Of a stretch of DNA of 64,000 nucleotides, positions 1 through 64,000 are shown piece after piece. Source of the DNA: Pseudomonadota bacterium (GTDB lineage: Bacteria; Pseudomonadota; Alphaproteobacteria; Sphingomonadales; Sphingomonadaceae); contig JBCBSU010000001.1 of the NCBI GenBank assembly GCA_039818985.1, forward strand, positions 646,367 to 710,366, written 5' to 3'. How positions within the stretch are numbered: the stretch's first letter is position 1; the number at the start of each line of letters is the position of its first letter. The notes beneath the pieces are model-generated. The model was not told the DNA's origin. It did not search any database and saw only the letters and a program-made list of their open reading frames with translations. A program made the position numbers and the translations under genes.

Positions 1-9
1 CTTCAATAT

Positions 10-1134
10 TTATTCATCCCCGTAAATGGCGACGCTGTGTGAGCCACTGCTGGTCGCCATGCCGCGATACATGCCCGGTGTGTCGAAGCTGTATCCCGCA
101 TGACCCCAGGGGGTCAGATAGATAATGCCACCAGAACCGCCAAGGTTCCCCATTTCACCGATCACATTGTCGGCAATATCCTGCACCTCATCACCGCTGA
201 GCGGGTTGCGCTGCAGGCTGGAAAGCATCTCCGGATCCGGTTCTGCGTTGCGCGCAGCAGCCTGATTGAGCAGAGCCAGGACGTTGGACTCCGCAGTCAG
301 CCGCAAGCGGGTGCAGATTTCCTGTGCTACGCCGACTCGGATGAAATATTCGCCCGAACCCGTGGCCGAGACACCGCAGCTGCGATTGTCGGCATAGGTG
401 CCAGCACCGATAATCGGGCTGTCGCCGATACGGTCATAGCGCTTGCCGGTCATGCCGCCGGTGCTGGTGCCTGCGGCGATATTGCCCTGCATGTCCAGTG
501 CCACTGCGCCCACAGTGCCGAATTTGCGGTCATAATCGAGCGCGGTCACCGATGTGTCTTCGGCATGCTTTGCCTTGAATTTGCGCAGCGCGCGCAGCCG
601 GTCAGGGGTGGAATAATAGCCCGGATCGACCTGGGTCAGACCCTGTTCGCGCGAAAATGCATCGGCGCCGGCGCCGGCAAGCATCACATGCGGGCTTTTC
701 TCCATTACTGCGCGGGCGAGCAATATGGGGTTTTTGGTGGCGCTGATCCCGGCCACCGCCCCGGCATTGCGGGTGGCACCGTCCATGATCGAGGCGTCGA
801 GCCGGTTGGTTTCGTCCCATGTGAACACCGCCCCAAAGCCGGCGTTGAAATTGGGATCATTTTCCAGAACGGTAATGGCCGCGGTGACGGCATCAGTGGA
901 ATCGCCGCCTTCCGCCAATATTGCAGAGCCAGCCTCAAGCGCGCGGTTGAGTGCATCGCGGATGCGGGTATCCTGCTCCGGCGTAATCCGGTCGCGCGCT
1001 ATGGTGCCCGCGCCGCCATGGATCACCAGCGACCAGCGTTTTTCTGGCTCAGGCGCGGCGCTTGTCGTCTCTTGCGCGAGTGTTGGAGAAACCAGCCCGA
1101 CGCAGGCGAGCATAATGATCAAATATATGCGCAT
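10..1134 (-). CDS. iaaA: secreted isoaspartyl peptidase / plant-type L-asparaginase
   Basis: This is an N-terminal nucleophile hydrolase that removes beta-aspartyl residues from isoaspartyl dipeptides and can hydrolyse asparagine. Residues 1-21 form a signal peptide ending near TLAQ, so the enzyme is probably periplasmic. The HGGAG motif sits near residue 39. The autoproteolytic nucleophile is Thr207 in the FGTVG motif, followed by the TGGMTGKR substrate loop. The family matures by cleavage just before this Thr into alpha and beta subunits. The length (374 aa) is normal for a secreted form. An ATG start at 1134 is preferred because AAGGGAG lies about 9 nt upstream; an in-frame GTG two codons earlier is too close to that site. 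The gene is complete at the window edge. Function is well supported by motifs; substrate preference is inferred. Confidence 0.93.
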   Translation of the reverse strand: MRIYLIIMLACVGLVSPTLAQETTSAAPEPEKRWSLVIHGGAGTIARDRITPEQDTRIRDALNRALEAGSAILAEGGDSTDAVTAAITVLENDPNFNAGFGAVFTWDETNRLDASIMDGATRNAGAVAGISATKNPILLARAVMEKSPHVMLAGAGADAFSREQGLTQVDPGYYSTPDRLRALRKFKAKHAEDTSVTALDYDRKFGTVGAVALDMQGNIAAGTSTGGMTGKRYDRIGDSPIIGAGTYADNRSCGVSATGSGEYFIRVGVAQEICTRLRLTAESNVLALLNQAAARNAEPDPEMLSSLQRNPLSGDEVQDIADNVIGEMGNLGGSGGIIYLTPWGHAGYSFDTPGMYRGMATSSGSHSVAIYGDE

Positions 1135-1229
1135 AAACACGACTCCCTTTTGTGAGAGACAGGTCTAGCATTGATTGGCGCACAGGCAATAAGTGCTGCA
1201 AATACGAGCGAGATCGGTCAAATTAACCG

Positions 1230-1313
1230 CGTCATTGCGAGCGAAGCGAAGCAATCCAGAGCGTTTCGTGCGAGACTCTGGATTGCCGCGTCGCTGCGCT
1301 CCTCGCAATGACG
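1230..1313. repeat. REP-like intergenic inverted repeat
   Basis: The outer arms CGTCATTGCGAG (1230-1241) and CTCGCAATGACG (1302-1313) are perfect inverted repeats. Inside them lie a second matching pair, GCAATCCAGAG and CTCTGGATTGC, and imperfect GCGAAGCGAAG / CGCTGCGCTCC arms. The whole 84-bp unit can fold into one long hairpin. From memory, elements with these CGTCATTGCGAG ends are scattered between genes in many sphingomonads and other alphaproteobacteria. It lies downstream of the SDR gene and upstream of the isoaspartyl peptidase, so it may also end SDR transcription. No second copy was noticed in this window. Confidence 0.75.
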
Positions 1314-1343
1314 GTTTCCTTTATGGTATGGTTATTTGTTGAG

Positions 1344-2006
1344 TTACCAGGGCAGTGTCTTGCCGGTATAGTCCTTGAACGCGCCGGTCTCATCGAATGT
1401 CAGGACATCAATCACCTGTATCAGGCCGCTTGCGCTTTCCTGTGTGGTGATGCTGGCATTGGGCCCGCCCATATCGGTTTGCACCCAGCCGGGGTGGAGC
1501 GTCGCAACGGTGATGCCATCATCGCGCATATCGATGGCAAGCGACTGCCATGCTGCGTTGAGCGCTGCTTTGGACGAGCGATAGCGCAGCATCCCGCCGC
1601 TATCATTCATGGCAATGCTGCCTAGAGTGGAGCTGATCGCTATCAGCTTTTTCTGATCGCTGGCGGCGACATTGGCTTTCAGCGCTTGCGCCAACATGGA
1701 GGGGGCGACGGTGTTGACCATGAAGGTGTTGAGCCAACCCTCAGGGTCATCCCCTTCTGCGCCGCCAATACCGGCATTGTTAATAAAGATATCAATCGGT
1801 TTGCCACCGATCCTAGTAACGAAATCGGCATAGCCTGTGCTCTCGCTGACATCGAGTTGTTCAAGCTGCGCTCCGGTCGCGCGCAGTTCGTTCGCTGCAT
1901 CCACATTGCGCGCGGTGGCGATAACCTCATGCCCCGCCGCAGCATATTGCTTTGCCAGCTCCAGACCGATGCCGCGATTGGCGCCTGTGATCAAAACTGT
2001 CGCCAT
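1344..2006 (-). CDS. short-chain dehydrogenase/reductase (SDR), C-factor type
   Basis: This is a classical SDR of 220 aa that would use NAD(P)H to reduce a carbonyl or oxidise an alcohol; the substrate is unknown. The cofactor motif TGANRGIG is at residues 7-14, NNAG at 76-79, the catalytic Ser near 125 and the YxxxK pair at Tyr142/Lys146. The pattern resembles the short C-factor / YwfD-like branch rather than fatty-acid FabG. The start is set by AAGGAG six nt upstream of the ATG at 2006; an in-frame TTG further upstream overlaps that ribosome binding site and is rejected. It is transcribed away from ispG. The substrate cannot be inferred from the neighbours. Confidence 0.88.
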
Positions 2007-2112
2007 GATAGTCTCCTTCAATATCGCTAATCAGACCGCTTTAGTCTCGAATATCCGTTTCTTATCCGCTATATGGGAGGCAACGCGTAACACTGAACAA
2101 AGGTTGCCTTTA

Positions 2113-3282
2113 ATGTCTGCTGGAAATCCTTCATTGCGTCCATGGCGCGATATCGAGCGCCGCCAGTGCCGTCAGATCATGGTCGGCGATGTCGCCGTGG
2201 GTGGCGATGCGCCGGTCTCGGTGCAGACCATGACCAACACGCCGACAGATGATGTCAAAGCCACAGTGGACCAGATCCGCCGTTGCGAAGAGGCAGGAGT
2301 GGACATTATCCGCGTCTCTTGCCCTGATGTGGCATCGACCGCGGCGATGAAGCAGATCACCCGTGCCGCGCGGGTGCCGGTAGTGGCGGATATTCACTTC
2401 CACTATAAGCGCGCTCTGGAAGCCGCGGATAATGGCGCGGCGTGTCTGCGCATCAATCCGGGCAATATCGGCGGCGATGACCGCGTCAAAGAGGTGGTCA
2501 ATGCAGCCAAGGCCAATGGCTGTGCGATCCGCATCGGCGTCAATGCTGGGTCACTGGAAAAACACCTGCTGGAAAAATATGGCGAGCCTTGCCCCGAGGC
2601 ACTGGTCGAGAGCGCGCTTGACCATATCAAGCTGCTTCAGGACCATGATTTCCATGAATATAAGGTGGCGGTGAAGGCGTCGGACGTATTCCTTGCGGTC
2701 GCTTCTTACAGTCAGCTTGCCGATGCGGTGGATTGCCCGCTGCATGTCGGCATTACCGAGGCAGGCGGCCTGATCGGCGGTTCGGTCAAGTCCGCCATCG
2801 GCATGGGCAATCTGCTCTGGGCCGGTATTGGCGACACCATCCGCGTCTCGCTTTCGGCCGAGCCTGAGGACGAGGTCCGCGTCGGTTATGAAATCCTCAA
2901 ATCGCTCGGCATCCGCACCCGTGGCGTCAAGATTATCTCCTGCCCGTCCTGCGCGCGGCAGGGCTTTGACGTGATCCGCACGGTGCAGACGCTGGAAGAG
3001 CGGTTGCAGCATATCAACACGCCGATGTCGCTCTCGGTCCTTGGCTGCGTCGTCAATGGCCCCGGCGAGGCGCGCGAGACCGATATCGGCCTGACCGGGG
3101 GCGGCAAGGGCAAGCATATGGTCTATCTCTCCGGCATCACCGATCACACGGTCGAGGATGGCGATATGCTCGATCATATCGTCAGGCTGGTCGAGGAAAA
3201 GGCCGCCGCGATTGAGGCCGGCGAGGCCGTAGCTTTTGACCCCCATGCCGAACCGCAAAAGCAGGTGGAAGCGGCGGAGTGA
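2113..3282 (+). CDS. ispG: 4-hydroxy-3-methylbut-2-enyl diphosphate synthase (flavodoxin), MEP pathway
   Basis: IspG (GcpE) converts 2-C-methyl-erythritol 2,4-cyclodiphosphate to HMBPP in the non-mevalonate isoprenoid pathway, using a [4Fe-4S] cluster. The protein is 389 aa. The N-terminal TIM-barrel begins around [16 protein letters not shown], and the cluster ligands Cys277, Cys280 and Cys312 lie in CPSCARQG and [10 protein letters not shown], with the fourth-ligand Glu319 just after. The open frame extends much further upstream, but that stretch crosses the divergent SDR gene. The ATG at 2113 begins the conserved region after a short N-terminal tail. A small pentad-repeat gene follows 7 nt after the stop and is probably cotranscribed. 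Confidence 0.97.
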
Positions 3283-3289
3283 ACAGCAC

Positions 3290-3595
3290 ATGGACATGAC
3301 TATGGTGGAACAACAGAAAACCGAAGTCATTCAGCCGGCAATCTCTGCCATTAAAGTCAAGGTGGGCTCGGAAGCCATGGGCGCAAGTGCAACCGATGCG
3401 GTTGCGCAGGGCGCAACTTCTATCGGCGCATTGGCCATCGGTGCAGTGGCACTGGGAGTGCTTGCCATAGGCGCGCTGGCTATCGGACGGCTCAGCATCG
3501 GCAGGCTGAAGCTGCGCAAGGCGCAGATTGATGATCTGCATGTCAGACGGCTGCGGGTCGACCGGCTCGAGGTCCAGTCTCTTACCGAACAGTAA
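3290..3595 (+). CDS. small pentad-repeat protein, possible beta-solenoid
   Basis: This is a 101-aa protein of unknown function starting 7 nt after ispG. From about residue 44 to 95 it is built of some eleven consecutive five-residue units of the type xIGxL (SIGAL, AIGAV, ALGVL, AIGRL, SIGRL, then charged units such as HVRRL and RVDRL). A hydrophobic residue recurs at positions 2 and 5. This periodicity is typical of pentapeptide-repeat beta-helices. The first half of the array is hydrophobic and glycine-rich; the second half is Arg/Lys/Asp-rich. The N-terminal 40 residues show no signal peptide. The ATG at 3290 is chosen because an upstream in-frame ATG lies within ispG. The role is unknown; the ispG linkage is only positional. 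Confidence 0.75.
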   Translation: MDMTMVEQQKTEVIQPAISAIKVKVGSEAMGASATDAVAQGATSIGALAIGAVALGVLAIGALAIGRLSIGRLKLRKAQIDDLHVRRLRVDRLEVQSLTEQ

Positions 3596-3657
3596 TCTTC
3601 TGGTCAGCTTCCCAGCGATAAAGTCGGCGATTATGTATAGTAATCAATGAGGTTTCG

Positions 3658-4161
3658 ATGCGTTTGATACAGGCGGTGATTGCACTGTTGCTGCTCTGCC
3701 AATGCCCGAGTGCGCTGCAGGCGCAGCAGGATGACGTGCAGTCACAAGGCAGCGCATCCCGCGAGGCGTGCAGCTTTGACATGGAAATGCGCTTCTATGC
3801 GGTCAACGATTTTGATGACAGCACTCTGGACAAAGCCGCGGTGATGGAAGCCGTCCGCAAAGCCGTGGTTCAGGCATGTGCCGAAGACAACATATTGGAG
3901 CCTGCCAATCTCAACGAATATGACAGCTTCTCCATCGTCATCGGCTCGGAACCTGGCCGTGCCGTGGTCTGGCCCTGTGACTCTTTCAATAGCGATGACA
4001 GCAAATGCTATAATATCATTCCTGAAAACAGCTTTGTATTCGAGCTGTCCCCGCTCGATGATTACAATCCGAAAGTCGATGACCTGCTCTTTGCCCTGCG
4101 CTGCGGTTTTGTACCGGAGACGGTTGAAACCGAAGACGAGAGCGCATGCCTCGTAGATTAG
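3658..4161 (+). CDS. secreted cysteine-rich protein of unknown function
   Basis: I do not recognise this 167-aa protein. Residues 1-22 are a clear signal peptide (hydrophobic LLLLCQC core, cleavage likely after ALQA). The mature part has six cysteines (in EACSF, VQACAE, WPCDS, SKCYN, LRCGF and SACLV), an even number compatible with three periplasmic disulfides. It is acidic overall. The middle, near VVQACAEDNILEPANLNEYDSF, looks like a mixed alpha/beta domain. The ATG at 3658 follows a modest GAGG-like site. It stands between the pentad-repeat gene and a flavoprotein, with about 60 and 100 nt gaps, so it may be a separate unit. Confidence 0.7.
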   Translation: MRLIQAVIALLLLCQCPSALQAQQDDVQSQGSASREACSFDMEMRFYAVNDFDDSTLDKAAVMEAVRKAVVQACAEDNILEPANLNEYDSFSIVIGSEPGRAVVWPCDSFNSDDSKCYNIIPENSFVFELSPLDDYNPKVDDLLFALRCGFVPETVETEDESACLVD

Positions 4162-4259
4162 CTTTTAACCAGGTTTGCACAAAGCGATAAACGCCGTTCG
4201 ACAGACTCGCCAGTTACGGTTATGGGTTGCAAAGCGAAACCTCATTCAGGGCTTTAACC

Positions 4260-5708
4260 ATGACCACTCTAGAAACCGACTATCTTATCATTGGCGCGGG
4301 TGCTGTCGGCCTTGCCTTTGCCGATACCCTGATCGAGGAAGACCCTGACGCGGATATCATTATCGTTGACCGTCATGGTGAGCCGGGCGGGCACTGGAAT
4401 GATGCCTACAGCTTTGTTGCGTTGCACCAGCCCTCGGCCTTTTACGGTGTCAATTCGATGGATCTGGGTACAAACCGCATCGACGAGGCGGGCTATAACA
4501 AGGGCTATTATGAGCTTGCGAGCGGGCCCGAGGTCAGCGGCTATTTCTACAAGGTCATGCATCAGCGGCTGATACCATCGGGTCGGGTGCGCTATTTCCC
4601 GATGAGCGAATATCACTGGCCCGAAGACGGTGCGGATCACCGCTTTACCCATTTGCTTTCGGGCGAAAAGCAGTCGGTTACCGTGCGGAAGAAACTGGTT
4701 GATGCCACCCATTATGGCACTTCGGTGCCCTCGACCCATGATCGCAAATATGGTGTCGCCGATGGCGTCCGATGTATCCCGCCCAATGATCTGCCGCAGC
4801 TCTGGAAGGATCCGGATGCGGTGCCGTCGCATTTCTGCATTGTCGGCGCGGGCAAGACGGCGATGGATGTCGGCGTCTGGCTGATGAATTCGGGTGCTTC
4901 GCCCGAGCAGATCAGCTGGGTGGTGCCGCGCGACAGCTGGCTGCTCAACCGTGCCTGCACCCAGCCAGGGATCGAGTTCTTCGACAGCGCCATAGGTGGT
5001 CAGGCATCGCTGATGCAGGCACTGGCCGAGGCCGAAGATATTACCGATCTGTTCCACCGGCTCGAAGCCGCCAATTTTATGCTACGCATCGACCCCGGGG
5101 TAGAGCCGGGCATGTTCCACTATGCCACCATCTCGCAGGGCGAAGTCGATATCTTGCGTCGGATCACCGATGTCGTCCGCAAGGGCCGGGTGGCGAGCGT
5201 CGATGCCGATGGCCTGACCTTTGCCAATGGCGAACGGCACCCCATGCCCGCCGATACCCTCTATATCGACTGTACCGCCACCGCTGTCGAATTGCGCGAC
5301 ACCGTGCCGATGTACCAGCCGGGCAAAATCGTGCTGCAAATGGCGCGTATTCCGCAACCGGCATTCAGCGCGGCTTTATGTGCCTTTATTGAGGCCAATT
5401 ATGAAGATGATGCGGAGCGTAACCGCCTCGCCATGCCGGTGCCGCTGCCCGATACCATGGATCAGTATCCCGCCGCGTGCATGGGCAATCTGGTCAACCA
5501 GATGAACTGGACCCAGGAGGGCAAAATCCGCGACTGGATGCTCGGGAGCCGTCTCGATGGCTTCAGTGCCACCATCGCTGCCATTGGCCCGGACGATCAG
5601 GACAAGACCGAAATCATGAAGCGTTTCCGCGAATATGGCGGGCTGGCGGCACAGAATATCCCGAAGCTGATCATGCAGGCACAACAGGCAAAGGCAGCAG
5701 CGGCCTGA
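4260..5708 (+). CDS. FAD/NAD(P)-binding flavoprotein oxidoreductase
   Basis: This 482-aa protein has two Rossmann nucleotide-binding motifs. The first is at residues 10-18 (IIGAGAVGL) for FAD, followed by an acidic strand end and the GEPGGHW signature. The second is near 194-205 (IVGAGKTAMDVG) for NAD(P)H. This layout matches class B flavin monooxygenases and related reductases such as BVMO-like enzymes. The usual FxGxxxHxxxW fingerprint of FMOs is not evident, so hydroxylating activity is not established. A GxxPGxxxD-like FAD contact near the C-terminus is also not obvious. The ATG at 4260 is chosen over an upstream frame extension because the conserved dinucleotide fold starts directly after it and AGGG is placed about 9 nt upstream. 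Substrate unknown. Confidence 0.82.
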   Translation: MTTLETDYLIIGAGAVGLAFADTLIEEDPDADIIIVDRHGEPGGHWNDAYSFVALHQPSAFYGVNSMDLGTNRIDEAGYNKGYYELASGPEVSGYFYKVMHQRLIPSGRVRYFPMSEYHWPEDGADHRFTHLLSGEKQSVTVRKKLVDATHYGTSVPSTHDRKYGVADGVRCIPPNDLPQLWKDPDAVPSHFCIVGAGKTAMDVGVWLMNSGASPEQISWVVPRDSWLLNRACTQPGIEFFDSAIGGQASLMQALAEAEDITDLFHRLEAANFMLRIDPGVEPGMFHYATISQGEVDILRRITDVVRKGRVASVDADGLTFANGERHPMPADTLYIDCTATAVELRDTVPMYQPGKIVLQMARIPQPAFSAALCAFIEANYEDDAERNRLAMPVPLPDTMDQYPAACMGNLVNQMNWTQEGKIRDWMLGSRLDGFSATIAAIGPDDQDKTEIMKRFREYGGLAAQNIPKLIMQAQQAKAAAA

Positions 5709-5747
5709 TCGCTATCGCGCGGTTGGCCGCTGCTGCCGGATTTGTTG

Positions 5748-5791
5748 CTGCCGCTATGGCTCGATCCGAGAAGGTCAGAGCGTAGCGGCAG
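5748..5791. terminator. dyad between convergent genes, possible bidirectional terminator
   Basis: CTGCCGCTA (5748-5756) and TAGCGGCAG (5783-5791) are perfect 9-nt inverted arms with a 26-nt loop. They lie between the flavoprotein stop at 5708 and the convergent stop at 5796. The right arm is followed by a short GTCTTTAT stretch, so T-tract support is weak. Confidence 0.4.
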
Positions 5792-5795
5792 GTCT

Positions 5796-7508
5796 TTATC
5801 GCGCTTTCTTGCCTGCAAACCGTTCGAGCGCCTTGGCCCGGGCCTCAAGCCGCTCGCGACTGACCTTGACCGCCATTTCGACAGATTTGACCGCCTGCTT
5901 TTGCAGCCTCTCTTCCATCTCCTCGGCCGCATCGCCTCCGATCAGCTTCAGCGTACGCTCGTCGTCATGCGCCGGCATCGCCTCGACCAGCATGGCGACT
6001 GCATTGCCCAGCGTCATGTCGACGATGCGCTTTTTGTCATCGGCGCCAAGGCCGTTTGTTGCGGAAACCAGTCGGTCGCCGATTTCTGCAGTCGATTCAT
6101 CGGACCGCAGCAGTTCGGCGACCATATTCTCCGCCGTGCCCGGTCCGATCGCGTTTTCGATAATCTGGAACGCGCCTGCACCGATGGTCAGCAGGTCTTC
6201 CATCTCGCGTATCTTGCCGATCGTCGTGATCTCCTCGATCAGTTCGAAATGGAAACGGGTTGCGGTCAGGATCGTGAAAATGAAACAGCGCCGCCGATTG
6301 GACGGCATAAGCCATTTCACTGTGTTCTGATAATAGCGATAGATTTTCGACAGGTTGATATCGGGCATGAAGCTGCCGCCGACGGTCGTCCCCATGCCTT
6401 CCAGATTGACATTGACGAAGTGATGCCATGTCGCATCGCAGACAATACGACCGGGGCGGGCATTCTGGTTGGGATAGGGGTTGCACTGATGCCCGTCATA
6501 AGCAGAAATCACCCCGAACATGCGCGGTGTGACCGGCGGCTTCCAGACACCATTGAATACCGACCGACCGCCCGACACGGCAAAGGCGACGATCTCGCTG
6601 CCAACGCGGTCTGTTGACCCGGCCCGGCGGCGGAACTCCTTAAAGTTCATGCCGGCTTCGGTATAGTCATCGTCCAGCACATTGGGATCGGTGACTGCAT
6701 AGCATTCGCTTTCATGCGGGTGATCGGGCAGCACATCCATATCGTTGGAAAACAGCGCCGGGTCACCGCTAAGACGGCTCAAGGGAGCACCGGAGAGCAA
6801 TAATAACGGGTGGACGGTCGCCGTCCAGCCACCAGAGCCGCCGGGTCCCGTAACCGAATAATTGGGGTAGATACGCTGGGGAATATCATCGCCCTGATCA
6901 GAGAATTCATAAATATCGTTCGCACCCGGGTCGACAACGGTATCGATACGGTTGAGCGCGGTCGGCAGGGTCTCGGTACCCATTGGGACGCCGGCCCATT
7001 CACGCATATGGCGGATGCGTGGCAGACGGTTGCCCATGCCGGCACCCAGTGCAGCGTGATCGCCGGTGGAGAAGACGCCACCTCCAGCGTTCATGAATTC
7101 GGCGATAGTCTCGACTTCGCTGTTGCTGATCGCCGAGGTGCTGATGCCGAACATCCATATCTGGTCATAATTGCCGGTGGTGACCGATGGTGAGGCACTG
7201 GCGAAATCAAAGTCCCGGTCAAGATCATATGTGGTGCCGGCAATGGTCACGCTGGTGTCCGCGCCAGGTCCGCGATGCGCCAGCTTGATCGTCGGTTGCA
7301 GGGTCGTGCTGTTGTGCACGGTCAGCGCTTCGATAAAGCGCGTGAGGCCGAAACCATTGGTGTCAAAGCCCAGTGAGCCATCGGCAACGATCAATATTCT
7401 CGGCTTGCAGTCGCGAAACCAGCCTATCCGCCGATCGATCACCAGATCGGCGATCAGGGTGTCATGGAATATTGTGTGGTGCAATATGGGGTTGTTCAAC
7501 AAAGTCAT
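5796..7508 (-). CDS. large orphan protein with a type-1 glutamine-amidotransferase-like N-terminal domain
   Basis: This 570-aa cytoplasmic protein is not one I can name. Residues about 35-180 read like a ThuA/GATase1-type flavodoxin fold: a strand with DGSLGFDTNG, then DQIWMFGIS, a helix SNSEVETIAEFMNAGG and GVFSTGDH. However, a Cys nucleophile at the usual elbow is not visible, so amidotransferase chemistry is unlikely. The middle (about 200-390) is rich in Gly, Pro and Asp and may bind a ligand or sugar. The last 150 residues are helical, with many Glu/Arg pairs near the end. There is no signal peptide or membrane segment. The start at 7508 is firm, with AGGAGGAGAGA directly upstream. It stands alone, divergent from the HDAC-like gene. 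Confidence 0.75.
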   Translation of the reverse strand: MTLLNNPILHHTIFHDTLIADLVIDRRIGWFRDCKPRILIVADGSLGFDTNGFGLTRFIEALTVHNSTTLQPTIKLAHRGPGADTSVTIAGTTYDLDRDFDFASASPSVTTGNYDQIWMFGISTSAISNSEVETIAEFMNAGGGVFSTGDHAALGAGMGNRLPRIRHMREWAGVPMGTETLPTALNRIDTVVDPGANDIYEFSDQGDDIPQRIYPNYSVTGPGGSGGWTATVHPLLLLSGAPLSRLSGDPALFSNDMDVLPDHPHESECYAVTDPNVLDDDYTEAGMNFKEFRRRAGSTDRVGSEIVAFAVSGGRSVFNGVWKPPVTPRMFGVISAYDGHQCNPYPNQNARPGRIVCDATWHHFVNVNLEGMGTTVGGSFMPDINLSKIYRYYQNTVKWLMPSNRRRCFIFTILTATRFHFELIEEITTIGKIREMEDLLTIGAGAFQIIENAIGPGTAENMVAELLRSDESTAEIGDRLVSATNGLGADDKKRIVDMTLGNAVAMLVEAMPAHDDERTLKLIGGDAAEEMEERLQKQAVKSVEMAVKVSRERLEARAKALERFAGKKAR

Positions 7509-7846
7509 TCTCTCCTCCTGTTCTATCCAGATGGCCCTATTGCAGGCGCAAGCAGGGGCTTGGCGCTTGAACGGCTGCAGGCCATCACATTGATTTGCGA
7601 CCGGAGTTTATTGTTCGAGGCGCATCCAGGGCGTCTCAACATCGATGCGACACAGACAAAACATCAAAAATGATAGTAATTGTTCATGTTTTCGCGAATC
7701 GATACGATGCTTATGCAATTATTTACTCTGCGGTTATTGTATAGAACGGACTTGCTATCGGCGCATGACAGCTATCACTGCACGCGCATGGATAATCGGG
7801 AGGTGGAAGGGTGGTGGAAGTGGCTCGGGGTTCTTAAATAGCCGAT
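7509..7846. other. 338-bp divergent intergenic region, no gene seen
   Basis: This holds the divergent promoters of the large orphan (minus) and the HDAC-like gene (plus). The centre is AT-rich. A dyad with arms AAAACAT (7658-7664) and ATGTTTT (7686-7692) surrounds an AT-rich core. Short reading frames are present but none has a convincing ribosome binding site. Confidence 0.5.
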
Positions 7847-8752
7847 ATGCTCCATGTCGTTCATCATGCCGATTATATGGCGCCCCGGCCAGAACGCGGC
7901 ACATTCAAATTCGACAAATATTATCTGGTGATGGAAGAACTGCGCCAGAGCGGCGCGCCGATTACCGAACATGCGCCGCAGCCGATGCCGCGCGACTGGC
8001 TGGCGGCGGTGCACAGCCCGGACTATGTCGACGAGGTTCTCAGTGCCAGCGTTCCTTATGACAAGGAGCGGCGCATCGGTTTCCCGGTGACGCCGCATAT
8101 CGCATCGCGCGTGCAGCATACCAATGGCGGCACCTGGGCTGCGGCGCAGTTGGCGATGCAGCACGGTTATGCCGCCAACAGCGCCGCGGGAAGTCATCAT
8201 GCGCTGCACGATACCGGCGCGGGCTATTGCGTGTTCAACGATCTGGCGGTCGCCAGCAACCGGCTGATCGCCGAGGGTGATGCACGCCGGGTGCTGGTGA
8301 TCGATCTCGACGTACATCAGGGCGATGGCACGGCCTCGCTGCTGGCGGGACGGGAGGATGTGTTCACCCTGTCGGTGCATGCGGAGAAGAACTTCCCGGT
8401 GCGCAAGGCGCGGTCCAATCGCGATATCGGCCTGCCCGACGGCGTTGGCGACAGTGATTATATGGCGCTGCTCGAACGTGAATTGCCGGCGATTATCGAT
8501 GATTTCCGGCCCGACTTCATTTTCTACCAGGCCGGTGTCGACCCGCATATGGATGACCGTCTTGGTCGGCTGGCGTTGAGCGATGCCGGTCTCGTGGCGC
8601 GCGACCGTTTCGTCGTGTATCAGGCGCGGCGGCGCGGCCTGCCTGTCGCCAGTGCGCTGGGCGGTGGCTATGGCCATGACCAGCGCCAGGTCGCGGCACG
8701 CCATGCAGCATCCATGCTGACCATGGCGGATGAAAATATGCGCCACGGCTAG
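7847..8752 (+). CDS. histone-deacetylase-fold zinc amidohydrolase
   Basis: This 301-aa enzyme belongs to the arginase/deacetylase superfamily, in the short class IV-like branch. Bacterial members remove acetyl groups from small amines or proteins. Active-site features are all in place: the His pair H117/H118 in SHHALHD, zinc ligands D155 and H157 in IDLDVHQGDG, D232 in AGVDPHMDD, and the GGGYG loop at 272-276. There is no signal peptide, so it acts in the cytoplasm. The start at 7847 lacks a strong ribosome binding site but matches the conserved N-terminus. The next gene downstream, a metal GTPase, has its own operator-bearing promoter, so the two are probably independent. The substrate is unknown. 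Confidence 0.92.
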   Translation: MLHVVHHADYMAPRPERGTFKFDKYYLVMEELRQSGAPITEHAPQPMPRDWLAAVHSPDYVDEVLSASVPYDKERRIGFPVTPHIASRVQHTNGGTWAAAQLAMQHGYAANSAAGSHHALHDTGAGYCVFNDLAVASNRLIAEGDARRVLVIDLDVHQGDGTASLLAGREDVFTLSVHAEKNFPVRKARSNRDIGLPDGVGDSDYMALLERELPAIIDDFRPDFIFYQAGVDPHMDDRLGRLALSDAGLVARDRFVVYQARRRGLPVASALGGGYGHDQRQVAARHAASMLTMADENMRHG

Positions 8753-8808
8753 GATTGCCGATCGATCCTCCAGCCCTTGACCGCAGCCTGGGCCCTATCC
8801 ATATGCGC

Positions 8809-8827
8809 AATGATACAGTATATCATT
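8809..8827. promoter_or_regulatory. candidate Zur/Fur-family operator
   Basis: A 19-bp palindrome centred on base 8818 has arms AATGATA and TATCATT and a single mismatched base pair (8816/8820). The size and A/T-rich arm pattern match Fur-superfamily boxes. It sits 36 nt before the start of a COG0523 GTPase of the ZigA type, a class often controlled by the zinc repressor Zur. Assignment to Zur rather than Fur is inferred from the target gene. Confidence 0.65.
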
Positions 8828-8862
8828 TGGAAATCTCATGCTGAACAGAGGAGCGTATCGCG

Positions 8863-10089
8863 ATGCAGAATGACAATCGCCTACCGGTTACCGTCCTTTC
8901 GGGCTTTCTGGGCGCGGGCAAGACCACGCTGCTGAATCGCATTCTCGCCAATCGCGAGGGCCGCAAGGTTGCGGTGATCGTCAACGATATGTCGGAAGTG
9001 AATATCGATGCCGAGCTGGTTCGCGGCGGCGAGGCAGCGCTGTCGCGCTCCGAGGAAAGCCTGGTGGAGATGACCAATGGCTGCATCTGCTGCACCTTGC
9101 GCGATGACCTGCTGAAAGAGGTACGTGGCCTCGCTGCGGAAGGCCGGTTCGACTATCTGGTGATTGAAAGCACTGGCATTTCCGAGCCCTTGCCGGTCGC
9201 AGCGACATTCTCTTTCCGCGATGAGGAAGGCGATTGCCTCGGCGATGTGGCGCGGCTGGACACCATGGTGACGGTTGTCGATGCAATCAATCTGCTCAAG
9301 GATTATTCAAGCCAGGATTTTCTCGCCGATCGCGGCGAATCTCTCGGCGATGACGATGACCGGTCGCTGGTCGGGCTGCTGGTCGAGCAGATCGAATTTG
9401 CCGATATCGTGGTCATCAACAAGGCGAGTGCGGTTTCGCCTGAACAACTGACGATTGTGAAGAAGCTGGTCGCGTCGCTCAATGCAGGTGCGAAGATCGT
9501 GACCACCGATTATAGCGATGTCGAACTGTCCCTGATCCTCGACACCGGCCTGTTCGATGAGGAAAAGGCGCAGGAACACCCGCTGTGGTTCAAGGAGCTC
9601 TATGGCTTTGCCGACCATGTGCCGGAGAGCGAGGAATATGGCATTGAAAGTTTTGTCTATCGTGCCCGTCGCCCCTTTGATCCGGGCAAATTTCATTTTT
9701 TCCTGACTCAGGGTGGCATGGACAATGTGGTGCGCGCCAAGGGTCTGTTCTGGCTCGCGACGCGGCCCTGGTGGGTTGGTGATCTGGCGGTTGCCGGGAG
9801 CCAGACCGTGACATCGCGTCTTGGCCGCTGGTGGGCGGCTGTGCCGAAAAACCAGTGGCCCCATGATGGCAGCTTTGAAGAGCATGTCGCTGACCAGTGG
9901 GATGAGACATGGGGCGACCGGCGCCAGTCTCTGGTGTTTATCGGTATCAATATGGACGAGGCCCTGATCCGCAAGCGGCTGGATGCCTGTCTGGTCGATG
10001 AGGACGATTATGTGCCCGAACAATGGGCGCATCTCGACGATCCCTTCCCCGATTGGGGCCCGCAGACCCACGCGCTGGAAGCGGCGTGA
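8863..10089 (+). CDS. COG0523 (CobW/ZigA-type) GTP-dependent metal chaperone
   Basis: This 408-aa G3E GTPase is thought to deliver metal, probably zinc, to client enzymes under limitation. It has Walker A at 14-21 (GFLGAGKT), the metal-binding CxCC motif at C74/C76/C77 (GCICC), the switch ESTGISEP near 102-109 and the NKxD-like NKAS near 184. A long CobW C-terminal domain follows, starting around [10 protein letters not shown] and containing WLATRPWW. This long form corresponds to ZigA of gamma-proteobacteria rather than to short YjiA. GAGGAG lies upstream of the ATG at 8863. The palindromic operator at 8809-8827 supports control by Zur. Alternative metals cannot be excluded. Confidence 0.9.
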
Positions 10090-10201
10090 TTGCGTAAATC
10101 GCTGGATAGGATTGACTGACAGTCTAGGCGGAATGACTTTGGGCTGCGCGGCGTCACTTCGGTTGCGGCCTATGCCAGATCGACGCTAGGAACCCGGCAC
10201 T

Positions 10202-10759
10202 ATGTCAGACCAGAGCCTCGTCATCGCTACTGCATTGCTCTCTGCCCTGTTTGCTACTTCGCTGAGCGTGGCATCACCGCTCGATGCGTCAGCAAGGGTG
10301 GAGCTTTCGGATAGCGCCCATTCCAAGACAGCGCAAAGCAGCGAAGACGCGCATCCCGAAGCAAAGCCCTATGATGAAAGACGTGATGCCTTGGCCGATG
10401 TCGATGCGGCGCTGGCACGCGCCGCCATGCGTGGCGTCGATACACTGATCATCATGGGGGCGAACTGGTGCCATGACAGCCGTGGCCTTGCCGGGCATCT
10501 GCAAAGCGCGCGCTTCGCGCCAATGATCGCGGCAAGATATGAGCTGGTCTATGTCGATATCGGCAGCCCACAGACGAATGAAGGACGCAATCTCGACATA
10601 GCCGCGCGCTTTGGTGTCGAGAATATCAGCGGCACCCCCAATGTGCTGATCGTTACCCCTGACGGCACGCTGCGCAACTCGGCAGAAGACGCAAAGAGCT
10701 GGCGCAACGCCGCCAGCCGCGATGCGGATGATATTTTTGCCTATTTTGCTGAGCTATAG
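10202..10759 (+). CDS. periplasmic thioredoxin-fold protein with a single active-site cysteine
   Basis: This 185-aa protein has an N-terminal signal peptide (residues 1-24, cleavage near SVAS) and then a polar linker. From about residue 60 to 185 it has a thioredoxin-like domain. The active-site position reads GANWCHDSRG, so only the first cysteine of the usual CxxC is kept. The cis-Pro loop is visible as SGTPNVLIV. This pattern is seen in thioredoxin_7-like proteins; a mono-thiol site suggests binding or isomerase-like use rather than a dithiol oxidoreductase. AGGA lies about 9 nt upstream of the ATG. Its last 19 nt overlap the end of the convergent S9 peptidase gene. Confidence 0.8.
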   Translation: MSDQSLVIATALLSALFATSLSVASPLDASARVELSDSAHSKTAQSSEDAHPEAKPYDERRDALADVDAALARAAMRGVDTLIIMGANWCHDSRGLAGHLQSARFAPMIAARYELVYVDIGSPQTNEGRNLDIAARFGVENISGTPNVLIVTPDGTLRNSAEDAKSWRNAASRDADDIFAYFAEL

Positions 10760-12741
10760 CTTTCTTGCTCGACATATGCAGGGTTATGCTTGGTCAGGAA
10801 GGCTTCGAGCCGCCTATACCATTCGGCCTCTGTCTCGGGTCCGTCGAAACTGTGCCCCGATTCCTCTGAGACCATCGTTTCTATGAGCCGGTCACTCCCC
10901 GCCTGCTTTGCGGCGTCCAGCATCCTCTCATACTGGCTATAGGGCACGATCGTGTCCTGCTTGCCCTGTGCCAGCAGCACCGGTCGGGTCAGACGGTCAG
11001 CCAGTCTCGCCGGGGCGACATCGTCGAGATCAAATCCGTCCTCGCCGCGTATCTTTTCCCGCCATTGTCGGAAATGGCGGCTCCTTTTGAAGAATTTCTT
11101 GTCATATTTGAGTATTTTGCCCCAATCGGTCACACCTGCCCAGCTTGCCGCACAGCGGTAACGTTCCGGATTGCGGATAACCCCGAACAGTGCTGCATAT
11201 CCACCATAGGACCCACCGACCAGACAGACACGATCCGGGTCGGCTATCCCCTCGGCCACCAGCCAGTCCATGGCATCGTCCAGATCATCCTGCATCGCCC
11301 GGCCAATCTCTCCTTCACCGCTTTTGTAAAAATCCTCGCCATAGCTTTCTGAACCGCGATAATTGGGCTGGAATACCGCATAACCGCGATTGGCGAGGAA
11401 CTGGACCTCGGGGTGGAAATCGAGCGTGTCGCGAACGCCGAACGGGCCGCCATGCGGCAATATAATCAGCGGCAGGTCTTCCGGTTCTCGCCCCTTGGGC
11501 AGGGTGAGATAGCCGAAAATCCGCAATCCGTCGCGTGCTTCATAGCTGACATATCGGGTGTCGGCCATCTGCGCCGGATCAATAGCATCATTGATCCCCC
11601 CCAGCCGCTGCATCGCGCGTTTTGCCGGTTCATAGAGATAATAGCTGCCCGGTTCCTGTGCCGATGTGGTGAAAATGATCATCCGTGCGTTGTTGCGGCT
11701 GCGCGACACAACCCAAACTTCCCGACCGGGGAGCGCTTTTTCCAGGCCCCGATAGTGTTTTTGCATTGTCGGGTCGAACCACTTCACCCGGTCGCGCATA
11801 TCGGTGTAATAGATGGCTTCCAGTGCCGTCCCATCATCGTTCAGGCTATACCCGGTAATGTCGTTTTCCGGATGCCCCATCACCATTTCGCCGGTTTCCT
11901 TGGTGAGATAGTTGAACCGGTATAGGGCAAAGCGCCCGGTTTCCTTGTTGGACAGCACATAGCCTTCATCCTTGCCGCTGACGACATGGACAATATCGGT
12001 TATCGCTTCCTCGCGTTCGTCCTCTTCGGCATTGGTTTTGACCTTGCCGGCAAATTCGAATTTTTCCCCTTCGCTGCTGCGATAATAATATTTCGCCCGG
12101 CGTGGGCCGTAGGAGATGCCCATTCGTACCACGCCCTGATTATCGGTGACCCATTTCCATATCTTCTTTTGCGGCTTGACGATCTCGGTCGCTTCGCCAG
12201 TGGATATATCGACGCGATAGACACCGGGATAATCAAAGAAGGACTCGCGGATCGACTGGATCATGTAGCTGCCGTCGCGCGCGACATAGAGCACATTATC
12301 GTTGTCGAAGACTCGCAATCTGCCACCAATCTCGTGAAATTTGCCGGTCGATACCTGGTAGTAATACAGCACTGTTGCGGCCAGCTCGTCGCCTTTCCAC
12401 ATCTCGATTTGCCTGATACTCATCAATATCCGGTCATTACCTGCCCAGCGATACCATTTGATGTGGCTCTTCTCCGGTACCGACAGACGGCCCAGCTTTG
12501 CTGTCTCGAAATTGTGGATTGTCAGATAAGACTTGTCCTTGAGCCGCTCGCGATAGACCATGCTGTTGCCGTCGGGGGACAGTTGTGGGCCGACAATATG
12601 TTGCGGCGCGGCAAAGGCTTCAGCAGGTATGAATTCTACGGTTACTGGCGCCTGCTCTGCGCTTTCCGATGGCTCGTCTGCATATGCTGACAGCGGCAGC
12701 AACAAAGCGACGATGATAAAGAACCTGATCATGGACTTCAT
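10741..12741 (-). CDS. secreted S9 family prolyl-oligopeptidase-type serine peptidase
   Basis: This 666-aa exported peptidase has a signal peptide at residues 1-22 (cleavage near AYA), a beta-propeller-like region to about 400 and a C-terminal alpha/beta hydrolase domain. The catalytic triad is visible: Ser511 in GGSYGGY, Asp596 in GKQDTIVP and His630 in SGHSFDG. Such enzymes release dipeptides or acyl-amino acids from oligopeptides in the periplasm. An upstream in-frame start would add 25 residues before the signal peptide. The ATG at 12741 with GGGGAG close upstream is preferred. The gene converges on and overlaps the thioredoxin-like gene by 19 nt. Confidence 0.92.
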   Translation of the reverse strand: MKSMIRFFIIVALLLPLSAYADEPSESAEQAPVTVEFIPAEAFAAPQHIVGPQLSPDGNSMVYRERLKDKSYLTIHNFETAKLGRLSVPEKSHIKWYRWAGNDRILMSIRQIEMWKGDELAATVLYYYQVSTGKFHEIGGRLRVFDNDNVLYVARDGSYMIQSIRESFFDYPGVYRVDISTGEATEIVKPQKKIWKWVTDNQGVVRMGISYGPRRAKYYYRSSEGEKFEFAGKVKTNAEEDEREEAITDIVHVVSGKDEGYVLSNKETGRFALYRFNYLTKETGEMVMGHPENDITGYSLNDDGTALEAIYYTDMRDRVKWFDPTMQKHYRGLEKALPGREVWVVSRSRNNARMIIFTTSAQEPGSYYLYEPAKRAMQRLGGINDAIDPAQMADTRYVSYEARDGLRIFGYLTLPKGREPEDLPLIILPHGGPFGVRDTLDFHPEVQFLANRGYAVFQPNYRGSESYGEDFYKSGEGEIGRAMQDDLDDAMDWLVAEGIADPDRVCLVGGSYGGYAALFGVIRNPERYRCAASWAGVTDWGKILKYDKKFFKRSRHFRQWREKIRGEDGFDLDDVAPARLADRLTRPVLLAQGKQDTIVPYSQYERMLDAAKQAGSDRLIETMVSEESGHSFDGPETEAEWYRRLEAFLTKHNPAYVEQESYSSAK

Positions 12742-12893
12742 GAATAACTCCCCGAAAAACGGAATATATTCCGCAGATCGTCTGTAAAGGGGGCTATTGT
12801 AAAAATACCGGTTCATTATCGGTGCGACCTGGCCATCGGGCGGGACGGCGCAACCGGCCAGTGGGCACTGCTATTTTCTGGACTTGGCTGGCG

Positions 12894-12912
12894 AAGGGCG
12901 TAATGCGCCCTT
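12894..12912 (+). promoter_or_regulatory. hairpin abutting the start codon of an EamA transporter gene
   Basis: AAGGGCG (12894-12900), loop TAATG and CGCCCTT (12906-12912) form a perfect 7-bp stem that ends at the base before ATG 12913. The left arm contains the only purine-rich ribosome binding site (AAGGG), so folding would hide it. A translation-control role is inferred. Confidence 0.5.
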
Positions 12913-13824
12913 ATGACTCGACCGGCCGCAAAACTGCTCCCCTTTATCGCCTGTGCCGGCGGCATCATGACCTTTGGCGCAATGGACGCGGTGATGAAGG
13001 CGCTGTCGCTCGACATTGGCACTTATAATGCGCTGCTGTGGCGCTGTCTGGCGGCAGCGGCGATGGCGGCACTGCTGTTTTTACTGCGCCCGGGGCCGAT
13101 GCCGCGTGGCCGTGCGCTCAAGCTGCACGTCATCCGTGCCAGCATCACCGCGGTCATGGCCTTCACTTTTTTCTGGGGTCTGGCGCGTACACCGATGGCC
13201 GAGGCGGTTGCCATCAGCTTTATCGCACCGCTGATCGCGCTTTACCTCGCCGCGGTGGTGCTGGGAGAGCGGATCAGCCGTTATGCCATCATCGCCTCGC
13301 TGCTTGGCCTTGCCGGGGTCGGGGTGATCGTTGCCGGGAAGCTGGGCGAGGATTTCTCCGATGAGGCACAGCTGGGCATAGCCGCGATACTGGTCTCGGC
13401 CTGTCTTTATGCCTGGAATCTGGTGCTGCAACGGCAACAGGCCCAGATTGCACGACCGGAGGAGATTGCGCTGTTCCAGAATGGCATTGTCAGCTTCTGG
13501 CTGGTGCTGTTCGCGCCATGGTTTGCGGTGTTCCCGGTTACCGCAGCGATGCCGCTCATCGGGCTGGGGGCGGCTTTGTCGATTGTGTCGGTGCTGCTGC
13601 TGAGCTGGGCCTATGCCCGCGCCGAGACCCAGGCACTGGTGCCGATCGAATATAGCATGTTTCTATGGGCGGCGCTGTTCGGCTGGTTGTTCTTTGCCGA
13701 GCCGCTGAGCGAGAGCGTGATTGTCGGGGCGCTGCTGATTGTTGCGGGCTGCTATCTCGCCACCCGCAGCCAGCCGCATGAACACCAGAAACCCGAGACG
13801 CTGGACGGACAGGTTTCCGGCTGA
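12913..13824 (+). CDS. EamA/DMT-superfamily transporter
   Basis: This 303-aa inner-membrane protein has about ten hydrophobic helices in two repeats of five, the standard EamA drug/metabolite transporter architecture (PF00892 twice). The first EamA unit starts at IACAGGIMTFGAMDAVMK; the second begins around LVSACLYAWNLVLQR. The C-terminal tail is short and hydrophilic (SQPHEHQKPET), as expected for a cytoplasmic end. Members export amino acids, metabolites or drugs; the substrate cannot be told from sequence. A hairpin occupies the ribosome binding site directly before the ATG. Confidence 0.9.
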   Translation: MTRPAAKLLPFIACAGGIMTFGAMDAVMKALSLDIGTYNALLWRCLAAAAMAALLFLLRPGPMPRGRALKLHVIRASITAVMAFTFFWGLARTPMAEAVAISFIAPLIALYLAAVVLGERISRYAIIASLLGLAGVGVIVAGKLGEDFSDEAQLGIAAILVSACLYAWNLVLQRQQAQIARPEEIALFQNGIVSFWLVLFAPWFAVFPVTAAMPLIGLGAALSIVSVLLLSWAYARAETQALVPIEYSMFLWAALFGWLFFAEPLSESVIVGALLIVAGCYLATRSQPHEHQKPETLDGQVSG

Positions 13825-13847
13825 GCCGGACCGGGCCGGTCAGAATA

Positions 13848-14432
13848 TCACCGCACAGTGGCGCGGAAGGACAGCTTGCCCTTCTCGCCAGGCGCAATGG
13901 CCTGGGGAAAACGCCAGCGGATATGGGTCACATCGGCAGCGGATGCAGAGCGGCGTACCAGTGTTGGCGGTGACGCTGCCGGCGGTCCGGCTTCGTCCTG
14001 CTCCGGCGGATCGGCCAGAATTGTCAGCTGGTTCAACTGACCCCAGGTCTTGCCACCATCGACCGAGACTTCGGCCCAGTCTTCGGCAACCGAGACAAAG
14101 GCCAGATTGGGGTTGATCGGGTTTACCGAGACAAAATTGGTGGCTGGCTCGCTGCCGACATTGTGATAGCTGTTGATCACCACAACGGTATCGCCCGGCA
14201 CCACAGGTGCGGTTTCGGGGCTGGTCAGGACTCTGGTTTCGCGGCCGCTGCTGTCGGTCTGTACCCGCTCGATCTTGATCTCGCTGGTGGTCTGGACATT
14301 GGTGCCGGTCTGGGCCTGCGCGCTGCTGACGGCAAACAGGCTGCCGGTGGCGGCTGCGGTAGCCAGTGCTACAGCATAGAACAGGGTATTGGCCGATGGC
14401 ACGAATTTGCGACGCTTGTGGCTCGATGACAT
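13848..14432 (-). CDS. exported DUF11-like (conserved repeat) protein
   Basis: This 194-aa protein has an N-terminal RRK-containing leader and a hydrophobic signal segment (residues about 18-38, cleavage near AQA). The mature domain begins with a polar stretch. It then has features of DUF11/immunoglobulin-like repeats: VVPGDTVVVINSYHNVGSEPATN, SVNPINPNL, and a closing IRWRFPQAIAPGEKGKLSFRATV strand. Such domains occur in envelope proteins with unknown partners. Three in-frame ATG codons are possible. The one at 14432 is preferred because AAGGA is 7 nt upstream. It is convergent with the EamA gene and divergent from acnA. Confidence 0.75.
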   Translation of the reverse strand: MSSSHKRRKFVPSANTLFYAVALATAAATGSLFAVSSAQAQTGTNVQTTSEIKIERVQTDSSGRETRVLTSPETAPVVPGDTVVVINSYHNVGSEPATNFVSVNPINPNLAFVSVAEDWAEVSVDGGKTWGQLNQLTILADPPEQDEAGPPAASPPTLVRRSASAADVTHIRWRFPQAIAPGEKGKLSFRATVR

Positions 14433-14681
14433 GATCTGGTCCTTCATGTGGCTGGGTCTGTGACCCATGGCTATCCGGGTTTTACCGTGTTCATGGTTAA
14501 CCATTGGTAAAGAGCGCCGTCACCTCTCGCCAATTTTGCCCGGATTTGCCGCCGCTTTCCGTTGCGCGGTCAACACCCTTGCGGTAAAGCGCGCTCAGAT
14601 TTCACGATTCCGGCTTTTCGTCTGTCGCAGCGCACTGCACTGGCATCCCCCTGACGAACGGCCCCCAGATGGAGAACCCCT

Positions 14682-17360
14682 ATGACCGCTGTTGGAAATG
14701 ACGCCCTTGGCACCCGCAAGACGATGACTGTCGGTGGCAAGGAGATTGCCTATTATTCACTGGCAGCGGCGGCGGAAAAACTGGGTGATGTGTCGCGTTT
14801 GCCGATGACCCTCAAAGTGCTGCTGGAGAATATGCTGCGCTTTGAAGATGGCGGCGAGACTGTTTCGGCCGAGGATGCGCAGGCGGTTGTTGACTGGCAG
14901 AAACAGGCCAAATCGACCGCTGAAATTCAGTATCGCCCGGCCCGTGTGCTGATGCAGGACTTTACCGGCGTTCCTGCCGTGGTGGACCTCGCCGCGATGC
15001 GCGATGGCATCAAGGCGCTGGGTGGCGATCCGCAGAAGATCAACCCGCTGGTGCCGGTGCATCTGGTGATCGACCACTCGGTGATGGTCGATGAATTCGG
15101 CACGCCGCAGGCTTTTGAAAACAATGTCGCCTTGGAATATCAGCGCAATATGGAGCGCTATGAGTTCCTCAAATGGGGTTCCAAGGCGTTTGACAATTTC
15201 GCGGTTGTTCCTCCCGGCACCGGTATTTGCCACCAGGTGAATCTCGAGCATATCGCACGCGGGGTCTGGTCGAGCAAGGATCAGGGCGGCACCGAAGTCG
15301 CCTATCCCGACACCTGTGTCGGTACCGATAGTCACACCACCATGATCAACGGTCTTGGCGTTCTTGGCTGGGGCGTGGGCGGTATTGAGGCGGAAGCAGC
15401 GATGCTGGGTCAGCCGGTGTCGATGCTGATCCCTGAAGTGGTTGGCTTTAAGCTCACCGGTGAACTCGCCGAGGGCATCACCGCGACTGACCTGGTACTC
15501 ACCTGTGTGCAGATGCTGCGTGAAGTTGGCGTTGTCGGTCGCTTTGTCGAGTTTTATGGCCCGGGTGTTGCTGCACTATCGCTGGCGGATCGCGCGACCA
15601 TCGCCAATATGGCACCTGAATATGGCGCGACCTGTGGCTTCTTCCCGATTGACGATAAGACACTCGACTATCTGCGCCTCACCGGCCGTGGCGAAGACGA
15701 GATTGCGATTACCGAAGCCTATGCCAAGGAACAGGGCTTCTGGCGCTTCGACGATGCGCCTGAGGCGATTTACACCGCGACACTCGAGCTCGATATGGCC
15801 AGCGTTGTCCCATCGCTTTCGGGTCCGAAACTGCCGCAGCAACGCGTCTCGATGAAAGACTTGGACGAAGGCTTTAACAACGATATTACCGAGGTGTTCG
15901 ATTCTTCCGATCCCGACAAGCGCGTTGTGGTTGAGGGCGAGGATTATGATCTTGGCCATGGTGATGTCACCATTGCCGCGATTACCAGCTGCACCAACAC
16001 CTCCAACCCCAATGTGCTGATCGCCGCCGGCCTGGTCGCGCGCAAGGCGCGCGAAAAGGGTCTGCAGCGCAAGCCATGGGTGAAATCTTCACTGGCTCCG
16101 GGTTCGCAGGTTGTGACCGATTATCTCGATAAGGCGGGCCTGTCGGATGACCTCGATTATCTCGGCTTCAATCTGGTCGGCTATGGCTGCACCACCTGTA
16201 TCGGCAACTCCGGCCCGCTGCCCGCGCCGATTTCCAAGGCGATCAACGACAATGATCTGGTCGCCGCCTCGGTGCTATCGGGCAACCGCAACTTTGAAGG
16301 CCGTGTAAGCCAGGATGTGCGCGCCAACTATCTCGCATCGCCGCCGCTGGTGGTTGCCTATGCGCTGAAAGGCACGGTGCGTGAGGATATGTATGAAACT
16401 CCGCTTGGCACTGGCAGCGATGGCGAGCCGGTTTTCCTGAAAGACATCTGGCCGAGCAATGACGAGATCACGCTGGCGATGCAGGGCGCGGTCAGCCGTG
16501 AAATGTTCGAGGCGCGCTATGCCAATGTCTATGATGGCGATGATGCATGGCGCGCCATCGACGTCACCGGATCGGACACCTATCAGTGGCGTGCCGGGTC
16601 CACCTATGTCGCCAATCCGCCCTATTTTGAGGGAATGGAGATGACCCCGGCACCGATCAGCGACATTAACGATGCCAAGGTGCTGGCGCTGCTCGGTGAC
16701 AGCATCACCACCGACCATATCTCGCCCGCAGGCGCGATCAAGGCGGACAGCCCGGCCGGTGAATATCTCTCCAGCCACCAGGTCGCGCGTCAGGACTTCA
16801 ACTCTTACGGCTCGCGTCGCGGCAATCATGATGTGATGATGCGCGGCACTTTCGCCAATATCCGCATCAAGAACCAGATGGCCGATGGCAAGGAAGGCGG
16901 CTACACCAAATATGATGGCGAGATCATGCCGATCTATGACGCCGCGATGCGCCATAAGGACAATGGCACGCCGCTGGTGGTCATCGGCGGTGAGCAGTAC
17001 GGCACCGGCTCTTCACGCGACTGGGCGGCCAAGGGCACCAATCTGCTCGGTGTTAAAGCCGTGATCGTGGAAAGCTATGAGCGTATCCACCGCTCCAATC
17101 TGGTCGGCATGGGCGTTCTGCCGCTGCAATTTGCCGAAGGCGTCAACCGCAATACGCTGAATCTTGACGGTACGGAAAGCTTCACCATCACCGGTGTCGC
17201 TGATCTGGAACCGCGTCAGACGGTCACCGTCACCATGACCCGCGCCGATGGCAGCACCGAGACATTCGAGACGCTGTGCCGCATCGATACCGCCAATGAG
17301 ATGGAATATTTCCGCAATGGCGGCATCCTGCATTACGTTCTGCGTAAGCTGGCGGGGTAA
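14682..17360 (+). CDS. acnA: aconitate hydratase A
   Basis: Aconitase interconverts citrate and isocitrate in the TCA cycle using a [4Fe-4S] cluster. The 892-aa protein shows the AcnA/IRP-type arrangement. The cluster ligands are Cys437 (SCTNTSNP) and Cys503/Cys506 ([10 protein letters not shown]). [12 protein letters not shown] is at 215-226, and the C-terminal swivel domain carries the [17 protein letters not shown] motif. The start at 14682 follows GGAGAA. The following DUF423 gene begins inside the stop codon (TAATG), implying translational coupling. No iron-responsive operator was recognised in the upstream 180 bp. Confidence 0.98.
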
Positions 17361-17689
17361 TGATCGGTCTAGTCGCAGCTTTATCCGCGGCCCTCGCCGT
17401 CGCCGCCGGTGCCTTTGGGGCACATGGCGCAGCGGGGGAGCAGGAAGCGGAATGGCTGCGGACTGGCGGTTTTTATCAGCTGATTCATGCCGTCGCAGCG
17501 CTGGTGGTGATGCGTGCAGCGCGCGGTCCGGCGATCATGCTGCTGGTTGGCGCGGCTATTTTCTCGCTGACCCTGTACGCCATGGCCCTTGGTGCACCGA
17601 CATGGCTCGGGGCGATCACGCCGATAGGCGGTACACTGATTATCGCCGGATGGCTCTGGGCGGCCTGGTTGTATTCGCGTCGCGATTAG
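17360..17689 (+). CDS. DUF423 small membrane protein
   Basis: This 109-aa protein has about four transmembrane helices and the family signature AGAFGAHGAAG near the N-terminus, which defines DUF423 (PF04241). Its function is unknown. Its ATG shares an A with the TAA of acnA, so it is almost certainly translated from the acnA message. DUF423 genes neighbour varied metabolic genes in other bacteria, so the acnA link may not be functional. Confidence 0.9.
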   Translation: MIGLVAALSAALAVAAGAFGAHGAAGEQEAEWLRTGGFYQLIHAVAALVVMRAARGPAIMLLVGAAIFSLTLYAMALGAPTWLGAITPIGGTLIIAGWLWAAWLYSRRD

Positions 17690-17717
17690 ACTGCATTACC
17701 CTGAAGTTGCGCCATAG

Positions 17718-17826
17718 CCTTCCCCCTTGGAGGGGGAAGGTTGGATGGGGGTGTACAAAGCTGATAGCTTGGACGCTCGGCTGCGCCTCACTCCCCCTCA
17801 CCTGACCTCTCCCCGCCGGGGAGAGG
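17718..17826. repeat. two-hairpin intergenic element, probable bidirectional terminator
   Basis: Two GC-rich perfect hairpins frame this stretch. The first has arms CCTTCCCCC (17718-17726) and GGGGGAAGG (17732-17740). The second has CCTCTCCCC (17806-17814) and GGGGAGAGG (17818-17826). The flanks GGTTGGATGGGGGTG and ACTCCCCCTCACCTGACC resemble complementary ends of a repeat family that I recall between genes in sphingomonads. It lies between the convergent DUF423 and beta-propeller genes. Confidence 0.65.
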
Positions 17827-17855
17827 AATATGATTATGGCATAGCTGGAAGGTTT

Positions 17856-19856
17856 TCAATCTACAGGATAAGGGCTAAGTGCTGGCCCATCCAGGCCCCG
17901 TTCCTTACGGCCATAGCGCTGTGGCGTATAGTTGAGCCGCGCCGCCTCCCGTATCCGGCCATTGCGCATCTGGCCTTCGACCAGTTCATATCCCATCAGC
18001 GCGAAGATGCGGTCGCCGAGGAAGATCGGTCGGGCATTGCCATACCAGTCGACACAGCTTGCCTGACAACCATCATCGACCCATTTCCCGGGATCAGCGT
18101 CGAGTTCACCCGCCATTGAGAATTGGCGGTTGTCGCGGCGCAGGAACAGCATCGCCGCCGATGACCCGAGTTGCTGGTGGAAGCGACGTTCCACTTGCCG
18201 GGCAATGGGCAGGCCCAGCGTCCCTGAGGCGCCATCGGACGAGTCCCTGTCCGGGCGGTAGAAATAGGCATGGCTGCGCGACTCTCCCTGACCGGCTGCC
18301 GGCATGGTGAAAACATTGGAGATATGCGGCTTTGCGCCGTTCAGCGTAACCGCGCTGAAACCCAGATTATCGCTGGTGCCGCTGCCGATGATCACGGCAT
18401 CGCTGCCCAGTTTTTCAATCCGTTCGATGCCATGTTTCACCGGAATGCGGACGGCATCGCCTCCGCCTAAAGAGGCCACATAGGCGGTCGGTCTGGTTTC
18501 GCGGCCATAGCCTTGCTGGCGGCCATGGCCATAGACGATGTGGTTGCCGACAAAGCGGTTCTCCATCTCCCAATAATAGCCATTGGCATCGCTCAGGGCG
18601 CGGTAATAGTCGGCGGCAATGCTGTTCGAGCCATCGCCGAGCGCATCAAGCGGCAACTGGATCAGGCTGACAACGCCGCCCGATCCGCGCGAAATCTCGA
18701 TTGCCGGATCGATGCTCTCGCTGGTGACCAGAACATTGATGCGCTGCTTGTCGGATTCTTCCAGAAAGGAGAATTGGTTGACCGGCATACCCTGTGCGCG
18801 GATCGCCTGAGGGCGTGAACCATCAAGCGGGAGGCGATAGAGATGGGCGTTGGTCTTGCCCTTGTTATCATCACCCTGCCTGCTCCGGCTATTGTCCATC
18901 ATCCAGAGATAGACAGCATCTCCCGAAACATAGAATTCGCGCGACCATCCTGCGATAACGGCGGTGGCATCGCAGTCGAAATCATCGCTGGCTACATCGC
19001 AGCGGGTGACGCTGTGCAGGGTCGAGACATTGTCGTCGGGATCATCGAACAGGTCGCCTGCGATAAACACCTGTTTTGGTCCGGCAATCCGGTTGAAGGC
19101 ACGCTTGCCATTGTCGCCACCCCAGCGGCGGACACCGGGCAGGGCATCAAGAGGCTGCTCGCCATAGTGAAGGTCGAGCGGTGTGTAGAAAATCAGCTCG
19201 GAGCCGATCAGGCGTGAGGCGTAGTTTTCTGCCGAATAATAGTCATTGGAACGCAGATGATAGGCATCTTCATAGGTCAGCTTGCCATCATCGCTCAGCG
19301 TAAAGCGTGTAATCTCGGTGCCGCCACGCGAATAGCTATAACCGATCACAATGACCCGATTGCCGGAGATCAGCATCTCGTCATACCAGGAACCACGGCC
19401 ATCGGCATCAGGCGGAAAGGCATTGATATGGTCGATGGCGCGCATATCGCCGTTCGCCGTCGAAATGGTGAAGATGCGGCCACGGCGCAGCACGACCATG
19501 ATATCGCCCTTGCGTTTGACGATACCGCCTTCATCGACACCCGCTGTCTGGTTGTTGGTAATGCTTTCCTCGGCGGGGGCTGAGGCATCTGCAGCCGCTT
19601 CCGTGGCGTCTTCGAAATCATAGTTGTACTTTGCAGCACGGCGCTCGCGCATTTTGCGCTGACTAGTGAGAAATTCGCTCAGCTCTTCTTCCGACTGAAA
19701 CGCACGCAAACTATCAGTCGGGGCAGATGTGATCGGCTCGGCTTGCCCGGTACACGCCATCAGCAATAGCAGCGCGCTGCCCAAGGTCATGGCCAGGCAT
19801 TGCCTGAAATCAATGGCCTCATTGCCGCTCGAAGGTTGCTTTGTGCCTGTGGTCAT
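17856..19856 (-). CDS. beta-propeller domain lipoprotein (COG4880-like)
   Basis: This 666-aa envelope protein has a lipobox LLMAC placing the lipidated cysteine at residue 35, after a hydrophobic helix. The remainder matches secreted proteins with a C-terminal beta-propeller distantly related to WD40 (COG4880). Recurrent blades include VDEGGIVKRKGDIMVVLRRG, NRVIVIGYSYS, GSELIFYTPL and SDAVIIGSGTSDNLG. The conserved entry motif TNNQTAGVDEGGIVK marks this family. Function is unknown; a protease-associated or sensing role is only a guess. GGAGG is 8 nt upstream of the ATG at 19856, which decides the start over two nearby ATGs. Confidence 0.8.
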   Translation of the reverse strand: MTTGTKQPSSGNEAIDFRQCLAMTLGSALLLLMACTGQAEPITSAPTDSLRAFQSEEELSEFLTSQRKMRERRAAKYNYDFEDATEAAADASAPAEESITNNQTAGVDEGGIVKRKGDIMVVLRRGRIFTISTANGDMRAIDHINAFPPDADGRGSWYDEMLISGNRVIVIGYSYSRGGTEITRFTLSDDGKLTYEDAYHLRSNDYYSAENYASRLIGSELIFYTPLDLHYGEQPLDALPGVRRWGGDNGKRAFNRIAGPKQVFIAGDLFDDPDDNVSTLHSVTRCDVASDDFDCDATAVIAGWSREFYVSGDAVYLWMMDNSRSRQGDDNKGKTNAHLYRLPLDGSRPQAIRAQGMPVNQFSFLEESDKQRINVLVTSESIDPAIEISRGSGGVVSLIQLPLDALGDGSNSIAADYYRALSDANGYYWEMENRFVGNHIVYGHGRQQGYGRETRPTAYVASLGGGDAVRIPVKHGIERIEKLGSDAVIIGSGTSDNLGFSAVTLNGAKPHISNVFTMPAAGQGESRSHAYFYRPDRDSSDGASGTLGLPIARQVERRFHQQLGSSAAMLFLRRDNRQFSMAGELDADPGKWVDDGCQASCVDWYGNARPIFLGDRIFALMGYELVEGQMRNGRIREAARLNYTPQRYGRKERGLDGPALSPYPVD

Positions 19857-20017
19857 TACCATTTCCTCCCCTGGAAAATCATAAATACCAATATTCGACA
19901 TGTCGTTGCGGCAATGGCTGGCCTTCGCTTTGGCGCTGGTCTATCCATGCCGAATGATATGCACCCGTTACAACGAGCGATCTACGCTCTGTCATGAATA
20001 CAGGCTGAAACCCTGTC

Positions 20018-21622
20018 ATGGGTGCGCTTGTGGCTGACCAGGATTTGCAAGCTGCTTCGGCTGACACCCCAAAAGAAGCGCCTTCGCAACACAAGGACAA
20101 GCGGGACAGATCCCCCGATCCGTTGCGCGAGGCCTGGCACTGGCTGCTGCACTGGTGGCAGGATTCGGTTGAGGAAATCGACCACATTGCAGTGATCAAC
20201 AAGGTACAGGCGGAATCGGGCATTACCGGGCGCTATATCTTCATGACCGCAATGTCGGCTGGCATCGCCATTCTCGGACTGTTGCTGTCATCGCCGGCGG
20301 TAGTCATCGGCGCAATGCTGCTGTCACCGCTGATGAGTCCAATCATCGGCGCCGGCTTCGCACTGGCGATTGGCGATATACGATGGCTCAAAACCTGTTG
20401 CTGGGCGCTGCTGGTAGGGACGATATTGTCGATTCTGTTCTGCGCCTTCATCGTACTGTTCAGTCCGCTCGACTCCGTGACGCCGGAAATCGCCGCACGC
20501 ACCCGGCCCAACCTGTTCGACCTTGGCGTTGCATTCTTTTCGGCGCTGGCTGGTGCCTATGCGATGATCAAGGGCCGCGAGGGCACGATTGTCGGCGTTG
20601 CCATTGCGACAGCGCTGATGCCGCCACTGGCCGTGGTCGGTTTTGGTCTCGCCACCGGAAACGGCGTGGTATTGGGCGGCTCGCTGTTGCTGTTCTTCAC
20701 CAACCTGATGACCATCGCGCTCACCGCAGCGATCATGGCACGGCTCAACGGTTTTCGCTCGTCACTGTCGTCGCAGCAGACACTGTGGCAGTCATTGGTG
20801 GTGGTCGGCATCTTCCTGTTGCTCGCAGTGCCTCTGGGCCTGTCGCTGCAGCAGATCGCCTGGGAAGCCAATGCCTATCGCCGTGCCAACGCTGTTGTCG
20901 CGGACCAGTTTGGCGACAAGGCGCGAGTGAGCCAGATCGATCTCGATTTCATCAGCGATCCGACCCGGATCAACGCCACCGTTTTGACCCCGCAGTTGCA
21001 ACCCGATGTCAGCGAGCGGGTGCAGCGACTGCTGAGCAACGAGCTGGGCGAACCGTTCGAGGTGGTGATCAACCAGTATCGTGTCGGCATTGACAATGAC
21101 GATGCAGTGAAGACGGCGGAGCTGGCCGCGGCCCGCTTGCAGGCACAGAATATCGAGGAAGACCGCCGTGTCAGCGGTCTGGTCACCGCAATGGCAATGG
21201 TCGCCGGTGTACCACCGGAAAAGGTGCTGGTCGATCGCACTGCCAAGCGCGCGGTGGTCAAGGCCGAGCCGCTACCCAATGCCGGGCTGGGCAGCTATTA
21301 TGTGCTGGAGCAGCGGCTGGCGGCGATGAAGCCCGACTGGGCTGTGACTATTGAGCCGCCGGCAGCGGCGTTGCCCGAATTGCTGCTGACCGCAGGGGAT
21401 CCGCCGACGCCCGATCCGCAGGATTATGCGTTGGCTTTATGGGCGATCCAGCGCATCGATGCGCCGGTGGCGGTGTCCGGCGATGGCGCTGCTGCGCGAA
21501 CGCTGGTCGAACGGTTAGGCGCGGCAGGTGTTACCGCGCGTTATACCGGCCGCGGCCGGGCGCAACCCGGGCGGTTGTTGCTTGACTGGCTACCGCCCGA
21601 TGCGGCGGCGGAGGAGGAATGA
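20018..21622 (+). CDS. DUF389 (TIGR00341) membrane protein
   Basis: This 534-aa protein starts with a charged cytoplasmic segment of about 70 residues. About six to seven transmembrane helices follow, including the conserved SSPAVVIGAMLLSPLMSPI motif near residue 90. The C-terminus, from about residue 285 to 534, is soluble and contains repeated VSERVQRLL / EVVINQYRVG units like the BON-type domains seen in some DUF389 proteins. The family is widespread and of unknown function. It is convergent with a TetR gene whose stop codon is the next base, leaving no spacer. Confidence 0.88.
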   Translation: MGALVADQDLQAASADTPKEAPSQHKDKRDRSPDPLREAWHWLLHWWQDSVEEIDHIAVINKVQAESGITGRYIFMTAMSAGIAILGLLLSSPAVVIGAMLLSPLMSPIIGAGFALAIGDIRWLKTCCWALLVGTILSILFCAFIVLFSPLDSVTPEIAARTRPNLFDLGVAFFSALAGAYAMIKGREGTIVGVAIATALMPPLAVVGFGLATGNGVVLGGSLLLFFTNLMTIALTAAIMARLNGFRSSLSSQQTLWQSLVVVGIFLLLAVPLGLSLQQIAWEANAYRRANAVVADQFGDKARVSQIDLDFISDPTRINATVLTPQLQPDVSERVQRLLSNELGEPFEVVINQYRVGIDNDDAVKTAELAAARLQAQNIEEDRRVSGLVTAMAMVAGVPPEKVLVDRTAKRAVVKAEPLPNAGLGSYYVLEQRLAAMKPDWAVTIEPPAAALPELLLTAGDPPTPDPQDYALALWAIQRIDAPVAVSGDGAAARTLVERLGAAGVTARYTGRGRAQPGRLLLDWLPPDAAAEEE

Positions 21623-22264
21623 TCAGGACGCGATTCTGAGATCGGGCTGGCTCAACCCCGGTTTGTCCTGGCCGCCATGCAGACCGTCAAATACCGTATC
21701 CAGCACAATGTGCAGATTGGCGTCGGTCGATGTATTCCACATGTTCATCATGATGTCCGGATTGCAGAATGGCTGGAGCATCAGGTTGATCAGCGACACC
21801 ACATGGTCAATTTCCATGTCCCGGAAATAACCTTCGGCCATGGCTTCGGCAACGATCACCGAAAGATAGTGATCAGCAAGGTCGATATAGCCGCGAATGA
21901 CTTCGAAATGCTGGTGCCCGATTTCCATATAGCTCTCGAACAGCTTGGGATCGGCCTCGAAGCGGCTGCGCTTCAACCCGAGGCGGCGGGAGAAGAAGGC
22001 GAACATCTTTTCCTTGGCCGACATGTCGGAGGCGATGACCTCTTCCATGATGGTGTTGAGTTCTTCAAACCAGCGCCCGGCCATGGCCTCGTAAAAGGCC
22101 TCTTTCGATTCGAAATAGCGATAGAGATTGGACTGCGACATGCCGCAGGCAGTGGCAATTTCGGAAATGTTGAAGTCGACAGCACCGCGCTGGCGGATCA
22201 GGTCTTCCGCAGCTTCCATGATTTCGTTGCGGATCTTGTCAGGATCAATTTGTGGACGTGGCAT
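21623..22264 (-). CDS. TetR/AcrR family transcriptional regulator
   Basis: This 213-aa repressor has a TetR DNA-binding domain at residues about 8-55, with helix-turn-helix ISEIATACGMSQSNLYRYFESKEAFYEAM. The C-terminal ligand domain has no diagnostic residues. A CDS of this size is normal for the family. The ATG at 22264 is followed closely by the HTH. The 195-bp upstream region contains inverted repeats (22386-22407) that could be its own operator. No obvious target gene adjoins it apart from itself; the ligand is unknown. Confidence 0.9.
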   Translation of the reverse strand: MPRPQIDPDKIRNEIMEAAEDLIRQRGAVDFNISEIATACGMSQSNLYRYFESKEAFYEAMAGRWFEELNTIMEEVIASDMSAKEKMFAFFSRRLGLKRSRFEADPKLFESYMEIGHQHFEVIRGYIDLADHYLSVIVAEAMAEGYFRDMEIDHVVSLINLMLQPFCNPDIMMNMWNTSTDANLHIVLDTVFDGLHGGQDKPGLSQPDLRIAS

Positions 22265-22385
22265 GTATTACTCCCTTGCGCAAACTCCCTGCGCGTACTG
22301 CCCCCGGCATGCATAGAAGGTGCGTGTCCGGCGGGTTTGTCCCGCACTCCACACATTGCCGTCCTAATGTCATACGACAGTTATA

Positions 22386-22407
22386 TGATAAATGAGAGTA
22401 TTTATCA
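22386..22407. promoter_or_regulatory. inverted repeat upstream of TetR gene, candidate operator
   Basis: The arms TGATAAAT (22386-22393) and ATTTATCA (22400-22407) are perfect 8-nt inverted repeats with a GAGAGT spacer. A weaker pair, TCATA and TATGA, lies just beside it (about 22370-22388). The AT-rich dyads lie 122 nt upstream of the TetR start, consistent with autoregulation. Confidence 0.45.
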
Positions 22408-22459
22408 ATTATCATTTTTGCAACACAGGATGCAGATTTGTGCAACTGCGAAATAACGC

Positions 22460-23242
22460 TCAGGATTCGGTCTTGCCGGTATCCGCTTTCTGCTCGTGAT
22501 CGATGATCGCCTGTTTCTGCCATGCAGGAATGGGCAGGTCGGTTAGATCCTCGACGCGCATATGCACGACACACAGGCCATGGTCTTCATGGCTGTGACG
22601 AAGCCGTTTTTCCTCGGCCATGTCGCTCGGGACAACGGCCAGCCGCCGATTGATCCGCGAACGATAGTGCATGCGCGCTGTGTTTTCCTGCCCGATAAAG
22701 CAGCCCTTGTCATAGGCGACACCGTTGAGCTCCTCGGCATTGCATTCGAGCCACAGCGTTTTGTCATCGCCCAGTTCGACCCGCCCCTCGGTAACACCAA
22801 GCGAAAGGCGATGGGTGTGCCAGGCCGCATCAGCGCTGTCACTGTCTTCAGAAGCCGGGGCGAGCCAGCGCCAGCCCAAGGCCGGCATGCGTGGATCAGA
22901 GACAGCACCGTCGCGCGGATCGAGGCTCCAATGCACCGACAGGCTGTCATCAGCATCAATGCTGATATCGCGGCGCAGGCGATAGATGGTGAGGCGGCGG
23001 ATCAGATTGTCGCGTGCCTCGGCCTCGCAATCGACGAGGACATCGTCGCCATCGACCCAGAGGATGAAATCGAACAGCGCCTTGCCCTGCGCCGTCAGCA
23101 GCCCCGACCAGAGCGGTTCACCGGCGGTCAGCTTGCCGACATCCTGGGTCACCAGTCCCTGGAGGAATTCGACGACATTGTCGTCATCGCCATTGGCGGT
23201 GAGGCGGATGATCGCCCGTTCGGAAAGATGTGTTGCAGCCAT
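22460..23242 (-). CDS. ygfZ: YgfZ/CAF17-type folate-binding Fe-S maturation protein
   Basis: This protein belongs to the GcvT-like family that assists assembly or repair of iron-sulfur clusters, using tetrahydrofolate. The 260-aa sequence begins at ATG 23242 with GcvT-like residues (EFLQGLVTQDVGKL). It carries the family signature K179-G-C-F-x-G-Q-E186 containing Cys181. The first half also shows LLTAQGKALFDFILW, typical of the folate-binding barrel. The frame extends upstream to a TTG, but this would run into the divergent pyrC promoter region, so the ATG is preferred. There is no strong ribosome binding site, so the start is moderately certain. Confidence 0.9.
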   Translation of the reverse strand: MAATHLSERAIIRLTANGDDDNVVEFLQGLVTQDVGKLTAGEPLWSGLLTAQGKALFDFILWVDGDDVLVDCEAEARDNLIRRLTIYRLRRDISIDADDSLSVHWSLDPRDGAVSDPRMPALGWRWLAPASEDSDSADAAWHTHRLSLGVTEGRVELGDDKTLWLECNAEELNGVAYDKGCFIGQENTARMHYRSRINRRLAVVPSDMAEEKRLRHSHEDHGLCVVHMRVEDLTDLPIPAWQKQAIIDHEQKADTGKTES

Positions 23243-23313
23243 GCCGAATAAGTAATCGTCAACTGCGTCAATGCAAGTTGACTTTCGCCTGTCTCGTGTC
23301 AATTCATGTTGTC

Positions 23314-24351
23314 ATGACCGAAACACTGACGATTACCCGCCCTGATGACTGGCATGTGCATTTGCGCGATGGCGCGATGCTTCAGGCGGTGGCGCGCTAT
23401 ACCGCGCGGCAATTTGCCCGCGCCATCGTGATGCCCAATCTCACGCCGCCGGTGACCAGCAGCGCCATGGCTGCGGCTTATCGCGAGCGGATCATCGCGG
23501 CGCTCGATGAAGGGCAGGATTTTACGCCGCTGATGACCTGCTACCTGACTGATAATGCTGATGCCGACGACATGGCGTATGGCTTTGAAGCGGGCATTTA
23601 TACTGCGGCCAAGCTCTATCCCGCCGGGGCAACGACCAATTCGGATTCAGGGGTCACGGATATTGCCCATATCAAGGGTGCGCTGGCGCGGATGGCGGAT
23701 ATCGGCATGCCGTTGCTGGTGCATGGCGAAGTCACCGATGCAGATATCGACATATTTGACCGGGAAAAGGTGTTTATCGAGCGGATATTGCGTCCGCTGA
23801 TCGAGGAACTGCCGCACCTCAAAGTGGTGTTCGAGCATATCACCACCGAGGATGCGGTGGAATTTGTCAAAGCCGCAGGACCCAATGTCGCGGCGACGAT
23901 CACCGCACATCATCTGCATATCAACCGCAATGCCATGTTCGAAGGCGGCATAAGGCCGCATGCCTATTGTCTGCCTGTGGCCAAGCGCGAACAGCATCGC
24001 AAGGCACTGCGCCGTGCCGCCACTTCGGGCTCGCCGAAATTTTTCCTTGGCACAGACAGCGCGCCGCATGAAGTCGAGGCGAAGGAGTCGGCATGCGGCT
24101 GTGCCGGTATCTTCAGCGCGCCTTATGCGCTGGAAAGCTATCTGGCGGTGTTTGAAGAGGAAGGCGCTATCGACCGTTTTGAGGGCTTTGCTTCCTTTCA
24201 CGGCCCGGATTTTTACGGCCTTCCTAGGAACACAGACAGCATAACGCTGAACCGGAAAGCCGTCACGGTGATGGAAGGGTTGCCTGCTGCGGGGACGGTG
24301 GTGGTGCCGTTTCATGCCGGCGATACCATTGATTGGGAATTTGCCACCTAA
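23314..24351 (+). CDS. pyrC: dihydroorotase
   Basis: PyrC cyclises N-carbamoyl-aspartate to dihydroorotate in pyrimidine synthesis. At 345 aa this is the E. coli-like type II form. The zinc ligands His14 and His16 sit in WHVHLRDG. The carbamylated Lys is in the KLYPAGATTN segment near residue 98. Later ligands are in HGE, the HITT segment and the GTDSAPHE loop, which carries the catalytic Asp. The ATG at 23314 starts the conserved region; the longer frame overlaps the divergent ygfZ start. The 3' end overlaps the convergent rarD-like gene by 4 nt. Confidence 0.96.
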   Translation: MTETLTITRPDDWHVHLRDGAMLQAVARYTARQFARAIVMPNLTPPVTSSAMAAAYRERIIAALDEGQDFTPLMTCYLTDNADADDMAYGFEAGIYTAAKLYPAGATTNSDSGVTDIAHIKGALARMADIGMPLLVHGEVTDADIDIFDREKVFIERILRPLIEELPHLKVVFEHITTEDAVEFVKAAGPNVAATITAHHLHINRNAMFEGGIRPHAYCLPVAKREQHRKALRRAATSGSPKFFLGTDSAPHEVEAKESACGCAGIFSAPYALESYLAVFEEEGAIDRFEGFASFHGPDFYGLPRNTDSITLNRKAVTVMEGLPAAGTVVVPFHAGDTIDWEFAT

Positions 24352-25298
24352 CCGGTTCGTGCCCGATAGCTTTTGCGCGCCATGAGCAGCGCATTGCCCG
24401 AATAGAGAATCAGCGCGGTCCAGATCAGCCCGAAACAGATAAGGTGCGACATGGTCAGCGGCTCGCGATAGAGAAAGACGCCGAGCAGGAACTGGATGGT
24501 CGGGCCGATATATTGCACAAAGCCGAGAGTCGCCAGCGACAGCCTTTTTGCCGCTGAAGCGAAGAACAGCAAAGGTGTCGCGGTGATCGCACCGCCCAGC
24601 ACCAGATAGATGTCGGTGCGCAGGGAATAGCCCATGCCCGGACTGGAATCGTATAGAAATGCCCAGCCGGCAAACGTAGCGGCGATGGGGAGCAGCAGCG
24701 TCGTTTCTGCGGTCAGGCCAGGTACCGATTTCACCGGCGCGACCTTGCGCACCATGCCGTACAGGCCGAAGCTTGCCGCCAGCGCCAGGCTGATCCAGAT
24801 CGATTCCAGCGTTTCCACCGCCAGCACCGCCACCCCCAGTGCCGCCATGGCGACGGCGAGCCACTGTATCGGCTGCAACCGTTCTTTCAGGAAGAAATAG
24901 CCGAGCACGACATTGAGCAGCGGGTTGAGATAATAGCCTAGGCTCGCGGCCAGTATCTGGTCATGATAGATCGACCAGATATAGATCAGCCAGTTGGTCG
25001 CGATCAGCGTCGCGCTGATCAGCATCAGCCGCAATGTCTTCGGATCACGCATCACCCGGCCGAACTCTCCGAGCCGTTTGCGCAGCCACAATATCACCAG
25101 CAACAGCGGCACTGACCAGATGATCCGGTGCGCCACCACTTCGAGCGCGGAGATTTCCACCAGCTGTTTGAAGAACAGCGGCATGAAACCCCAGATGGTG
25201 TAAGCGGCGAGCGCATGGACCAGTCCGGTACGCGCCGAATTGTCTTCGGTCTCTACCGCTGTTTCTATGGGGGTGTCATCGCGCGCCATGAGCGCCAT
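24348..25298 (-). CDS. rarD: RarD-type EamA transporter
   Basis: This 316-aa protein has ten predicted transmembrane helices in two EamA repeats. It matches the RarD family (chloramphenicol-sensitive protein RarD, TIGR00688) through AAYTIWGFMPLFFKQL at the first helix, the ATNWLIYIWSI segment, SLGYYLNPLLNVVLGYFFLKERL, and the closing QYIGPTIQFLLGVFLY. RarD proteins are putative exporters of unknown substrate. The N-terminal 25 residues are acidic and hydrophilic. The start at 25298 has no visible ribosome binding site. The gene is convergent with pyrC, with 4 nt overlap. Confidence 0.9.
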   Translation of the reverse strand: MALMARDDTPIETAVETEDNSARTGLVHALAAYTIWGFMPLFFKQLVEISALEVVAHRIIWSVPLLLVILWLRKRLGEFGRVMRDPKTLRLMLISATLIATNWLIYIWSIYHDQILAASLGYYLNPLLNVVLGYFFLKERLQPIQWLAVAMAALGVAVLAVETLESIWISLALAASFGLYGMVRKVAPVKSVPGLTAETTLLLPIAATFAGWAFLYDSSPGMGYSLRTDIYLVLGGAITATPLLFFASAAKRLSLATLGFVQYIGPTIQFLLGVFLYREPLTMSHLICFGLIWTALILYSGNALLMARKSYRARTG

Positions 25299-25358
25299 CT
25301 AGGCGCTTGCGAGAGATATTGCACGCAAGATAATCTCTTGCAGCCCAAAGTCAGATGA

Positions 25359-25580
25359 TCAGAAAATTCCCGCCCCCAGCCACAGCCGGACAATACAGAT
25401 CGCGGTGACGATCAGGCAGAAATTGCGCCCGCCATTTTGCGATGACAGCGCCCCGATCAGCGTACCGAAAAGCGCGATCGGTACGATCATCCAGTTAAGT
25501 GCGCCCAGAAAGGGCAGGAACGCCGGAATGGCGAGAACGAGGGCAACAAGCCCGATGAGTATGGAGAGTAGATTGAGCAT
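25359..25580 (-). CDS. small two- to three-helix membrane protein, likely leaderless
   Basis: This 73-aa protein consists almost wholly of hydrophobic helices (LSILIGLVALVLAIPAFLPFLG, LNWMIVPIALFGTLIGALS, then NFCLIVTAICIVRLWLGAGIF). Function is unknown. No ribosome binding site is visible. A consensus-like -10 hexamer TATAAT ends 7 nt before the ATG, so the transcript probably begins at or near the start codon. The reading frame is short, but the membrane topology and promoter position support a real gene. Confidence 0.7.
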   Translation of the reverse strand: MLNLLSILIGLVALVLAIPAFLPFLGALNWMIVPIALFGTLIGALSSQNGGRNFCLIVTAICIVRLWLGAGIF

Positions 25581-25586
25581 TGCTGT

Positions 25587-25614
25587 ATTATATCAGTGTT
25601 ACACTGAGATGCAA
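25587..25614 (-). promoter_or_regulatory. sigma70-type promoter with operator-like palindrome in its spacer
   Basis: On the minus strand TTGCAT (25614-25609) and TATAAT (25592-25587) are spaced by 16 nt. A perfect 15-bp palindrome, TCAGTGT-T-ACACTGA (25593-25607), fills that spacer. A second dyad, CAAGT-GCA-ACTTG (25612-25624), overlaps the -35. The start point would fall at about 25580, the first base of the ATG. Confidence 0.6.
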
Positions 25615-25725
25615 GTGCAACTTGACGGAAAACTGACGCCATAGTTGCTGATTGTTCATAATAATACTGCTAAACATGAACATGTGGGGCGATTGAGAAC
25701 AGGGCTGATCGATGGAGTATGCAAT

Positions 25726-26205
25726 ATGAAGACTGTGATCCCCAGGCTGATGGCACCGATAGCCCTTTTTGTAGTCCCCATGAGCGCGCAGGCCGCTGAT
25801 ATGACGATTGCGCCTGCATCGCACAGCCTGACGGCCGAAACTGTGAGCGTCGCCACCTTCGGACCTTTGCCACTGATGGCGCAGCAGGCATTTGACGACG
25901 ATGACTGGTATGATGACGATGACCGCTGGGATCGTCGCGACCGGCGCCGTTTTCGCGAGGGCCGCCGTTTCCGACGCGACCAGCGCATTCGTCGCAACAC
26001 CCGCATCTGGCGCGGGCGCGATGGCCGCTTTCGCTGCCGCCGCGATGACGGCACCACCGGCCTGCTGATCGGCGGCGTGGTGGGCGGGCTGATCGGCAAT
26101 GAGCTGGGCCGGCGCGGCGACAAGACGCTGACCACTCTGCTGGGCGCGGTTGGCGGCGCGTTTCTGGGCCGTGAAATTGATCGCGACGGATATCGTTGCC
26201 GCTGA
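25726..26205 (+). CDS. exported glycine-zipper protein
   Basis: This 159-aa protein has a signal peptide (residues 1-23, cleavage near AQA). A very Arg/Asp-rich middle follows (WDRRDRRRFREGRRFRRD-type stretches). The C-terminus is a glycine zipper, GLLIGGVVGGLIGNELG and LLGAVGGAFLGREID, typical of RcnB-like/Gly-zipper 2TM outer-membrane-associated proteins. It is probably an envelope protein of unknown role. The ATG at 25726 starts the signal peptide directly; the longer frame upstream is not supported. It is divergent from the small membrane protein, so the dyads at 25593-25624 could affect both genes. Confidence 0.8.
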   Translation: MKTVIPRLMAPIALFVVPMSAQAADMTIAPASHSLTAETVSVATFGPLPLMAQQAFDDDDWYDDDDRWDRRDRRRFREGRRFRRDQRIRRNTRIWRGRDGRFRCRRDDGTTGLLIGGVVGGLIGNELGRRGDKTLTTLLGAVGGAFLGREIDRDGYRCR

Positions 26206-26292
26206 TCGGCTTTTCTGTCATTCCTCTCTGCATCGGGCGGTGCGATAGTGATCGGGCCGCCCGAAATGCTGTGATCGCGAAGGGGAATGATG

Positions 26293-26853
26293 ATGATCAA
26301 CGGTCCGATACTCGTGACCGAGCGGCTGATCCTGAGACCGCCTGCGCCCGAAGATTTCGAAGCCTTTGCTGAATTCTCCAGCGATGAGGAAACCACGCGC
26401 TTCATTGGCGGGGTATTGGAACGCGGCGCGGCATGGCGCGCTTGGGCGGGTATGGCGGGTGCCTGGCATCTGCGCGGATTTTCGATGTTCTCGGTGCTGT
26501 TGCGCGACGATGGCCAGTGGATCGGCCGGATCGGTCCATGGGAGCCGGAAGGCTGGCCGGACAAGGAGATTGGCTGGGGCATTGCCCTGGAGCATGTCGG
26601 CAAGGGCTATGCCCGCGAAGCGGCTGTGGCCTGTATGGACTTCGTCTTCGATCTGCTGAAATGGGACAAGGTTATCCACACTATTGATCCGGAGAACATT
26701 GCCTCGATCAAGCTGGCTGAGCGGCTGGGCTCGACCAATAAGGGGCCGACCCGGTTGCCGCCGCCATTGCAGGATTTCCGTGTCGACAGCTATGAACAGA
26801 CACGCGATGAATGGCGCGCCAATCGCCAGAACTTTGCAGGAGCAGGACAATGA
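26293..26853 (+). CDS. GNAT acetyltransferase, RimJ/RimL-like
   Basis: This acetyltransferase of about 186 aa has the GNAT fold of the RimJ/RimL (acetyltransf_3) group. The N-terminus shows ILVTERLILRPP, typical of this group, and the acetyl-CoA loop appears in GIALEHVGKGYAREAAVACMDF. It ends with KVIHTIDPENIASIKLAERLG. Acceptor substrate is unknown. Three in-frame ATG codons (26287, 26290, 26293) follow AAGGGG; 26293 gives the best spacing (7 nt). The following DUF1330 gene starts within its stop codon (ATGA), so the two are likely translated together. Confidence 0.9.
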   Translation: MINGPILVTERLILRPPAPEDFEAFAEFSSDEETTRFIGGVLERGAAWRAWAGMAGAWHLRGFSMFSVLLRDDGQWIGRIGPWEPEGWPDKEIGWGIALEHVGKGYAREAAVACMDFVFDLLKWDKVIHTIDPENIASIKLAERLGSTNKGPTRLPPPLQDFRVDSYEQTRDEWRANRQNFAGAGQ

Positions 26854-27299
26854 CCGATGAGCATTATGTCGACCCCGGCCGCGAGCTGTTCACCGCCTTC
26901 AAGGACCTGCCGCGCGATACCCCGATCAACATGATCAACATGCTGCGTTTCCGTGAGCATGCTGCCTATCCCGATGATCATCCGCGCGTTGCTGAGGGGC
27001 TGAGCGGGGCCGAGGCCTATGCGCATTATGGCAAGGAAAGCGCGCCGATATTCCAGCGTGTCGGTGGCAGTATCATCTGGCGCGGTGCGTTCGAGACGAT
27101 GCTGATCGGGCCGAACGAAGAGCGCTGGGATGCGGTGTTTATCGCCCGCTATCCGGCCGCGGCGGCGTTTCTCGAAATGGTTACCGATCCCGATTACCGC
27201 AATGCAGTGGTCAACCGCCAGGCGGCGGTGGCAACATCACGGCTGATCCGCTGCGGCGAGATGCCTGACGGACTCAGCGCCGACGGCGCCTTTGCCTGA
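26850..27299 (+). CDS. DUF1330 protein
   Basis: This 149-aa cytoplasmic protein matches the DUF1330 family of dimeric alpha/beta ferredoxin-like proteins of unknown function. The signature regions are INMINMLRFRE, SGAEAYAHYGKESAPIF and the WDAVFIARYPAAAAFLEMV helix. The ATG at 26850 overlaps the GNAT stop codon, an arrangement that favours coupled translation. No catalytic residues can be assigned. Confidence 0.88.
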   Translation: MTDEHYVDPGRELFTAFKDLPRDTPINMINMLRFREHAAYPDDHPRVAEGLSGAEAYAHYGKESAPIFQRVGGSIIWRGAFETMLIGPNEERWDAVFIARYPAAAAFLEMVTDPDYRNAVVNRQAAVATSRLIRCGEMPDGLSADGAFA

Positions 27300-27416
27300 A
27301 CCCTGCTCCTCCCGATATGGGACATTTGCGTGATTTTACTCGCCAGATTAACCATTTTGCCTAACAGTAATTTAACACTTTGAGTGCCATGGATAACGCA
27401 AAATTAATCTTTGCGC

Positions 27417-27452
27417 CGGGCTGTTCCCTGGAGGGATGAATCGGGTAGCCCG
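27417..27452 (+). promoter_or_regulatory. leader hairpin upstream of a lipoprotein gene
   Basis: CGGGCT (27417-27422) and AGCCCG (27447-27452) pair perfectly around a 24-nt loop containing GGAGGGATG. The hairpin ends 24 nt before the lipoprotein start and could belong to a structured 5' leader. The preceding 120 bp are AT-rich and may hold the promoter. Confidence 0.35.
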
Positions 27453-27476
27453 TGAGCGCGGACCGGGAGCGAGACG

Positions 27477-28268
27477 ATGACAGCTATCATGATCGACAGG
27501 AATGTAGCATTTGCTACAGGGCCGGCATTGCCGCTGCGCTCGCTGCTGATGGCCGGTGCCATGGCGCTGCTGCTTTCGGCCTGTGGTGTCGGCAATGAGG
27601 CCGAAGAGGAAACCGATGCGGCACGTGACCCGGCGGTAGCAGGCGCGCTGGAAGACGAGCTGCTGGTCGATCCCGATCTTGCCGAAAGCTCGAACCAGAA
27701 TAATGCGCTTGATCCTCAGGGTGCCAATAGCGGCGCGGTACCGGTGACCGCTGCCGACAGCCGCGCAGCGGTGGCAGCAGCCAATGCCGAATTTGCCGAA
27801 GAGGGCATGCTTGGCGCGCCCAGGCCCGACAAGGCCAGTGATGAGGATTGCCGTGGCTGTGACGGCGGCCGCAGCGGCGTGACGCTGGGTGCCAAGGCGG
27901 CAATGCAGCAGGGTAAGGGCGGTTGCGATGCCAAGCTGAAATATGATGCCAAATGGGCCACCCGCATGCCGCCCGAATTCAATGTCTATCCCCAGGCCAA
28001 TGTCCGCGAGGCAGCGGGTGTCGAGAACGGCCAATGCGATCTGCGCGCCGTCAGCTTCACCTCACCGGCCGGTATCAAGGACATTGTCGACTATTATTTC
28101 ACCAAGGCACAGCGCGGCGGTTATACGGCGCAATATCTTGTTCGCGATGATGGCGATCATATGCTGGGCGGCATCCGTAACAGCGATAACGGAGCCTATG
28201 TCATCTTTTTGCGAACGCTGAAGGGTGGCGCGACCGAAGTCGATATCGTGGCCAGTAAGGGCCAGTAA
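27477..28268 (+). CDS. putative lipoprotein of unknown function
   Basis: This 263-aa protein has a long N-region, then a hydrophobic helix and a lipobox LLSAC giving lipidated Cys36. The next 90 residues are acidic and low-complexity (EAEEETD, many Ala/Asp/Glu). A more structured C-terminal domain starts around KYDAKWATRMPPEFNVYP and ends with GAYVIFLRTLKGGATEVDIV. A CRGCDGG motif near residue 123 has two close cysteines. GGGAG sits 7 nt before the ATG at 27477. I do not recognise the family; it faces the convergent mscS gene 15 nt away. Confidence 0.78.
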   Translation: MTAIMIDRNVAFATGPALPLRSLLMAGAMALLLSACGVGNEAEEETDAARDPAVAGALEDELLVDPDLAESSNQNNALDPQGANSGAVPVTAADSRAAVAAANAEFAEEGMLGAPRPDKASDEDCRGCDGGRSGVTLGAKAAMQQGKGGCDAKLKYDAKWATRMPPEFNVYPQANVREAAGVENGQCDLRAVSFTSPAGIKDIVDYYFTKAQRGGYTAQYLVRDDGDHMLGGIRNSDNGAYVIFLRTLKGGATEVDIVASKGQ

Positions 28269-28283
28269 AGAAAACGGCAGATC

Positions 28284-29612
28284 TTATTCCGCGTCGGGGT
28301 CCTGTTGCGCCGCACGCGCTGACATTAGCGTGTCGGCCGCGCCCGGATCGACCGAGCGCAGATGCAGGTCGCGCTGCGGGAAGGGGATTTCGACCTCATT
28401 TTCCTTGAGCAGGTCCCAGACCCGCATCATGATGTCGCCACGGACATTGCCGACGCCCTTATGCGGGTCATTGATCCAGGCGCGGATCTCGAAATTGACG
28501 CTGTTGTCGCCAAATTCCAGCAGCCACGCGACCGGCTTGGGGTTTTTCAGCACCCGGGGCGACTCGTTCACCGCTTTGAGCAGCAGTTTCTGTACCAGCT
28601 TCATATCGCTGTCATAGCTGACCCCAACCGGGATCTTCATCCGCACATTGGGGTCGGAATAGGACCAGTTCTCAACCTCGGTAGTCATCAAATTCTCGTT
28701 CGGGATCAGATGCTCCTTGCCGTCACGCGTGAGCACCGAAACGGCGCGCACCCCGATCTTGTTGACCCAGCCAAAGCTGTCACCGACGACGATGATGTCG
28801 CCCGGTTTTATAGAACGGTCCATCAACAGGATGATCCCGGCAATCAGGTTACCGACGGTCTTTTGCATGCCAAAGCCGATGGCGAGGCCAAAGGCACCCG
28901 AGAAGACTGCCAGTGCTGTCAGGTCGATGCCCAGGACATTGAGGCCCAGGACGAAAGCCACAGCGAGTATCGCTACGGTGGCCAGCTTCTGCGCCAGCAC
29001 TTTTTGCGAGCTGTCGAGCGTATCAGTCGTGTTGATGACATGACCTGCGACGCGGATGATGACACGCGCAATGGCAAACAAAATTACGGTGGTGACCAAT
29101 ATGGTGGCCACCCACCACAGGGTAATCCGGCGTGTGCCGATGTTGATGCCGACGCTTTCCAGCGCGATGTAGATTTCCTGTATCTCTTCGACCAGCGCGA
29201 AGCCGGTGCCCAGCGCTATGATGATGCCGACCACCGTACCAAGCCAGTTGGGCATGCGCACACCGCGAACCAGATTGTTGGAAAACAGTCCGGCCGTTAT
29301 TGCCACTGTCAGTGCGAAAATGACATGGGCGATGACTTCCCAGCTATAGACCGACAGAAATATGCTGGCGAGGATGAAGACAACGGCCTGGCGACACATA
29401 TTGCGAATGCGCCGCTGTGCCAGCTCGCTTTCATAACCGGCCCTGTGCTCCCATAATTTGCCGAGCAGGGGCCCGATGGACCGGCTTACCAGCCAACCAA
29501 CAACCAGTGCGGCAATGACCAGTATGGCGGCGATAACCCCCTGAACATAAATGATGTCACCTGGCGAATCGATCATTGCTGATCGCAACTGGGTGGTAAT
29601 CTGGTCCATCAT
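28284..29612 (-). CDS. MscS-family mechanosensitive ion channel
   Basis: This 442-aa inner-membrane protein is a small-conductance mechanosensitive channel relative. Several N-terminal helices precede the pore-lining helix and MscS beta domain, recognisable in VFSGAFGLAIGFGMQKTVGNLIAGIILLMDRSIKPGD. The C-terminal alpha/beta domain ends with VEIPFPQRDLHLRS, a hallmark of the family. It would release solutes on hypo-osmotic shock. The first ATG (29612) overlaps the metC stop codon (ATGA), so the two genes are translationally coupled; a second ATG at 29609 follows at once. Confidence 0.93.
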   Translation of the reverse strand: MMDQITTQLRSAMIDSPGDIIYVQGVIAAILVIAALVVGWLVSRSIGPLLGKLWEHRAGYESELAQRRIRNMCRQAVVFILASIFLSVYSWEVIAHVIFALTVAITAGLFSNNLVRGVRMPNWLGTVVGIIIALGTGFALVEEIQEIYIALESVGINIGTRRITLWWVATILVTTVILFAIARVIIRVAGHVINTTDTLDSSQKVLAQKLATVAILAVAFVLGLNVLGIDLTALAVFSGAFGLAIGFGMQKTVGNLIAGIILLMDRSIKPGDIIVVGDSFGWVNKIGVRAVSVLTRDGKEHLIPNENLMTTEVENWSYSDPNVRMKIPVGVSYDSDMKLVQKLLLKAVNESPRVLKNPKPVAWLLEFGDNSVNFEIRAWINDPHKGVGNVRGDIMMRVWDLLKENEVEIPFPQRDLHLRSVDPGAADTLMSARAAQQDPDAE

Positions 29613-30832
29613 AGAGCCAGTCTAAACGCCTCAAGCCCGGAAGCAAGGTCGGCGGTCAGGTCATCCGGGTCTTCCAAGCCGACCTGCAGCCGCACCAGAT
29701 GCCGGTCGCCCGGATCATAGTGCGCCGGTGGCCATGGCGTTGCGCTGCGGTCCGGTGTCGGATCGACAGGGATGGCCAGGCTCTCATAGCCGCCCCAGCT
29801 ATAGCCGATTCCGAACAGCGTCAGTGCATCGACCAGTGCGTCACGCGCCGCAGCGCTGCCGCCTTTGAGGACAAAGGAGAACAGGCCGCTGCTACCGGTA
29901 AAATCACGCGCCCAGATATCGTGGCCAGGGCAAGAGGGCAGGGCGGGGTGAAGCACATGCGCTATCTCGGGTTGCTCCGCCAGCCAGCGGGCGAGCGCCA
30001 GTGCATTGCCCTGATGCCGTTCCAGCCGGACATCAAGCGTGCGCAGGCCGCGCGCGGCGAGATAGGCATCATCGGGTGAGATTACATGGCCCAGTGCCTG
30101 CGCAGTGCGCCGCAGCCGCCACCAGTGTTTCTCATTGGCAGTTGCTGCGCCCAGCATCACATCCGAATGGCCTACAATATATTTGGTGCAGGCGTTCATC
30201 ACAATGTCGACACCCTTTTCGATCGCGGTGAAAAAGTGCGACGTCGCCCAGGTATTGTCGAGCAGGGTGACGATTTTGGGATTGGCGGCTTTTGCCGTCT
30301 GGCACATGGCCGGAATATCACTGACCTCGAAGGTCAGGCTGCCCGGGCTTTCCATCCAGATGGCGCGGGTTCGCTCACAGACCAGATCGGCAATGGCGGC
30401 ACCGGCAAGCGGATCAAAAAACCGGGTTTCGACACCCATGCGCCTGAGCAGACTATTGGCCATGCCGCGGCTGGGGTCATAGCTGTTGTCACTCATCAGC
30501 AGCACATCGCCGGGTGACAGCACCGCGAGCAGCGATCCGGCAATGGCGGCAACACCTGAGGGGTAGAGCATGGTGCCGTGTGCCCCAGGTTCCATGCCGG
30601 TCAGCGCATCAGCCAGCGACCATTGGGTGGGCGAACCGCGACGGCCATAGAAAAAGCGGCCATCTTCATTGGCCTTGGGGCCGTCGCGCAGATCGGCAAC
30701 ACTGTCATAAAGATGGGTGCTGGCACGCCATATCGGGGTGTTGACCACCGGCCCGGTCCAGCCTTTTCGCCGCCCGGCTGTGACTGCACGGGTGGCGGGT
30801 CTTTGGTTGGATGGTGTTTTGTCTTCAGCCAA
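29609..30832 (-). CDS. metC: cystathionine beta-lyase
   Basis: This PLP enzyme of 407 aa cleaves cystathionine to homocysteine, pyruvate and ammonia in methionine synthesis. The family fold is shown by the N-terminal VNTPIWRASTHLYDSVADL and YGRRGSPTQWSLADAL segments. The PLP lysine lies in CTKYIVGHSDVM. The GYSWGGYESL motif distinguishes MetC-type lyases from gamma-synthases. The apparent start is TTG at 30832 with only a weak AAGAA site upstream; no nearby in-frame ATG or GTG would keep the conserved N-terminus. It lies 36 nt after the sulfurtransferase gene, which suggests a sulfur-related transcription unit. Confidence 0.92.
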   Translation of the reverse strand: MAEDKTPSNQRPATRAVTAGRRKGWTGPVVNTPIWRASTHLYDSVADLRDGPKANEDGRFFYGRRGSPTQWSLADALTGMEPGAHGTMLYPSGVAAIAGSLLAVLSPGDVLLMSDNSYDPSRGMANSLLRRMGVETRFFDPLAGAAIADLVCERTRAIWMESPGSLTFEVSDIPAMCQTAKAANPKIVTLLDNTWATSHFFTAIEKGVDIVMNACTKYIVGHSDVMLGAATANEKHWWRLRRTAQALGHVISPDDAYLAARGLRTLDVRLERHQGNALALARWLAEQPEIAHVLHPALPSCPGHDIWARDFTGSSGLFSFVLKGGSAAARDALVDALTLFGIGYSWGGYESLAIPVDPTPDRSATPWPPAHYDPGDRHLVRLQVGLEDPDDLTADLASGLEAFRLAL

Positions 30833-30868
30833 ATTCTTAACAGTCAGGCTCAGGGCTAACGGTCTATA

Positions 30869-31705
30869 TTAACCGGTTGCCTTGGGAGTATCCGCATCGG
30901 CGCCCCATTCGGCCCAGCTACCATCGTAAAGTGCGACATCGCCCTTGCCGAGCAGCGTGGCGCCAAAGGCCAGTACCGAGGCGGTCATGCCTGAGCCGCA
31001 GGTGGTGACGATGGGTTTTTCAAGGTCGACACCGGCATCGGTAAAGGCGGCGCGCAGATCATCGCCGGTTTTCCAGGTGCCGTCGCTGTTGAACAGTGCC
31101 ATATGCGGCACGTTGACCGAGCCGGGGATATGACCGCTGGCAATGCCGGGGCGCGGGTCTTCTTCGACACCGCTGAACCGGGCGGCGGGGCGGGCATCGA
31201 CGACCTGCTCGTCCTTGCTGTGCAGATTGGCCAGCATTGCCGCCTTGTCGCGCAGATTCTTGTCGTCCTTCCACACAGTGAAATGGCGGTGGCGCAGTTG
31301 CTGCTTGCCGCCTTCCAGCGGGCGATCCTCGGCCTTCCATTTGGCGATGCCGCCATCGAGGATCGCGACTTCATGCGCGCCGAACATGGTGAGCATGAAC
31401 CAGGCGCGGGCTGAGGATTTCAACGGGCTGTCATCATAGAGCACGATCCGGCTGCCATCACCAAGTCCGAGTGACTGCATGCGGCTGGCGAATTTCTCGG
31501 GCCGCGGCAGGGTGTTCTCGATCGGGGAGTTGTTATCGACCAGCTCGGCCAGGTCCATGAACACGGCGCCCGGGATATGCCCTGCTTCATATTCCGCAGC
31601 TGCGTTGCGGCCACTGTCCGGCAGGAATTTGGTGGCATCGACAATGCGCAGGTCGGTGGCACCGAGTTCATTGGCCAGCCATTCGGTAGATACGAGCAAG
31701 TCCAT
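30869..31705 (-). CDS. sseA: 3-mercaptopyruvate/thiosulfate sulfurtransferase
   Basis: This is a two-domain rhodanese of 278 aa. The inactive N-terminal rhodanese domain has the DATKFLPDSGRNA and GHIPGAVFMDL motifs. The C-terminal domain bears catalytic Cys236 in the loop CGSGMTAS. That loop is typical of 3-mercaptopyruvate sulfurtransferases (CGSGVTA) rather than thiosulfate-specific rhodaneses (CRKG). It transfers sulfane sulfur to thiols or cyanide in the cytoplasm. GGGGA lies close upstream of the ATG at 31705, fixing the start over longer in-frame options. It stands between photolyase and metC on the same strand. Confidence 0.93.
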   Translation of the reverse strand: MDLLVSTEWLANELGATDLRIVDATKFLPDSGRNAAAEYEAGHIPGAVFMDLAELVDNNSPIENTLPRPEKFASRMQSLGLGDGSRIVLYDDSPLKSSARAWFMLTMFGAHEVAILDGGIAKWKAEDRPLEGGKQQLRHRHFTVWKDDKNLRDKAAMLANLHSKDEQVVDARPAARFSGVEEDPRPGIASGHIPGSVNVPHMALFNSDGTWKTGDDLRAAFTDAGVDLEKPIVTTCGSGMTASVLAFGATLLGKGDVALYDGSWAEWGADADTPKATG

Positions 31706-31839
31706 AATATTCCCCATAATTTCACGCTGATCATACACTTGGTTGTGCGGCGCGCTTCTGGTCCGGATGAATTGTGTTCTCTGATTTATTAGTGACTCGA
31801 AACCGGGGCGTCGAGAGAAGAAATGCGTCTTTCCATGAC

Positions 31840-33387
31840 TCAATTGAGGGTTTCGAGAAAGCCTCGTGCCTGATCGCGCAGGGCCTGTTTTTCGGCATCG
31901 CCTTTCCGCAGCCAGTTGCGATAAGGCATGGCGAGGCGGTTATTGCCCCTTAGGATCGCTTCATTGCGCGCCAGAAAATCCCAGTAAAGCGCGTTGAACG
32001 GGCATGCTGTTTCACCAGTTTTGGCCTTCACATCATAGCGGCAATGACCGCAATAGTCGGACATTTTTTGAATATAGTTGCCGCTGGCGGCATAGGGCTT
32101 GCTCGCCAGCAGCCCGCCATCGGCATATTGGCTCATGCCGAGCGTGTTGGGCAGTTCGACCCATTCATAGGCATCGGCATAGACTTCGAGATACCAGCGG
32201 TGCACCTGCTCCGGATCGACACCGGCAAGCATCGCGAAATTGCCGGTAACCATAAGCCGTTGGATATGGTGCGCATAGGCGTGGTCGAGAGTCTGGCCGA
32301 TGGCCTGCGACAGGCAATGCATGTCGGTGTCGCCATCATAATAGAAAGCAGGCAGATCGCGGGTCGCGTTCAGATGGTTGCGGGTCACATAGTCCGGACC
32401 CTCGCGCCAATAAATGCCGCGGACATATTCGCGCCAGCCGATGATCTGGCGAATAAAGCCCTCTGCGGCATTGAGCGGCACTTTGCCCTGATGGTAGCAT
32501 TCTTCGACCTCGCGGCAGAGCTGCACCGGATCGAGTAGTCCGGCGTTGATATAGGGTGACAACAGCGAGTGCCACAGAAACGGCTCGCCGGTCAGCATAG
32601 CATCCTGATAGTCGCCAAATTGCGGCAGGGCATGATCGAGAAAATTGCGCTTCTGCCGCAGCGCCTCTTCATGTGTCACCGCAAAGTGGAAATGGTCGAG
32701 GCTGCCGGGATGATCGGCAAAACGCGTCGCCACCATATCCAGCACTTCGCTGGTGATGGCATCCGGCTGGAAGCGGATCGGCTGCGGCATCATCCGGTCG
32801 CGCTCCCCGTTTTTGGCGGGCGCAGGCTTGCGATTCTCTGCATCATAATTCCACTTGCCACCTTCGGGCTGGCCATCTTCATCGAGCAATATGCCGGTCT
32901 TGCGCCGCATCTCGCGGTAGAAGAATTCCATGCGCAGCTGCTTCTTGCCTTCGGCCCAGTCTTCGAACTCCTGGTGTGTGGCGAGGAAACGGTCATCGGG
33001 GCAGATGGTGACGGGCAGGCCGAACTGGTCCTGCCAATTGTCCATCATTTCACGCACACGCCATTCGCCCGGTTCGGTGGCGCGGATGGCATCAGGGCCA
33101 TGGCGCTCAATGGCGCGCGCGACCTCACCGGAAAAACTGCCGCGATTATCGGGATCGTCGAGCGTCACATAATCGACCGTCCAGCAGCGTTTGCGCAGAT
33201 CCTCGGCATGATGCCGCATCGCCGACAGGATGAACGCGATCTTGGCCTTGTGGTGTTTGACATAGCTGGTCTCGTCGGCGACCTCCATCATCAGGATGAT
33301 GCCGTGTTCCGGATCGGCACCGGCCAGGCTGGACAGATCATGGCTGAGCTGGTCACCCAGCACGGGAATAAGCACTTTATTGTTCAT
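31840..33387 (-). CDS. iron-sulfur bacterial cryptochrome/(6-4) photolyase (FeS-BCP)
   Basis: This 515-aa flavoprotein matches the FeS-BCP branch of the photolyase family, which repairs (6-4) photoproducts or acts as a blue-light receptor. It opens with the antenna-domain motif LIPVLGDQLSHDLSSL. Four cysteines at 358, 446, 449 and 462 keep the spacing I recall for the cluster ligands of Agrobacterium PhrB. Characteristic segments are HHIQRLMVTGNFAML, the TLGMSQYADGG loop and the C-terminal YCGHCRYDV. It lacks a signal peptide. The start at 33387 is supported by the conserved N-terminus. A TetR gene lies just upstream in the same direction. Confidence 0.93.
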   Translation of the reverse strand: MNNKVLIPVLGDQLSHDLSSLAGADPEHGIILMMEVADETSYVKHHKAKIAFILSAMRHHAEDLRKRCWTVDYVTLDDPDNRGSFSGEVARAIERHGPDAIRATEPGEWRVREMMDNWQDQFGLPVTICPDDRFLATHQEFEDWAEGKKQLRMEFFYREMRRKTGILLDEDGQPEGGKWNYDAENRKPAPAKNGERDRMMPQPIRFQPDAITSEVLDMVATRFADHPGSLDHFHFAVTHEEALRQKRNFLDHALPQFGDYQDAMLTGEPFLWHSLLSPYINAGLLDPVQLCREVEECYHQGKVPLNAAEGFIRQIIGWREYVRGIYWREGPDYVTRNHLNATRDLPAFYYDGDTDMHCLSQAIGQTLDHAYAHHIQRLMVTGNFAMLAGVDPEQVHRWYLEVYADAYEWVELPNTLGMSQYADGGLLASKPYAASGNYIQKMSDYCGHCRYDVKAKTGETACPFNALYWDFLARNEAILRGNNRLAMPYRNWLRKGDAEKQALRDQARGFLETLN

Positions 33388-33483
33388 AAAGCGCCTAACG
33401 CGTCACGCGGCAAAGGGCTGCATAATCAACAAGATTTCCGGTTTGACCGATGGCATGGCCTTTCGGCTCAAGCTGCCGAATGT

Positions 33484-34023
33484 TCAGTCCAGCGGCAGCG
33501 CACCGATAATCCGCTCCAGTTCCTGGCGATATTCTGCGCTGCTGCCGGCAGCGCCCAGCAGCCCCTTTGCGATCATATGGATGGTAAAGGCCAGCGTCTC
33601 TGCCTGCTGCTGCGATATATCGGGCAGGGCCTGGTTCAGCGCATCGGTCATGGCCAGTCGGATGCGTGCTGTCGCCAGATCCGCTTCTTCGCTAGACACA
33701 TCGCTGACCATCGCGACGATCTCGGCGCTGTGCGGCGCCGCCTTCAGCAGATCGACATATTGGCCGATCCAGCTATGGACCGCGTTCACGATGCGCTCGC
33801 GCAAGGCCCCCGAATCCGCAAGCTTTGCAAGGCAATCCTCACAGCTCTGCTCGATCAGCGAGCGCGCAGCCCAGCCAAAGGCTTCCTCCTTGGAACTGAA
33901 GCGATTGTACAGCGCCTGACGCGAGATACCGAGCCCATCGGCAAGATCGCGCATCGAGGTTTTGCGAAAGCCATATTGCGCGAAAACACGGACAATTTCT
34001 TTGAGGTCTTCTGATCGATCCAT
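33484..34023 (-). CDS. TetR family transcriptional regulator
   Basis: This 179-aa repressor has the TetR HTH at residues about 20-50 (TSMRDLADGLGISRQALYNRFSSKEEAF). The C-terminal half is helical and carries no recognisable ligand residues. The ATG at 34023 lies just 9 nt from a 26-bp dyad in the short region shared with a divergent SDR gene. That arrangement is usual for a TetR repressor controlling itself and the neighbouring oxidoreductase. The photolyase gene lies downstream on the same strand and might be cotranscribed. Confidence 0.9.
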   Translation of the reverse strand: MDRSEDLKEIVRVFAQYGFRKTSMRDLADGLGISRQALYNRFSSKEEAFGWAARSLIEQSCEDCLAKLADSGALRERIVNAVHSWIGQYVDLLKAAPHSAEIVAMVSDVSSEEADLATARIRLAMTDALNQALPDISQQQAETLAFTIHMIAKGLLGAAGSSAEYRQELERIIGALPLD

Positions 34024-34032
34024 ATTTCAATC

Positions 34033-34058
34033 TTGACATATTATGCATAAAGTGTCAA
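34033..34058. promoter_or_regulatory. 26-bp dyad between TetR and SDR genes, candidate TetR operator
   Basis: The outer arms TTGACA (34033-34038) and TGTCAA (34053-34058) flank a central self-complementary TATGCATA (34042-34049). Only the three bases on each side between these elements fail to pair fully. It is placed 10 nt from the TetR start and 37 nt from the SDR start, so one bound dimer could repress both. Confidence 0.6.
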
Positions 34059-34095
34059 TTACGCAAAGACACATATCACTTACAAGGAATTGCAC

Positions 34096-35028
34096 ATGCC
34101 TCTCGTAAACGCCACCGGTGTCAGGAACTGGACTCCAGATCGCCTGACTGATCTGACAGGGAAGCGCTATCTTATCACCGGAGGAAATTCCGGTATCGGC
34201 CTTGAAGCGGCGAAGATGCTGGCCGAGCGCAATGCGGATGTGGTTATCGGCGCGCGCAACGCCACCAAGGGCGCGACCGCCGTGGCGGCGATCGAGTCAC
34301 TGGGAACTGGTAGCGCTGAGATGCTGCAGATCGATCTGGCGGACATGACTTCGATCCGCTCGGCGGCAGAGGAGGCGAAGCCCCGCTTTGGCACGCTGTC
34401 CGCGCTGATCAACAATGCCGGTATCATGCAGACCCCCAAGCAGCAGACCAGGGACGGGTTCGAGATGCAGTTGGGCACCAACCATCTCGGCCATTTCCTC
34501 TGGACTGCGTTGATGATCGGTCAGGTCGACCCGGCGCAAGGACGCATCGTCACTGTCTCGAGCATTGCGCATAAATATGGCAAAATTCATTTTGATGATC
34601 TGATGCTCGATAAATCATACGACCCCAGCGCCTCTTATTTTCAGAGCAAGCTTGCCAACCTGCTGTTTGCCCAGGAACTGCACCGTCGCCTTATAGCTTC
34701 AGGTTCGCACATCAAATCGGTGGCGTGCCATCCCGGCTATTCCGACACCGAGCTGCAAAGCACCGGGCCGACAGGGTTTCTGAACGCACTCTATAAATTC
34801 ACCAACGCCCTGATGGCGCAACCGGGCAAACTTGGTGCTTATCCCACCGTTCTTTCCGCAGCGGGTGATGAGGCGATTTCCGGTGCCTATTATGGCCCGA
34901 CCGGCTTGATGGACATGCGCGGCCCGGTGGGTGACAGCTATGTCGAACCGCGCGCGCTTGACGAAGCGGTCGCACAACGCCTGTGGCAGGTCAGTGAAGA
35001 GCTGGTCGGCGACAGGCTGGTGGTCTGA
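34096..35028 (+). CDS. SDR oxidoreductase, retinol-dehydrogenase-like
   Basis: This 310-aa SDR resembles the WW-domain/retinol dehydrogenase-like group. Its cofactor motif is TGGNSGIG near residue 31. NNAGIMQTP comes later, and the catalytic site is YFQSKLAN, where SYFQSK supplies the Tyr and Lys. Substrate is unknown; alcohol or aldehyde is likely. ATG 34096 has AAGGA about 7 nt upstream, whereas the longer frame starts at a TTG inside that site. It is divergent from TetR, which probably controls it. Confidence 0.9.
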   Translation: MPLVNATGVRNWTPDRLTDLTGKRYLITGGNSGIGLEAAKMLAERNADVVIGARNATKGATAVAAIESLGTGSAEMLQIDLADMTSIRSAAEEAKPRFGTLSALINNAGIMQTPKQQTRDGFEMQLGTNHLGHFLWTALMIGQVDPAQGRIVTVSSIAHKYGKIHFDDLMLDKSYDPSASYFQSKLANLLFAQELHRRLIASGSHIKSVACHPGYSDTELQSTGPTGFLNALYKFTNALMAQPGKLGAYPTVLSAAGDEAISGAYYGPTGLMDMRGPVGDSYVEPRALDEAVAQRLWQVSEELVGDRLVV

Positions 35029-35061
35029 AGCAGGCTGATCGCGCACATCTTGGCACAGACG

Positions 35062-35081
35062 GATTGCGTTTCTGCGCAATC
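35062..35081. terminator. stem-loop after the SDR gene
   Basis: GATTGCG (35062-35068) and CGCAATC (35075-35081) pair perfectly around a 6-nt loop 34 nt after the SDR stop. No T-tract follows, so a terminator function is uncertain. Confidence 0.35.
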
Positions 35082-35189
35082 TGCCACAAGAGCCGTTTGC
35101 ACAAATTACAAAGATGCTCGCCCGAACCTGCATGAACACTATTCTTGCGTGATCGCAGCGGCCTTGTTGACGAGGAATGACGGACAGTC

Positions 35190-36023
35190 ATGTCGCCGTT
35201 GATTATCATGCTGCTTCTTGCATCGGCCGTCATCCACGCGGCATGGAATGCACTGGTCAAAAGCGGTCAAGACCGCCTCTGGTCGATAGCGGTGATTTCC
35301 CTGTTCGGCGCGATTGCGGCTTTGCCCTTCGCCATTGGTCTCCAGCCGCCAGCGGCGGCCAGCCTGCCCTATATTGCTTTCTCCTCTGGCCTCCAGATTG
35401 GCTACTGCCTGTTTCTGGTGCGGGCTTATGATCATGGTGATCTGGCGCAGGTCTATCCGATTGCCAGGGGAAGCGCGCCGCTTCTTGTCACTGTCGGAGC
35501 AGCGCTGTTTGCCGGTGAATTGCCGGGAACCTATGGGCTGGCCGGTATTGCTCTGGTGTCGCTCGGCATATTTGCCCTGGCGATTGGCAACCACCGCGCG
35601 GACACACAGTCACTGCTTTCGGCGCTGGCTGCTGGTGCATTCATCGCCAGCTATATGGTTGTCGATGGACTGGGCGTCCGTCTCGCAGGCAGCGCTGCCG
35701 GATATGCCGCCTGGCAAGCTGTTGTCGCCGGCTTTCTGATTCCTCTGACATTCATCGCCATCAGGCGGAGAAGGCCGGTAATGCCCCGGGGCAGGGAAGG
35801 CGTCATGATCGTCGTTGCCGGGATATTGTCGACTCTGGCCTATTGCATCGCAATATGGGCAATGAGCGAAAGCCCCTTGGGCGGCGTATCGGCGCTGCGC
35901 GAGACAAGCATATTATTTGCCGCCTTGCTGGGTGTGGTGGCGCTGCGTGAAGCGATAACCTTCCGCAAAATTGCAGGCGCCGTGCTTGTGACCGCCGGGG
36001 TTGTGTACCTGTCATGGACATGA
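35190..36023 (+). CDS. EamA/DMT-superfamily transporter
   Basis: This 277-aa membrane protein has about ten transmembrane helices in two EamA repeats. It opens with IIMLLLASAVIHAAWNALVKSGQDR, where HAAWNALVK is typical of the phosphonate/amino-acid related EamA clade. The second repeat begins around LSALAAGAFIASYMVVDGLG. Substrate is unknown. No strong ribosome binding site is seen upstream of the ATG at 35190. It ends 3 nt before a strong terminator at 36027. Confidence 0.88.
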   Translation: MSPLIIMLLLASAVIHAAWNALVKSGQDRLWSIAVISLFGAIAALPFAIGLQPPAAASLPYIAFSSGLQIGYCLFLVRAYDHGDLAQVYPIARGSAPLLVTVGAALFAGELPGTYGLAGIALVSLGIFALAIGNHRADTQSLLSALAAGAFIASYMVVDGLGVRLAGSAAGYAAWQAVVAGFLIPLTFIAIRRRRPVMPRGREGVMIVVAGILSTLAYCIAIWAMSESPLGGVSALRETSILFAALLGVVALREAITFRKIAGAVLVTAGVVYLSWT

Positions 36024-36026
36024 AGC

Positions 36027-36067
36027 GGGCGGTTGGTAAGATCAGAAATCTTTACCGACCGCCCTTT
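36027..36067 (+). terminator. Rho-independent terminator
   Basis: GGGCGGTTGGTAAG and CTTTACCGACCGCCC form a long GC-rich stem interrupted by one or two mismatches, with a short AT-rich loop and a TTT end. It follows the EamA stop immediately. The same stem could serve the convergent aldehyde dehydrogenase gene, which ends at 36130. Confidence 0.8.
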
Positions 36068-36129
36068 CACATCATGACAGCACCGACATGGCGCTCAAGC
36101 CATGTCGTAGTGAACCGCCGTCAGGCCAA

Positions 36130-37647
36130 TCAGAAAAAGCCGAGCTTGTTCGGATTATAGCTCATCAGGATATTCTTGGTCTGTTGATAATGGTCGAGCA
36201 TCATCTTGTGTGTTTCGCGCCCGATACCCGATTGTTTATAACCGCCAAAGGCTGCGTGCGCTGGATAGGCGTGGTAATTGTTTACCCAGACCCGGCCCGC
36301 CTCGATCGCGCGGCCAAAGCGGTAGCAGCGATTGGCATCGCGTGACCACACGCCGGCGCCGAGGCCATACATGGTGTCATTGGCGATGCTCAGTGCCTCT
36401 TCTTCGTCCTTGAAGGTGGTCACCGAGACGACCGGTCCAAAGATTTCCTCCTGGAAGACCCGCATCTTGTTATGGCCTTTGAGGATCGTCGGCTGGATAT
36501 AAAACCCGTTTTCCAGCCCTGCGACGGTTTCCAGCTTGCCGCCTGTCAGCACTTCGGCCCCTTCCTCGACACCGATGGTGAAATAGGAGAGGATCTTGTC
36601 CTGCTGCTCCCGGCTGGCCTGGGCGCCGACCATGGTCTCCATGTCGCGCGGGTCGCCGCGTTTGATTGCCTCGACTCGCTTGATCGCGCGGGCGATGAAC
36701 TCCTCGTAAATATCTTCCTGGATCAGCGCCCGGCTGGGACAGGTGCAAACCTCACCCTGATTGAAGGCAAACAGCACAAAGCCTTCGACTGCCTTGTCAA
36801 GAAAAGCGTCATCCTGGGCCATGACATCGCTGAAGAAGATATTGGGTGACTTGCCACCCAATTCCAGCGTGACCGGGATAAGGTTCTCGGTCGCCGCCCG
36901 CATGATCTTGCGTCCGGTTTCGGTCGAGCCGGTAAAAGCGATTTTGGCGATGCGGTTGGAACGGGCCAGCGCCGCGCCGACCTCACCGCCATAGCCGTTG
37001 ACGATATTGAGCACACCATCGGGCAGCAGATCGGCGATGGTCTCGACGAGCACCATGATCGCCGCCGGTGTCTGCTCGGCGGGCTTCAGCACCACGCAAT
37101 TGCCGGCCGCCAGCGCCGGGGCCAGTTTCCATGCCGCCATCAGCACCGAGAAATTCCACGGGATAATCTGGCCGACCACGCCGAGTGGTTCATGGAAGTG
37201 ATAGGCCACGGTGTCGGCGTCGATTTCCGACATATTGCCTTCCTGCGCCCGCAATACGCCGGCAAAATAGCGGAAATGGTCGACCGCCAGCGGAATATCG
37301 GCGGCCATGGTCTCGCGGATCGGTTTGCCATTGTCCCATGTCTCGGCGGTGGCGATCAGTTCAAGATTTGCCTCGATCCGGTCGGCAATCTTGAGCAGGA
37401 TATTGGAGCGTTCTGCAGCACTGGTACTGCCCCATCCATCCTTGGCGGCATGGGCGGCGTCCAGCGCCAGTGCAACGTCATCAGCATCCGAACGTGCGAC
37501 TTCGCAGACCTTTTCGCCGCTGATCGGGGTGATGTTGTCGAAATACTTGCCGTTGACCGGAGCAACAAATGCGCCGCCGATAAAATTGTCGTAACGGGGC
37601 TTGAAAGGCGATGTGTATTCCGCCTTTATCTGGCTCATCTCGTTCAT
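36130..37647 (-). CDS. NAD-dependent aldehyde dehydrogenase, acetaldehyde (ExaC/AldA) type
   Basis: This 505-aa enzyme oxidises aldehydes to acids. Active-site residues are evident: Glu in [12 protein letters not shown] near 263, the nucleophile Cys in [11 protein letters not shown] near 302, and Asn in [10 protein letters not shown] near 167. The C-terminus ends KLGFF, as in bacterial acetaldehyde dehydrogenases of the ExaC/AcoD group. AGGAG lies 9 nt before the ATG at 37647. A perfect FNR/FixK-type box lies 61 nt further upstream. The gene stands alone between convergent EamA and divergent queF. The physiological substrate is inferred. Confidence 0.93.
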
Positions 37648-37707
37648 AACATCTCTCTCCTCTCCTTGATTGCATCGGCAATCTACATGCCATTGTCCGT
37701 CGTAACC

Positions 37708-37721
37708 TTGATCGCGATCAA
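37708..37721. promoter_or_regulatory. perfect FNR/FixK-type box upstream of aldehyde dehydrogenase
   Basis: TTGAT-CGCG-ATCAA at 37708-37721 matches the CRP/FNR-superfamily consensus exactly, and the whole 14 bp is palindromic. It is centred 68 bp upstream of the aldehyde dehydrogenase ATG and 181 bp from queF. Occupancy by an oxygen- or redox-responsive regulator is inferred. Confidence 0.6.
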
Positions 37722-37894
37722 AATTGTGTCAGTTGCTGCGGCCGGGATATTCTGAGCGCCACAGGCGATGGGGGCAGCCCCTCAATTAGTCTTAGACGAG
37801 AGAATGGGCCGTCATCACCGGTCCTGCGCTTGCGATCTCGTCTCTTGCTTGCGGATGATGACAGATCGTTTGCGTCACGCTAAAGGCTGCCAGC

Positions 37895-38368
37895 ATGACC
37901 GACAGCCCGAACCCGCAATCGAACAGCCCCCAGTTTTTGGGCAAGGAAACGCCGCTTCCCGCATCACCCGATGAGGCAGTGCTTGACTATGTGCCCAATC
38001 CGCGCCGCGACAATCCCTATATGGTGCGGTTCACTGCGCCGGAATTCACCTCGCTTTGCCCGGTGACGGCCCAGCCCGATTTCGCGCATCTGGTGATCGA
38101 CTATGTGCCCGATGCCACCATCGTCGAGTCCAAATCGCTCAAGCTGTTTCTCGGCAGCTTTCGCAACCATCAGGGGTTTCATGAGGATTGCACCGTGGGC
38201 ATTGGCGAACGGTTGAGCCGCGAGATGCAGCCCATATGGTTGCGCATCGGTGGATACTGGTATCCGCGCGGCGGGATCCCCATCGATGTGTTCTGGCAGT
38301 CGGGCTCGCCACCCGCCAATGTCTGGCTGCCGCCACAGGAGGTACCCGGCTATCGGGGGCGTGGCTGA
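37895..38368 (+). CDS. queF: NADPH-dependent 7-cyano-7-deazaguanine reductase
   Basis: QueF reduces preQ0 to preQ1 in queuosine synthesis. This 157-aa form is the short, unimodular type. The substrate-binding Cys55 and catalytic Asp62 lie in [12 protein letters not shown]. The diagnostic QueF motif [12 protein letters not shown] begins at Glu78, and HED follows near 96. A 35-residue N-terminal tail precedes the T-fold. AAGG is 9 nt upstream of the ATG at 37895. No other queuosine genes adjoin it. Confidence 0.95.
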
Positions 38369-38412
38369 CAGGACCACCAGTTCCGTAAATCCAACATATC
38401 CTTGATCTTGTT

Positions 38413-38440
38413 TTGTTCCAATGATAAAGAATCGGAACAA
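38413..38440. promoter_or_regulatory. dyad upstream of MarR-like gene, candidate operator
   Basis: TTGTTCC (38413-38419) and GGAACAA (38434-38440) are perfect inverted arms spaced by 14 bp, two helical turns centre to centre. They lie 24 nt before the MarR-like start and overlap a plausible -10 region, which fits autoregulation by a winged-helix dimer. Confidence 0.5.
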
Positions 38441-38463
38441 GGCAAGAACACCAGGAGTTGGAT

Positions 38464-39465
38464 ATGGTTTCCCTTATCGCTTCCCCGCGCGACGGATGGC
38501 AGAGATTTCCGGCCTCACGTGCACTGTCGACGCTGCTGCTCAGCGATGATTCGCTTATGGGCGATGCCGTAGCTTCGGATATCGATACGGTGTTCGGCAC
38601 CGAACCGGCGCGCGCCGCGCTTGACGCCTCTGCCTCCAGCATGTTGTCGGGCGATTATGATCTGATATTCCTGCAATGCGACCAGCGGCTGGTCGATGGC
38701 GTGAAGATACTTTCGGCCCTTGCGGAACAGCCGATCACCGCACGACCCTCGCTGATCGTACAGTGCAGCCTGGAAACGCTCGATGACCTGTTCCTGTTTG
38801 CCGAATCGCTCGAGGCCGATGTGCTGGTCGGACCCGACTCGGCCGAGCGCATCATGGCGCTGACGACGCTGGCGCGACGCACCGGCCTGCGCGAGGAAGG
38901 CGACGAAACTGCTGAGCAGCTGCGCCGGCTGGGTGAACAGATTGCCAGTTTTGCCGAGCAGATCAGCCAGATGCGCGATGCCGTGGACGGGCTTGCTTCG
39001 GGCAGGGCATCGCCACCGCGCCTGGCCAGCCCCGACCAGTCCTTCGCTGCCCCCGACAGCGATTATGCCCATGGCCTGCCGAGTGGACCGGGGCGCGGCT
39101 TGCGTGCCGCTGATATCCGCCAGATCATTGCCCAGAGGCGTATGCGTGATGCGTTTTTCCCCGGCGACCTGTTCGCCGATCCGGCATGGGATATCTTGCT
39201 TGATCTCTACGCCGCATATCTGGAGAAGCTGGCAGTATCGGTGTCGAGCCTGTGCATTGCCGCTGCGGTGCCGCCGACAACCGCGCTGCGCTGGGTCAAG
39301 CTGATGACCCGTTCGGGCCTGCTCGAACGTCGGCCTGATCCCGACGACCGCCGCCGGGTGCATGTGGTATTGTCCGCTGATGCACTAGGGGCGATGCAGG
39401 GCTATTTCTCGCGCACTCCCGGCAATGGCAATGGCAAGAAACCGGGGGCACTGCCCGGCATCTGA
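38464..39465 (+). CDS. MarR-type winged-helix regulator with a receiver-like N-terminal domain
   Basis: This 333-aa protein has three parts. Residues about 15-140 look like a degenerate receiver domain (TLLLSDDS, YDLIFLQCDQRLVDG, PSLIVQCS, ADVLVGPDS). A linker with predicted coiled coil follows (EQLRRLGEQIASFAEQISQMRDA). The C-terminal domain from about 225 is a MarR-like winged helix, with SVSSLCIAAAVPPTTALRWVKLMTRSGLLERRPDPDDRRRV. The PDDRR wing is the MarR hallmark. Receiver phosphoacceptor geometry is unclear, so phosphorylation is doubtful. CAGGAG lies upstream of ATG 38464; a TTG two codons earlier is too close to it. Confidence 0.85.
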   Translation: MVSLIASPRDGWQRFPASRALSTLLLSDDSLMGDAVASDIDTVFGTEPARAALDASASSMLSGDYDLIFLQCDQRLVDGVKILSALAEQPITARPSLIVQCSLETLDDLFLFAESLEADVLVGPDSAERIMALTTLARRTGLREEGDETAEQLRRLGEQIASFAEQISQMRDAVDGLASGRASPPRLASPDQSFAAPDSDYAHGLPSGPGRGLRAADIRQIIAQRRMRDAFFPGDLFADPAWDILLDLYAAYLEKLAVSVSSLCIAAAVPPTTALRWVKLMTRSGLLERRPDPDDRRRVHVVLSADALGAMQGYFSRTPGNGNGKKPGALPGI

Positions 39466-39522
39466 ATCACCTCACCGATGCGCATCATCGGATATTAATC
39501 TGTTTCGGTTATTGGTTGACAC

Positions 39523-39550
39523 TTGACCGGCGCGTCAAAACGCCTAAATA
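39523..39550 (+). promoter_or_regulatory. candidate promoter of tRNA-Val
   Basis: TTGACC (39523-39528) and TAAATA (39545-39550) are spaced by 16 nt. The predicted start point near 39557 lies about 26 nt upstream of the mature tRNA 5' end. A second TTGACA at 39516-39521 is too far from this -10. Confidence 0.45.
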
Positions 39551-39582
39551 CGCGGCTTCGTTCCGGCATTTGCTGGCAAGAT

Positions 39583-39658
39583 GGGCGATTAGCTCAGTTG
39601 GTAGAGCATCTCGTTTACACCGAGAGGGTCGGCAGTTCGAGCCTGTCATCGCCCACCA
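39583..39658 (+). tRNA. tRNA-Val (UAC)
   Basis: The 76-nt sequence folds as a full cloverleaf. The acceptor stem is GGGCGAT (39583-39589) with ATCGCCC (39648-39654), then discriminator A and an encoded CCA. The D-arm is GCTC...GAGC and the anticodon stem TCTCG/CGAGA surrounds the loop TTTACAC. The T-loop is GTTCGAG. The anticodon at 39616-39618 is TAC, reading GUA and wobble valine codons. Confidence 0.97.
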
Positions 39659-39723
39659 TCTTTCCCCGATATATGCACCTTTGCCAGCGTAATCGCCGCT
39701 GCGCTATCTCCGGAAGCGGCTCT

Positions 39724-40377
39724 TCAGCCCGTTTTTGCGTCAGCTCCGGCCCCAGCCTCTGTTCCTGCTAGTGTATCCTCGAGCATCGTCGCCGCGCGGC
39801 TGCCGAACCAGTTCATGCCGCCGAGCATGCGCCACACTTCGCGCCCCTGCGAATCATAGAGCACGGTGGTCGGCATCACCCCGGTGCCGATGGCAAAGCC
39901 CAATGTGTTTTCGGTGTCGAGATAGGGCTGCAGCTTCTGAAAATCCCTTTCGGCAAAAAACGGCCCGACCACCTCGGCGCCCTTATTGTCCTGTGACACC
40001 ACCAACACCTGCAGCCGTTCCTCTTCGCGGACAGCCAGCTTGTCAAGGGTTGGCATTTCGAACACGCAGGGGCCGCACCAAGTTGCCCATAGATTGACCA
40101 GCAGTGGCTTGCCGCGAAAATCGGCGAGTGACACCGCGCTGCCATCGGGCGCGGTAAAGCTGCCTTCCGGTGCCGGTGTGCCGCGCTTCGAGATATCGAG
40201 CTTGCCGCTGGGGCCGAGTTCGGGCGGCGGCGGGACAGTTTCGCCAGCCACTGCATCGGCGGTCTCTTGCTCCCCGCCGGGCGATTGCGTATCGCAGGCG
40301 CCGAGCAACAGCAGCAGCGTCGGCAACAGGGCAGCAGAGAATATGCGCGACAATGACGGGAAACGGGACGTGAACAT
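39724..40377 (-). CDS. TlpA-like thioredoxin-family lipoprotein
   Basis: This 217-aa envelope protein belongs to the TlpA/ResA disulfide reductase group. A signal sequence with lipobox LLGAC gives lipidated Cys28. A Pro/Gly-rich linker follows, then a thioredoxin fold with W100-C-G-P-C104. The domain has the TlpA-type [23 protein letters not shown] strand and a cis-Pro loop [10 protein letters not shown]. It would keep periplasmic thiols reduced, for example in cytochrome c maturation. Its ATG overlaps the argH ATG by two bases on the opposite strand. GGAG is about 9 nt upstream of its start. Confidence 0.92.
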
Positions 40378-41770
40378 GAATCAGGGCTCCAACACCATGT
40401 GGGGCGGGCGGTTCGCCGAAGGGCCGTCCGCCATCATGCAGGAGATAAATGCATCGATCCCGTTCGACAAGGCATTGTGGCGTCAGGATATCGCGGGATC
40501 GCTGGCGCATGTCGCGATGCTCGCCAAACAGGATATTATCAGCAGCGCCGATGCCGAGGCCATTACCGCCGGCCTGCACCAGATCGCCGAGGAGTTTGCC
40601 GCTCATGGTGTCACCGAGGACTGGGCACTGGAAGATATTCACATGCATGTCGAGGCGCGGCTGAAGCAGATTGTCGGTGATGCTGCCGGCCGGTTGCACA
40701 CAGCGCGCTCGCGCAATGATCAGGTCGCGACCGATTTCAGATTATGGGTACGTGATACCATTGATCAGGCCGATGCCGCGCTGGCGGTGTTCCAGTCCGT
40801 ACTTGTCGATCGTGCCGAGGAGCATGCTGCGGCGATCATGCCCGGTTTCACCCATTTGCAATCGGCTCAGCCGGTAACGCTCGGCCATCATCTCATGGCC
40901 TATTATGAGATGATCGACCGCGACCGTTCGCGGTTCGCCGCGGCCCGTATCCGACTCAACCAGTGCCCGCTTGGCGCGGCGGCGCTGGCCGGCACCGGTT
41001 TCCCGATCGACCGCGAGCAGACCGCTGCGGCGCTGGGCTTTGATAAACCGACGCGCAATTCGCTCGACAGCGTATCCGATCGTGATTTCGCGCTGGATTA
41101 TCTGATGGCGGCAAGCCAGTGCGCGCTGCACCTGTCCCGGCTGGCGGAGGAAATCATCCTCTGGGCCAGCCAGCCCTTCGGTTTTGTCACCCTGCCCGAC
41201 AGCTTTTCCACCGGTTCGTCGATCATGCCGCAAAAGCGCAATCCCGATGCCGCCGAGCTGGTGCGGGCGCATTCGGCGCGAATCACTGGCTGCCTGCATG
41301 CGGTGATGATGACCATGAAGGGCCTGCCACTCGCTTATTCCAAGGACATGCAGAATGACAAGCCGCCGGTGTTCGAGGCCGAGGGGCTGCTGGCGCTGTC
41401 GCTCGCGGCGATGACCGGCATGATGCGCGACATGAGCTTCCGGCCCGAGGCGATGCGCGCAGCGGCGGAGCGCGGCTATGCCACGGCCACCGACCTTGCC
41501 GACTGGCTGGTGCGCGAGGCCGATATCCCGTTTCGCGAGGCACACCATATCACCGGAGAGGCAGTGCGGCTGGCTGAGGCCGAAGGCGTGGCGCTCGACG
41601 CGCTGTCACTTGAGGCGCTGCAGGCCATTGATGCCCGTATCGATGCGCGGTTATTCTCGGTGCTGTCGCTCGATGCCTCGGTGGCCAGCCGTAACTGCTA
41701 TGGCGCAACCGCGCCGGATCGCGTAAGGGAACAGATTGCAGCTGCCCGGACGCGGCTGCAATCAGGCTGA
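40376..41770 (+). CDS. argH: argininosuccinate lyase
   Basis: ArgH splits argininosuccinate into arginine and fumarate, the last step of arginine synthesis. The 464-aa protein starts [17 protein letters not shown]. The WGGRF motif is the usual N-terminal signature. The fumarase/lyase signature [12 protein letters not shown] lies near residue 280, and HTARSRNDQ near residue 103. The start could be ATG 40376, which overlaps the divergent TlpA start codon, or ATG 40397 seven codons later, directly before WGGRF. The order argH, small lipoprotein, lysA is common in alphaproteobacteria, so these form one operon with the next three genes. Confidence 0.96.
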
Positions 41771-41809
41771 CTCGCCGCCTGCAACATGGCCCGCAACTTG
41801 GATCGCATC

Positions 41810-42097
41810 ATGACACATCATCGCTCCCATGCCGCCCTCAAGGCCATCGCCGTGCTGACACTTCCGGCTCTGCTGATCGCCTGTGGCACCAAGCGTGAAT
41901 TGCGCCCGGCTGCAAAGAATGAGCTGACACCGGCGCCCGACTCGATGCTGCCGCCCAAACCCTATGGTGCGGAAGAAACGCCCACCGCCAACGACCTGCT
42001 GACACCCTCGACGCAGGCGCGGCCCGGACGCTCCGTCGAACTCAGGCGCCGTTCGGAGGTGCGTGAGGACGATCCCTTCGATCTGCCCCCGAAATAG
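41810..42097 (+). CDS. small LptM-like lipoprotein between argH and lysA
   Basis: This protein of about 95 aa has a short N-region, a hydrophobic helix and lipobox LLIAC. After the Cys comes CGTKRELRP, which resembles the CGxKGxLxxP motif of LptM/YifL lipoproteins. In Escherichia coli LptM helps the LptDE LPS translocon to mature its disulfides. The tail is Pro-rich and ends DPFDLPPK. The location upstream of lysA also fits the usual context of this family (yifL lies next to dapF). The start at 41810 has GGA seven nt upstream; ATG 41786 is an alternative. Assignment is moderate because the motif is partial. Confidence 0.75.
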   Translation: MTHHRSHAALKAIAVLTLPALLIACGTKRELRPAAKNELTPAPDSMLPPKPYGAEETPTANDLLTPSTQARPGRSVELRRRSEVREDDPFDLPPK

Positions 42098-42103
42098 GCG
42101 CTT

Positions 42104-43369
42104 ATGGACCATTTTCAGCTCAACAACGGCGTGCTGTACGCCGAGGATATCCCGCTGACCACGCTTGCCGAGATTTACGGCACGCCGGTCTATATTTATT
42201 CCGCCGCGACGTTGCGCCGCCATGCCCGGGTCTTCCGTGAGGCACTGGCGCCAGCGGGGCGGGTGCATTGTGCCTTTGCGGTCAAGGCCAATCCCAATCT
42301 GGCGGTGCTCAATATCCTCGCCGATGAAGGCTATGGTGCCGATGTCGTTTCCGCCGGAGAGCTCAACCGTGCGCTCGAAGCCGGGGTACCGGCCGGTGAT
42401 ATCGTGTTTTCAGGTGTGGGCAAGACCGGTGATGAAATTCGCCACGCACTGGCCAAGGGCATTGGCCAGTTCAATATCGAATCAGCGGAAGAGGGCTTTG
42501 AGCTTGCCGCCATCGCCGCCGAAACGGGATTGCGGCCGGCAGTGGCGCTGCGCGTCAATCCCGATGTCGACGCCGCCACCCACGCCAAAATCTCCACTGG
42601 CAAGGCAGAAAACAAGTTCGGCGTGCCGATCGACCAGGCGGTGGCGCTCTATGCCCGTCTGTCACGGGAAGCTTCGCTCAATGTACGTGGGGTCGCGGTG
42701 CATATTGGCAGCCAGCTGCTGTCTCTCGATCCGCTGGAACAGGCGTTCGGCAAGCTGGGCGAGATGATAGGCGCGCTGCGCGATCAGAGCCTGACCGTCA
42801 GTCATATCGACCTCGGCGGAGGGCTTGGCGTGCCCTATGCTCCGGGCGAAATACCGCCATCGCCTGCCGATTACGGCGTGATGGTAGCGCGGGTCACGCG
42901 CGACTGGGATGTGACGCTGATGTTTGAGCCGGGTCGGGTCATTGCCGGCAATGCCGGGGTGATGCTGACCCGGGTGATCCGGGTGAAGCAGGCGCTGGGC
43001 CATCCGTTCGTTATCGTCGATGGCGCAATGAACGATCTGGCGCGGCCCGCCCTTTATGACGCCTGGCATGATTTCGTTGCGGTGCAGCCGACGGGCGAAA
43101 CCATGATGGCGCATATTGTCGGACCGGTATGCGAGACTGGCGACACCTTTGCCCGCGACCGCGAGATAGATGTCGTGCAGGCTGGCGACCTGGCAGTTTT
43201 CCGCACCGCAGGTGCTTATGGCGCGACGCTGGCCAGTACCTATAATAGCCGTGCGCTGGTGCCGGAGGTGCTGGTCGATGGCAGCAACCATGCGCTGGTC
43301 GCCGACCGCATTGACCCGGCAACAATCATGGCTGCCGAACGTGTGCCCGAATGGCTACGCCGGGGTTGA
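42104..43369 (+). CDS. lysA: diaminopimelate decarboxylase
   Basis: LysA decarboxylates meso-diaminopimelate to lysine. This 421-aa enzyme is a fold-type III PLP protein. The PLP lysine is Lys61 in FAVKANPN. The glycine-rich phosphate loop is GGGLGVPY near residue 236, and Cys343 of the second subunit's active site lies in CETGDTFARDR. The ATG is 6 nt after the lipoprotein stop, implying one operon. The N-terminus lacks extra sequence. Confidence 0.97.
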   Translation: MDHFQLNNGVLYAEDIPLTTLAEIYGTPVYIYSAATLRRHARVFREALAPAGRVHCAFAVKANPNLAVLNILADEGYGADVVSAGELNRALEAGVPAGDIVFSGVGKTGDEIRHALAKGIGQFNIESAEEGFELAAIAAETGLRPAVALRVNPDVDAATHAKISTGKAENKFGVPIDQAVALYARLSREASLNVRGVAVHIGSQLLSLDPLEQAFGKLGEMIGALRDQSLTVSHIDLGGGLGVPYAPGEIPPSPADYGVMVARVTRDWDVTLMFEPGRVIAGNAGVMLTRVIRVKQALGHPFVIVDGAMNDLARPALYDAWHDFVAVQPTGETMMAHIVGPVCETGDTFARDREIDVVQAGDLAVFRTAGAYGATLASTYNSRALVPEVLVDGSNHALVADRIDPATIMAAERVPEWLRRG

Positions 43370-43382
43370 TCCGGCCGGTGTG

Positions 43383-44174
43383 ATGCGCAGCTTTCCGATC
43401 TTTCTCGAGCTTGAGGGACAGACGGTGATCCTGCTCGGCACCGGCGAGGCAGCGCAAGCCAAACGGCGACTCTATGCCCGCGCCGGAGCGGTGTTTACCG
43501 ATGACGAGACCGCCAGTGCCAAAATTGCCGTAGTCGCGCTGGAGGACGATGCCGAGGCGGAAGCGGCGGTGGTGCGGCTGAAGGCGCGCGGGCTGCTGGT
43601 CAATGCCGTCGACCGCCCGCATCTGTGCGACTATACCACCCCGGCCATTGTCGATCGCAACCCCGTGACTATCGCCATCGGCACTGGCGGCGCGTCCGCC
43701 GGATTGGCCAAGGCGCTGCGCCAGCGGTTCGAGGCGATGTTGCCACAAGGTCTGGGCCGCCTGGCGGCAGCTCTGGCCGAAGCGCGCAGCGCGATGAAGC
43801 TGCGCTGGCCCGATGGTCTGGCACGACGACGAGTGATCGACGCAGCATTGAGCGAAGGCGGGACGCTTGATCCGCTTGGCGATGCCGGCCCGGACGATAT
43901 TGTCGGCTGGATGCGGCAGGACGGACCGGGAAGCAGCGGCGGCGAATATGATATTCTTTTGACCAGCCACGACCCTGATGATCTGACATTGCGCCAGGCG
44001 CGACTGCTGGCCGGTGCGGATCTGGTGCTGCTGCATGGCGATGTCATGGCCGAGATTCAGGCAAGAATACGCGCCGATGCGATGGTGCTGGCGGCGGACA
44101 TACAAGCGGCGCAGACAGTGCGGGCCGAGCAGGATCAGGATGCGCTGATTATCAGCCTTTACGCGCCGGCCTAA
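43383..44174 (+). CDS. CysG N-terminal-like precorrin-2 dehydrogenase with a degenerate methyltransferase tail
   Basis: This 263-aa protein begins 13 nt after lysA. Residues 1-150 match the siroheme synthase N-terminal (CysG-B / Met8p-like) domain, which oxidises precorrin-2 and inserts iron. The NAD site reads ILLGTGEAAQAKRRLYARAGA, and the second signature reads AIGTGGASAGLAKALRQRFE. From about residue 188 the tail DPDDLTLRQARLLAGADLVL aligns by eye with the start of uroporphyrinogen-III methyltransferase ([22 protein letters not shown]), but the GxGPGDP glycines are missing and the domain stops after about 75 residues. The start ATG 43383 is chosen because the longer frame lies in lysA. 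Full siroheme synthesis would need a separate SUMT elsewhere. Confidence 0.82.
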   Translation: MRSFPIFLELEGQTVILLGTGEAAQAKRRLYARAGAVFTDDETASAKIAVVALEDDAEAEAAVVRLKARGLLVNAVDRPHLCDYTTPAIVDRNPVTIAIGTGGASAGLAKALRQRFEAMLPQGLGRLAAALAEARSAMKLRWPDGLARRRVIDAALSEGGTLDPLGDAGPDDIVGWMRQDGPGSSGGEYDILLTSHDPDDLTLRQARLLAGADLVLLHGDVMAEIQARIRADAMVLAADIQAAQTVRAEQDQDALIISLYAPA

Positions 44175-44611
44175 CCCTCGCGCTTCAGCAGGAAGTTCAA
44201 CCGTGCTGCGGCGATGATCTTGCGGCGGTCGAGCTGCCAGGCAATGCTTTCGACATTGGCAACCCGCTGGCCCAGTCGGGTGATCTTGCCGAGCGCAAAG
44301 GTGCGATGCTGGCGGCCACCGCGCATGAAATCGACAGTGATATTGACCGGCTTGAGCCGTGCTTTGGCACCGTCCTGGGCAATGCGCGTGCGCAGGGCCG
44401 AATAGGCGGCGATTTCGAGCAGACCCGAAAGCGCTCCGCCATGCAGAAAACCGGGGCGTCCGGTGACACCGGGGCCGAAATCATAACTGATCACCGGCAG
44501 ACCGTCCTCCAGCCCGGAAACAGTCATACCCATATGCTGCGCAAAGGGCGGCAGCATCGCGATGATGCTGTCGATGTCGGGGTCGTGTTCGGTCATGTCA
44601 TGCTGGGTCAT
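44171..44611 (-). CDS. PaaI-type hotdog thioesterase
   Basis: This 146-aa protein has the single hotdog fold of PaaI/YdiI-like thioesterases, which hydrolyse acyl-CoA thioesters. The core motif GRPGFLHGGALSGLLEIAAYSAL holds the catalytic/helix region (HGG), followed by VNITVDFMRGG. The ATG at 44611 overlaps the stop of the next upstream gene (ATGA), a paralogous thioesterase. The 3' end overlaps the CysG-like gene by 4 nt. Substrate is unknown. Confidence 0.88.
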   Translation of the reverse strand: MTQHDMTEHDPDIDSIIAMLPPFAQHMGMTVSGLEDGLPVISYDFGPGVTGRPGFLHGGALSGLLEIAAYSALRTRIAQDGAKARLKPVNITVDFMRGGRQHRTFALGKITRLGQRVANVESIAWQLDRRKIIAAARLNFLLKREG

Positions 44612-45054
44612 GATGCGGAGACATCCAGATTGATGAAGGTGCCGACGACATGCGCTACCGGGTCGTCCGGGTCGCCATCATGGGCGATACCGCGGACAAA
44701 TGCGATCGAACGCTTGACCTGATAGCATTCGCCGCGGCCATAAACGGTGGCGCGGGGTTTTGCTGCGCGCATATAGTCGACGCGCAGATCGAGCGTGACT
44801 TGCGGCCGAAACGTACCCAATTTGGTCCACACCGACAGGCTGGTGGCATTGTCCATCATGCTGATAATCGGGCCGGAGGCGAGGATGCCGGTCTCGACAT
44901 CGCCGACCAGCTCCTCGCGCCAGGGAAGCTTCAGCTCAACCCAACCCGTGCCATGGTCATGATATTCTAGGCCGATATGACCGCCATGGCCATGGCTGGA
45001 GATGGTTTCGGTAAACAATCTGGGGTCGAACTCGCCATTCTTCGCGTCCGCCAT
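44608..45054 (-). CDS. PaaI-type hotdog thioesterase (paralogue)
   Basis: This 148-aa hotdog protein is a distant paralogue of its downstream neighbour. Characteristic features are WVELKLPWREELVG, ILASGPIISMMDNATSLSVW, in which the usual HGG is replaced by ASG, and LDLRVDYMRAAKP. The replaced motif may mean altered catalysis. GGAGG lies 9 nt before the ATG at 45054, which is favoured over an upstream in-frame ATG. The two thioesterases share stop/start bases and may form a heteromer. Confidence 0.87.
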   Translation of the reverse strand: MADAKNGEFDPRLFTETISSHGHGGHIGLEYHDHGTGWVELKLPWREELVGDVETGILASGPIISMMDNATSLSVWTKLGTFRPQVTLDLRVDYMRAAKPRATVYGRGECYQVKRSIAFVRGIAHDGDPDDPVAHVVGTFINLDVSAS

Positions 45055-45220
45055 CACTGCCTTCCTCCCCGTGGCGCAGGCTTTCAAGCCGCCAGCCGTT
45101 CACATTCATGACGCAAAGTTCATTCGGCGCCATTGCCTCGCTCTCATATCCTGATCCGGGTCAAATCCAAGCGGTTTATCACAAACGGACCATTGAAAGA
45201 GCGAAAGGCAAAGGAGCAGC

Positions 45221-45358
45221 ATGATGACATTGCAGGATATTCCCGAATTTCCCGAGCTTGTCGGAAATTATGGCACGATGGCAAGCGAGGGCGCGAACAT
45301 GCTTGCAGGTGACGATATCTGGATCATCATCGCAATCTATGTGTTCGAGCATAATTGA
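45221..45358 (+). CDS. 45-residue peptide, candidate precursor peptide
   Basis: A short open frame of 45 codons starts at ATG 45221 (a second ATG follows at 45224). It has an excellent AAAGGAG site with a 4-nt gap. The N-terminal 30 residues are mildly acidic and Met/Gly-rich (LQDIPEFPELVGNYG, EGANML). The C-terminus carries GDD followed by a hydrophobic, aromatic stretch IWIIIAIYVF and ends EHN. That hydrophobic run is too short for a full membrane helix. The stop TGA overlaps the TTG start of the next gene. A leader plus modified C-terminal core would fit this shape, but no family is recognised. Confidence 0.6.
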   Translation: MMTLQDIPEFPELVGNYGTMASEGANMLAGDDIWIIIAIYVFEHN

Positions 45359-46353
45359 GCCGGACTGGTCGCGCGATGCAGCGCCAAGAAGAACTGGTGC
45401 ACTATGCCTCGGATGCGGCATGGCGACGTGCTCTGGGAGACAAGGCCCGGCAACATATGCAGGCATGGCGAACGCATCCGGCGCTGACGCCATGGCTGGA
45501 GCTGTTGGACGAAACCGGCGCTGCGGCCAGGACGGACAATGGATATTCCGCGCTGTGCAGGGCGGCACCGATTGTTGAGGACAGGGCGCTTGCAAGGGCA
45601 TTTCTGATACATTGGACGGCGGCGATCCGCGATGATCCGCTTATGGTTCCTGCATTATCGGTGCATATGGGGGCGCAGGGCACTTCGGCGATGCTGTATC
45701 GCAAGGGGTCGCTGACGCTCTCGCTGCTTAGCCTTCCGGGCCAGAAGCATGGCGATGCTACGGCCCCGATAAGCTTCGCACCCGGCGCGTCGGCCTTTGC
45801 CCCGGTCAACGATGCTGCCACCATGATCCAGAGCTGGCGCGAGACCAGCGCTTCGGAGGGTTTATGCGCCGTGCCTGAGGGCGAACCGATTGCGTTGGGT
45901 GATAGGGCCAGGGTGATCGATACTGACCGCTGCTCGGTCCAGCTCCATCCCACAGACAAGACGCAGCTGCTTTTGCGGCTGACATGGGTGCCGCAGGGTA
46001 GTAACGGGCTGCGCCAGCGCCATTATGCCGCGAGCGATGGACGTCCGCTGGGTACCACTTCTGCGGACTCGCAGACCACCCGGCAGATGCTGGCACTCTC
46101 GGCCTTGCGCGCGCTGCAGGCAAAGTACGCTATGCCTGCCATGCTGGCCATGACTGGCCAGCCGCTGGCACCGCTGCGCTGGCAGGCGCTGCGCGAATGT
46201 GCCGCTACCGATGTGATGGCGGTATTGCCCCGGGCGAAGCAGATGGCGCATCATGATCCCGATACCCGAATTCGCGCCATGGCAGGAGCACTGGTGCAGC
46301 AGATGGCGGAGTGCACGTCGTCTGCGGATAACGCCGCAGCGGATGCCGCCTGA
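45355..46353 (+). CDS. unknown protein, probable inactive relative of the following cupin-like protein
   Basis: This protein of about 332 aa is unrecognised. It starts at TTG 45355, whose last bases overlap the TGA of the 45-residue peptide gene. ATG 45376 is an alternative without any ribosome binding site. Residues about 1-105 are helical and residues 105-240 are beta-rich (AMLYRKGSLTLSLLSLPG, RCSVQLHPTDKTQLLLRLTWVP). The C-terminal 80 residues are again helical. The beta region lines up by eye with the next gene's product, but the HDH motif of the latter is replaced by YRK. The stop overlaps the next ATG (TGATG). Role unknown. Confidence 0.8.
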   Translation: MSRTGRAMQRQEELVHYASDAAWRRALGDKARQHMQAWRTHPALTPWLELLDETGAAARTDNGYSALCRAAPIVEDRALARAFLIHWTAAIRDDPLMVPALSVHMGAQGTSAMLYRKGSLTLSLLSLPGQKHGDATAPISFAPGASAFAPVNDAATMIQSWRETSASEGLCAVPEGEPIALGDRARVIDTDRCSVQLHPTDKTQLLLRLTWVPQGSNGLRQRHYAASDGRPLGTTSADSQTTRQMLALSALRALQAKYAMPAMLAMTGQPLAPLRWQALRECAATDVMAVLPRAKQMAHHDPDTRIRAMAGALVQQMAECTSSADNAAADAA

Positions 46354-47309
46354 TGGCGCTGGATATCAGCCGCGCCGCCGACAGCATGATGCGCCTCGAC
46401 GACGTGCTGGCAGCGTTTGATGCCGATCCGCCATCGGTGAGAAGCGAGGAAACGCGCAATCGCGCGGCGGGCATAATGGCGCGGCTGGCGCTCGATCGCG
46501 AATGTGTCGCCAATGCGGCGCTGGCAGAAATCGAACAGGGCTTTACTGATGACCGGATGATCGATGATGGCGCTAGCGATAATGCCAAAAGCGGCACCCT
46601 CGCTGACCGGCGCTATGGTCCACAGGTGCTGATGCTGGGTGAACCACGACCGGGGTGGTTTCTGCGCGCCAATATCTGGCCGGCACAGTCGGACTATGCC
46701 CTTCGCGCCAGCGGTGATACCGCCTTTTCCTATGGTCTGGCGCATGACCATAATTTCGACTTTCTCACCATCGGCTATCACGGCCCCGGCTATGTCAGCG
46801 ATTATTATGAGCAAGATTATGACGCGCTGGCGGGTTATCGTGGTGAGCCGGCGCGGTTGCGCTTTATCGAGCGCTCGGCGCTGCACAAGGGTCGGATATT
46901 GTATTATCGCAAACATCGCGATGTCCATTGCCAATATCCGCCCGAGCAATTGTCGATATCGCTGAACCTGATGTTCACCGCACCCGAGCAGCACTGGTAT
47001 GATCAATATCGCCATGATCTCGATAGCGACCGGATCGACGGCATAGTGAGCCATGGCGCAAGCGATGTGTTGCTGCGGCTGGCAGTGGAAGCAGAACTGG
47101 ATGAAGGACTGGAACTGGCGGAGACGGTGCTGCACCTGCACCCGAGCGGTCGGTTGCGCGGTGTCGCGCTCGACGCGTTGCACCGGCATCTAAGTGATGA
47201 GCCGCAGGCGCAAGCGCGATTGCTGGAACGCGCCATGCAATCCGACAGCGCCCTGGTGGCGGGGCAGGTCCGGCAACTGGCTTTGACGCACAGCCGGGAT
47301 GATCTATAG
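46353..47309 (+). CDS. unknown protein with cupin-like HxH metal motif
   Basis: This 318-aa protein is not one I can name. Residues 1-65 are helical. Residues about 85-210 form a beta-rich domain with H131-D-H133, a later His143, Glu153 and a KHRDVHCQYPPEQ motif with His188, His192 and Cys193. HxH followed by a distant His on a beta strand is the pattern of cupin-type metal sites, such as cysteine dioxygenases. The C-terminal 100 residues are helical and HEAT-like. The start ATG shares its A with the previous stop codon. Gene order peptide / non-metal partner / metal protein suggests a modifying complex. The activity is inferred only. Confidence 0.8.
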   Translation: MALDISRAADSMMRLDDVLAAFDADPPSVRSEETRNRAAGIMARLALDRECVANAALAEIEQGFTDDRMIDDGASDNAKSGTLADRRYGPQVLMLGEPRPGWFLRANIWPAQSDYALRASGDTAFSYGLAHDHNFDFLTIGYHGPGYVSDYYEQDYDALAGYRGEPARLRFIERSALHKGRILYYRKHRDVHCQYPPEQLSISLNLMFTAPEQHWYDQYRHDLDSDRIDGIVSHGASDVLLRLAVEAELDEGLELAETVLHLHPSGRLRGVALDALHRHLSDEPQAQARLLERAMQSDSALVAGQVRQLALTHSRDDL

Positions 47310-47346
47310 CCGCGGGCAGTTACCGAGCAACCGGAGCGCCCGTTCC

Positions 47347-47805
47347 ATGATGGATAATGCCGATATTTCAGGAATTGCCAGCCTGATCCAGCTCGCCATG
47401 GCCCCGGCTTTTCTGCTGGTGGCTATTGGCGCGATGCTGCAGCTGTTTTCGGCACGGCTGGGGCGGGTAGTTGACCGCTCACGCGAACTGACACGCACTC
47501 ATGCCGATAGCTGTGATGACGGTCGGCGACGCATTGTCTGTGAATTGCGCGGCCTCGACCGGCGGATGACGGTGGTCAATGGTGCAATTCTTATGGGCGT
47601 GTGCGGTGCAATCACGGTGGGCATCGTCATCGCCATGCTGTTCGTCACCGGTTTGGCGCAGATCGACCTGACGATCGCCATCTCGGTCTGTTTCATCCTG
47701 GCCATGGCCTTTGTGATTATCGGCCTGTCTCTGTTTCTGTTCGAGGTCCGGTTGGCCGAGAAGAACATCCATATCGACCGCGATTTCCTTGTCCTCGACG
47801 AATAG
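47347..47805 (+). CDS. DUF2721 membrane protein
   Basis: This protein of about 152 aa has three transmembrane helices (residues about 10-33, 80-103 and 112-135). A polar loop, ARLGRVVDRSRELTRTH, is the DUF2721 hallmark. Function is unknown. The first start option, ATG 47347, follows a GGAG-like site some 11 nt away; a second ATG is three bases later. It lies 37 nt after the cupin-like gene and could belong to the same transcript, though the family occurs in many contexts. Confidence 0.88.
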   Translation: MMDNADISGIASLIQLAMAPAFLLVAIGAMLQLFSARLGRVVDRSRELTRTHADSCDDGRRRIVCELRGLDRRMTVVNGAILMGVCGAITVGIVIAMLFVTGLAQIDLTIAISVCFILAMAFVIIGLSLFLFEVRLAEKNIHIDRDFLVLDE

Positions 47806-47821
47806 GCCATGAGGCCAATCC

Positions 47822-48733
47822 CTATTGCCGATAGGTCTCGATAATCGCCGCATCCACCCACATGATGTCATTGCCGCGGGTGAAGAAGAAATATTTGCCG
47901 TCCGGCGTGACCATCGGGCAATAGTCGGTCTCCGGCGTGTTGATCAGTGGCCCCATATTGACACCTTGGCCCCATGACCCGTCTGCCTGTTTGAAGCTGA
48001 TATAGAGATCGGCACCGCCCAGACTGTCCGGTCGCGCGGCGGAGACATGAATGATATAGCTCTCATCCGGGCTGACATAGATATCGCCTTCGTCGATCTT
48101 GCTGTTGATTCCCGGCCCCAGATTGACCGGCGTTTCGAAGCGACCATCGGTATATTGCGCGCGATAGCTGTCGCGCGCGCCGATGCTGTCGTCGCGATTG
48201 GCGGAGAAATAGAGGCTGCCATCGGCCACCAGCATCGGATAGAGGTCATGGCCGGGGGTATTGATCTCCGGGCCTAGCGGTTCGGGAGTAGACAGGCCAT
48301 GACGGCTGATCCGGCTGCGCCATATATTGAATTGTTCGAGCGAATATCCCGCCAGCGGCCGATCGGATATGAAATAGAGCCAGTCGCCATCGGGTGAGAA
48401 CATCATGTCGACATCGGCATGGCCGGGATAGGTTTTCGACGGAGCGGCGAGGCCCGGTTCTTGCCAGCTGCCATCATCGCGCAGCCGACTGTAAAACATT
48501 TTGAAAACGCCATTCACGATGCGCGAAAACATGAAAATCTTGCCATCAGGCGAAAAGACGGAATTCAGTTCGCGTTCGTTTTCGAGCGAAATCAGGCCCG
48601 GCGCAAAGACTTCCGGCTCCATGCCCGGCGTCTGTTGCCCGAGATAGGGGCCTGACAGTTCCGGCCAGGACTCCTGGGCCATGACGGGTGAGGCGAGAAG
48701 TAGCAAGGGAGCCAGAAACAAAGCGGCGCGCAT
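47822..48733 (-). CDS. exported PD40 beta-propeller protein
   Basis: This 303-aa secreted protein has a signal peptide (residues 1-20, cleavage after VMA) and repeated WD40-like PD40 blades with the motif FSPDGKIFMFSR, FSPDGDWLYFISDRPL, DESYIIHVSA and TPDGKYFFFTRG. Such TolB-like propellers bind peptides or other ligands in the periplasm. The closest families are hypothetical. AAGGA is 9 nt upstream of ATG 48733, excluding a longer frame. The stop codon lies in a small dyad shared with the convergent DUF2721 gene. Confidence 0.85.
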   Translation of the reverse strand: MRAALFLAPLLLLASPVMAQESWPELSGPYLGQQTPGMEPEVFAPGLISLENERELNSVFSPDGKIFMFSRIVNGVFKMFYSRLRDDGSWQEPGLAAPSKTYPGHADVDMMFSPDGDWLYFISDRPLAGYSLEQFNIWRSRISRHGLSTPEPLGPEINTPGHDLYPMLVADGSLYFSANRDDSIGARDSYRAQYTDGRFETPVNLGPGINSKIDEGDIYVSPDESYIIHVSAARPDSLGGADLYISFKQADGSWGQGVNMGPLINTPETDYCPMVTPDGKYFFFTRGNDIMWVDAAIIETYRQ

Positions 48734-48878
48734 AGTCGATATCCTTTCTGCAAGATGCGCGAAGTCTATCAACAGGCGCAGCTTGTTCAAGCGTTGATAC
48801 CGATCAGGCGCCAACCCGATGCGACACAATTCAGTGGGGCACTATCATCCAGACTGACATGAAATGGCGAAACCGGAC

Positions 48879-49517
48879 TCAGCTCTCGGTCGCGGCTTCC
48901 GCTGCTGTATCTTCACCTGCTTCGAGATCGGCCTCATCGGCGGCGTCAGCCGCTTCCACTTCGGCTTCGGCTTCCGCAGGCGTCGGCTCGGGCAGCGGCA
49001 ACGGGTTGTCTGAATTCTGGTTGAGATAGGCGATGATATTGGCCCGGTCTTCGGCCTTGCTGAGTCCGGCAAAGCTCATCTTGGTGCCATCGGCATAGCG
49101 CCGGGGCGAGGTCAGCCAGGCGTCCATATTCTCAAAGCCCCAGGGTTCGGAAATGCTCTTGATGGCATCCGAATAGGCAAAACCGGCAGCAGCGCCATGC
49201 GGCTTGCCCATTATGCCATAGAGATTCGGGCCGATGCCGGTAGCGCCGCCCTTTTCGATGCTGTGGCAGCTGCTGCACTTGCTGAACACCTTGGCACCGG
49301 CATCTGCACTCGACAGCGCCATCATGTCGCCGATCGAGACCGCTTCTTCCTCGCCGCCGCCTGCACCACCGCCAGCACTGGCAACGAAGAAACCGGGTTT
49401 TTCAGGCGCTTCCGGACTGCCGGCATGGAAATATTTGCCGCTCACGATGCTGAGACCCAGTGCGGTTGCGGCACCAGCCAGAACCCAGCCGTAAATCGTG
49501 TTTCTGCTATCGGACAT
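48879..49517 (-). CDS. cycM: membrane-anchored cytochrome c552 (CycM type)
   Basis: This 212-aa protein has an uncleaved N-terminal anchor (TIYGWVLAGAATALGLSIVSG), a Gly/Glu-rich linker and one class I cytochrome c domain. Haem attaches at C81-S-S-C84-H85, and the axial Met is in GTKMSFAG near residue 145. CycM carries electrons from the bc1 complex to an aa3-type oxidase. A very acidic Ala/Glu tail of about 40 residues follows the domain, as in other sphingomonad homologues I recall. It is divergent from pheA, a common alphaproteobacterial pairing. Confidence 0.93.
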   Translation of the reverse strand: MSDSRNTIYGWVLAGAATALGLSIVSGKYFHAGSPEAPEKPGFFVASAGGGAGGGEEEAVSIGDMMALSSADAGAKVFSKCSSCHSIEKGGATGIGPNLYGIMGKPHGAAAGFAYSDAIKSISEPWGFENMDAWLTSPRRYADGTKMSFAGLSKAEDRANIIAYLNQNSDNPLPLPEPTPAEAEAEVEAADAADEADLEAGEDTAAEAATES

Positions 49518-49686
49518 GCGCTTGTAAACCTTTGTCGTGACGAACTATGCCATTGAAATTTTGCTATGGTGGTCGCAATGGGCCACCATCACGGGAGCCA
49601 CTTAATGCGCCAGAGACACGGGTGCAAGCATTTTGGCTTGGCATCCGGGGGGCGGCTCGCCTATCGCCGTGATGACAGGAAAGAAT

Positions 49687-50577
49687 ATGCAAAGTTATCC
49701 GGGAATTGCGCTTGAAAAAGTGCGTGAAATGGCGGCGATGGCCGCAGCAGAACCGGCGCGCGCTGTCGCATTTCAGGGTGCGCCCGGGGCCAATTCGCAT
49801 ATCGCCTGCAGCCGCTATGACAGTGCTGCGCTGCCGATGCCGTGTTTCTCCTTTGCCGATGCCATAGATGCGGTAAAGCATGGCGACGCCGACCGCGCCA
49901 TCATCCCGATTGAGAATTCGCAGCATGGCCGGGTCGCGGATATTCACTTCCTGTTGCCCGAATCCGGATTGTCGATCATCGCCGAGAGCTTCCTGCCTAT
50001 TCATCATTGCCTGATGGCGCGCAGTGCCGGGCCGCATCATGAGGTGCTGAGCCATCCCCAGGCGCTGGGCCAGTGCCGACATTATCTCAAACAGCACGGC
50101 ATGACGCCTATCGCCTATGCCGACACCGCCGGGGCAGCGGCGCGGGTTGCGGAATCGCAAGAGGCTGGCCTGGCCGCGATCGCGCCGGAAATGGCGGCAG
50201 AGCTTTATGACCTGAAGATTATCGCCAGGAATATCGAGGATGCCGATCATAACATGACGCGGTTCGTTGTGCTGTCACGCACGGGCACCATGCCCGATGA
50301 GGATAGCGGCCCGGTGATGACGACGCTGACCTTCGAGGTGAAGAGCATACCGGCCGCGCTGTACAAGGCACTGGGCGGCTTTGCGACCAACAATGTCAAC
50401 ATGACCAAGCTGGAAAGCTATCAGCGCGACGGGAAATTCTCCGCAGCGGAATTCTACGCCGATATTGAGGGCATGCCGGGCAATCCGGCTGTCGACCGGG
50501 CGCTTGAGGAACTGGCATTTCACAGCAAATGGGTCCGGCTGCTCGGCAGCTATCCGCGCGCAAGAGAGCGGGGCTAG
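49687..50577 (+). CDS. pheA: prephenate dehydratase
   Basis: PheA converts prephenate to phenylpyruvate in phenylalanine synthesis. This 296-aa enzyme has the catalytic domain (GAPGANSHIA near residue 32, NSQHGRVADIHFLL, the TRF motif in NMTRFVVLSR). The C-terminal ACT domain has KSIPAALYKALGGFATNNVNMTKLESYQ, whose ESYQ resembles the ESRP motif of the Phe site and predicts feedback control. AGGAAAG lies just upstream of ATG 49687. The stop codon forms part of a stem with the opposing gene. Confidence 0.95.
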   Translation: MQSYPGIALEKVREMAAMAAAEPARAVAFQGAPGANSHIACSRYDSAALPMPCFSFADAIDAVKHGDADRAIIPIENSQHGRVADIHFLLPESGLSIIAESFLPIHHCLMARSAGPHHEVLSHPQALGQCRHYLKQHGMTPIAYADTAGAAARVAESQEAGLAAIAPEMAAELYDLKIIARNIEDADHNMTRFVVLSRTGTMPDEDSGPVMTTLTFEVKSIPAALYKALGGFATNNVNMTKLESYQRDGKFSAAEFYADIEGMPGNPAVDRALEELAFHSKWVRLLGSYPRARERG

Positions 50578-50604
50578 ACCCTTGCCCCGGGCGCTAGTCC
50601 CGCT
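50567..50604. terminator. dyad holding both convergent stop codons
   Basis: AGCGGGGCTAG (50567-50577) and CTAGTCCCGCT (50594-50604) pair almost perfectly. The left arm ends in the pheA TAG and the right arm begins with the stop of the opposing 61-aa gene. No clear T-tract is present on either side. Confidence 0.5.
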
Positions 50605-50779
50605 GGTAGCGCAACACTTTCTGCATCAGCGCCTTGCCCTTATCAGTCAGGCAATAGGTGACATGGTTCTCCGAGCGTTCGCATTCGGTGACCAGCTCGA
50701 GTCGGACAAGCGTGTCGATGGCAACATCATGTTCGTTGCCATCCAGTTTGATGCTCTGTTTCAATCTGTCCTTACTCAT
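50594..50779 (-). CDS. small winged-helix-like protein
   Basis: This 61-aa cytoplasmic protein has the pattern of a stand-alone winged helix: HDVAIDTLVRLELVTECERSENHVTYCLTDKGKALMQKVL. The LTDKGKAL stretch is the wing-to-helix segment common in MarR/PadR-like domains. Its function is unknown; a small DNA-binding protein or antirepressor is possible. GGGA is about 6 nt before the ATG at 50779. Its stop is embedded in a dyad with pheA's stop. Confidence 0.65.
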   Translation of the reverse strand: MSKDRLKQSIKLDGNEHDVAIDTLVRLELVTECERSENHVTYCLTDKGKALMQKVLRYQRD

Positions 50780-51173
50780 GGCTTGTCCCGTATCCGCAGC
50801 AATCCACAGGTCCAGCAGGATGCTGCGCTCAGTTACATCGATTTGGGGTCAGACGGTGGAGCCGTCAAAGTGCTGTGCCGCGCCCGCATGTGCGACGCGG
50901 TAGCGGAGTAAAGGGCTGAATATACGCCCAATTCTCTTCAGCATCATGGACTCCCACCGTCGAAACCGCCCCGTCATGTCGGACCGATTATTCGATACGC
51001 AGGCGAAATAGGTATGCTCTATTGAAAGCGGTAGTCCCGTTAGTGCGTGACAAGAACCAACTCGCATTTACACCTGCAGCAAGCAGTATCCGGCGCGGCC
51101 ATTGTCATATGCTATTGCCATGCTGTATCATCAGTGTGTCGGTGAAATGCCGACAGAAAAGGCAGGGCACGCT
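50780..51173. other. 394-bp intergenic region, no convincing gene
   Basis: This separates the small winged-helix gene (minus) from the LuxR gene (plus). A minus-strand frame (50849-51067) exists but lacks homology, a ribosome binding site and typical codon use. There are two short dyads (GACGG...CCGTC near 50857-50871 and CTGC...GCAG near 51079-51091). Neither is a lux box of the usual length. Confidence 0.5.
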
Positions 51174-51926
51174 ATGGCGGATGCCAGATTTATGCTGATG
51201 CGGGAGACCGATCCCGACTGTGTCGACATCATGGCGCAGGAAGATGACGTCCATGTTGTGCATGCCATGGCGCGCCAAATCCTTCTCGATCTCGGCGTCA
51301 TCCGCATGAGCTACCATTTCACCCCGCCTTTCCATTCGCAGACCTCCGAGCGCACCATCATCTATTCTCTGGGTTTTCCCGAAGCGTGGCTGCGCAAATA
51401 TAATGATCCGGAATTTCGCAAGCGCGATCCGATCCCCGACATCATCATGGCCCAGCATGATTATATGAGTTGGGAGCGGGCATTGGCGCTGTGTCCCAAC
51501 AGGACACGGGCCGAGCGTTGGCGCGCCGAACTGGCGGAGTTTGATCTGCTCGATGGCATCGGCATTCCGGTCTATGGACCGGGCGGACGCGATGCCTATA
51601 GCGCCTTTGCCATCGGACGGCCATTTACCCAGAAAGACCGTCCGCTGATCCGGCGCATCCGCGAAGTCGCCCAGACCACGCATCTGCGCACCGCGCATCT
51701 GGTGCTTGAGGAGATCAACCACGGTACCCAGCTGTCGATGCGCGAGACTGAGGTGCTGAGCTGGGTCATCGCCGGCAAGTCGCGCAACGACATCGCCACC
51801 ATCCTCGCCATCTCCAACGCCTCGGTCGACACCTATTTGCGGCGGATATTCGAAAAGCTGGAGGTCAATGACCGTATCAAGGCCAGCCTGAGAGCGCTGT
51901 CACGCGGACTGATCTTGCTGGATTAG
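51174..51926 (+). CDS. LuxR-family regulator with autoinducer-binding domain (LuxR solo)
   Basis: This protein of about 250 aa joins an autoinducer-binding domain to a C-terminal LuxR HTH. The acyl-homoserine-lactone pocket residues of this family are recognisable as W72, Y76 and D85 in FPEAWLRKYNDPEFRKRDPI. The HTH is LSMRETEVLSWVIAGKSRNDIATILAISNASVDTYLRRIFEKL. No luxI-type synthase lies in the window, so it may respond to signals from elsewhere in the genome or from other cells. ATG 51174 (AGGG about 6 nt upstream) is favoured; ATG 51120 and TTG 51102 are alternatives. It is convergent with polA, 3 nt away. Confidence 0.88.
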   Translation: MADARFMLMRETDPDCVDIMAQEDDVHVVHAMARQILLDLGVIRMSYHFTPPFHSQTSERTIIYSLGFPEAWLRKYNDPEFRKRDPIPDIIMAQHDYMSWERALALCPNRTRAERWRAELAEFDLLDGIGIPVYGPGGRDAYSAFAIGRPFTQKDRPLIRRIREVAQTTHLRTAHLVLEEINHGTQLSMRETEVLSWVIAGKSRNDIATILAISNASVDTYLRRIFEKLEVNDRIKASLRALSRGLILLD

Positions 51927-51929
51927 GAG

Positions 51930-54737
51930 TTAATGCGCCTCGCCCCAGCTTGGGCCGGTGCCGATATCGACGCCGAGCGGGACCGAGAGTTTGACCGCTG
52001 GCTCCGCCGCCTTGGCCATCACCTCGCGGATGATGGCCGATGCCGCTTCGACATCGCCTTCGGGCAGTTCGAACACCAGCTCGTCATGCACCTGTAGCAG
52101 CATGCGCACCTTGTCGAGCCCGGCGTTGCGCAGCGCCGGGGTCATGCGGGTCATGGCGCGCTTGACAATATCGGCGCTGGTGCCCTGGATCGGGGCATTG
52201 ATCGCGGCGCGTTCGGCGCCCTGGCGTTCGGTCTGGTTCTTGGCGTTGATCCGCGGGAAATGGGTTTTGCGGCCGAACAGCGTCTCGGTATAGCCCTTTT
52301 CCTTGGCCTGCATCAGCGTGTCGGAGATATAGCGGTTGATGCCAGGGAAGCGCTCGAAATAGGTATCGATCATCGCCTGTGCCTCATCGGGGTCAACCTC
52401 CAGCCGCCCGGCCAGCCCCCAGCGTGAGATGCCGTAGAGAATGGCGAAGTTGATCGTCTTGGCGCGGCCGCGGGTTTCGCGGTTGATTGCGCCGAACAGC
52501 TCCTGCGCGGTGCGGTTGTGAATATCCTCGCCATCGGCAAAGGCGGTTTTCAGCGTATCGACATCGGCCATATGCGCCGCCAGACGCAGCTCGATCTGGC
52601 TATAATCGGCAGCGAGCAGCACATTGCCCGGCTCGGCGGTAAAGGCGAAGCGGATCTGGCGACCCATTTCGGTGCGGATCGGGATATTCTGCAAATTCGG
52701 GTCGGTCGAGGACAGCCGTCCTGTCTGAGCCCCGGTCAGGCTGTAGCTGGTGTGCACCCGCCCGGTGCGCGGGTTGATATCCGCCTGCAGCGCATCGGTA
52801 TAGGTTGATTTTAGCTTTGCCATCTGCCGCCAGTCGAGCACCTTGGTGGCAATGGACTGGCCTTGGCGCGCGAGTTTCTCCAGCACCGTGACATCGGTAG
52901 AATATTGCCCGGACTTGCCCTTTTTGCCGCCCTTCAGGCCCATTTTGCCGAACAGGATTTCGCCCAGCTGTTTCGGGCTGCCCAGCGCGAATTCTTCACC
53001 CGCAATGTCATGCACTTCGCCCTCGAGCCGCTGCATCTCACTGGCAAACTCGCCCGATAGCCGCGCCAGCACCTCGCGGTCGACATGCACGCCGTGCCGT
53101 TCCATCTGGCCGAGCACAGCGATGGTAGGGCGGTCGACCGTTTCATAAATCCGCGTGCCGCCCTCGGCGCTGAGCCGCGGTGTGAGCAGCTTCCACAGCC
53201 GCAGTGTCACATCGGCGTCCTCGGCGGCATATTCGGTGGCCTTGTCGAGCGGCACCTCGCCAAAGCCGATTTGCGATTTGCCGGTGCCGGTGAGCGATTT
53301 ATAGCTGAGGCACTCATGCCCCAGATGCTGGCGCGCCAGTTCGTCCATGCCATGACCGCCGGAAATTTGCGTCCGCCCGGCATCAAGCGCAAAGCTGATG
53401 ACCATGGTATCATCGACCGGGGCGATGGCGATATCGTGCCGCGCCAAAACGTTGATATCATATTTGATATTCTGCCCGATTTTGAGGACGCTGCCGTCCT
53501 CGAGCAGCGGCTTGAGTTTCGTCAGTGCCACATCTAGCGGCACTTGTTCGGGCTTCTCCGCCAGCAAATCCGTGCCGCCATGCGCCAGCGGGACGTAGCA
53601 TGCCTCATTCGGCGCAACCGCCATGCTGAACCCGACCAGATCGGCCTGCATCGGGTTGAGCGACGTGGTTTCGGTATCAAAGGCAACATGCCCGGTTTCA
53701 TGCGCCCGGGCGATCCAGTGATCGAGCGTCTCGGCATCGGTGACACAGGCATAACCGCTGCGGTCAATCTCGGGCATTTTCGGCGGCAGCGGAGCAGTGG
53801 TGCCTTGTCCGGCCTCCGCCTTGCCGTAGCTGTCACCAGCCTTGGGTTTTGCCGGTTCTGCGCCCAGCTTGCGCAGCAGACTGGAAAAGCCATGCGCATT
53901 GAGAAATTCCGCCAGTGGGTCGGGGGGAATATCACCGAGCTTGAACGTGTCCAATTCCATCGGCAGCGGGCAGTCTTCCTTGAGCGTTACCAGCACCCGC
54001 GACAGTCTTGCATCCTCGGCATATTCGATAAGGTTCTCGCGCATCTTGGATTTTTTCATCTCCGGCGCAGCGGCGAGAACGCTCTCCAGATCGCCATATT
54101 CCAGCAGCAATTTGCTCGCGGTCTTGGGACCGATGCCCTTGACGCCGGGGATATTGTCGACGCTGTCGCCCATTAGCGAGAGCATATCGCCCACAAGCTC
54201 CGGTCCGACGCCGAATTTCTCGACCACGCCGTCACGCGCGGTGCGGACATTTTTCATCGTGTCGAGCATATCGACAGCGCTGTCGTCCTTGGGTTCGATC
54301 AACTGCATCAGGTCTTTGTCCGAAGAGACAATCGTCACCTTCCACCCGGCGCGCTGTGCTGCTTTGGTGTAGCTGGCGATCATGTCATCGGCCTCGACAT
54401 TCTCCTCCTCGATCAGCGGCAGCGAGAAAGCGCGGGTGGCATCGCGGATCAGCGGAAATTGCGGCCGCAAATCTTCGGGTGGCGGCGGGCGGTTGGCCTT
54501 ATACTGATCGTAAATCTCGTTGCGGAAGCTCTTGGAAGACTTGTCGAGCACCACGGCAAGATGCGTTGGGCCATCAGCCTTGTTCAGCTCATCGGCTAGC
54601 TTCCACAACATGGTGGTATAACCATAAACCGCACCGACCGGAGTGCCTTCGGGATTGGTGAGCGGCGGCAGACGGTGATAGGCGCGGAAGATATAGGCCG
54701 ATCCATCGACCAGATAGAGATGATTCTGTTCAGACAT
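51930..54737 (-). CDS. polA: DNA polymerase I
   Basis: PolA fills gaps and removes RNA primers during replication and repair. The 935-aa protein contains the 5'-3' FEN exonuclease domain (starting LYLVDGSAYIFRAYH), then a 3'-5' proofreading domain with intact DTET in VAFDTETTSLNP, and the family A polymerase domain. Motif A is LLAADYSQIELRLAAH and motif C is LQVHDELVFE. Only the last base-pairing domains are needed for activity, and all look intact. The ATG at 54737 starts the conserved exonuclease domain; upstream in-frame codons are poorly supported, and no strong ribosome binding site is visible. Confidence 0.97.
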   Translation of the reverse strand: MSEQNHLYLVDGSAYIFRAYHRLPPLTNPEGTPVGAVYGYTTMLWKLADELNKADGPTHLAVVLDKSSKSFRNEIYDQYKANRPPPPEDLRPQFPLIRDATRAFSLPLIEEENVEADDMIASYTKAAQRAGWKVTIVSSDKDLMQLIEPKDDSAVDMLDTMKNVRTARDGVVEKFGVGPELVGDMLSLMGDSVDNIPGVKGIGPKTASKLLLEYGDLESVLAAAPEMKKSKMRENLIEYAEDARLSRVLVTLKEDCPLPMELDTFKLGDIPPDPLAEFLNAHGFSSLLRKLGAEPAKPKAGDSYGKAEAGQGTTAPLPPKMPEIDRSGYACVTDAETLDHWIARAHETGHVAFDTETTSLNPMQADLVGFSMAVAPNEACYVPLAHGGTDLLAEKPEQVPLDVALTKLKPLLEDGSVLKIGQNIKYDINVLARHDIAIAPVDDTMVISFALDAGRTQISGGHGMDELARQHLGHECLSYKSLTGTGKSQIGFGEVPLDKATEYAAEDADVTLRLWKLLTPRLSAEGGTRIYETVDRPTIAVLGQMERHGVHVDREVLARLSGEFASEMQRLEGEVHDIAGEEFALGSPKQLGEILFGKMGLKGGKKGKSGQYSTDVTVLEKLARQGQSIATKVLDWRQMAKLKSTYTDALQADINPRTGRVHTSYSLTGAQTGRLSSTDPNLQNIPIRTEMGRQIRFAFTAEPGNVLLAADYSQIELRLAAHMADVDTLKTAFADGEDIHNRTAQELFGAINRETRGRAKTINFAILYGISRWGLAGRLEVDPDEAQAMIDTYFERFPGINRYISDTLMQAKEKGYTETLFGRKTHFPRINAKNQTERQGAERAAINAPIQGTSADIVKRAMTRMTPALRNAGLDKVRMLLQVHDELVFELPEGDVEAASAIIREVMAKAAEPAVKLSVPLGVDIGTGPSWGEAH

Positions 54738-54996
54738 GATGACAGGGATAGCAATGTTGGGTGAGGGCGTCACCGGCTGATGCCTGCCATGTTTCAGGCT
54801 GTGGAGAGCGCTTTCGGAAAAGCGTCTGGCGACCGATGACTCCATATGTGGTGAGCATTGCGAACGACAGGCGAAACACGACAGTTTGCATTGCAGAATG
54901 CCAGCCATGCAAACGATGTTAACCGACTGTAAAATCCAAACTGATACCGCTGTTGTCGGGAGCGTCCCTTGCGGACATTGAACGAGGCTTTGACGG

Positions 54997-56775
54997 GTGC
55001 AGACAAGCGGTCAGATGGCGGCGGACCGGCAGCAGCCGGATGATACCACATCCTGGTTATCGGGATGGGTTGCCATTGCTGTTGCTGCCGCGATCCTGAT
55101 GGCGATGCTGATCATCGCCGGATTGTCGCTCGGCCAGCGGCATGACAGCCCGGTGCTGCACGTCGGAACCGAAGGCTGCGTACTCGCCAGTCCGACCATC
55201 ATGGACGCAACGGAACTGGCCGATAGCGAGCGCCGCTTTCAGTGCAATGGCTATTCCATTGCTTCGGATACCCGTCAGCTGTGGCTGAGGATTCCGATGG
55301 AGAAAGCGCATCTTCCCTCCGGTCTGCTCAACCTGGAAGGCGATAGCGCGCCCTTTACCCTGCTCAGGATCGTGCATCGCGACGCCGCGGCGACTTTGCA
55401 GTCGCGCTTGATACTGCCTGATGACGTGATGCGGGCATGGACAGCCGGTACGCGGTTTTCCATTCCGCTGACTACAGCAGAAGGCCGCAGCGAAACCCTC
55501 TGGCTGGGTATCGACCGGCCATGGTCACGGCTGGCGGTCAACGGTGTGGAAATCATGTCACAGCAGCGGGCGCAGACCGAGCGGTTCAACCGCAGCCTGT
55601 TGTTCGCCATCTATCTCGGTCTCGGTGTGGTCCCGATCATCTATAGCCTCGCCTTCTTCGTGGCGCTGCGATACCCGTTCATGATGTGGCATGCTGCTAT
55701 GGCCTCGGGCTTCCTGCTCTACACATTGTGCTCGTCCAGCCTGCTGTTCCATTTCGTACCTGACCTGACCCTTTGGCATCGCATGCTGGCGTCCTATTCT
55801 TCGCTCAGCGTGGCTGTCGGATTGGCAGGCTATTTCCTGCTCAGTTTTGTCGAACGCGATATTCTGCCGAAATGGGTCTGCTATGCGGTGCTTGGTGCGA
55901 GTAACCTGCTGCTGGCCAATGCGGTATTTATCGTATTCATCGGCCCCTATCTGCCGTTCCTTGCACGCAATATCTATCATGCGGCCTATCTGCCCGCTAT
56001 CGCGGCATTCCTGCTGGCAGGGATATATGGCATGAAGAATGGCAGCCGGGTGATCTGGTTCTTTGCCGGCGGATGGATATTATCCGGGGTTGCGGCGATC
56101 GACCGCATCCTGCGCGGGCTGGATGTCTATTTGCTGCCGGCAGAGTTTGACTTTTCGCTCTATCTGTGTCTTGCGATCGAGGTCATTGTCACTGCCTGTG
56201 GTGTGGCCTATCGGGTGATGGCGATCCGGCGCGAGCGCGACATTGCGCGGCTGCGCGAGCAGGAGCTGGTACGCCTGGCCGATACCGATGGCCTGACCGG
56301 GATCGCCAACCGACGCGTCTTTGATGCGATGCTGCCCAAATGTACCGGCGGCGCGCTTATCATTGCCGATCTCGACCATTTCAAGCAGGTCAATGATCAT
56401 CACGGCCATCACAAGGGCGACGAATTGCTCAGGGCCATTGGTCATCGGCTGGCGGCGCTGTCGGCGGAGGAATGGTGTAACAGCGTCTACCGGCTTGGCG
56501 GCGAGGAATTTGCCCTCATCATCAATACAGGCGAGCCGGCCCAGGCGATGATCCTCGCCGATATGGTGCGGCTCAATTTCGAGACCTTTCTGTGGCAGGA
56601 TGTTACCGGGTTGAACCGGCCTGCAACGGCCAGCTTCGGCGTAGCGATGATCGATGGCACCAACCCCGCCAGCGCGTTCAACGCTGCCGATGATGCTCTG
56701 TACCGTGCCAAGGAACTGGGGCGCAACCGTGCCGAAATGGGCAATTCCGCATTGCGTATCACCGCAGCAGCCTGA
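54997..56775 (+). CDS. membrane-bound GGDEF diguanylate cyclase with 7TM sensor
   Basis: This 592-aa protein would make cyclic di-GMP. An N-terminal transmembrane segment (about 25-45) anchors a periplasmic domain of about 130 residues. Six to seven transmembrane helices follow (about 200-400), resembling 7TMR-DISM receptors. The C-terminal GGDEF domain begins near ADTDGLTGIANRRVFD and carries active-site GGEEF at 501-505. The RxxD inhibitory site five residues upstream is not present (WCNS there). GTG 54997 has a GAGG site; ATG 55015 is an alternative. It is convergent with a second GGDEF gene. Confidence 0.9.
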   Translation: MQTSGQMAADRQQPDDTTSWLSGWVAIAVAAAILMAMLIIAGLSLGQRHDSPVLHVGTEGCVLASPTIMDATELADSERRFQCNGYSIASDTRQLWLRIPMEKAHLPSGLLNLEGDSAPFTLLRIVHRDAAATLQSRLILPDDVMRAWTAGTRFSIPLTTAEGRSETLWLGIDRPWSRLAVNGVEIMSQQRAQTERFNRSLLFAIYLGLGVVPIIYSLAFFVALRYPFMMWHAAMASGFLLYTLCSSSLLFHFVPDLTLWHRMLASYSSLSVAVGLAGYFLLSFVERDILPKWVCYAVLGASNLLLANAVFIVFIGPYLPFLARNIYHAAYLPAIAAFLLAGIYGMKNGSRVIWFFAGGWILSGVAAIDRILRGLDVYLLPAEFDFSLYLCLAIEVIVTACGVAYRVMAIRRERDIARLREQELVRLADTDGLTGIANRRVFDAMLPKCTGGALIIADLDHFKQVNDHHGHHKGDELLRAIGHRLAALSAEEWCNSVYRLGGEEFALIINTGEPAQAMILADMVRLNFETFLWQDVTGLNRPATASFGVAMIDGTNPASAFNAADDALYRAKELGRNRAEMGNSALRITAAA

Positions 56776-56816
56776 GTGACGGCGCAACAGACGTGCTGCC
56801 GGTCTATTGGTATTGT

Positions 56817-57686
56817 TTACAGGCTGGTAGCGGTCTTTTGGTTGTCGATCTGGCCATCGGCTCTTGCCGACTGGGCGGCGGAGAAGACAGGCCGGGGCTT
56901 GCCGCGCATTCCAGGCTCGAACTGCACCACCTGATTGCGACCGCTATTTTTCGCGGCGAACAGAGCATTGTCGGCATTGCGCATGACGTTCGACTGGTCA
57001 TGTTCGGCGCTGGCATCGGCAATGCCAATGCTGACGGTGATGACATGACGAAAGCCGGGATGCGGTTCGAACACCGTACTCTCGATCTCGTGACGGATGA
57101 TCTCGGCGATCACCTGGCCCTCGATGGCGCTGGTATCGGGCAGGAAGATGCCGAACTCCTCGCCGCCGATACGCCCGATCATGTCATTCTTGCGCAGGAT
57201 GCGGCGGAATGCATCGGCGAGCAGGATCAACGCCTGGTCGCCGGTCAGATGACCGAAGCTGTCGTTGATTTTCTTGAAATGGTCGACATCGACAATCATC
57301 AATATGTGCGGCTTGTCGGGGCTGCGTATTTCCGCCAGCCGCTCAAAAAAGGCATCGCGATTGAGCATGTTGGTCATCGCGTCATAGCTCGCCTTGTGTG
57401 CAAGCGCGCTGTTGACCCGAAGCAGCTCCTCTTCGGTCTGACGCAGCTGACCGGTCAGATCCACCAGCTTCTGGCGCTGGCGGATCATATACCAGCTGAT
57501 CGGTATGGCGATGCCCCAGGGCACGATCAGCGCCATGGCCATGGCCTCCCAGAAGCGGTCGTCCACCCCATAATAGCTGTAATAAAATGCCCCTGTAAGG
57601 GTGAAGGATGACAGCACCGCCACGGCCGAGATCACCCATATCTGGCGGATGGGCGACATATTGGTAATGGCCAGCTTCTCGGTCAT
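56817..57686 (-). CDS. GGDEF diguanylate cyclase with two membrane helices
   Basis: This 289-aa protein has two N-terminal transmembrane helices (about 17-35 and 48-67), a short coiled segment (about 70-98) and one GGDEF domain. The active-site motif is GGEEF at 174-178. Five residues upstream RKND at 165-168 is an intact I-site, so product inhibition by cyclic di-GMP is expected. Start candidates are ATG 57686 (with a GGA a few nt upstream) and ATG 57659. It faces the other GGDEF gene tail to tail, so the two are not one operon. Confidence 0.9.
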   Translation of the reverse strand: MTEKLAITNMSPIRQIWVISAVAVLSSFTLTGAFYYSYYGVDDRFWEAMAMALIVPWGIAIPISWYMIRQRQKLVDLTGQLRQTEEELLRVNSALAHKASYDAMTNMLNRDAFFERLAEIRSPDKPHILMIVDVDHFKKINDSFGHLTGDQALILLADAFRRILRKNDMIGRIGGEEFGIFLPDTSAIEGQVIAEIIRHEIESTVFEPHPGFRHVITVSIGIADASAEHDQSNVMRNADNALFAAKNSGRNQVVQFEPGMRGKPRPVFSAAQSARADGQIDNQKTATSL

Positions 57687-57859
57687 ACTGCATCCATGCT
57701 GTACGGAAGTTTCACCTTCATCGCACAGCACGGTTAATCCGGGGTTACGATACAGCAGGAACGATCTGCGATCAGGGCTGGCTCACACTATGCAAACTGG
57801 CTAATTTTACTGCACTTTATCACTAAAATCATATGTAGAATTTGCTGGCGCGATATTCT

Positions 57860-58420
57860 CTAATAACCATATTTGTTGTGGCAGTTAGTATATTCGCGAT
57901 CATTTGAGGCATTAAGAGTGCACTGACGAAGTTTTTCCCGGTTAGTAGGTTCATCATTGTAGTTTTGGCCGGATTTTGATTTACTGCCATTGCTGTTGTT
58001 ACTGTTGCTCATACTGCTACCAATTGCCAGAAGGGCTAATATGCCACCGGCAATTGCTATTTCTTTAGCACCATTACCACCCTTCTTGCCTTGCAGCGTA
58101 CAATATTCGCCCCAATATTTATACGCAAGGCATGTTCTTTTGCCATTTCTGTAAGTCATCCAGATGGTATCTGTTTTACCATCGGTGTAAAGATAATCTG
58201 TCTTGATTACCGCCGAGAATCCATCATCCGATAATTCGGTCACTACAGGGAATCCGGCACTGTCATATCTGTAGTTCTTTACCCATTTCTTGCTTAATTC
58301 CCGCAGTTCCAGTTCCATGAAATTACGCAGCTGGTAATCTTCGGTAGTCTGGGCATATGACTGTGTCCCAGCTAGTGATATAGAGATAATTATGGCGATC
58401 ATACGAATAAAATGGCTCAA
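57860..58420 (-). CDS. exported orphan protein in an AT-rich segment
   Basis: This protein of about 186 aa has a signal peptide (ILMIAIIISISLAG type, cleavage near SYA). A helical region with WVKNYRYDSAGFPV and a compact YRNGKRTCLAYKYWGEYCTLQG segment holding two Cys follow. Then come a hydrophobic Ala/Ile/Leu helix (AIAGGILALLAIGSS), a Ser/Asn-rich linker and a C-terminus with CTLNASNDREYTNC. A TTG start at 58420 is preferred since GGAGA lies 7 nt upstream; ATG 58402 has none. Codon use and AT content differ visibly from neighbouring genes, suggesting acquisition by transfer. Function unknown. Confidence 0.7.
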   Translation of the reverse strand: MSHFIRMIAIIISISLAGTQSYAQTTEDYQLRNFMELELRELSKKWVKNYRYDSAGFPVVTELSDDGFSAVIKTDYLYTDGKTDTIWMTYRNGKRTCLAYKYWGEYCTLQGKKGGNGAKEIAIAGGILALLAIGSSMSNSNNSNGSKSKSGQNYNDEPTNREKLRQCTLNASNDREYTNCHNKYGY

Positions 58421-58439
58421 TTTCAATCTCCACAAATGA

Positions 58440-58462
58440 TTTACATGACCGAATCATGTAAA
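58440..58462. promoter_or_regulatory. 23-bp perfect inverted repeat upstream of the AT-rich orphan
   Basis: TTTACATGA (58440-58448) and TCATGTAAA (58454-58462) are perfect 9-nt arms around CCGAA. The dyad lies 19 nt upstream of the preferred TTG start, next to the ribosome binding site. It could be a repressor site or a leader hairpin. Confidence 0.55.
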
Positions 58463-58521
58463 GTTATTATAGATATTTATTGAAAACTGAAGACAAATCA
58501 AAATTCACAACCATTAAAATT

Positions 58522-58579
58522 GCAGAACAGTAATAGCACGCAATTATGACAATCTATCCTGCTGTTATTACAGTTCTGC
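58522..58579 (-). terminator. long-stem dyad at the LysR 3' end
   Basis: GCAGAACAGTAATA (58522-58535) and TATTACAGTTCTGC (58566-58579) pair over 14 nt with one mismatch. The right arm covers the last codons and stop of the LysR gene. On the minus strand the stem is followed by AATTTT, which is compatible with termination despite a 30-nt loop. Confidence 0.5.
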
Positions 58580-59461
58580 GACATTCTTGCCAAGAAACGC
58601 AGCGTTGTTCTCGCGCAACACGGCTTCCGCGAAGTCCATCACCGCCCGGATGCGCGCGGTGCGGCGCAGGTCGTTATGGGTCAATATCCAGATATCGCGC
58701 GAAGGCTGGGGCGGTCGGTCGGTGATCCGCACCAGACTATTTTCACCATCGCCGATAAAGCAGGGCAGCATTGCGATGCCGACGCCTGCCTTTGTCAATG
58801 CAAGCTGCGTCGAAAGATTGGGAAATCCACCCCAGACCGGAACTCTCGGGAAATCGGTGTCTGCAGTCCATGGCGGGAAGGGCGTTTCCTGCTCGCCCCA
58901 TCCGATCCAGCGGCCATTTTCCGGATGATTATGCAGGTCATGCTTCTCGACATAATCGGGTGTCGCATAGACCGACAGAAAATAAGGGAAAAGCCGTTTG
59001 CCGACCAGTGTCTCATGCGGGTTGTTGTCAACGCGGATCGCGACATCGGCCTCACGGCGAGCGACGTCGAGCAGGTCATAGGTTTCTTTGATCGTGATTT
59101 CGAGGCCGGGATATTCGGCGCAGAATTCGCCCAGGCGCGGTGCGATAATCTGCGATGCCAGAGGCTCTCCCATGGTTAGCGTGACTTTGCCGGTCAACAT
59201 GGTGTCGCGACCGGCGATATGACGGGCGACATCGTTGAGGTCGTCGGAGAAGCGGGTCGCCGCTGCCGCCAGCTCCTCACCCGAGCGGGTCACTCTATAC
59301 CCTTCCGGCCTGCGGTCGAACAGACGCGTGCCCATGGTTTGTTCCAGGCTCTCGATACGCCTGCTGACGGTGCTGTGGTGAACACCCAGTGCAGCTGCGG
59401 CACGGCGCACGGTGCCTTCCTTTATCACCGCCTCGAACACATGAATATCTTCCCAGTCCAT
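58568..59461 (-). CDS. LysR family transcriptional regulator
   Basis: This 297-aa regulator has an N-terminal winged HTH (residues 1-60, with EGTVRRAAAALGVHHSTVSRRIESLEQ). The C-terminal periplasmic-binding-like effector domain follows. The HHSTVSRRIESLE helix is typical of the AmpR/GcvA-like subgroup. The start ATG 59461 is preceded by an AGG site and gives the usual LysR length. It is divergent from the MAPEG gene, with 124 nt between, so it may control that gene. Ligand unknown. Confidence 0.93.
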   Translation of the reverse strand: MDWEDIHVFEAVIKEGTVRRAAAALGVHHSTVSRRIESLEQTMGTRLFDRRPEGYRVTRSGEELAAAATRFSDDLNDVARHIAGRDTMLTGKVTLTMGEPLASQIIAPRLGEFCAEYPGLEITIKETYDLLDVARREADVAIRVDNNPHETLVGKRLFPYFLSVYATPDYVEKHDLHNHPENGRWIGWGEQETPFPPWTADTDFPRVPVWGGFPNLSTQLALTKAGVGIAMLPCFIGDGENSLVRITDRPPQPSRDIWILTHNDLRRTARIRAVMDFAEAVLRENNAAFLGKNVAEL

Positions 59462-59585
59462 GCTACCTGTTAGCAGGATTTGCACAGATATGTGGTGCGT
59501 ATATGCAACTATAATGTGCAAAATAACTGGGTTTCAGGTGCGTTTCTGCATTTTATCATGTGTGCGCGATGAAGGAGCCTGCACC

Positions 59586-60002
59586 ATGACATTACCGCTT
59601 ATTTCCGCTGCTGCCGCAGGAGCCATATTGATTCTGCAACTCATGCTGATGGTTGCTGTCGGCCTGCATCGGACCAAAAGCGGGGTTTTTGTCGGCCTTG
59701 AGGGCGATCGTGATCTCGAACGCAAGGCGCGTCGGCACGGCAATCTCGCCGAAAATGCCGGGATATTCATCGTTGCGCTCGCGCTTGCCGAGATTATCGG
59801 CGCCCCGAGTGGCTTCGTCATGACGATTGCACTGGTCTTTGTCATTGGCCGCGCGCTCCACGCCATCGGTTTCAGCTCGCTTACCGGTTCGCATGGCGAT
59901 GCTGGCAACAGGTTTTTTGTCGCGGCGCGCGCCATCGGTGCGTTCAGTACTTTTTTCGGCGGTCTCGCACTGGGCGCAATGCTGCTCTATCTGGTGCTGT
60001 AA
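59586..60002 (+). CDS. MAPEG family membrane protein
   Basis: This 138-aa protein has four transmembrane helices and the MAPEG pattern VGLHRTKSGVFVGLEGDRDLERKARRHGNLAENAGIF. It is a relative of microsomal glutathione transferases and eicosanoid proteins. Bacterial members are of unknown function, possibly handling reactive lipids. AAGGAG is 8 nt before ATG 59586, so the start is firm. It is divergent from the LysR gene. The S41 peptidase gene converges on it, 4 nt away. Confidence 0.92.
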   Translation: MTLPLISAAAAGAILILQLMLMVAVGLHRTKSGVFVGLEGDRDLERKARRHGNLAENAGIFIVALALAEIIGAPSGFVMTIALVFVIGRALHAIGFSSLTGSHGDAGNRFFVAARAIGAFSTFFGGLALGAMLLYLVL

Positions 60003-60006
60003 GTGA

Positions 60007-61287
60007 TCAGCGAATTTCGGTATTTTCCCGGTCAGGCATGAGCGGCTTGCGACTGCGATCACCCGATAGGCGGTATATGATGTAGATTGGCGCGCGCACG
60101 GTGAAGCCGCTATGGCCAAGCTTGTGTGTCTGTACCTGTCCGGTTTGGTTGGCCGGGGATTGTGTTGGTGCCCCGACAAGCCGGGCCACCGCATTGTCCT
60201 GTGCCGATGCCGCGAATACGATCGCCTGCGAATAGGTTTGCGGGCCAATAAGGATCGACACATCACCGGTAAAACGATCCGCCAGAGTTTCGGGCGGGGT
60301 CACCGTCTCACTGAAGGGCACCGAGACCACATCGCCAATGGTGCTGCCCGGTATCAGTGCCTGATTGGCGGCTGTTATGCGCGCGGTCACGGCCGAGGTC
60401 GAGGCAAAAGGCTTGTCGGTGAGATAAGCCATCAGCCTGTCCGACAGGTCATGCGCGCCGCCGCCATTTTTGCGCAGGTCGATGACCAGGCTGGCGGCAT
60501 TGCGCGTCGCTATCTCGGCAAAGGCCGATGGCAGAAAGCGGGCAAACGCCTCTTCCCGGTCGCGGGCGAAGCTGGGTATGTCGAGAATGGCGGTGTTGCC
60601 CTGCCAGCGCAGAGCGTAGTCTGCCGAACGGGCCGGAACAAAGCGAACCGCTTCAGTCAGCGCGATCTTGGTTTCCACGTCGCTGGCATCACGATAGGTC
60701 AGGGTGCGTAGCTCTTCTCCTGGCAGCAGCAAGTCGAGATAGGCGTTGAACCGCAGTTCCAATATGCGCAGGCGCAGGCTGTCGCTCTCGCCCCGGATAA
60801 GCGGCAGCAACCGGGTCATGACCGCATCGGTAGTCATCGGGCCGAGCCGGGTTAGGGTGGTGCCATCGGGAACCAGTCCCGCGCCGTTGACCACGGAGAC
60901 GCCTTTGTCCGAAAGGGTGATACCCAATGGCGTTGTTTCACCATCGGTATCGGGCGCATCGGGGGCCATCAGGCCTATATGGGCATCATTGAATAACCGG
61001 TTGAGCCTGGCGAGCTGGAGCCAGGCCTCGCGGCGGCTCATGCGTTCGGGCAGATCGGCCTTGATCGCTGCTGCCCCGGCATCGACCTGTTGCGCAGACG
61101 CCGAATAATCGAGGTCCGGATGAGTCGCGCGTGTCCATTGCAGCCATTCGTCAAGATCGGCGGCGACCTGTTCAGCGGTCAGTTCGGCTGCAGGCGCGGA
61201 TATTTGTGCCCGGGCTGCAAATGGTATCGCCGCGCATAGCAACCCCAGCAAAGCAGCGGCTATCAGGCGGGTAAAGGGAATGAACAC
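60007..61287 (-). CDS. secreted S41 (tail-specific) family peptidase
   Basis: This 426-aa exported protein has a signal peptide at residues 1-28 (cleavage after ARA). An S41 fold follows, with LVIDLRKNGGGAHDLSDRLM, and the nucleophile Ser occurs in GPQTYSQAIVFA. The usual PDZ domain is not clear, so this may be the PDZ-lacking subfamily. It would degrade periplasmic substrates. GTG 61287 has AAGGG 8 nt upstream; no ATG suits better. Stop is 4 nt from the MAPEG stop. Confidence 0.85.
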   Translation of the reverse strand: MFIPFTRLIAAALLGLLCAAIPFAARAQISAPAAELTAEQVAADLDEWLQWTRATHPDLDYSASAQQVDAGAAAIKADLPERMSRREAWLQLARLNRLFNDAHIGLMAPDAPDTDGETTPLGITLSDKGVSVVNGAGLVPDGTTLTRLGPMTTDAVMTRLLPLIRGESDSLRLRILELRFNAYLDLLLPGEELRTLTYRDASDVETKIALTEAVRFVPARSADYALRWQGNTAILDIPSFARDREEAFARFLPSAFAEIATRNAASLVIDLRKNGGGAHDLSDRLMAYLTDKPFASTSAVTARITAANQALIPGSTIGDVVSVPFSETVTPPETLADRFTGDVSILIGPQTYSQAIVFAASAQDNAVARLVGAPTQSPANQTGQVQTHKLGHSGFTVRAPIYIIYRLSGDRSRKPLMPDRENTEIR

Positions 61288-61372
61288 GGGTTAAGCCCTT
61301 CTACATGATCTACCGTATTATAACGGTAACACGCAAAAGATTATGAGGCAAGCAAGTGGTGTCAGATACCGG

Positions 61373-62134
61373 CTATGCCCCGATGGCGCGGCGGATATCC
61401 TGGACAAAGCTCGTCCGTCGCACTGTTTCGTAGAGCAGCCTTGCCAGTGCTCGCCCGGGCCAGCGCATGGGTCGCCGCACCTGCAACATCAGCACCACGC
61501 GCGGCTCGCCAGTCTCGTTCCACACCTCATGCGGATAGGTTTCGTCGAACACCAGCCATTCGCCCTCGCTCCAGCGCACGGTGATGCTGTCATCGACGCG
61601 CATTTCGCAGCGTCCTTCGGCGCGCGGCACCACCAGCGGCAAGTGGCAATTGAGCCATGCCTTGGTCAGTCCCTTATGCCGCGGCACATGGGTATCGCCC
61701 TCCATGATCGAGAAAAAGGCGACGACCAGACCCGGCACCTGGCGCAGCAACGCCGCGGTTTCAGGGCATTGGGCGCAATTGCCCGGCGAGCGAAAGCCAT
61801 AGCCTTCGAAGAAAAAACTCTTCCATTGCGGACCATTGGCGATCCGGCGATGATCGGGGGATATCTTGCCAAAGGCGGGGATGTTGCCGCGCTCGCGCAG
61901 CAGCGCCAGCGCCTCGGCCTGAATGATGGGCCAGTTGCGTTGTAGATTCTCCAGTCCGGGAAGTGTCCCGGCGGGTATCACCGGCTCGGTCGAGGTCAGC
62001 GACTGGCGAGCCAGAAAGCGGTTCATCGGCGCACGCAACCGCTTGCCCAGCCGGACAATGGCCGACTGTTTCGGGCGGACATAGCGCTCGCCCGAACCGG
62101 AATCCCCTGCTGTGTTTGAAGCCGTTGCCGCCAT
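61373..62134 (-). CDS. aspartyl/asparaginyl beta-hydroxylase family dioxygenase
   Basis: This 253-aa Fe(II)/2-oxoglutarate dioxygenase belongs to the AspH/LpxO group. The two iron ligands are recognisable as His164 in the NCHLPL strand and His202 in FDETYPHEVWNE, where AspH has RMHLGL and EHEVW. A conserved Arg for 2-oxoglutarate lies in GEPRVVLML. In LpxO the substrate is the secondary acyl chain of lipid A, while AspH modifies EGF domains. Here the target is undetermined; a lipid or outer-membrane substrate is plausible. AGGGA is 7 nt before ATG 62134. It follows groEL on the same strand, with a terminator between. Confidence 0.88.
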   Translation of the reverse strand: MAATASNTAGDSGSGERYVRPKQSAIVRLGKRLRAPMNRFLARQSLTSTEPVIPAGTLPGLENLQRNWPIIQAEALALLRERGNIPAFGKISPDHRRIANGPQWKSFFFEGYGFRSPGNCAQCPETAALLRQVPGLVVAFFSIMEGDTHVPRHKGLTKAWLNCHLPLVVPRAEGRCEMRVDDSITVRWSEGEWLVFDETYPHEVWNETGEPRVVLMLQVRRPMRWPGRALARLLYETVRRTSFVQDIRRAIGA

Positions 62135-62260
62135 ATTCGCATCCCTGCCAATTCTGCGCGACCATAGATATTTTAATTGATTTTACGGGTAATTTAAAGA
62201 CCCTTGCTATGAGATGAACATTCAGGCCAATGGCCGCATCGACTGCCCAGGACACGAAGA

Positions 62261-62296
62261 AGGCCGGAGCATTGCTGCCCCGGCCTCTTTGTTTTT
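62261..62296 (-). terminator. terminator downstream of groEL
   Basis: AGGCCGG (62261-62267) and CCGGCCT (62280-62286) form a GC-rich stem with a 12-nt loop. On the minus strand TTCTTCG follows the stem, and on the plus strand CTTTGTTTTT follows, so it may work in both directions. It lies about 30 nt after the groEL stop codon. Confidence 0.7.
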
Positions 62297-62316
62297 CCGG
62301 TTGGAAAGCGGTTGGC

Positions 62317-63975
<1,659 letters not shown>

Positions 63976-64000
63976 CTAGCGTTGATTGTGTGGGGAGGGA

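Follow-up and report, generated by a model that had tools for sequence, protein, structure and literature searches.

According to the accessible text of PMC6746942, YtrA sites in bacteria are typically 24 bp long, and ytrA genes generally head an ABC-transporter operon. Bacillus subtilis YtrA is a short GntR protein with a long dyad of distant half-sites, represses its own gene and is linked to envelope stress (PMC6746942). The site of a YtrA-like regulator in Xanthomonas citri reads GGTG-N16-CACC (Zhou et al. 2017, quoted in PMC6746942). In Sulfolobus acidocaldarius, YtrASa binds over the transcription start of membrane-protein genes and represses them; it has a 14-bp core motif, an archaeal promoter and two targets (PMC6746942). 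A 2015 survey, in which three alphaproteobacterial YtrA proteins were included, describes most YtrA regulons as one ABC-transporter operon in its accessible part (PMC4494728). An alphaproteobacterial envelope regulon is controlled by CenKR in Rhodobacter sphaeroides, through the direct repeat TGA-N8-TGA; the accessible text states that the authors did not find CenKR in Sphingomonadales (PMC9275681). A literature search with most subscription papers outside its scope found nothing on a sphingomonad YtrA regulon or on GntR proteins with leaderless promoters, and a lookup by the letters of the motif described below gave nothing relevant.

We analysed a 64,000-nt stretch of a Sphingomonadaceae genome (the window), in which a 24-bp dyad lies at the promoter of a gene for a 73-aa membrane protein. 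This is most likely a case of a known kind, a putative YtrA-subfamily operator, here on a leaderless promoter. As in B. subtilis, there is a short GntR protein and a long dyad with distant half-sites, and autorepression and a link to envelope stress are proposed; unlike in B. subtilis, the motif precedes many envelope genes, and no ABC gene is found near ytrA. The half-site spacing equals that of X. citri, which belongs to another class of bacteria and is alike in site spacing. Repression from a site over the transcription start is proposed as for YtrASa, and an alphaproteobacterial envelope regulon as for CenKR, although the CenR site is a direct repeat and its motif was dropped for the dyad. 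From promoter geometry, operator match, conservation and a shared motif we infer that the leaderless 73-aa gene is quite probably repressed by YtrA within an envelope regulon, the start, the binding, the repression and the signal all being part of this inference.

The 73-aa gene occupies positions 25359-25580 on the minus strand, with its ATG at 25580-25578. Neither Pfam nor NCBIfam assigns the protein to a family, and Pfam searches on 44 homologues returned just five weak families (E 0.02-0.1). Homologues are present in all three genomes of the genus and in 234 of 298 genomes of the family, Blastomonas, Sphingobium, Erythrobacter and Altererythrobacter being among the named relatives. The AlphaFold2 model contains three helices (mean pLDDT 84.5). 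A rarD-like EamA transporter gene (24348-25298, minus strand; NCBIfam TIGR00688 above cut-off) follows 60 bp downstream and is possibly co-transcribed; a rarD homologue is found near the 73-aa gene in 27 of 110 loci, each covering just 1-1.5 kb per side. In one genome (G051; L201:2086, plus strand), the homologue adjoins a dyad that also faces a divergent lipoprotein-like gene.

An earlier reading of this DNA (the sequence-only reading) had placed a promoter directly before the 73-aa ATG, and the elements are indeed present. On the minus strand, the -35 element TTGCAT (25609-25614) is followed by a 16-nt spacer, the -10 element TATAAT (25587-25592), 6 nt and the ATG, with transcription predicted to start at the A of the ATG (25580). 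A generic sigma-70 scan does not have this promoter among those it lists, because TTGCAT agrees with TTGACA at 3 of 6 positions only; the support for it is conservation. We compared 110 upstream regions, the best-scoring of 234 matches, which are not independent because several genomes per genus are included. A TTG at -34 to -36, counted from the ATG, is present in 106 of them, and the A at -11 is found in 95. Within these best 110 of 234, TTG starts at -35 in 89 and, as the sole TTG there, at -36 in 12; the start codon is ATG in 108, and Shine-Dalgarno-like 4-mers occur in 10, versus 9 of 110 in a control stretch. A typical relative reads CTTGCA, spacer, GGTGTnTTAcCcATATAAnACACATG.

No Shine-Dalgarno-like 4-mer precedes the ATG in the window, in agreement with the previous claim that the gene has no ribosome binding site. 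Going upstream from the ATG, the in-frame codons are GCA, ACA, AAT, TAT and TGA. The TGA (25595-25593) is located 15-13 nt upstream of the ATG, and none of the codons in between is a start codon; an earlier start is therefore impossible. Both this stop and the fixed -35/ATG distance in relatives back the leaderless start that had been predicted. We regard the promoter as real and the leaderless reading, in which promoter geometry would set the start at an ATG that has no ribosome binding site, as well supported. Because the -35/ATG distance is fixed and Shine-Dalgarno-like 4-mers are at control level, the layout is old and has probably been selected, with the start site itself a predicted one. 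With its leaderless promoter conserved across the family, the gene offers a place to study leaderless initiation under a natural, presumed repression.

The sequence-only reading had further described a 15-bp palindrome that exactly fills the spacer, a second dyad over the -35 and a design for repression by a TetR or MarR protein. The perfect palindrome TCAGTGTTACACTGA exists at 25593-25607, and covers 15 of the 16 spacer bases rather than all of them. Its perfect symmetry inside the spacer and a TetR gene 3.3 kb from the promoter (21623-22264) would fit an operator of a TetR- or MarR-type repressor. However, the window contains five perfect 7-1-7 palindromes, compared with 1-12 in 20 Markov controls; this is chance frequency, and the palindrome alone is therefore not unusual. 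The genome search that had been suggested returned a single exact copy, with none near a regulator gene; at up to three mismatches there are 84 places, versus 32 for the reversed pattern. Both genus-mates (G001 and G002) lack the palindrome and keep the 24-bp dyad instead. The palindrome is thus neither conserved with the promoter nor repeated before a regulator gene, and we rejected it as an operator; that a TetR- or MarR-type repressor acts through it is quite improbable, and the evidence favours a GntR protein of the YtrA subfamily. The second dyad, CAAGT-GCA-ACTTG, does overlap the -35 (25612-25624). It is absent from the upstreams of the same two genus-mates, and is probably due to chance. 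What holds of the proposed design is repression in principle, by way of the longer dyad; the two dyads on which it was built are absent from the genus-mates.

Upstream of the TetR gene, at a distance of about 95 bp, an imperfect dyad (22358-22381) could be the operator of TetR itself. Its score as a YtrA site does not exceed chance, with 40 of 200 random windows scoring as well.

The 24-bp dyad GCTGTATTATATCAGTGTTACACT (plus strand) extends over 25582-25605 and has 13 bp in common with the palindrome. Besides the -10 it takes in 13 of the 16 bases of the spacer and the greater part of the discriminator. A single base separates its end from the predicted start. With its distant GT/AC half-sites it has the form of a YtrA operator, which makes it a putative site of this type. 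CRP-type and PpsR-type motifs were dropped for the dyad since their spacing is different. To score the site we built a matrix on 27 operators of ytrA genes outside the genus, which remain of 31 ytrA loci when two with a weak site (L221, L223) and two of the own genus (L229, L230) are set aside. The window site reaches 27.2 bits and ranks first in the 64 kb; the next place has 11.2 bits, and the maximum in 20 Markov windows is 15.9. With a symmetrised matrix the site scores 24.1, while none of 200 controls exceeds 18.4.

Across the relatives, the symmetrised matrix gives at least 6 bits in 63 of the best 110 of 234 upstreams, versus 12 of 2200 shuffles, and 52 of these 63 sites begin at one position, -23. 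Another 20 upstreams from the next rows were scored (G104, with an internal stop, was skipped); a 24-mer that reaches 4 bits is present in 15, and in three of these it lies at -46, -54 and -41. In 40 of the 110 there is no site of at least 4 bits; 39 of these 40 genomes have YtrA, and some of these 40 upstreams, for example L084 and L115, still have a relaxed dyad. Since the right arm falls on the -10 and the start region, and the promoter geometry is retained in 37 of the 40 upstreams that have no scoring site, the conserved bases could be the core promoter of leaderless genes, with no regulator involved and the dyad a by-product of TATAAnACAC before the ATG. The same 40 upstreams, however, show that the promoter needs no dyad. 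The left arm is conserved as well, with T, G and T at -21 to -19 in 73, 81 and 69 of the 110, and the dyad also precedes genes whose start codon lies tens of bases further downstream. A promoter with no regulator is accordingly a very improbable explanation of the dyad. Covariation between the arms, examined in 70 upstreams picked by their right end, gave no clear signal: the best variable pair is found in 27 of 70 versus 20.1 expected, and 208 of 5000 shuffles are as good. In the window itself, the promoter-distal half TGTAACA deviates from TGTnTTA at two places.

The proposed regulator is encoded elsewhere in the genome. Its gene (G000:C1:986415-986738; L229:4663-5007, minus strand; PF00392) specifies 114 aa with the build of the YtrA subfamily, a GntR winged helix and a short C-terminal part; as criterion we used a C-terminal part of about 50 aa in a protein of about 120-130 aa. 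Residues 3-109 align to 6-112 of the 113-aa chain 3tqn_A (E 2.6e-27). A weaker structural-chain match (1.1e-9) is to 2du9/2ek5, reportedly the YtrA-like structure from C. glutamicum (Gao et al.). One ytrA in the genome carries such an operator in front of it: its ATG comes directly after GCTGTGTTATGCCAGTGATGCACT, which is identical to the window site at 19 of 24 bases. Both sites have zero mismatches to their joint pattern by construction; the next-best places in the genome have three. The ytrA promoter has a poor -10. The gene 57 bp upstream, on the same strand, encodes a nitroreductase, and no ABC transporter is found in 9 kb around ytrA (about 4 kb on each side). The usual, not obligatory, ABC-transporter operon is thus missing here; an ABC ATPase gene follows ytrA in G041, and the site in L189 precedes a YtrA-type GntR gene and then an ABC ATPase gene.

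A YtrA homologue (E up to 1e-10) is present in 266 of the 298 family genomes, the window genome included. The strict motif TGTnTTA-N6-TAAnACA occurs at 65 sites, spread over 33 of 59 genomes, and its reversed control at none; the relaxed core TGTnnTA-N6-TAnnACA, common to the genus-mates and many relatives, has 56 sites in 16 genomes versus 4 reversed. Among 55 nearly complete genomes, the strict dyad occurs in 30 of 49 with YtrA and in 0 of 6 without (Fisher 0.006). With incomplete genomes added, the numbers are 32 of 52 and 1 of 7 (0.037); in G116, an assembly of 360 contigs, a site is present and a YtrA match was not detected. G015 and G039, which lack YtrA, have no site before the 73-aa gene. 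A good dyad, that is, a 24-mer of at least 9 on a consensus score for which no shuffles were made, precedes ytrA in 29 of 31 loci, the exceptions being L221 and L223; the second-best place in the same 31 stretches scores 6.7-9.2.

The motif need not belong to YtrA, as another dimeric regulator could bind it and control ytrA too. For many target genes the motif is the sole link to YtrA, and relaxed sites before enolase genes are unlike the rest. Matrices built on the two kinds of site, ytrA operators and 73-aa promoters, also agree in part only. In the reverse test, a matrix built on 67 73-aa promoters outside the genus again places the window site at the top, but its 11.8-12.3 bits compare with a 95th percentile of 12.5 in 200 random windows, which makes this test weak. 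The same matrix gives the own ytrA operator just 5.5 bits; the two sets of sites are therefore similar, not identical. Against another regulator stand the autoregulatory position before ytrA in those 29 of 31 loci, the YtrA-like 24-bp spacing and the presence profile of the motif, which goes with YtrA. We therefore consider a regulator other than YtrA unlikely.

Under the preferred reading, repression by YtrA, a sigma-70-type leaderless promoter would drive the conserved three-helix 73-aa gene, with an mRNA that begins at the ATG. A YtrA dimer would bind 25582-25605 and block RNA polymerase; exclusion of the polymerase is proposed because the -10 would be occupied by the dimer, whose edge would lie one base away from the predicted start. 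YtrA would repress its own gene too, along with the envelope genes for TelA, the CPBP protease, PIMT and the TolC-type protein, the HlyD/RND-type adaptor, the beta-lactamase-fold hydrolase and the S41 peptidase. An envelope signal would be expected to release it.

These targets come from a pattern search. In the three genomes of the genus, RSTGTNTTANNNNNNTRNNNCASY (24 bp) gives 21 strand hits, versus 1 when reversed, and it lies at 9 distinct places in the window genome. The nearby genes are the 73-aa gene, ytrA and those for TelA, a beta-lactamase-fold hydrolase, DUF5694, an HlyD-type (HlyD/RND-type) adaptor, a CPBP/Rce1-like protease, an S41 peptidase, and PIMT followed by an outer membrane efflux (TolC-type) gene; the DUF5694 assignment is ambiguous because its site sits in a divergent pair. 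In other genomes, with Pfam run on one example each, the families are TelA, LemA, DUF2807, YbjQ, PBP1A, Rce1-like, PS decarboxylase, S41 and EI24. The genes next to the motif are largely an envelope set, and may form a stress regulon. An isolated palindrome becomes in this way a testable regulon with a single regulator, a single motif of 24 bp and a set of named targets, in the order in which the authors of PMC9275681 found no CenKR envelope system.

More tentatively, and with somewhat less than even confidence, we suggest that a Sphingomonadaceae YtrA lacking the usual ABC transporter could be the master repressor of a broad envelope-defence regulon and fill the place that other alphaproteobacteria give to CenKR, acting in part on leaderless promoters whose operator ends beside the start codon. 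Such a regulon would include TelA, LemA, PBP1A, CPBP proteases, DUF2807 lipoproteins, PIMT with the TolC-type gene, the HlyD-type adaptor, S41 and beta-lactamase-fold hydrolases.

A second YtrA-like site in the window, at 61312-61335, lies about 25 nt upstream of the S41 peptidase gene (60007-61287, minus strand). The matrix from the 73-aa promoters gives it 10.3 bits, but a score of 9.8 is reached in 21 of 200 random windows. In G001 there is only a relative with 28% identity, and G002 has none.

Several sites in other genomes have features of their own. The dyads before Rce1/CPBP-like genes (L132, L140 and L162 by Pfam, also L142 and L170, around position 2000) are embedded, by eye, in longer inverted repeats, whose arms measure about 13-17 bp around a 6-nt centre; this sets them apart from the other targets. 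A variant, TGTnnTA-N6-TACAACA, precedes the enolase gene in 7 of 16 genomes (L124, L130, L147, L152, L157, L158 and L163; Pfam for L152, the rest by eye); it is conserved, and unlike the remaining sites. L153 and L160, around position 2000, encode a 140-aa membrane protein with no Pfam family and, by eye, the same layout, with TTGACA about 35 nt before the ATG and a dyad that ends 2 nt before it. In G001 (L354, around position 1500), the gene of an EI24-type membrane protein starts one base after a 24-bp site and has TTGACG upstream, and is probably another leaderless target.

Follow-up and report, generated by a model that had tools for sequence, protein, structure and literature searches.

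A putative modified-peptide cassette encoding two proteins of predicted cysteine-dioxygenase fold in sphingomonads

The q1-q2-q3 unit and its borders

The window, the whole stretch of 64,000 nucleotides that was analysed, contains a three-gene unit, q1, q2 and q3, with all genes on the + strand. The sequence and the list of open reading frames place the three frames where a first-pass annotation had put them. The unit and its neighbors are as follows.

44608-45054, - strand: TE2, divergent thioesterase-family gene before the cassette (neighbor gene)
45055..45209, no strand: upstream boundary, between TE2 and the cassette (empty-site comparison with L145)
45210..45216, + strand: Shine-Dalgarno sequence AAAGGAG of q1 (sequence; family-wide Shine-Dalgarno enrichment before q1)
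45221..45358, + strand: q1, putative precursor peptide, 45 aa, or 44 aa if it starts at ATG 45224 (sequence; homologs; purifying selection)
45355-46353, + strand: q2, 332-aa frame counted from TTG (sequence)
45376..46353, + strand: q2, likelier extent from ATG (start by homology; AlphaFold2 model; fold match; no invariant His)
46353..47309, + strand: q3, 318 aa, predicted cysteine-dioxygenase-fold cupin, proposed modifying enzyme (AlphaFold2 model; fold match; conservation)
47310..47337, no strand: downstream boundary, cassette to DUF2721 gene (empty-site comparison with L145; Pfam DUF2721)
47338-47805: DUF2721 gene (Pfam DUF2721)

The AAAGGAG is separated by 4 nt from ATG 45221 and by 7 nt from a second in-frame start, ATG 45224, with which the starts of q1 relatives align. 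ATG 45376, 17 nt past the q1 stop, is the aligned start of the q2 homologs, and the commonest q1-q2 gap across the family is 15-16 nt. From these alignments q2 probably starts at ATG 45376 rather than TTG 45355, in which case q1 and q2 do not overlap, and the overlap of the q1 stop with a TTG start that had been proposed is probably not real. The overlap proposed for the q2 stop and the q3 ATG is present as TGATG, of 1 nt in the window and about 13 nt in most relatives. The mean Shine-Dalgarno scores, family-wide, are 3.8 for q1, 2.5 for q2 and 3.8 for q3, with 1.4 for random ATGs. The contrast drawn in the first-pass annotation between a strong site for the peptide and weak starts for its partners thus stands for q1 and q2 but not for q3.

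None of the three genes has an informative match in Pfam, NCBIfam, PADLOC, PHROGs, Rfam or a solved-structure sequence search. Among precursor models, q1 has no match in Pfam and only one in NCBIfam, to HscA (E 0.09), which is meaningless. DUF692 is not matched by any of the three, and a weak DUF693 match (E 0.26) is below its cut-off. The cassette genes match no PADLOC model of known anti-phage defence, and promoter and terminator scans gave nothing above shuffles. That no known RiPP family is recognizable, as had been noted from the sequence, still holds.

The surrounding genes in sphingomonads are housekeeping genes in a conserved order: argH, lysA, a Met8-like gene, usually a divergent thioesterase pair, and then q1-q2-q3. 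A first clustering of neighbors was swamped by antisense frames in the GC-rich DNA and was replaced by other neighborhood comparisons. The genes q1, q2 and q3 are present or absent together, since a relative without q3 (L145) has a clean empty site, in the order lysA, met8, TE1, TE2, 265 nt, DUF2721 and cytochrome c, with nothing of the cassette between TE2 and DUF2721. Neither in the window nor in the gene order shared by sphingomonads does a transporter, peptidase or immunity gene adjoin the cassette. The thioesterase-family pair that adjoins the cassette (44171-45054, with a 4HBT domain in the second gene) holds the same place in about 50 of the 80 loci fetched; this is probably plain synteny, and a metabolic link to the cassette is possible.

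Conservation, anatomy and spread of the peptide gene

Searches with the 45-aa q1 (tblastn) reveal a homolog in the same place in two congeners, with E values of 1e-16 and 2e-14, and weaker matches further out. The first-pass annotation had asked whether homologs of the two large genes lack an upstream small frame and whether the peptide is unconserved at the protein level, and the opposite is found in both respects. A q1-type small frame precedes q2 in 122/122 loci long enough to show one; the set comprises 124 loci, some of them the same genome fetched twice, and the contigs of L027 and L077 begin inside q2. Comparisons of all pairs were unreliable for dN/dS through saturation, and 17 disjoint pairs of close relatives were used instead. 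In all 17 pairs pN is lower than pS for q1, and the pooled dN/dS is 0.35 for q1, 0.36 for q2 and 0.29 for q3. By this conservation the 45-codon frame counts as a genuine gene. Among the 96 distinct small-frame peptides, the median length is 53 aa and the median net charge -5.

An alignment of 71 q1 sequences (A5), scored for column conservation, divides the peptide into four parts: a conserved block, a variable linker, a second conserved block and a variable tail. In the window the first three are the following.

45224..45277, + strand: proposed leader or recognition block, MTLQDIPEFPELVGNYGT (A5 conservation; putative role)
45278..45310, + strand: variable linker, MASEGANMLAG (low information content in A5)
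45311..45349, + strand: proposed core block, DDIWIIIAIYVFE (A5; putatively modified)

The family consensus of the leader block is LPKIDLxxLPDLDTxTGxFGS, with the K position variable in a looser form (LPxIDL), and G18 is invariant in 71/71 rows. The core block follows the pattern DDx9[YFW][DE], in which DD is followed mostly by Ile, Val or Met and then by [YF]x[YFW][DE]; a loose form of this pattern with the fixed nine-residue spacing is present in 85 of the 96 distinct peptides. The tail is HN in the window and is variable family-wide, often with PP. In sphingomonads, leader and proposed core are conserved to about the same degree. Cys is present in 8 of the 96 peptides and absent from the window peptide. 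Double-glycine (C39) processing at the conserved FG[ST] motif was considered and is not claimed, because the only C39-like domain of the genome looks degenerate, apparently without the catalytic Cys motif.

Searching 60 related genomes with q3 gave 13 loci. When the search was widened, 328 relatives of q3 turned up in named genome contigs, and 80 of these were retrieved. The cassette is present in 104 of the 299 sampled genomes of the window's family, or about one third. A search of the phylum gave rare positives in other classes, to which searches by order added more. These distant relatives keep the q2-q3 pair, and the three His of q3 described below are kept in gammaproteobacteria. In most distant loci q2 is preceded by a short frame whose end differs, and in the gammaproteobacterial ones this is usually another hydrophobic C-terminus; the small-frame calls here, in GC-rich DNA, rest on position and hydrophobicity and not on significant sequence similarity. 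The ends of these frames are as follows.

L139: IVITIAVVIL
L140: FVIPIIIILTKTL, with L178 similar
L176: ICVVMIVIPA
L177: LIVAAVIVLYSSPAN
L172: Gly/Val-rich

The small frame of L174 has LPELP near its N-terminus. No convincing small frame was found upstream of q2 in L173 and L181, and the one in L175 is doubtful. One genome (L143, 5374-10094) has two successive cassettes; in the second, two small frames stand in tandem, and their N-termini are related while their C-termini differ. Upstream of q2 in two loci of another alphaproteobacterial family (L138 and L141), the small frame encodes a conserved peptide of another kind, ADLDxELSAIGGYDxxSGMPCGxLxGPIRPxxRPE, which has Cys, Pro and Arg in place of the hydrophobic block.

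ABC transporter genes lie beside four gammaproteobacterial loci: L172, L173, L177 and L161, the Alteromonas stellipolaris plasmid CP013927. On this plasmid two small frames lie between an upstream exporter (HlyD, MacB-type ATPase and FtsX permease) and q2-q3, with an ABC ATPase, an ABC-2 permease and an HTH gene downstream. The exporter-linked cassette lies within a region (1-24675) of IcmW, DotM and TraG/TraD-like transfer genes. A Vibrio sp. ED002 plasmid (L181, 7267-8675) carries a short pair resembling q2-q3 that lacks the C-terminal helical part and is flanked by a Tn3-family transposase/recombinase and a restriction-modification pair (dcm, SinI-type).

Predicted folds of q3 and q2

Structure prediction, which the first-pass annotation had proposed for both large proteins, gives both a cysteine-dioxygenase-like fold. 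The AlphaFold2 model of q3 (86 sequences) has a mean pLDDT of 92.8. It matches 6u4l with Z 12.6 and rmsd 3.4 A over 163 residues; mercaptosuccinate and 3-mercaptopropionate dioxygenases tie with 6u4l as the best matches, and ADO and the plant cysteine oxidases are close behind (Z 10.6-11.9). The match spans residues 9-234 and barely covers a C-terminal helical layer. With high confidence q3 is predicted to be a cupin of the cysteine-dioxygenase fold. At the sequence level it has no match to solved members of the thiol dioxygenases. Its proposed metal site has two parts.

46743..46751, + strand: q3 H131-D132-H133, first part of the proposed metal site (invariant His)
46926..46928, + strand: q3 H192, third proposed metal ligand (invariant)

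H131, H133 and H192 are invariant in 86/86 q3 rows and in all 15 further relatives compared, from both alpha- and gammaproteobacteria. The HxH motif that had been read as a sign of a metal site in the last protein belongs to this invariant set. The SHY motif, which marks the small-molecule enzymes CDO and MDO (PMC10966181), was looked for in q3 and its pattern is present in 1 of the 86 sequences; S-x-[ST]-x-N is present in 85.

In loci L004 and L026 and genomes G008, G187 and G235 q3 ends early, near residue 273, at a stop within the profile match, so that part of the C-terminal helical layer is lost and the cupin and the three His are kept. In the metagenome-assembled genome of L032 (6001-6855) q3 appears to be split over two frames, by a frameshift or an assembly error.

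The AlphaFold2 model of q2 (93 sequences) has a mean pLDDT of 94.9 and matches 8vni, of the cysteine-dioxygenase group, with Z 12.7 and 3.5 A over 172 residues. The protein is predicted to combine a cysteine-dioxygenase-like fold with a C-terminal helical, HEAT-like layer. HEAT repeats by themselves, matched at E 0.029 and more clearly in the Alteromonas relative, were rejected as an explanation, as they account for the C-terminal parts only. Comparison of the q2 and q3 profiles links their second halves, with E 1.3e-5 for this single pairwise comparison and a probability of 81%. No His is invariant in q2, where the richest column is 75% His. Because three His are invariant in q3 and none in q2, q3 seems to be the catalytic member and q2 a dead, non-catalytic paralog of it. 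The two genes probably arose by duplication.

A candidate modified-peptide pathway

A short ORF conserved as protein and linked to candidate tailoring genes (122 loci, dN/dS 0.35, co-loss) is what is generally expected of RiPPs, and we consider it reasonably probable that q1-q2-q3 is a RiPP-type system not described before, in which an enzyme works with a recognition partner that is catalytically dead. The initial proposal of a peptide precursor with two partner proteins keeps in this reading the linked small frame and its conservation, and gives up the stop/TTG overlap and the weak q3 start. We infer the formation of a complex, the identity of the metal, the reaction, the residue modified, any cleavage and the function of the product. 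In outline, q1 would serve as precursor, and q2 and q3 would together, as a complex, bind its N-terminal block; q3, as a three-His metal-dependent oxygenase, would oxidize the C-terminal beta-branched block (DDIWIIIAIYVFE in the window); and q2, its metal ligands lost, would hold the leader or scaffold the complex.

Several features favor the RiPP reading. The peptide gene is under purifying selection, its frame is upstream of q2 in all 122 loci, and the cassette is absent as a unit. The peptide has two conserved blocks with a variable linker between them, and a variable tail. The three His of q3 are invariant from alpha- to gammaproteobacteria, its fold matches include the protein-modifying PCO/ADO group, and q2 shares the fold and a profile match without an invariant His. 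In distant loci one maturation pair accompanies varying peptide ends and sometimes export. Other features weaken it: sphingomonad peptides show about equal conservation of proposed core and leader, which is unlike most RiPPs; the sphingomonad cassette has no transporter, peptidase or immunity gene beside it; the only C39-like domain of the genome appears to lack its catalytic Cys motif; and the small frame is not convincing in L173 and L181 and doubtful in L175. An exporter or leader peptidase close by is common in RiPP pathways but is not a defining feature of them.

The main rival, which we regard as unlikely, casts q1 as a small subunit, structural or regulatory, of an enzyme formed by q2 and q3 that acts on another, small-molecule substrate, with its C-terminal strand added to the beta-sheet of the complex and left unmodified. 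The strong conservation of both q1 blocks in sphingomonads, the stable place on the chromosome among housekeeping genes without an exporter, and the small-molecule substrates of the fold relatives CDO and MDO would all agree with a subunit. But the C-terminus changes completely in distant relatives while q2 and q3 stay and the q3 His are kept, tandem different small frames lie beside one enzyme pair, and exporters and an HTH gene accompany the Alteromonas cassette. It is improbable that q1 is instead an unmodified signal or bacteriocin-like peptide, with q2 and q3 as binding, immunity or delivery factors. A strict three-His cupin site would be unexpected in an immunity or binding protein, and no export genes lie beside the sphingomonad cassette, although the hydrophobic C-termini and, in gammaproteobacterial loci, the tandem peptide genes and ABC transporters are in keeping with such a peptide.

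That q3 is a genuine thiol dioxygenase, oxidizing a Cys of q1 or a free thiol, is very improbable. Its best fold matches are indeed the cysteine, 3-mercaptopropionate and mercaptosuccinate dioxygenases, and three His are invariant; q3 is nevertheless not filed with them because the SHY motif is missing (1/86, against 85 with S-x-[ST]-x-N) and Cys is rare in the q1 peptides and absent from that of the window. Oxidation of Cys by q3 was rejected, as 88 of the 96 peptides have none. The reading of q1 as a chance or attenuator frame without peptide function, which the abundance of short frames in such GC-rich DNA might suggest, is refuted by protein-level conservation, purifying selection in 17/17 pairs and a constant position and ribosome site, and has practically no probability left.

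The RiPP reading has parallels in known systems. Pairs of an enzyme and a recognition subunit are known for RiPPs in MbnBC and TglHI, where MbnA is brought to MbnB by MbnC, and TglI probably plays this part for TglH (PMC10880893). The cassette resembles these in encoding together a short precursor, a metal-dependent enzyme and a non-catalytic partner, which in the known systems recruits the peptide (PMC10880893). The MNIOs (DUF692), however, are TIM barrels, whereas q3 is a predicted cysteine-dioxygenase-fold cupin, and the partner of MbnB or TglH is an RRE protein, whereas q2 appears to be a paralog of q3. Cysteine, 3-mercaptopropionate and mercaptosuccinate dioxygenases share with q3 the fold over the N-terminal helices and cupin barrel and the three-His pattern, as judged from sequence and predicted fold; unlike them, q3 has no SHY, an extra C-terminal helical layer, a linked peptide gene and mostly thiol-free peptides. 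The thiol dioxygenases ADO and PCO, of the same fold group as q3, act on protein substrates (PMC8503633). They oxidize an N-terminal Cys, whereas q1 has none. The Alteromonas plasmid cassette, with peptide genes, exporter, second ABC transporter and HTH gene, resembles the ABC-exported bacteriocin and RiPP clusters of gammaproteobacteria, but no known RiPP tailoring enzyme was recognized in it, and the sphingomonad version has no adjacent transport genes. The literature consulted, mostly open-access, holds no description of this combination of a peptide and an enzyme pair.

In its fullest form the RiPP reading is that a heteromeric pair of the cysteine-dioxygenase fold, one member catalytic with three His and the other a dead paralog, oxidizes a thiol-free, Val/Ile-rich peptide block, and forms a new class of modified peptide that is common in Erythrobacter/Novosphingobium-type bacteria and sporadic in gammaproteobacteria. 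This full statement is about evenly balanced between right and wrong. RiPPs are already known; the enzyme fold, the dead-paralog partner and the precursor family would be new. The reaction should also be new if the reading is true, because most of the peptides have no thiol. The three-gene unit looks like a bacterial pathway of a new kind, with an iron-type enzyme that would chemically alter a small gene-encoded peptide. The cassette is carried by 104 of 299 genomes of the family yet is invisible to the family libraries searched, so that the peptide and its role are so far untouched. If the reading is true, the cysteine-dioxygenase fold would join the folds that tailor gene-encoded peptides, and the design would be unusual in pairing the enzyme with a dead copy of itself.
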